Below, one piece after another: positions 1 to 20,298 of a DNA stretch of 20,298 nt. The position numbers and the translations under genes are program-made. Positions within the stretch are counted from its first letter, which is position 1, and the number at the start of each line of letters is the position of its first letter. Under the pieces are notes generated by a model that saw only the letters and a program-made list of their open reading frames with translations, had not been told where the DNA came from and did no database searches. Location: IMG/VR virus record IMGVR_UViG_3300025098_000362, positions 1-20,298 of that record. One strand, 5' to 3'. The stretch comes from a virus.

Positions 1-123
1 AGCTGGAACAAAGGTGATATAGTTTGGAACTCAGACCCAAGACCAACATCATACGTTGGCTGGATTTGTGTTAAGAGTGGTACTCCAGGTGACTGGAAAA
101 CTTTTGGCGCAATTTCAGTATAA
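1..123 (+). CDS. C-terminal end of a tail-fibre-like virion protein (partial)
   Basis: The window opens inside a reading frame that ends with TAA at 121-123, giving the last 40 residues of a protein whose start lies upstream. The visible part is rich in Trp and Gly (W-N-K-G-D-I-V-W-N near the start, then Y-V-G-W-I-C-V and G-T-P-G-D-W-K). Short Trp/Gly-rich segments of this kind often end phage fibre or beta-helix proteins, where they help receptor binding or trimer formation; that role is inferred from type and position, not shown. It continues on the same strand toward other structural-type genes. The upstream length and domains cannot be judged here. Confidence 0.6.
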   Translation, partial: SWNKGDIVWNSDPRPTSYVGWICVKSGTPGDWKTFGAISV

Positions 124-152
124 TATCTTATAATATTACTCAAAGTAACCCT

Positions 153-162
153 TAAATAAATA
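153..162 (+). promoter_or_regulatory. Putative T4-like late promoter (tandem TAAATA)
   Basis: Two overlapping TAAATA hexamers lie at 153-158 and 157-162, between the stop of the upstream partial gene (123) and the TTG start at 204. T4-type late promoters have TATAAATA as their only strong element. The gap to the start codon (41 bases) is longer than the 20-22 bases seen at other sites in this window because a hairpin sits in between. Confidence 0.45.
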
Positions 163-167
163 GTAGT

Positions 168-190
168 ACAGAGGCATAATTTGCCTGTGT
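168..190 (+). other. Hairpin in the 5' leader of the small membrane protein gene
   Basis: Bases 168-176 and 182-190 form a 9-bp stem with one mismatch and a 5-base loop (TAATT). No T-run follows, so it does not look like a rho-independent terminator. It would lie at the very 5' end of a transcript begun at the TAAATA motif just upstream, directly before the AAGGGAG ribosome binding site at about 191-197. A 5' stabilising hairpin or a processing site is a reasonable reading. Confidence 0.5.
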
Positions 191-203
191 AAGGGAGATA
201 AAT

Positions 204-518
204 TTGGAAAACAAATACGTAAAAGAGGCAAGATACTGGAAATATGCGGCATGGACAATGCCATTCGTCGCGTTAGCAGTTTTGGTAGGCGAAATTATTT
301 TAGGGCATAAACAAGAACAAGCAATCACGTCGATGATTATCATTACGACCTTTGTCACAACCAGTGTATTTTGGTGGTGGTGGTCACTAAATAAAATTGT
401 ATACATGATAAAAAAGTCTGATGAAGTAAGAGACGATTTTATTGAAGTTAAAAAGCAATTACAAGAGATAAAAGAGAATGTGGTCAATAGGCAACGGGCA
501 GAGTCGAGCATCGATTGA
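204..518 (+). CDS. Small two-helix membrane protein with C-terminal coiled coil
   Basis: A 104-residue protein. The chosen start is TTG at 204 because AAGGGAG lies 7-8 bases upstream and no in-frame ATG comes before the first membrane segment. Two hydrophobic helices are evident, about residues 12-34 and 40-63, the second ending in four consecutive tryptophans (57-60) at the likely membrane boundary. Residues 72-98 are charged with heptad-like spacing (V-x-x-D-F-I-x-V-x-x-Q-L), suggesting a short coiled coil. Its size, topology and place just after a fibre gene are compatible with a holin or other lysis/membrane factor, but no lysin lies next to it and I do not recognise the family with certainty. 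Its 3' end overlaps the next gene by 41 bases. Confidence 0.7.
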   Translation: MENKYVKEARYWKYAAWTMPFVALAVLVGEIILGHKQEQAITSMIIITTFVTTSVFWWWWSLNKIVYMIKKSDEVRDDFIEVKKQLQEIKENVVNRQRAESSID

Positions 519-1074
519 TATAAATCAATTAGGCGGCCCCAAGGTAGGATGTAATGCAATTTGGCGAGATTATTCTACTGATCATCTAATATGCTGCGAC
601 AAGCGTATGATGAACGAAACCCTCAAAGGTAACGTAAATACACATTCAATAATATACACAAGAGAAGATTGGTACGACAGGTTTGCACAACCTGGTGTTC
701 ATAAGTTGCCGCCATTACCTTATAAAGGCAGTGAACGAGCAGACGAACCCTTTCATTGGGGAAGCGGACCTTATGCTGTTCTTGTTGCTTCTATGTTTGC
801 AAAAGAAGGATATGTAAATTTAATTGGTTTTGATTTGTATAGTGATGATAAACTAGTTAACAACATATACAAAGACACGCCTAACTACTCAGTCTCATCC
901 AAACGAGCAGTTGATCCACGCTATTGGGTACACCAAACAGCAAAGATATTCAAGTGCTTTCCTAAATTAAAATTTACTATATATCAACTAGACAACTGGG
1001 AGTTGCCAAAAGCCTGGAATTATCCTAATGTTTCGGTTGACACAATAAGTAACATACGTTATAATAGTTTATAA
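478..1074 (+). CDS. GT42/CST sialyltransferase-like protein (DUF115-type fold)
   Basis: A 198-residue protein with features recalling bacterial sialyltransferases of the CST-I/CST-II group (GT42). These enzymes move sialic or related acids from CMP-sugars to surface glycans. Seen here: G-N-G-x-S-R at residues 5-10 followed by I-D and later C-N-A-I-W (25-29), like the nucleotide-binding start G-N-G-P-S-L...I-D...C-N of CST-II; S-G-x-Y-A-V at 96-101 leading into V-N-L-I-G-F-D-L-Y (113-121), like S-G-V-Y-M-C...I-Y-L-S-G-I-D-F-Y; and R-Y-W-V-H (148-152), whose His falls where the CST-II catalytic His lies. It is shorter than CST-II (about 260-290 aa). Substrate unknown; a nonulosonic or other acidic sugar is possible. 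The start at 478 overlaps the preceding gene, with a purine-rich stretch (AAGAGATAAAAGAG) before it. Alternative: a non-catalytic MptE/DUF115 relative. Confidence 0.6.
   Translation: MWSIGNGQSRASIDINQLGGPKVGCNAIWRDYSTDHLICCDKRMMNETLKGNVNTHSIIYTREDWYDRFAQPGVHKLPPLPYKGSERADEPFHWGSGPYAVLVASMFAKEGYVNLIGFDLYSDDKLVNNIYKDTPNYSVSSKRAVDPRYWVHQTAKIFKCFPKLKFTIYQLDNWELPKAWNYPNVSVDTISNIRYNSL
1037..1065 (+). promoter_or_regulatory. Perfect-consensus sigma70 promoter for queD and the glycosyltransferase
   Basis: TTGACA at 1037-1042 and TATAAT at 1060-1065 are separated by exactly 17 bases, matching both consensus hexamers of the bacterial housekeeping sigma factor with no mismatch. It lies inside the last codons of the sialyltransferase-like gene. 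Transcription would begin near 1072, giving a leader of about 70 bases before the ATG at 1145. Such a promoter fits early expression by host polymerase. Confidence 0.75.
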
Positions 1075-1075
1075 C
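1058..1075. repeat. Inverted repeat overlapping the -10 box (possible operator)
   Basis: GTTATAA at 1058-1064 and TTATAAC at 1069-1075 form a perfect 7-bp inverted repeat with a 4-base centre (TAGT). It covers the -10 box of the queD promoter and the expected start of transcription. It could be a repressor site, or chance in an AT-rich stretch. Confidence 0.4.
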
Positions 1076-1144
1076 ATATAGGTCTTAGCGTCAACCCTTC
1101 TAACTCTGCCGCTCATATTAACTTATAACCTAACAGGAGATACT

Positions 1145-1594
1145 ATGGGAAAACATTTAAGCACAAAACATTACGGACACAATATTGGACTGTCAGCAGT
1201 CTTTAGACAACCTAATGCAGATCATTCACACTGTCATTTATTACATGGCTACAGTTTAGCGTTTACATTTACATTCGGATGTGATGAGCTAGATAATAAA
1301 AACTGGGCAGTCGACTTCGGCGGACTAAAGCCGTTAAAGGCTTGGCTTGAAGATTCATTTGATCACAAGGTAGCAGTTGATGCAAACGATCCGCATATGG
1401 ATACACTAAAAGATCTTGAAGCAAAAGGTTTAGCAGAGCTACGTATCTTTGATGGTGTTGGTGCAGAGAAATTTGCTGAACACGCATTTAACTTTGCAGA
1501 CAAACTTATACGTGAAGCAACAGACAATCGTTGTTATTGCGTAAGAGCAGAATGTGCAGAACACGGAGCAAACTCGGCAATCTACGAGGTGTAA
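1145..1594 (+). CDS. queD: QueD-like 6-pyruvoyl/6-carboxy-tetrahydropterin synthase family protein
   Basis: A 149-residue protein of the PTPS/QueD family. QueD turns dihydroneopterin triphosphate into 6-carboxytetrahydropterin, an early step toward 7-deazaguanines (queuosine in tRNA; in some phages also modified DNA bases). Seen here: C30 within H-S-H-C-H-L-L-H-G-Y (27-36, holding the catalytic Cys position), V-D-F-G-G-L-K (56-62), F-D-H-K (72-75, catalytic His position) and E-H-G-A-N-S-A-I-Y (139-147). Two of the three usual zinc histidines appear replaced: the F-x-A-A-H position is F20 and the second His of L-H-G-H is Y36, with extra histidines at 27, 29 and 31. From memory, the sequence best fits an S-T-K-x-Y-G-H subfamily found in alphaproteobacteria and phages, whose product is less certain. 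AGGAG at 1135-1139 supports the start. No other 7-deazaguanine gene is in the window. Confidence 0.85.
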   Translation: MGKHLSTKHYGHNIGLSAVFRQPNADHSHCHLLHGYSLAFTFTFGCDELDNKNWAVDFGGLKPLKAWLEDSFDHKVAVDANDPHMDTLKDLEAKGLAELRIFDGVGAEKFAEHAFNFADKLIREATDNRCYCVRAECAEHGANSAIYEV

Positions 1595-2308
1595 ATGCAA
1601 GACCGTTGGTTCGTATGTCTAAAACACGGAACTAAGTATGATGCAGAGTATGTGAATATTCTGCATTCTATGTTTAAACGACATGCGCCTAGTGATGTTC
1701 GGTTTGCTTGTTATACTGATGATAGCAATGGGCTCGATAATGATATAGAAGCATTTGACCTACCGTCAGTTGGCAACGTAAAAGGATGGTGGTACAAGCC
1801 TCTGTTCTTTAGTCCACACTTGCCTACACAAGGTACAATACTATATTCTGATTTAGACGTTATAATTTTTAAAGATATTAGTAAGTTCTTTGATGTTCAC
1901 CCAGACAAGTTTTGTATACTGCGAGACTTTACAAGAAAGATGCGTCCGGACTGGAAAAAGTTTAACAGCAGTATATTTAGACTTGAAGTAGGAAGTCAAT
2001 CTTATATCTACGAAAATTTTATAGAAAATCCTAAGATGCACATTAAGAAGTATCACGGAGACCAAGACTACATTTACGATCAAGTTGTACAAGCAAACCA
2101 TCCTTTTCAATACTATCCTGACAAGTGGGCCGAGAGCTATAAGTGGGAAATGCGCAATATGGCACACATAACTAGAATGAACGGAGTACGAAACTTTGTT
2201 GAAAAAGGACAACCTCATATACACAAAGACACAAGCATTGCAGTATTTCATGGACAGCCAAATCCAAAAGATTGTATCGATGATTGGGTTATAGAAAATT
2301 GGCGTTGA
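1595..2308 (+). CDS. GT-A type glycosyltransferase
   Basis: A 237-residue protein with the look of a small GT-A (GT8-like) glycosyltransferase, which uses a nucleotide sugar and a divalent metal. Seen here: a beta-strand start W-F-V-C-L-K (5-10), W-W-Y-K-P-L-F-F (65-72), the D-x-D metal motif in Y-S-D-L-D-V (84-89), N-S-S-I-F-R-L (124-130), H-G-D-Q-D-Y (154-159) and a late F-H-G-Q-P-N-P-K-D (218-226), where the His would be another metal ligand as in GT8. The ATG begins immediately after the queD stop with no gap, and GAGGT at 1586-1590 inside queD is the likely ribosome binding site, so the two genes probably share a transcript. Likely cytoplasmic. The acceptor is unknown: host surface sugar, virion protein and modified DNA base are all possible. 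Confidence 0.75.
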   Translation: MQDRWFVCLKHGTKYDAEYVNILHSMFKRHAPSDVRFACYTDDSNGLDNDIEAFDLPSVGNVKGWWYKPLFFSPHLPTQGTILYSDLDVIIFKDISKFFDVHPDKFCILRDFTRKMRPDWKKFNSSIFRLEVGSQSYIYENFIENPKMHIKKYHGDQDYIYDQVVQANHPFQYYPDKWAESYKWEMRNMAHITRMNGVRNFVEKGQPHIHKDTSIAVFHGQPNPKDCIDDWVIENWR

Positions 2309-2333
2309 CAAACACGTATATACATGCTATAAT
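2305..2333 (+). promoter_or_regulatory. Perfect-consensus sigma70 promoter (extended -10) for uvsE
   Basis: TTGACA at 2305-2310 and TATAAT at 2328-2333 with a 17-base spacer; the TG at 2325-2326 also makes an extended -10. The -35 box overlaps the stop codon of the glycosyltransferase. Expected transcription start is about 2340, leaving a short leader of about 24 bases before uvsE. Confidence 0.8.
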
Positions 2334-2363
2334 GTTTACACAATACAAACTTAGGCACACATT

Positions 2364-3506
2364 ATGATGAACGATTTAAAATTTACTACCTGCGGCGATT
2401 ATCTTGCAGACCTAGAACCTACACAGCGAATAGGTTTTGCATGTAAGTACATGTACCCCGATCAAACACAAAAGAAGAAAGTACTAGAAGAAATACAACG
2501 CCCGCTAAATACTCGTAGCACAACAGTACAGTGGCTTAACAGACAGACACGTGATGTTGCTGAAGAACGCTTATGGGACATCATGGTCCATAACATTGCG
2601 TCATACAAAAGGTTGATTGAATATGTGGGATCTCTTCCAGCTGAACTTAGGATGGTTCGACTCGGTTCTGATGTACTTCCTGTTTATACCCAGCGGGATT
2701 GGAGTTATTTTTGGCGTAAGCCTGACGTGGTGGAATATGCGGAAAGAACGTTTGCAGAAGTCGGTGCCACGGCAAGAGCCCTCGATGTTAGACTCTCGAT
2801 GCACCCAGGCCAATTTACAGTCCTTGCTTCAGATAGTGAAGAAATAGTTGAGAGGAGCATAGAAGAATTTGAATATCACACCGATGTCATCCGCTATATG
2901 GGATACGGCAAAACCTTCCAAGACTTTAAATGCAATGTACACATATCAGGTCGTAGAGGTCCACAAGGGATCAAAGACGCCCTTAAGAGACTCACGCCCG
3001 AAGCGAGAAACGTCATCACAATCGAAAACGACGAAAACAAGTGGGGACTCGACAGCAGCCTTGAACTTGCAGACGACCTCGCACTTGTGCTTGACATACA
3101 CCATCACTGGTGCCGTGAAGGTGAATACATACAGCCCACCGACGATAGATTTGCTCGCGTAATAGACAGCTGGCGTGGTGTTCGACCTGCAATACATTAT
3201 TCATACAGCCGCAACGAACATTTGCCCGCAGGCTATGAACACAACACTATGCCTAATATGGCACAACTATTAGAAGACGGTTACAAGAAAGCAAAACTTA
3301 GAGCGCACAGTGATTACTATCCTAACCAGCTAGTTAACGATTGGGCATTGAGCTTTTTGCCATATACAGATATCATGTGTGAATCTAAATGCAAAAATCT
3401 TGCAAGCATTGACCTGTATAAATACAAAGAGGAGTTAAAACATTATGAGTTATTTGAACAAAATGTACGGGCGTCAGTCCAAGAACACAGCGCCAGCATC
3501 GGATAA
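2364..3506 (+). CDS. uvsE: UV-damage endonuclease UvsE/UVDE
   Basis: A 380-residue member of the UVDE family, TIM-barrel metalloenzymes that nick DNA 5' of UV photoproducts and start repair without a photolyase. Seen motifs in order: R-I-G-F-A-C-K-Y (22-29), L-R-M-V-R-L-G-S-D (95-103), M-H-P-G-Q-F (146-151), N-V-H-I-S-G-R (191-197), I-E-N-D-E (220-224), L-D-I-H-H-H-W-C (243-250), I-H-Y-S (277-280), H-S-D-Y-Y (315-319) and C-E-S-K-C-K (339-344). These give the expected His/Asp/Glu metal ligands (H147, H193, E221, D244, H278, E340). The usual K-x-H, holding the modified Lys of Thermus UVDE, is A-I-H here. It is longer than the typical roughly 300 residues. The ribosome binding site is weak (TTAGG at 2351-2355), and an ATG at 2367 is also possible. 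The 3' end overlaps the next gene by 62 bases. Confidence 0.93.
   Translation: MMNDLKFTTCGDYLADLEPTQRIGFACKYMYPDQTQKKKVLEEIQRPLNTRSTTVQWLNRQTRDVAEERLWDIMVHNIASYKRLIEYVGSLPAELRMVRLGSDVLPVYTQRDWSYFWRKPDVVEYAERTFAEVGATARALDVRLSMHPGQFTVLASDSEEIVERSIEEFEYHTDVIRYMGYGKTFQDFKCNVHISGRRGPQGIKDALKRLTPEARNVITIENDENKWGLDSSLELADDLALVLDIHHHWCREGEYIQPTDDRFARVIDSWRGVRPAIHYSYSRNEHLPAGYEHNTMPNMAQLLEDGYKKAKLRAHSDYYPNQLVNDWALSFLPYTDIMCESKCKNLASIDLYKYKEELKHYELFEQNVRASVQEHSASIG
3417..3424 (+). promoter_or_regulatory. T4-type late promoter TATAAATA
   Basis: An exact match to the T4 late promoter octamer, lying inside the last part of uvsE and ending 20 bases before the ATG at 3445. It would let the downstream gene be expressed late, separately from uvsE, which has a host-type promoter. 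Confidence 0.65.
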
Positions 3507-3729
3507 AAACCCTAATCGCATCACAGGCGGTTTAAGAGCTCAAGGTGTTGATACTATTACTATGCTAGGTGAAGATGGTTCTTCAACGGACCTGCCTACT
3601 CTTGCATATGTAAGATCTTTGGAAGAGCAGTCAAAAAAACAGCGAGCCGCTTTAACCGTCCTAGAACGTAAGCTGACTCGCCAAGAATCTGTAATTAATC
3701 AATTACAGACTGCTATTATGCGCTCTTAA
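3445..3729 (+). CDS. Small coiled-coil protein, probable virion-associated
   Basis: A 94-residue protein with a polar, probably flexible N-terminal third (1-30), a short middle segment (G-L-R-A-Q-G-V-D-T at 29-37), and a C-terminal coiled coil at about 57-92 with regular Leu/Val spacing (S-L-E-E-Q...L-T-V-L-E-R-K-L). The start at 3445 is backed by AGAGGAG at 3428-3434 and by a T4-type late promoter 20 bases upstream. It begins inside the end of uvsE (62-base overlap) and its own end overlaps the convergent gene by 14 bases. The late promoter and the coiled coil suggest a small structural or assembly protein; I do not recognise a specific function. Confidence 0.75.
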   Translation: MSYLNKMYGRQSKNTAPASDKNPNRITGGLRAQGVDTITMLGEDGSSTDLPTLAYVRSLEEQSKKQRAALTVLERKLTRQESVINQLQTAIMRS

Positions 3730-4006
3730 GTCTACTTAAAATTTCACTCTTAGAAAGACTTGCATTGGCTTTAACGCCACGTTGCTTTGCCTCTTTAAGA
3801 AGTTGAGTCTTATTCAACTTGTCAAAATCGCACCCTTTACCAGAAGCTTTCTTTTTAGTAGCCTTCTTAGTTGAAGTCTTCTTTGTAGAAGCTTTAGTAG
3901 AGGTTTTCTTTTTAGCTTTAGGTGCTGGTGCTGGCTCGGCCATTACTTCTTCAATAACAGCTGGAACAGATCCATAACCTAAAATGCTTTTTAACCATTT
4001 TATCAT
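3716..4006 (-). CDS. Lys-rich protein with C-terminal SAP/Rho-N-like domain
   Basis: A 96-residue protein in three parts. Residues 1-22 are partly hydrophobic with an amphipathic start (M-I-K-W-L-K-S-I-L). Residues 23-58 are a low-complexity Ala/Pro then Lys/Thr/Ser linker. Residues 60-95 form a compact helix-extended-helix motif (D-F-D-K-L-N-K-T-Q-L, then A-K-Q-R-G-V-K, then L-S-K-S-E-I-L) like SAP, HeH or Rho N-terminal domains, which bind nucleic acid. The basic linker would also favour DNA or RNA contact. AGGAGGA at 4011-4017 (minus strand) is a strong ribosome binding site, and a TAAATA lies 22 bases before the start. It could help with genome packaging, host chromosome handling or transcription; none of these is shown. 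Confidence 0.8.
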   Translation of the reverse strand: MIKWLKSILGYGSVPAVIEEVMAEPAPAPKAKKKTSTKASTKKTSTKKATKKKASGKGCDFDKLNKTQLLKEAKQRGVKANASLSKSEILSRLKSA

Positions 4007-4027
4007 AATTTCCTCCTATAGGAACAT

Positions 4028-4042
4028 ATATTTACTAAATAT
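4028..4042. promoter_or_regulatory. Palindromic bidirectional late promoter
   Basis: ATATTTA (4028-4034), a central C (4035) and TAAATAT (4036-4042) form a perfect 15-bp palindrome with TAAATA on both strands. On the plus strand the hexamer ends 21 bases before the ATG at 4063; on the minus strand it ends 22 bases before the ATG at 4006. One element thus seems to serve both divergent genes. Confidence 0.65.
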
Positions 4043-4062
4043 GATACAACAGGAGACTAAAG

Positions 4063-4230
4063 ATGGTTAAAAAATTTATTATGGATAGACTAGGTGAACG
4101 TACTACACTTGACGGTGCTGTATTAATTGGTGCTGGTGTTGCGTTCTTAATCTTTAAGCCTATTGCAAGTATAGTAGCATATGCCGCTATTGCATATGGT
4201 GCATGGACTTTATTCAAAAAAGAAAAGTAA
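4063..4230 (+). CDS. 55-residue membrane protein
   Basis: A short gene from ATG (4063) to TAA (4228-4230) encoding M-V-K-K-F-I-M-D-R-L at its start. A basic N-terminus (residues 3-13) is followed by a strongly hydrophobic stretch broken by K32-P33, giving two likely short helices, about 17-31 and 34-51, and a Lys-rich tail (K-K-E-K). It would sit in the inner membrane or virion. AGGAG at 4051-4055 and the palindromic late promoter 21 bases upstream support it strongly. Its stop codon directly abuts the stop of the convergent zinc-ribbon gene. No function recognised; small late membrane proteins of phages include holins, spanin-like and host-membrane factors. Confidence 0.75.
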   Translation: MVKKFIMDRLGERTTLDGAVLIGAGVAFLIFKPIASIVAYAAIAYGAWTLFKKEK

Positions 4231-4518
4231 TTACATTTTACTTATAGGGAGATCAGAACTAGCAGGCAAGTTCCAAACTTTTTTGCGTTCTACTCCCTTT
4301 TTTTGTGCAAATTTTTTACTATCGCAGTTCTTACATACGTGAAAATAGTTATTATTTAAACGCTTGGGATCAATGCTTCCTCTAGGACGTTCAAACTCTG
4401 TATCACAATTATCGCATCTAAACACACATATAGTCATATCGCGCTTGTAGGCGTGTTCCTTGCCGGTTTTGCTTTTACGAACATGCCGGGTTTGCTTTTT
4501 AAATTCTTTTATAAACAT
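4231..4518 (-). CDS. Zinc-ribbon protein
   Basis: A 95-residue basic protein with two Cys pairs, C-D-N-C (35-38) and C-K-N-C (62-65), 23 residues apart. This spacing fits one four-Cys zinc ribbon. It is flanked by basic segments (K-K-Q-T-R-H-V-R-K-S-K at 7-17 and K-K-G-V-E-R-K-K at 73-80), which suggests nucleic-acid binding. No HNH, GIY-YIG or other catalytic motif is visible. No good ribosome binding site precedes the ATG at 4518; a TAAATA lies only 5 bases upstream and TATAAT at 4537-4542 (minus strand) 18 bases upstream, so the start is less certain (the next in-frame Met is residue 28). It meets the convergent membrane-protein gene end to end with no gap. Confidence 0.75.
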   Translation of the reverse strand: MFIKEFKKQTRHVRKSKTGKEHAYKRDMTICVFRCDNCDTEFERPRGSIDPKRLNNNYFHVCKNCDSKKFAQKKGVERKKVWNLPASSDLPISKM

Positions 4519-4523
4519 AACTA

Positions 4524-4529
4524 TATTTA
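4524..4529 (-). promoter_or_regulatory. TAAATA motif before the zinc-ribbon gene (atypical spacing)
   Basis: TAAATA on the minus strand ends only 5 bases before the annotated ATG at 4518, unlike the 20-22 bases elsewhere. If used as a late promoter, the message would start at or after the A of the ATG and be leaderless. The TATAAT at 4537-4542 may be the real element. Confidence 0.3.
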
Positions 4530-4552
4530 CATTAAGATTATAAAATTATAAA

Positions 4553-4559
4553 CTAAATA
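4553..4559 (+). promoter_or_regulatory. Putative late promoter CTAAATA for the Fe-S carrier and giant fibre gene
   Basis: CTAAATA ends 22 bases before the ATG at 4582, the same distance as at the other late sites here. Because the next gene begins one base after the Fe-S carrier stops, this site may drive both. Confidence 0.55.
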
Positions 4560-4581
4560 CATACATAAGATAGGAAAGTTA

Positions 4582-4959
4582 ATGAATTTAGTAACACTTA
4601 CTCCAGCAGCAGATCAGCAAGTTAGCATTTTATGCAACGAAAATGATTGTTTTGCTATTAGTTTAGATGTAAAAGGAGGAGGTTGTGCAGGATTCGAGTA
4701 TGAATGGGGTACAGCAACACAAGAAGATTTGAAAGCAGATGACTTTTTAGTTGAATGTGATCAAGGAAACTTTATTGTAACCGGACATAGTTTAATGTTT
4801 CTAGCAGGATCAGAAATAGATTATGTAAAATCTATAATAGGATCAACATTTGAGATTAAAAATCCTAACGCCCAAAGTAGTTGTGGTTGCGGTGTTAGTA
4901 TAAACTTTGATATAGACAACCTGGCGCAAGAGCCAGATCGTATAATGGAGCTAAAATAA
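4582..4959 (+). CDS. A-type iron-sulfur carrier (IscA/HesB/ErpA family)
   Basis: A 125-residue protein of the A-type carrier family, which binds and passes on Fe-S clusters or iron. All three signature cysteines are present: C35 in K-G-G-G-C-A-G-F-E-Y (31-40), and C101 and C103 in S-S-C-G-C-G-V (99-105), with the usual roughly 65-residue gap. Length is slightly above the normal 105-115, mainly from the tail after residue 106. AGGA at 4572-4575 is the likely ribosome binding site. The stop is followed after one base by the ATG of the 3068-residue fibre-type protein, so the two are likely co-transcribed from the late promoter at 4553. A-type carriers are known in marine T4-like phages; why one is expressed with virion genes is not established. 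IscA, ErpA or SufA cannot be told apart here. Confidence 0.9.
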   Translation: MNLVTLTPAADQQVSILCNENDCFAISLDVKGGGCAGFEYEWGTATQEDLKADDFLVECDQGNFIVTGHSLMFLAGSEIDYVKSIIGSTFEIKNPNAQSSCGCGVSINFDIDNLAQEPDRIMELK

Positions 4960-4960
4960 A

Positions 4961-7900
4961 ATGGCAAGACAAGAAGTAGACATCGGCGTTGAAGGTAATG
5001 ACGGAACCGGTGATAGCGTTCGCGAGTCGTTTCGTAAAGTCAACGAAAACTTCAGAGAGATATATGCAGTTGTAGGTAAAGGTGGACAGATTAGTTTTAC
5101 CAGCCTAGCTGACACACCTGAAAGTTTAGATGAGTTTGAAGGTGGTGGAATTAAAGCATTTATTCCAGCAGTAAAGCAAGATGCTACTGGCATCACTATA
5201 CTAGAACTTGCATCAGACTCCAGCGAAGCAGAGGCAGATCAAGGAACTGTTGACACTATAGGGTTTGATGTATCAACTCCAGGTAAACTTATACTTAAAA
5301 TTGCCAATGTTACAATAATTAAAGATCCAGCACCAGTACTTGGTGGACCGTTAAATGCAGCAGGACAAGTTATTGCAAACGTTGACACCAATAACATTAC
5401 ATCGTTTAACAATGTACACGGTACAGCGTTATCAATAGATGACATTGTGATTGATAAGAAGTTTGCTGACAAGGCATACATTCCACGACAGGCACCCGGC
5501 GAAACAATTAATGTTCCGGATGAACCAACTGGTGCAACACAGTATGAATTTACATTTAGTATTTTAACAGGTGACAACAGAATCAATGTTACTGCACATG
5601 GTCTATCTCGAGGATCTGACGGCGCACCTTACGTATTTAAAACTGAAGGTGCTGGGCTTAATTGGCAGAGAACTATATTTGATGCAGATGCAGGACAATT
5701 TGTTACACAAAGTTCAATTGATACCGACGAAGACGGCAATCCTTTATACGATGCAATTTTAAATAACACAACAATTTATATTGGTGTTCTTGACGAAAAC
5801 AACTTAGGTATGTGGTTAGCGGCAGAAGATGCACTACTAGCTGATCCTGCTGAAAGAGAAAGACTTAGACTTAAACTATCATTAATTGATTCAGTAGAAT
5901 TAAAACTACTTGATGCAAACTATGATTCATCGTTAGAAGGATTCTTCCTACGTCAACAGGTTATGCCTCGTGAAAGTATTGTTAGACGCCAAGGCGATAG
6001 AATGACAGGTCCGTTAGTATTGCATGACCATCCAGGTGATCTTGCAGGTGCAGGTGCGCCAAACGGCGATGATGACTTACAAGCAGTTTCAAAATTATAT
6101 GTTGATAGTCAGTCACAAGAATCAAGTGCAAACATTTTTGTTAGTACTGTAGGTGACGATGATCAAAGAGTTGCGCCTCCAGGTAAAGAAGGTAGCTCAT
6201 TAGCATATGCATATAGAACTGTAGGTGCAGCAGCAAGAAAAGCTGAAGCGGTACAAATTGCATCATCATTTGAACCAGGGCCATACTTACAGGACATTAT
6301 TAGTTCTAGAACTATTGATCCATCTGCTCCGCCAGTGATTGAAAAATCAAGAGTACTATCCGGAGGCATCAGTGTTGGTGCTGACGGCAATAGACTGAAT
6401 ACCAAAACAATTATTGATGCTAACTTAGATTTTATTATAGCAGAAACATTAGCATGGGCACAGAATCAAATTGTTACTAAGGAAACATCTAATCTTTCTG
6501 ATATATCAGTAAACTGGACCGGTCGTGTTATTGACACAAAAATTGCTGAAGAAGATTTGCGCAATGGAATAAATGCAGCAACATTAGATTATCTAAGTAG
6601 TGGCTCAGCTAACTTCTTATCAAATAGAACAGCAATTGAATATTTCCAAGATGAGTACAGTAAATCACAAGCAGGTTTAGTTAGAGAAGTATACGCAACT
6701 TTACTACAGTACACATCGCAAGTTGTTGCTAGTGTTATCATAAACAGTGTAATACCATCAAATGAAAGATATCAAAATATTTACGATCAAGAAATTATTA
6801 CTTTTAATTCAGATCAACCAGGATTGGCTGATGTTGCAGCGTTAACATCTACTTCACCGATTGCAGGTACTGGTGGTACACTTCAAATACAACGTGCTAT
6901 TATTGCAGGCGGCGTGTTTAGTGCTAGTGATGTACCAGCAACTGGCCAACGCTATGTTATGTTCTTCTCAAATACTGTTAGCGGCACAACTGAACGTGGA
7001 TTTGTAGATGCTGGTGATCCGCAAAACAGAGATTTAAGAGTAGGTAAAATTATTAGAGGTAAAACTTCTGGAGCATTAGGTAGAATTATATCGTATGCTA
7101 CTGGTAATGATACAATTAACAATCCAGGTTCAGGCGGTAATAAAGATAAAGTTGAATTAGAATTATTAAAACCGATAGAGTTTATTATAGGTGAAAACCT
7201 TGAATATGGTAACATTGTAAACGAACGTAATGTTACTATTAAGATCGAAACTGGTACGTATTACGAAGATTATCCAATCAGAGTTCCAACTAACGTATCA
7301 CTAGTAGGTGACGAATTTAGACGAGTAATTATTAGACCAAATCGTAGAACATCTCAATCGCCGTGGGCAGGAACTTACTTCTATAGAGATAAAGAGTTTG
7401 ACGGACTAACAGGTTCAGCTACTACAAGCATTACAGGAATAGCTGATGCAAACTTGCCAGTATCTGGTGAAGCATATACTAATCCGCTTACAGGCGAAGT
7501 TGACGGCTTCTTTGGTAGACACTATCTAGTTAAGCCTGGATCGCCAAAGAACGTTGATAGACAAGGGCAACTTGCATTTGTCAACCCTGGCAATTATGTA
7601 AATGCTGCTACACTAATTGAAAAGAATAAAGAGTTTATTAAAGAAGAAACTATTGCGTTTATTGAATATCGTATTGCAAACGGTGGCTTTGTAGACTTTA
7701 ACGGAGTATTTAATCCGCAGTTTAATGTTAACGACGAAGCTAAAAGTAGATATAGAAATTATGTAGCAGATATTGTAGATGCAGTAACTAAAGATTTACG
7801 TGAAGGCGAAAATCTCAATGTACTATCACAACAAGCTCAAATATATTTTGAAATACAAGAACGTCCAGACGAAGATGGAGTATTAGCTGGCGTATTAGTT

Positions 7901-10900
7901 AACTTGAAACAGATGATGCAGGACATGGTCATTAACGTTGCGTGGGATGATCCATTTGCAGCTCAATATCGTGGTGCAAGTCATCCTGATCAATACATAA
8001 ATGCTCAGCTGATTGCTGAAGATGGCATAACAGGCGACTCTGGTATTTTAGATAATCAAATCTCATTAATAGATTTTGCTATTGAACCAAATGTTACTAC
8101 TGACGAAACTAATTATAACTGTGCAAAATTATCAACTGATGTTGATGTATTCTTAATGAACGATGCAACAATTTTGCGTAACATGACTGTACAAGGTCAT
8201 GGTGGATTTATGTGTGTGCTTGATCCAGAAGGACAAATCCTTACTAAATCTCCATACATACAAACAGGTTCAAGTTTCTCACAGTCACTAAACAGGCAAG
8301 CATTTAGAGGTGGTATGTTTGTTGATGCGTTCTGTGCTAACACTCCGGTAAGAGTAACACAAAAAGAAAGTAACTTTAGATTAAGAATTGAAGGTGATAA
8401 AGACTCAGGACTTTATATTAGAAAGCCACAAACACCATGTCCGTTTTATATTGACGGTATTAGATATCAAGTTAATGATATTATTGAATATGACCGTGGT
8501 GGTATTAACGGCCCTGCAACTGCTACACTTGTACTAGATGTACGTTCAGGTAAAATTAATCCAAATAATTTTAGTGAGTTCTTAGGATTTGAGCCAGATC
8601 CAACTAATACTGTATTGTATCCAAATGGATATGCTGTTACACTACAAACTGCTGGTAACAGATCACAGTTAGGTAATGACTTTACACAAGTTAACGATAT
8701 GGGTTACGGTCTTGTTACTATCAACGGTGGCTTATCAGAAATGGTTAGTATGTTTACATACTATTGTCATACTGCATACTATGCAGGTAATGGTGGCCAA
8801 ATACGTTCAGTATCAGGATCAAACGCAAATGGTACATATGGTTTAGTTGCAGAAGGTTCAGATCCAAACGAAGTACCTGATGATGTTAACATGGTTAATG
8901 ACATGGTGCAAGGCGCACTTACATTCTCCGCATCCGTTGTTATAACACTAACTGATAATTTAGTAGTAGCATCAGGAGACACAATAACATGTACAAACAA
9001 TACAGGTTCTGGTACAGCAATATTCCCTACAGAAGGTAATCAGTTATTCTTAAAAGATGTTACAGGAACATTTGCTGTTGCCGAAGATATTATTTTAAAT
9101 GGTGCAACACAAACAGGCATCGAAATTGATATACTTGATACTTCAGGTTATGAAAACATAGAAGAAAAATTATCAATATTCTTTTATGATAACGAACATG
9201 TACCTACTAACAAAGGCGAACTTGAATACTATCACGCAGATGGTGGCACACCGCTAGGTAGGATTGCACGATATGAATTAGCAAGTGTTGAAATTGTTGA
9301 CGGACTTACTGTTGATGGTTATGCTATTGACTTTTCAGACTTAGGCACAGCTGGTTCACCAACTGCAACGGGCTCTGCTTCTTATGTAACTCGTAACACT
9401 GCTGATGGAGAAACAGATCCACTGACTGCTGTTACCCAAGCAAAAGTAACTATTACTAAAGCTAGAGAACAAGGCGGAATTTATAAAGTAGGCATATTTG
9501 CTTCTGAGGATGGCGAACACTATAAAGTTGGCGATACTATGGTAATCAAAGGATCGAAACTAGGTGGCAGCGACGGCACACACGATGCAACAGTTACAGT
9601 TACATCGATCAATCAGCAACGATTTGCAGATGATAACTTAAATGACAATATTGATACAGGTAGTATTAGAACTTTAAGTATTACAGGTACTATTAATGTA
9701 ATTGCTGATTATACACCATTACGCAGCGGACAAGTTTATAAGGCTAACTTTAGTACAGCAAATGATACATTTGACAATGACGGTATATTACAAGATATTC
9801 CAAATGGTCAACCTATAAACATTAGACAAAATAATACACATACATTTGGTGAGATTGAAAGTACTGGTGACTTAACTATACGACCAAGTACAGCAATTAA
9901 CTTTAACGAAGATTTAGAATATACATATAGATCAATTAGCTTTGGCTCTAATGACCCAGTCGGTAACCAGTTAGACATAGACGAGTCATTAGTTGGCTTT
10001 GATGCAAGTTACGACTTTGTAAGATTAAACGTAGCAAAAGAAAGAATTAACCTTACAGCAGCAGACTTTGATGCAGCGCAGTTAGCCGTACCGATTGGTG
10101 CAGGCACAACTATTGGTAACACAACTGGTGATACTACAATTGCTGTTAACAAATTAAGTGAAATTAGAGATATATGGAGAATTAATAATAACTTCTTAAC
10201 CGACGGAAACTTTAGACCAGGTGGATTAACTGACGGATTTAGAACATTCGATTTTACTGGTGAACTTCCAAAAATTATAATGTGGAATGGTAAGAAGCAT
10301 TATGTGTACAACTATAGAGAAATAGTTGAAAACGATCAAGGAACTGCATTCAATGATAAAAGAAAAATATATGACGAGAATCATTTATTTGCATTAGTTG
10401 ATCTAAAAGAAATTACCGAAGTAGAATTAAACTTTGATGAGATTAACGTAAATGGATCTGATGTTCCTTTAACAACTACATTCCCAAGAGTAGTAGATTA
10501 TGCAGGCGGCATTTCAGAAGCAAGAATACGTCAAAGTAACAATAAGACTGCTTGGGGACAGGTTAAAATTGCAGGTGATAAAGCACAAGAGATTAAACTT
10601 TATGAGTGGAGTGGCGTTGACTTTAACACCACTGGCTTCTTAGAAGTTTGGGAAGGTGGAGCAGCAGACCCAGATCCAGCAACAGGTTCTTGGACACAGA
10701 TGCTAGACCAAAATGGTGATCCTATAATACCACGCAGTGTACAGCGCAATAGAGAAACCAATATTACAAGTCAAGCAGTAGGTCTTGTAAGACCATTAAC
10801 ACAAACATTCTCAGGAACTATTACATTACGTGCAGGTCTACAAGATGGATCAGCGGGAACTATTACAATTGATATTTCAACATGTAGAGCTACATCACAT

Positions 10901-13900
10901 GACTTCCTTGATATTGGTACAGGATCATTTAACAGTAGTAACTATCCAAATGTTATTTTAGGTTTCCCAGCAGCACAACCATTGCAGGAAAATGAAGTAC
11001 AAGAACGTAACAAAGGTAGAGTGTTTTATGTAAGTACAGACCAAGACGGTTTCTTCCGTGTAGGTAGATTCTTTACAGTTGACCAAGGTACAGGTACAGT
11101 TACATTTGCGGCAAGTATTGCATTGTCAGATGTTGATGGTATTGGATTTAAACGTGGTGTTGTTGTAACAGAATTTAGTACAGATAGTGCTATGAGTGAT
11201 AATGCTGACGACACTGTTCCAGTTGAATCAGCAGTACGAGGTTATGTAAATAGACGTTTGGGTTATGACCAAGCAGGTAACACAGTTCCAAATCCATTAG
11301 GACCATCAGTACTAACACAAAATGGTGCTGTTCCTATGTTGGGCAATTTGAAAATGAATGGTAACACCATTGAAAACATTGCACCAGTTGACATTAACAG
11401 TACTCCTGGAACTACAGCAGTTAACAGAGACTACGTTGATTTACAAACTCAAGAATATGCAACAGCAACAGGACTTAGAGATGTGCAAAATACTGGAGCA
11501 TCTGGAAATGAGTTCTTAGGATTTACAAATACTAAAATAGTTTATATCTCAGCTGAAGTAGGTGAAGTTGGTGCTAATGCATCATTTGCAATTGGTGAAT
11601 ATTTAACAGACAGCACTGGATCTCAAAACTTTGGTAAAATTGTAGGCAACTATTCTAAGTTAGATATTTCAATAGGCAATGTTCTAGTAGTAACTTATGA
11701 AACTGGTCCAGATCTTTATGACGAAGTTAAGCCAGGTGAAGCACCAACATTAATATATGATGGCGATGCAACACTTGATGTAAACGGCAATGTAACAGGT
11801 ATTAGTACAGGTGTTAGTAGAAATAGTTTTGTTGTAGCAGGTCCATATCCTGAAATAATTAATATTTCACAGGAACCATTTGCTGCTGGCTTACCAGTAA
11901 GTGATATTACACTAACAACCCGTAGATTAGAAAATGACGATGATGATACTAACACAGTATTAGATGTTCCAACAGCATACTTTGATATGCAAATTAATCC
12001 AGAAGTAATAATAGATGCTGATGTTAATGCAGCAGCTGATATTCAACAGTCTAAATTATACTTACAAGAAGCAAATAACTACGCAACTGTACTTACAAGT
12101 ATAACAGAAGAAAATGCTATTGACGTAGTAGAAGGTTATGAGTACATAATTACTGATTTAGGAAGCACTACTAATGCAAACTGGAACATCATAGCAGGCA
12201 CAACTAGCGTCACTTATACAATTGGTTCAGTATTTACAGCAGACGAACATGGTGTTGCTGGATCGGGTAAAGTAAAACGAACTTTGTCTGTTACACCAAC
12301 TCCAGTTAATTCTGAATCAAGACAAAATAACCAAGCAACATTAGGATTGTCAGCATTTGATATAGCACACTTTAAAGTAACTAGAGGTTATGTAGAATTA
12401 AAAGACAACGGTATTACTTTAGATAAAATTAAGAAAATTGGTATTGATACTGTACTAGGTAATTCTTCAGCTAGTACAGCTAATGTAGCAGAAGTAACAT
12501 TTAATACAGTAGTTAACGAAGGTGGCGGTTTACTACACACAGACTTTAACTCTGTTGACGTTAATGGTGATGTAGCATCGCCAGCTGATTATACTACCCA
12601 AGGTATTTTCCAAAGAAACGGTTCTGAATCTTATAAGATTGTTCCGTTTACAACACAGGGTGCTAAGAATTCATTAGTAAAAACTGATGTAAATAACGGC
12701 ATAACAGCAGACTCTTATAAAATTGGAACTGGTACTACACCAACAGTGCTTACAACAACTACAGCTGACGGGTTAAAACTTACTAACATACAAGACGGTG
12801 TTATATTAACAGCAGCTGGCGGCATGTCAGACGATGGATTTGGACCTGATGTTAAAATACCAGGTAACGTAAACATTGGTAGAATGGGAGATCCAGTTGT
12901 CATTGCAGTTACAGCATTAGTAGTAGGTACTAGGTATGAAATTACTGATACAGGTACTACTACTTGGAATGATTGTGTTGCAACAGCTGATGAAAGAGCT
13001 AACAACGCTGCATGGAAAGTTGGCGATACTTTTGTAGCAGACGCAACAACTACAGGAACTGGTAAAGTACAGGTAGCTGATAGTTTTACTCGAAGCATAT
13101 TACAAGTTGCTTCGGTTACAGCATCAACTAGCCCATATGTAGCAGCTGACTGGATGTATGCTTCGTTTATCGAATCACCAAGAGAAAAAGGATTAGCAAG
13201 TACAGGTATATCACTTGGATACGGTTCAGGTCAAAGTACCACAGGCGGCATTGCTTTTGTTGTTGCTGACGGTGATAACGATACTATAAAGATTCCGTTT
13301 ACCTTTAATGTTACTGGCATGACGCCAGACACAACTAGTGCTTACGATTTAGGCGCTCCGTCTTTAACATATAAAACACTTTATATTGATGACGTTGTTA
13401 TAACTAATAGTTTACAAACAGGCGATGGCACTACCGTAACCGATAACAGTGGTGCAGTAGATCAATTATATTATGTTAACGCTAAAGGTAGTACTAACTG
13501 GAATGTAAAAGTTGGTATTCCGACAGCAAATGTTGAGTCAGGCGACTTAGTTAGAGTTATAAGCACAGGCGGCAACGGTTCGGGTACGCTTACTTCATAC
13601 AAAATAATACATGATTACGAAACAGGTGACATGTGGAATGAAGGTGATGCACTTGTAGGTGGCAATGTAATTGCAAACAACTATCTTAACAGAGGTTCAG
13701 ATGGAACAAACACTGTTGGTACTGCAACTAAAAAGTTCGAAGCAATGTATGCTACTACATTCCATGGTACAGCAACACAAGCTCAGTATGCTGACTTGGC
13801 AGAAAATTACTTAGGCGATGCGGCTCATGAGCCAGGCACAGTATTAGTATTTGGCGGTGAACATGAAGTTACTGTTACTAATTCTAAAGGCGATCATAGA

Positions 13901-14167
13901 GTTGCAGGCATTGTATCAACTAATCCAGCACACTTAATGAATAGTGCATTAGAAGGTGACCATGTAGTTGCAGTTGCATTACAAGGTAGAGTTCCTTGTA
14001 AAGTAATTGGTAAAGTAGAAAAAGGTGATATGCTAGTAACTAGTGCAATACCAGGTTATGCTATGGTAGATAATAATCCAGGCGTAGGTAGAGTATTAGG
14101 TAAAGCAGTTAGCACCAAAGACAGTGCCGAACACGGCATTGTTGAAGTAGTCGTAGGAAGAGTCTAA
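4961..14167 (+). CDS. Giant modular fibre-type virion protein (3068 aa)
   Basis: A 3068-residue protein. The N-terminus (N-D-G-T-G-D at 13-18, then K-V-N-E-N-F-R-E-I-Y at 26-35) is a common start of marine phage fibre proteins and probably binds the virion. In order: M-T-G-P-L with K-L-Y-V-D (about 345-382); a helical segment A-N-L-D-F (from 487) and a related one from 885; a beta-helix stretch (about 755-795, T-I-K-I-E-T-G-T-Y-Y); a Cys-containing segment G-H-G-G-F-M-C (near 1077); F-Y-V-S-T-D-Q-D-G (about 2023); Y-V-N-R and Y-V-D segments (about 2090-2160); two copies of a small domain (2391-2440 and 2654-2703); and a C-terminal domain from about 2926 (D-L-A-E-N-Y, G-T-V-L-V-F-G-G) ending in V-V-V-G-R-V. 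Start supported by GGAG at 4947-4950. No enzyme motif seen. Tail fibre, or a long whisker or baseplate fibre, is most likely. Confidence 0.85.
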   Translation: MARQEVDIGVEGNDGTGDSVRESFRKVNENFREIYAVVGKGGQISFTSLADTPESLDEFEGGGIKAFIPAVKQDATGITILELASDSSEAEADQGTVDTIGFDVSTPGKLILKIANVTIIKDPAPVLGGPLNAAGQVIANVDTNNITSFNNVHGTALSIDDIVIDKKFADKAYIPRQAPGETINVPDEPTGATQYEFTFSILTGDNRINVTAHGLSRGSDGAPYVFKTEGAGLNWQRTIFDADAGQFVTQSSIDTDEDGNPLYDAILNNTTIYIGVLDENNLGMWLAAEDALLADPAERERLRLKLSLIDSVELKLLDANYDSSLEGFFLRQQVMPRESIVRRQGDRMTGPLVLHDHPGDLAGAGAPNGDDDLQAVSKLYVDSQSQESSANIFVSTVGDDDQRVAPPGKEGSSLAYAYRTVGAAARKAEAVQIASSFEPGPYLQDIISSRTIDPSAPPVIEKSRVLSGGISVGADGNRLNTKTIIDANLDFIIAETLAWAQNQIVTKETSNLSDISVNWTGRVIDTKIAEEDLRNGINAATLDYLSSGSANFLSNRTAIEYFQDEYSKSQAGLVREVYATLLQYTSQVVASVIINSVIPSNERYQNIYDQEIITFNSDQPGLADVAALTSTSPIAGTGGTLQIQRAIIAGGVFSASDVPATGQRYVMFFSNTVSGTTERGFVDAGDPQNRDLRVGKIIRGKTSGALGRIISYATGNDTINNPGSGGNKDKVELELLKPIEFIIGENLEYGNIVNERNVTIKIETGTYYEDYPIRVPTNVSLVGDEFRRVIIRPNRRTSQSPWAGTYFYRDKEFDGLTGSATTSITGIADANLPVSGEAYTNPLTGEVDGFFGRHYLVKPGSPKNVDRQGQLAFVNPGNYVNAATLIEKNKEFIKEETIAFIEYRIANGGFVDFNGVFNPQFNVNDEAKSRYRNYVADIVDAVTKDLREGENLNVLSQQAQIYFEIQERPDEDGVLAGVLVNLKQMMQDMVINVAWDDPFAAQYRGASHPDQYINAQLIAEDGITGDSGILDNQISLIDFAIEPNVTTDETNYNCAKLSTDVDVFLMNDATILRNMTVQGHGGFMCVLDPEGQILTKSPYIQTGSSFSQSLNRQAFRGGMFVDAFCANTPVRVTQKESNFRLRIEGDKDSGLYIRKPQTPCPFYIDGIRYQVNDIIEYDRGGINGPATATLVLDVRSGKINPNNFSEFLGFEPDPTNTVLYPNGYAVTLQTAGNRSQLGNDFTQVNDMGYGLVTINGGLSEMVSMFTYYCHTAYYAGNGGQIRSVSGSNANGTYGLVAEGSDPNEVPDDVNMVNDMVQGALTFSASVVITLTDNLVVASGDTITCTNNTGSGTAIFPTEGNQLFLKDVTGTFAVAEDIILNGATQTGIEIDILDTSGYENIEEKLSIFFYDNEHVPTNKGELEYYHADGGTPLGRIARYELASVEIVDGLTVDGYAIDFSDLGTAGSPTATGSASYVTRNTADGETDPLTAVTQAKVTITKAREQGGIYKVGIFASEDGEHYKVGDTMVIKGSKLGGSDGTHDATVTVTSINQQRFADDNLNDNIDTGSIRTLSITGTINVIADYTPLRSGQVYKANFSTANDTFDNDGILQDIPNGQPINIRQNNTHTFGEIESTGDLTIRPSTAINFNEDLEYTYRSISFGSNDPVGNQLDIDESLVGFDASYDFVRLNVAKERINLTAADFDAAQLAVPIGAGTTIGNTTGDTTIAVNKLSEIRDIWRINNNFLTDGNFRPGGLTDGFRTFDFTGELPKIIMWNGKKHYVYNYREIVENDQGTAFNDKRKIYDENHLFALVDLKEITEVELNFDEINVNGSDVPLTTTFPRVVDYAGGISEARIRQSNNKTAWGQVKIAGDKAQEIKLYEWSGVDFNTTGFLEVWEGGAADPDPATGSWTQMLDQNGDPIIPRSVQRNRETNITSQAVGLVRPLTQTFSGTITLRAGLQDGSAGTITIDISTCRATSHDFLDIGTGSFNSSNYPNVILGFPAAQPLQENEVQERNKGRVFYVSTDQDGFFRVGRFFTVDQGTGTVTFAASIALSDVDGIGFKRGVVVTEFSTDSAMSDNADDTVPVESAVRGYVNRRLGYDQAGNTVPNPLGPSVLTQNGAVPMLGNLKMNGNTIENIAPVDINSTPGTTAVNRDYVDLQTQEYATATGLRDVQNTGASGNEFLGFTNTKIVYISAEVGEVGANASFAIGEYLTDSTGSQNFGKIVGNYSKLDISIGNVLVVTYETGPDLYDEVKPGEAPTLIYDGDATLDVNGNVTGISTGVSRNSFVVAGPYPEIINISQEPFAAGLPVSDITLTTRRLENDDDDTNTVLDVPTAYFDMQINPEVIIDADVNAAADIQQSKLYLQEANNYATVLTSITEENAIDVVEGYEYIITDLGSTTNANWNIIAGTTSVTYTIGSVFTADEHGVAGSGKVKRTLSVTPTPVNSESRQNNQATLGLSAFDIAHFKVTRGYVELKDNGITLDKIKKIGIDTVLGNSSASTANVAEVTFNTVVNEGGGLLHTDFNSVDVNGDVASPADYTTQGIFQRNGSESYKIVPFTTQGAKNSLVKTDVNNGITADSYKIGTGTTPTVLTTTTADGLKLTNIQDGVILTAAGGMSDDGFGPDVKIPGNVNIGRMGDPVVIAVTALVVGTRYEITDTGTTTWNDCVATADERANNAAWKVGDTFVADATTTGTGKVQVADSFTRSILQVASVTASTSPYVAADWMYASFIESPREKGLASTGISLGYGSGQSTTGGIAFVVADGDNDTIKIPFTFNVTGMTPDTTSAYDLGAPSLTYKTLYIDDVVITNSLQTGDGTTVTDNSGAVDQLYYVNAKGSTNWNVKVGIPTANVESGDLVRVISTGGNGSGTLTSYKIIHDYETGDMWNEGDALVGGNVIANNYLNRGSDGTNTVGTATKKFEAMYATTFHGTATQAQYADLAENYLGDAAHEPGTVLVFGGEHEVTVTNSKGDHRVAGIVSTNPAHLMNSALEGDHVVAVALQGRVPCKVIGKVEKGDMLVTSAIPGYAMVDNNPGVGRVLGKAVSTKDSAEHGIVEVVVGRV
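12131..12280 (+). repeat. Small fibre domain, copy 1 (giant protein residues 2391-2440)
   Basis: Encodes E-G-Y-E-Y-I-I-T-D-L-G followed by N-W-N, then I-G-S-V-F-T-A-D and G-S-G-K-V. It matches the second copy at 12920-13069 in the pattern G-x-x-Y-x-I-T-D-x-G-(S/T)-T-T, W-N, V/I-G-(S/D)-x-F-x-A-D, (S/T)-G-K-V. Confidence 0.7.
12920..13069 (+). repeat. Small fibre domain, copy 2 (giant protein residues 2654-2703)
   Basis: Encodes V-V-G-T-R-Y-E-I-T-D-T-G-T-T-T-W-N, then V-G-D-T-F-V-A-D and T-G-K-V. The two copies are diverged in sequence but keep order and length, consistent with an old internal duplication. Confidence 0.7.
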
Positions 14168-14319
14168 TGTCAGAAAAACTAAAAAAACAAGGCAAAAGTT
14201 TTGTACACGAACAAGGAAAGAGGACGACAGTAATTGCAAATCGAGGTCCTCGTTTGCAAGTAAAGATTAATGGAAACCCTAAAGGTTCAGTTTCCGATAA
14301 ATATAAAAAACAGGATTAA
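14167..14319 (+). CDS. 50-residue basic protein between two fibre genes
   Basis: The ATG overlaps the stop of the giant gene by one base (TAATG at 14165-14169), a typical coupling junction. The product starts M-S-E-K-L-K-K-Q-G-K and ends in K-Y-K-K-Q-D, is rich in Lys/Arg/Gln with few hydrophobics, and contains V-I-A-N-R-G-P-R-L at 22-30. It has no Cys, no membrane segment and no motif I recognise. Its place between two virion genes suggests a small structural, linker or assembly protein. Codon use resembles its neighbours. The late promoter for the next gene lies within its 3' end. Confidence 0.7.
   Translation: MSEKLKKQGKSFVHEQGKRTTVIANRGPRLQVKINGNPKGSVSDKYKKQD
14297..14303 (+). promoter_or_regulatory. 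Putative late promoter (ATAAATA) for the 1132-aa fibre gene
   Basis: G-ATAAATA-T lies in the last codons of the 50-residue gene and ends 21 bases before the ATG at 14325, matching the spacing of the other late sites in this window. Confidence 0.55.
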
Positions 14320-14324
14320 TTCGA

Positions 14325-17300
14325 ATGGCAAATAGATATCCAATTATAGTAGATACCACAAACGGAAACCAATTTCGTGAATTACCCGAGGGTGATAATC
14401 TTTTATTAACTGGCAGTAACATTGTTAATGCATTAAATATTAGTGTAATTGGCACAGTAGAAGCACAAAAAATAGTAATTCAAGGTGTTGAATTTACAGG
14501 TGAATATGATGATTTATTAAACAAACCTGTAATACCAAGTAGCATTTTAGAACTAGGTGTGTTAGACGGTGCAGTTGGACAAGTACTTACAACTAATGGT
14601 TCTGGAATAATTAGTTTCCAAAACATACCTGCACAAGATCCTGTACTAGGTGGCGCACTAAGTGGAACTGCTGGCAATGCAACAATTAACAATAATACAA
14701 TTACTGTTAATGAACTAGACGTTGTTGAAGGAACTTCGGGACAAGTATTAGCAACTGACGGAAACGGCAACTTACAGTTTATAACAATGACAGGAGGTAG
14801 TGGCGGCACTGGCGGCGCATCTAACTTCTTACAACTTCTTGGTACTATCGGATTAGGCCAAATACAAGATGACTTTCTTACTCCTGCCAAACTCAAAGAC
14901 AACTCACAAACACCAACAGCAGGACAATACCTTACAGTAGATACTAACGGTGATTTTGAATATTTAGATCTTCCAGAGGGCGGCGCAGTAAGTTATGACG
15001 ACTTAACAGACAAGCCAATTATACCAACTACACTATTGGGCTTAGGCATTGCTGACGGCAACGATGGCGATTACCTAACAACTAACGGTGATGGTACATT
15101 TGCATTTAGTGAGCTAAATCAGATTGCTTCGATAAACTTTACTGGTACAACAATATCGTCAGTATCAGATAATACAAATGTTACTATTAATCCAAAAGGA
15201 ACTGGCTATCTTACAATACAAGGCAACAATGCACTTGTAATTCCAGTAGGTGACGTAAGTCAACGTGGAACAATACCACAAGGTGGTATTAGGTTTAACA
15301 CAGACACAAGTGCATTTGAAGGATTTGACGGAACATACTGGGGTAGCTTAGGTGGCGTTAAAGACGCTGACCAAGATACATATATTACAACAGAAGAATC
15401 TGCAGGTAGTGACGAAGATACATTTAAGTTTTTCACAGGTGGACAACAAAGTGCTACATTAAGTAATACGCTACTTGATATTGCTCAAGGCGTTGATGTT
15501 AAAATTAACAGTACGCAAACAGCACTTGACTTTGACAGCGGTGCTTTAAGTGTAGATGGTGGCGTAAGCATTAGAGGTAACCTACTTGTTAGTGGATCAA
15601 TTGATGTTGACCAAACATTTGATACTAGTGCAATAGTTAATACTAGTACACTAGCAGATACATTAACTAACGTTGTTACCATTAACGCTAACGACATGTC
15701 TTATTTTAAAGCAAATCAATATGTAAGATTGTTTAACGCAAGTCCTAGTGAACTTGACGAGAACGACCAACCAAGCATACCATTAGATCAGTTAACAAAT
15801 AATTTATCACTATCTGTACAATCCGTAGGTTTTGGTGATCCAGCAAGTGGTGACGAAGTTGTGTTTGATTATCGTATAGCGCAGATGGACATGGACAATG
15901 GTAAAATTAGTGAAGCAACAATAAGTGCTATTGTTGAAGTTCCTAGCGCAGCATTACTTAATTTTAATAACAACAATAACATTCAATTAACAGTGTCAAG
16001 ACAAAGTGCTAACCATGCAATTATAGTATATAGAAAGGTTGCTGCTGAGGTACAACATAAAATAGTTTATGTATTAGGTCCTAAAGAATTACAAGCAAGT
16101 TTAAGTAATATACAATGGACTGACTATTATGATTTTGACAGAGTAGATTGGGCAGGAAAAGACTTTACAAATGCGTTTACAGATACTAGTGGAATAGTAC
16201 ACCTTCCATTAACTCCTCCAGCAAATCCAGTATTTGGTTGGCATGATTCACGCATTACAAGTATTAACCTTGACGATAATCAAATTGTATTAGACGATAG
16301 TTTTGTATCAAGTTCAGCTACTTCCACAATAGTTATTGATGATACAGTTAATGTACAAACTCAGATAACACAAGCAAAAGCTCAAAACAGAAATAGTGTT
16401 GAATTAGAAAATAGAACTTATTATATTAAGCAACTAATTATACCTACAGACTTTACATTTTACGGACAAGGAGACCAAACACAATTAATTAAGACTCCTT
16501 GGTCAATGAATAGATTTACAGCAAGTAATTCAATGTTAGTACTAGACGAAGACAATTACACTACCTTTAAAAACGTAAGTATAAAGAATCTTAGACTAGA
16601 CGGAAACTTTGTAAATCAATTCCTTGCATCAGACATTGTAAACAATTATTTAAACTATGCTATACACATATACGGTAAAGATATATTATTTGAAAATCTT
16701 GAAATTGAAAATGTTATTGGCGGCGGAATTTATTCATATGATAGCTCTATTACTGAAGACCTTACAGTTTTAAACTGTGAAATAACAAACGGTACATTAT
16801 CATATGTACATGAAGAATACGGACCAGTATATTTTGATGAGACTCGAAATGTTAAAATTGCACACAATACTTTTAGAAGTTTTCCAGGTGCAGTAAGTAT
16901 TGGTGCAGTATCAAAAGGAATAGTTAGTCCTAACGTAGTTGATAACTGTGGTAGTGGTATTTTTGCATATGGTGCAAGTAAAATTATTCTTACACCAAAT
17001 ATTATATTAGGTGCTGCTAGTGAGTTTATACAAAATCCAGATGTATTAAATTCAGAGTATGATCAAGTAAATATACAGATAGAACAAAATGTAGATTATA
17101 ACAGTACACAGTATGTGTATCAAGAAAACGGACAGTTTTTTGATTTTACAGCAAACCAAGGAAGACTTACATTGTTCATTAATGAACTAATAAAAACTAA
17201 TAATGTTGAAGAATTATCAACAGATTATTCAAATGATATTGTAGGTAATCCGTATGGTGAGTTTATACAGTCGGACGCAGACTTAGCTGTTGGTAATTTT

Positions 17301-17723
17301 AAATTTAGATTGGCACAAGCTAAAGTAAACGATTTACTTGGTAGAGCTAATTTTAGCACACTACAAACTGCAAATCCAAATTCACAAGGACTAGTTTATA
17401 GAGTTGTTACAACAGAGTACGTTTATAATGGCACAGCCGACATTATAGGCGAAGGAACACAACAGCCAGGAGGACCATTTATAGTAACATTAAATGATAT
17501 ATCTGGACTTTCGGTAGGTACAATTATTAGACTGAACAATCACGGAACAACACCGCCCAATGCTACACAGGACGGTGAGATAACTGCAATAAATACTATT
17601 AACAAGACTATAAGTATTGACTTTGGTAACACTTTTGGTGATATCGTAGAAGTTGCAGAAGGTGCTACCGGAACAGTACTAATACAAAATAATTTTGTAG
17701 TCGTCAAAGGGAAAATTAACTAA
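14325..17723 (+). CDS. Fibre-type virion protein with beta-helix domain (1132 aa)
   Basis: A 1132-residue protein. The N-terminal 260 residues hold two 38-residue repeats, Y-D-D-L-x-x-K-P-x-I-P...L-T-T-N-G-x-G-x-x-x-F, at 61-98 and 224-261, with shorter related pieces between (G-Q-V-L-A-T-D-G-N-G near 139 and G-Q-Y-L-T-V-D near 201). Then come G-G-I-R-F-N-T-D and W-G-S-L-G-G-V (about 317-346), common in marine phage fibres, and from about 685 to 900 a likely right-handed beta-helix (V-E-L-E-N-R-T-Y-Y, then F-T-F-Y-G-Q-G, then N-V-S-I-K-N-L-R-L-D-G) of the pectate-lyase-like type used by fibres and tailspikes to contact or cut surface sugars. No clear catalytic Asp/Glu set can be assigned. AGGA at 14312-14315 precedes the start. 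Its stop overlaps the next ATG. Confidence 0.8.
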   Translation: MANRYPIIVDTTNGNQFRELPEGDNLLLTGSNIVNALNISVIGTVEAQKIVIQGVEFTGEYDDLLNKPVIPSSILELGVLDGAVGQVLTTNGSGIISFQNIPAQDPVLGGALSGTAGNATINNNTITVNELDVVEGTSGQVLATDGNGNLQFITMTGGSGGTGGASNFLQLLGTIGLGQIQDDFLTPAKLKDNSQTPTAGQYLTVDTNGDFEYLDLPEGGAVSYDDLTDKPIIPTTLLGLGIADGNDGDYLTTNGDGTFAFSELNQIASINFTGTTISSVSDNTNVTINPKGTGYLTIQGNNALVIPVGDVSQRGTIPQGGIRFNTDTSAFEGFDGTYWGSLGGVKDADQDTYITTEESAGSDEDTFKFFTGGQQSATLSNTLLDIAQGVDVKINSTQTALDFDSGALSVDGGVSIRGNLLVSGSIDVDQTFDTSAIVNTSTLADTLTNVVTINANDMSYFKANQYVRLFNASPSELDENDQPSIPLDQLTNNLSLSVQSVGFGDPASGDEVVFDYRIAQMDMDNGKISEATISAIVEVPSAALLNFNNNNNIQLTVSRQSANHAIIVYRKVAAEVQHKIVYVLGPKELQASLSNIQWTDYYDFDRVDWAGKDFTNAFTDTSGIVHLPLTPPANPVFGWHDSRITSINLDDNQIVLDDSFVSSSATSTIVIDDTVNVQTQITQAKAQNRNSVELENRTYYIKQLIIPTDFTFYGQGDQTQLIKTPWSMNRFTASNSMLVLDEDNYTTFKNVSIKNLRLDGNFVNQFLASDIVNNYLNYAIHIYGKDILFENLEIENVIGGGIYSYDSSITEDLTVLNCEITNGTLSYVHEEYGPVYFDETRNVKIAHNTFRSFPGAVSIGAVSKGIVSPNVVDNCGSGIFAYGASKIILTPNIILGAASEFIQNPDVLNSEYDQVNIQIEQNVDYNSTQYVYQENGQFFDFTANQGRLTLFINELIKTNNVEELSTDYSNDIVGNPYGEFIQSDADLAVGNFKFRLAQAKVNDLLGRANFSTLQTANPNSQGLVYRVVTTEYVYNGTADIIGEGTQQPGGPFIVTLNDISGLSVGTIIRLNNHGTTPPNATQDGEITAINTINKTISIDFGNTFGDIVEVAEGATGTVLIQNNFVVVKGKIN
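14505..14618 (+). repeat. 38-residue fibre repeat, copy 1
   Basis: Encodes residues 61-98 of the 1132-aa protein: Y-D-D-L-L-N-K-P-V-I-P, then L-G-V-L-D-G, then L-T-T-N-G-S-G. It has the same length as the copy at 14994-15107 and is closely related to it. Confidence 0.75.
14994..15107 (+). repeat. 38-residue fibre repeat, copy 2
   Basis: Encodes residues 224-261: Y-D-D-L-T-D-K-P-I-I-P, then L-G-I-A-D-G, then L-T-T-N-G-D-G. The first residues of the two copies are 163 residues apart. Confidence 0.75.
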
Positions 17724-20298
17724 TGTCTAGCTTGAACAATATAAACAATAACGCATCAGTAGTAAACGTAGGTCGAACAACACCAGTTACTCCAGGAGCA
17801 CAACCTGCTGCTAAGAGTATTCCAGTTGTTGTTGCAACAGACCAAACAGCTATTCCTGTTGTAGAACAAAATAAAATACAATCAGAAGTTGCACTATCAT
17901 TACTTGGTATACCAAGGTCAGAAGTTGCACTAGGTATATTTGCTGACGTTAACACATACGATGTTAACCCAACAGAATGGTCCACAGAGCCAGCAGAGTA
18001 TAGTGAGCTTTCACCTACACTTCCGCAATATACAGGTATAGGCGGAACGTTAGGTTGGGGTATTAAACACTTACCTGAGGAATCAGGTGCAATGGTTACT
18101 GCTCCACCAGATGAAACTGCTATCCTAACTTCTAAACGTTTTTTCCGTTATCAGCCAGGACGTGTTTCCGCTGCTACATTTGGTATTAAAAGTTCAAGCT
18201 ACCAAGGTGAAGTATTAGGAACTGAACAACGTCCGCAAGTACGTAACCCAGGTGTAAACAAGTACGGTATTTTTGATAAGTTTGATGGTTACTATTGGGA
18301 AACAAGCGACACAGGCCAAGGCGATCAATTCCGTGTTGTAAGACGTACACAGTCTATTATTAGAGTTAACCCACTTCCGTTTGGTAACCAAGCAGGTGAG
18401 CAGTTAGAAGATCATGCACTAGGTGGCAAGCCGCCAGCACAAGAAGCAAGTGATTACAACCAGTTTCCAACTGCTACAAAGTATTTGAATGAAAATAGAT
18501 TTGATCTTATTGCAAAGTCTGTTATACAAAACGAAGCAGTTAAATGTCATAGAGATGTTGGTTACTTCCTTGACGGTGCAGCATTTGACATTACACTAGG
18601 AACAAATTATAACGCAGTATTCCAAGGTTTAGCAGAAGCAAACTCAAATGAGTATCAAGATGATAACACACTTCCAGTAGAAGTTACTACTGCAATAACT
18701 AACACAAGAACAGAAGTAAAAGGACTTGACGATGTTAACACTGTTGGCGATGCAGCAGTTGATGTTTACTTTGATAAAATAGAAGCAATATGTGTTGATG
18801 CAGGTACAAAAGTAGACTATAGTTCAGCAACACAAACAGAACAAATAAACTTCTTAAAAGGTATTACATACACTAACCCAACTAGTGGCGCAACAGCAGG
18901 ACAGATTGCAGCTAAAGATGCAATACTTGCTAACTTAGACTTCTTAACAGAAGAAGTAAACGTTTTCATTAATAACTATTATTCGTCGCACACAGGACAA
19001 ATTGAAGCAAAGTGTGAAAGAGATGTATTGTTTGCTGTACAAGCAGTTGCATATGATATTTTATACGGCGGCAACAGTGCTACACATGATGCGGCACGTT
19101 TCTTCTTTTACGATGGATTTGGAAAAAGTGATCAAACATTAGCAGTAACAGATCAAACAGTTTTAGCATACAAGCACTTGAAAGGTGTAATTGACGATGT
19201 TATACTAGGACAAGCATATGCTCCGCAAGCACGTTGTACAAGAGATTTAGAATATATCCTAGAAGGTGTTGGATACGACATGACACTAGGCACAAACTAC
19301 CATGCTACATTCTTAGGACTAGCAGAGTCTAACAGTTCTGAATATCCAGAAGACAGTTCAGCAACAGTTAGTTCAGCAGACGGAAATGTTACAGCACCGT
19401 GGGCTAGAGTTGTTGGTGCAATTAATGAAACAGAAACACAAGCAAAGCAACTAGTAGCACTTTCTGGAGGTAACGATCCAGCAGCAATTGCAGCAATTGA
19501 TACGTTCTATGATAATTTAAGAGCAATATCAGTTAATAACAACACAAGAGTTGAATACTATTCAACAACACAGCAAAAGCAAATTAATTTCTTAAAAGGT
19601 ATTACATTTACAAATCCAACAAGTGGACGTACAGCAAGTCAACTAGCCGCTAAAGATAAGATTCAAGCAAACTACGACTTCTTAGCAGCAGAAATTAATG
19701 CATGGGTAGCACAAGAGTATCCAAACTCAAAACACCCAGTTGCAAAATGTACACGTGACGTATTATTCATAGCAAACGCAGTTGCACATGATATGTGTTA
19801 CGGTGGTAACTTTGCTACTGTAGAAGCAACAGAGTTCTTCTTCTACGAAGACTTTGCTCAAACATCAGACATACATAAAAATCAAACAGTTGCAGCATAC
19901 GAAAGACTAGTAGAAATTATTGGTGATATTGTTGAAGGTACTGCAATTACACGCTCATTTGGTAATACCGAAGTACAAGTTACTTCAGGAACAGATGCAG
20001 ATATAGCAGAAGGAGCAGCAGTAGAAGCTCTTGTACAAATTGTTGTAGATGCTATTGATGCAGATAATGACACAGGCTTACCAGCAGTTGTTAACCCAGA
20101 TACGTCATGGGCGGATTCAGGATTAACAACTGCTAAGGGTTCAATTGATAGTGGCGCAAACGGCTTGGCGACAGCTGCAAGTACTAATGCATATGCTGGC
20201 TATACACAAAACAGTGAATCACAAAATACATCAAACACTGCTACTATTGCTGAAGCTAAAAAAGCAACAGACTTAATGGCAATCATACTAGGTGTTAT
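17723..20298 (+). CDS. Large virion-type protein with tandem C-x-R-D modules (partial, at least 858 aa)
   Basis: The frame opens with ATG overlapping the previous stop (TAATG at 17721-17725) and stays open to the window edge, so the end is missing. The N-terminus is polar (M-S-S-L-N-N-I-N-N-N). Residues about 54-71 hold a short repeat S-E-V-A-L in S-E-V-A-L-S-L-L-G-I-P-R-S-E-V-A-L-G. From residue 274 four related helical modules begin with (K/R)-C-x-R-D-(V/L): at 274, 430, 504 and 675, arranged A-B-A-B, so a unit of about 230-245 residues is duplicated in tandem. Between modules lies I-N-F-L-K-G-I-T-(Y/F)-T-N-P-T-S-G, also repeated. No catalytic motif seen. Its context, after two fibre genes, points to a tail or baseplate-associated structural protein. 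Confidence 0.8.
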   Translation, partial: MSSLNNINNNASVVNVGRTTPVTPGAQPAAKSIPVVVATDQTAIPVVEQNKIQSEVALSLLGIPRSEVALGIFADVNTYDVNPTEWSTEPAEYSELSPTLPQYTGIGGTLGWGIKHLPEESGAMVTAPPDETAILTSKRFFRYQPGRVSAATFGIKSSSYQGEVLGTEQRPQVRNPGVNKYGIFDKFDGYYWETSDTGQGDQFRVVRRTQSIIRVNPLPFGNQAGEQLEDHALGGKPPAQEASDYNQFPTATKYLNENRFDLIAKSVIQNEAVKCHRDVGYFLDGAAFDITLGTNYNAVFQGLAEANSNEYQDDNTLPVEVTTAITNTRTEVKGLDDVNTVGDAAVDVYFDKIEAICVDAGTKVDYSSATQTEQINFLKGITYTNPTSGATAGQIAAKDAILANLDFLTEEVNVFINNYYSSHTGQIEAKCERDVLFAVQAVAYDILYGGNSATHDAARFFFYDGFGKSDQTLAVTDQTVLAYKHLKGVIDDVILGQAYAPQARCTRDLEYILEGVGYDMTLGTNYHATFLGLAESNSSEYPEDSSATVSSADGNVTAPWARVVGAINETETQAKQLVALSGGNDPAAIAAIDTFYDNLRAISVNNNTRVEYYSTTQQKQINFLKGITFTNPTSGRTASQLAAKDKIQANYDFLAAEINAWVAQEYPNSKHPVAKCTRDVLFIANAVAHDMCYGGNFATVEATEFFFYEDFAQTSDIHKNQTVAAYERLVEIIGDIVEGTAITRSFGNTEVQVTSGTDADIAEGAAVEALVQIVVDAIDADNDTGLPAVVNPDTSWADSGLTTAKGSIDSGANGLATAASTNAYAGYTQNSESQNTSNTATIAEAKKATDLMAIILGV
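18542..19231 (+). repeat. C-x-R-D unit 1 (residues 274-503)
   Basis: Contains K-C-H-R-D-V with L-G-T-N-Y (module A1, from 18542) and K-C-E-R-D-V with Y-G-G-N (module B1, from 19010), with the I-N-F-L-K-G-I-T linker between them. Confidence 0.75.
19232..19951 (+). repeat. C-x-R-D unit 2 (residues 504-about 743)
   Basis: Contains R-C-T-R-D-L with L-G-T-N-Y (module A2, from 19232) and K-C-T-R-D-V with Y-G-G-N (module B2, from 19745), plus the same linker. Same order as unit 1, so a tandem duplication; the right end is approximate. Confidence 0.7.

Follow-up and report, generated by a model that had tools for sequence, protein, structure and literature searches.

The window analysed here is the whole of a 20.3-kb viral contig record, and all evidence presented below is comparative, with gene activities predicted from sequence and structure models. 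Near its left end lie three adjacent open reading frames on the plus strand (genes 1 to 3), at the positions where the original prediction had placed them and, again as it claimed, beside the C-terminus of a fibre-like gene. The features of the locus are as follows:

1..123, plus strand: C-terminal end of a fibre-like structural protein, whose open frame, in the near-identical contig L002, has a length of up to 392 codons
204..518, plus strand: 104-aa membrane-type ORF between the fibre end and gene 1, with a 41-base overlap with gene 1
478..1074, plus strand: gene 1, putative DUF115/GT42-like glycosyltransferase of 198 aa (fold and motifs)
1135..1140, plus strand: ribosome-binding-site-like AGGAGA upstream of QueD (sequence)
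1145..1594, plus strand: gene 2, QueD of 149 aa (6-carboxytetrahydropterin synthase family, phage subtype; PF01242, PHROG)
1595..2308, plus strand: gene 3, GT8-like GT-A glycosyltransferase of 237 aa (PHROG, fold and motifs)
2305..2333, plus strand: perfect sigma-70 consensus, TTGACA-17 bp-TATAAT, between gene 3 and UvdE (sequence)
2364..3506, plus strand: UvdE/UvsE-type UV endonuclease, a syntenic neighbour (PF03851, 4e-37)
4582..4959, plus strand: A-type iron-sulphur carrier (IscA/ErpA-like), a syntenic neighbour (TIGR00049, 1.7e-24, over the cut-off)

The ATG of gene 3 follows immediately on the stop codon of QueD (TAA ATG), and because of the sigma-70 consensus behind gene 3, UvdE may have a promoter of its own. 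Only close relatives share the membrane-type ORF ahead of gene 1. Each of the three genes has hundreds of homologues in viral contigs, and alignments of 57, 29 and 33 members for genes 1, 2 and 3, respectively, contain invariant residues; thus, the three are more than chance reading frames.

Gene 1 of the window finds no match in Pfam or NCBIfam and belongs to a PHROG of unknown function only. The expectation that its predicted structure would be of the GT42/DUF115 type held for the viral models, since the AlphaFold2 model (pLDDT 94.9, pTM 0.92) matches a DUF115 protein in a Foldseek search of BFVD (E=3e-5, prob 1.00) along with MptE-like proteins, but it did not extend to the PDB, where the Foldseek matches were loosely Rossmann-like and none reached significance, the best plausible being lp_1622 (prob 0.93, E=0.04), which we take to be thiamin pyrophosphokinase-like. 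The DUF115 family includes MptE, a 6-hydroxymethylpterin diphosphokinase. In a scan of 41 family members, PF01973 was matched by one (E=0.0048) and PF06002 (CST-I) by one (E=0.033). A profile search of the PDB with the first gene 1 alignment found nothing; a wider profile placed the GT42 sialyltransferase 9c08 at the top with an E-value of 0.4, which is not significant alone, and aligned with it at GNGxS, the following N and SG...GxDxY. The three GT42/CST motifs proposed from the sequence are therefore real and colinear with those of 9c08. The 57-member alignment keeps GNGxSR (residues 5-10), N26, D41, G95/G97, GFD (117-119) and NN (128-129) invariant; no histidine stands among its invariant or nearly invariant columns, His152 varying with Tyr. 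Gene 1 thus shares with GT42 CstI/CstII and with the DUF115/MptE-like/Maf superfamily the Rossmann-like order, GNGxS, N, D, the SG helix and GxDxY, but differs in having no Pfam match, no invariant histidine as catalytic base and a length of only 198 aa. For want of the conserved histidine we do not file it under GT42, and "sialyltransferase", as it was named at first, is too specific for a protein that has no Pfam CST-I match. By its confidently modelled fold, gene 1 is a DUF115/GT42-like putative glycosyltransferase and not a canonical GT42 member. In a search of cellular sources, the phage-type gene turned up in no more than four MAG contigs, and since at least two of them carry all three genes, these are probably phage contigs.

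The identity of QueD is supported by PF01242 (E=1.1e-12; 48.4 bits against a curated cut-off of 22.4) and by the QueD-like phrog_2389 (E=3.5e-39); the equivalog cut-off of TIGR03367 is not reached. The protein is of a phage subtype whose zinc/cysteine site reads FRQ...SHCxxxHGY. It keeps Cys30, His34, Asp73-His74 and Glu139 and has other conserved His residues (HSH), and AAH is changed to AVF/CCF and HGH to HGY, so that this subtype lacks two of the histidines that bind zinc in E. coli QueD, an observation to be set against the function proposed for it below. The subtype is common to BcepGomr, Iggy, Moby, BUCT-ZZ01 and ACP17, and in BcepGomr and Iggy it lies inside complete QueE-QueC-QueD-FolE-DpdA clusters. 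The QueD of phage 9g, which complements E. coli delta-queD (PMC6884629), has the canonical HGH motif, unlike the HGY of the window subtype.

Gene 3 matches the PHROG glycosyltransferase family phrog_1962 (E=3.5e-26), and its AF2 model (pLDDT 94.6) matches glycogenin/LgtC (GT8) in a Foldseek search of the PDB (E=2.5e-8). It shares with these GT8 enzymes the fold and the DxD, DQD and His-Gly motifs, and D86-L87-D88, N124SS, GDQD at 155-158 (D156-Q157-D158) and H219-G220 are invariant over 33 members. We call it GT8-like and do not file it as a GT8 member because its Pfam Glyco_transf_8 score of 18.1 bits is under the curated cut-off of 24.3.

The conservation of the three genes was examined in IMG/VR scans anchored on each of them in turn, which limits ascertainment bias. 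Every scan comprises at most the best 80 loci and counts as distinct those with different QueD nucleotide sequences, so that close phages may count repeatedly, related loci are not independent and the frequencies describe the nearest relatives. All three genes are present in 57 of the 64 QueD-anchored, all 65 GT42-anchored and 51 of the 57 GT8-anchored loci listed, and wherever all three occur (142 of 142 distinct listed loci) the GT42-like gene, QueD and the GT8-like gene follow one another in this order on one strand. The co-occurrence foreseen for them is therefore nearly universal in this sample, and the trio is not rare; it is carried by a large and abundant group of phages that are uncultured and mostly marine. 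Both glycosyltransferases are missing from the seven QueD-anchored exceptions, and three GT8-anchored loci (L321, L322 and L328) have the two glycosyltransferase genes without a QueD between them, one of these contigs having a QueD at a distance of 38 kb. Among the QueD-anchored loci listed, the median identity to the window is 87% for QueD, and 48% and 44% for the two glycosyltransferases. The synteny is not specific to the trio, since among listed trio loci with enough flank UvdE lies downstream in 112 of 120 and IscA in 38 of 42, about as faithfully as QueD is kept.

The slot between the two glycosyltransferase genes can hold QueDs of clearly different clades. In the QueD tree, L344/L109 stand apart from the rest with 100/100 support, and those of L283 and L289/L299 are placed, with moderate support, nearer to BUCT-ZZ01 or outside the window group; at least two changes of QueD clade in the slot are forced by strongly supported branches. 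QueD-bearing lineages that lack the slot also lack the glycosyltransferase pair in the sequence covered. That the slot is kept even with a QueD of another clade suggests that QueD is tied to the flanking glycosyltransferases and argues against two separate functions.

The genes that intrude into this arrangement provide clues to the glycosyltransferase target. KdsA (KDO-8-P synthase) lies between QueD and the GT8-like gene in 15 of the 142 listed loci, the one tested scoring above the curated cut-off, and KdsB (CMP-KDO synthetase) in 3 of the 142, as best match but below the equivalog cut-offs; these are a minority of loci, which weakens what they say of the trio at large. Other trio loci have 2OG oxygenases or cupin-like genes at this place. 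The presence of KdsA and KdsB in some relatives suggests that the flanking enzymes may build an ulosonate-containing glycan, and a CMP-activated ulosonic acid would be the expected donor of the GT42-like enzyme. Three GT42-like genes occur in the complete pelagiphage HTVC008M, which gave no match to QueD, FolE, QueE, the DpdA-like protein or the GT-B enzyme described below.

The link to 7-deazaguanine metabolism drawn from the sequence is real and reaches, in relatives of the window, to a second cluster far from the trio. In G001 and G002, the two longest contigs among those with the trio that were examined first, FolE, QueE and a xanthine-guanine-type phosphoribosyltransferase (PRTase) are far from QueD, in a cluster with the order DNA polymerase, DpdA-like gene, h132, h128, GT-B, PRTase, FolE, HIT, QueE and RNaseH, and with no QueD. 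G003, G007, G008 and G019 show part of the same cluster before their contigs break off within it. Both loci lie on one 335-kb contig from a Neomarinimicrobiota MAG, the trio near 71 kb and the complete cluster, again without QueD, at 127-143 kb, some 60 kb apart, so FolE and QueE occur together with the trio in three contigs (G001, G002 and this one). The sister contigs G012 and G032 have QueE in the same cluster immediately preceded by a QueD of 95% identity, and no GT42-like or GT8-like gene was found in the 60-110 kb covered. Given a cluster without QueD in trio contigs and a nearly identical QueD beside QueE in the sisters, the most likely role of the window QueD is to provide the step that is missing from a 7-deazaguanine DNA-modification pathway split between two loci. 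Contigs of the window's own phage measure 20-55 kb and end before the polymerase, and the relatives reached in the polymerase region by way of the window's gp44 fragment are at most 97% identical and not the same phage; we infer that the second cluster is present in the window's phage as well. The IscA-like carrier might serve the radical-SAM enzyme QueE.

Standard domain searches miss the base exchanger of this cluster. PF01702 (TGT) found nothing in the related contigs, Pfam and NCBIfam fail to detect the DpdA-like protein, its profile retrieved nothing from the PDB, and the TGT-like gene was located only via synteny with PA5oct and ACP17. The assignment therefore rests on the colinear TGT motifs DSGGFQ, HFLG and FDCASP, on a profile alignment with the TGT-like phrog_10773 group (E=4e-4) and on synteny. 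Every related contig that continues beyond the DNA polymerase, 19 in all, has the gene; it adjoins the polymerase in six of six trio contigs of a first set and in 13 of 14 contigs of a second set, which comprises polymerase-bearing contigs checked for the trio only in part, and the 14th contig ends 0.9 kb past the polymerase. QueC (PF06508) was not matched in 12 of 14 contigs, and in G007 and G011 its matches were short and partial; with no convincing QueC, the product is predicted to be at the level of 7-carboxy-7-deazaguanine. The GT-B enzyme came to light, with the DpdA-like and two conserved small proteins, by comparison with PA5oct, ACP17, X1, Phosso and BUCT-ZZ01; it is homologous among these, and its profile matches in the PDB are all glycosyltransferases (best E=0.005). 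The small proteins of the cluster are h132 and h128; the possibility that h128 is a QueD paralogue found no support (hhalign probability 1.7%).

Phage 7-deazaguanine DNA modification is known as a FolE-QueD-QueE-QueC-DpdA pathway, for example in Enterobacteria phage 9g, BcepGomr and Iggy (Hutinet et al. 2019, PMC6884629). The trio phages resemble these in combining FolE, QueD, QueE and a TGT/DpdA-like gene and in the BcepGomr/Iggy subtype of QueD, but differ in the lack of a convincing QueC, the divergent DpdA-like protein, the additional PRTase and GT-B, and the splitting of the pathway over two loci with QueD between two glycosyltransferases. Related modules occur in Pseudomonas PA5oct, Acidovorax ACP17, Xanthomonas X1, Sinorhizobium Phosso and Synechococcus BUCT-ZZ01, where a homologous GT-B lies near FolE and/or QueE; each genome has a DpdA-like protein of the same or the phrog_10773 type, and PA5oct and BUCT-ZZ01 a PRTase as well; unlike in the window, no GT42-like/GT8-like pair was noticed in the regions read. 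As in the T4 hydroxymethylcytosine system with its alpha- and beta-glucosyltransferases, a base-modification pathway is paired with glycosyltransferases, but the base and the enzyme families are others, and sugar transfer to DNA is here putative. Glycosyltransferases thus occur repeatedly in or beside the deazaguanine modules of unrelated phages. The findings connect an abundant uncultured phage group with guanine DNA modification and expose a divergent DpdA-like family, and cultured relatives, such as PA5oct-like Pseudomonas phages, open the question to direct test.

Based on these observations, we hypothesize, with a probability of roughly 0.5, that two modification functions lie side by side in the trio, QueD serving the deazaguanine modification of DNA and the glycosyltransferase pair a glycan of the virion or the host envelope. 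QueD would form 6-carboxytetrahydropterin, the second step of the phage pathway, the other parts of which (FolE, QueE, the TGT/DpdA-like base exchanger, the phosphoribosyltransferase, the GT-B and the two small proteins) would be encoded next to the DNA polymerase gene, tens of kb away. GTP would be converted by FolE, QueD and QueE to 7-carboxy-7-deazaguanine, and a DpdA-type exchange would bring the base into phage DNA, which would then perhaps escape restriction. Probable donors would be a UDP-hexose for the GT8-like enzyme and, for the DUF115/GT42-like one, a CMP-activated ulosonic acid, for instance CMP-KDO. Because the two genes stand among fibre genes, sometimes with KdsA or KdsB, the glycan made by both would most likely be placed on virion proteins or the host envelope. 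What the computation shows is the identity of the genes, their synteny, the splitting of the pathway in relatives and a second cluster that lacks QueD; the activities of the enzymes, their donors and acceptors and their biological role are predictions built on it, as is the second cluster in the window's own phage. The trio is accordingly not the self-contained cassette that it was first taken for: the pathway partners of QueD are elsewhere, UvdE and IscA are about as well conserved at the locus, and GT42-like genes occur in HTVC008M without deazaguanine genes.

Alternatively, and rather doubtfully, all three genes could belong to one system, in which the window glycosyltransferases act after the GT-B and assemble a sugar chain, possibly capped with an ulosonate, on the 7-deazaguanine of DNA. 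The unvarying position of QueD between both genes, the QueDs of different clades in the slot, the absence of the pair from QueD-bearing lineages without the slot, the GT-B near FolE, QueE or DpdA-like genes in PA5oct, ACP17, X1, Phosso and marine contigs, and the glycosyltransferases beside the BUCT-ZZ01 cluster all speak for such a system. However, UvdE and IscA keep their places as faithfully as QueD, three loci have the pair without QueD between, a pelagiphage has GT42-like genes without the pathway, the trio lies among fibre genes and not replication genes, and 7-carboxy-7-deazaguanine offers no hydroxyl acceptor. The specific product that this would entail, a carboxy-deazaguanine-level base made without QueC, given its first sugar by the GT-B and extended or capped by the GT8-like and GT42-like enzymes, possibly with a KDO-type ulosonic acid, is unlikely. 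A glycosylated deazaguanine as such is not far-fetched, since the GT-B is built into the DpdA cluster in several unrelated phages; we found no paper in the open-access full-text literature that describes one in phage DNA.

That QueD is instead an auxiliary metabolic gene for host tRNA queuosine, folate or pterin metabolism, and not for DNA modification, appears improbable. QueD, FolE and QueE are often reported as auxiliary genes of marine viruses (PMC9301287), and most contigs lack QueC and a canonical TGT. However, a divergent TGT/DpdA-like gene with FolE and QueE adjoins the DNA polymerase, and close relatives of this QueD lie inside DpdA clusters. Most improbable is that gene 1 encodes, in place of a glycosyltransferase, a diphosphokinase of the MptE type with a QueD-linked pterin as its substrate, as DUF115 membership, the MptE-like names among its BFVD matches, the lp_1622 match and the adjoining pterin enzyme might suggest, since a GT42 sialyltransferase with colinear motifs leads the PDB profile matches, the neighbour is GT8-like, KdsA and KdsB co-occur, and we know of no phage pathway that needs a pterin diphosphate.

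As to the virion or envelope glycan of the preferred two-function reading, gene 3 is also related, with about 24-25% identity over 95% of its length, to PmgQ of phage P1 and HdmD of phage P7, both of putative function. HdmD lies within an operon annotated as head morphogenesis, a setting in keeping with that glycan.

An A-type iron-sulphur carrier is retained within the block in 38 of the 42 loci, and since QueE, encoded elsewhere in the same phages, is a radical-SAM iron-sulphur enzyme, the phage carrier might mature it.
Window 4582-4959, phage-encoded A-type iron-sulphur carrier

The trio is interrupted in some relatives, including by an endonuclease III-like HhH gene that separates the GT42-like gene from QueD, and some carry a second, longer GT42-like gene 3' of IscA; the pelagiphage HTVC008M has three GT42-like genes.
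L015:6260-6721 and
L427:6669-7127, endonuclease III-like HhH gene, GT42-like/QueD interval
L093:10603-11463, phage KdsA (KDO biosynthesis), QueD/GT8 interval
L049:11179-11874, phage KdsB (KDO biosynthesis), QueD/GT8 interval
L012:6125-6859 and
L015:10115-10858, second, longer GT42-like paralogue, IscA upstream

The gene 3 stop is overlapped by a perfect sigma-70 consensus promoter sequence, and UvdE is split in G001, possibly through a frameshift or assembly error.
Window 2305-2333, TTGACA-17 bp-TATAAT, gene 3/UvdE junction
G001:C1:141772-142678, UvdE as two separate matches

A DpdA/TGT-like family with a DSGGFQ motif was unrecognised in Pfam, NCBIfam and PHROG searches, and its gene is annotated as hypothetical in PA5oct-like phages.
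L142:6041-7279, minus strand, family member, DSGGFQ
L160 (Pseudomonas PA5oct):6986-8608, family member, DSGGFQ

GT-B/DpdA-like genes are adjoined by a conserved protein of 115-129 aa (phrog_17812), for which profile comparison gave no significant link to QueD; marine contigs and Acidovorax ACP17 share 53-54% identity in this protein.
L133:17698-18084, minus strand, phrog_17812 protein, marine contig
L163 (ACP17):7833-8213, phrog_17812 protein
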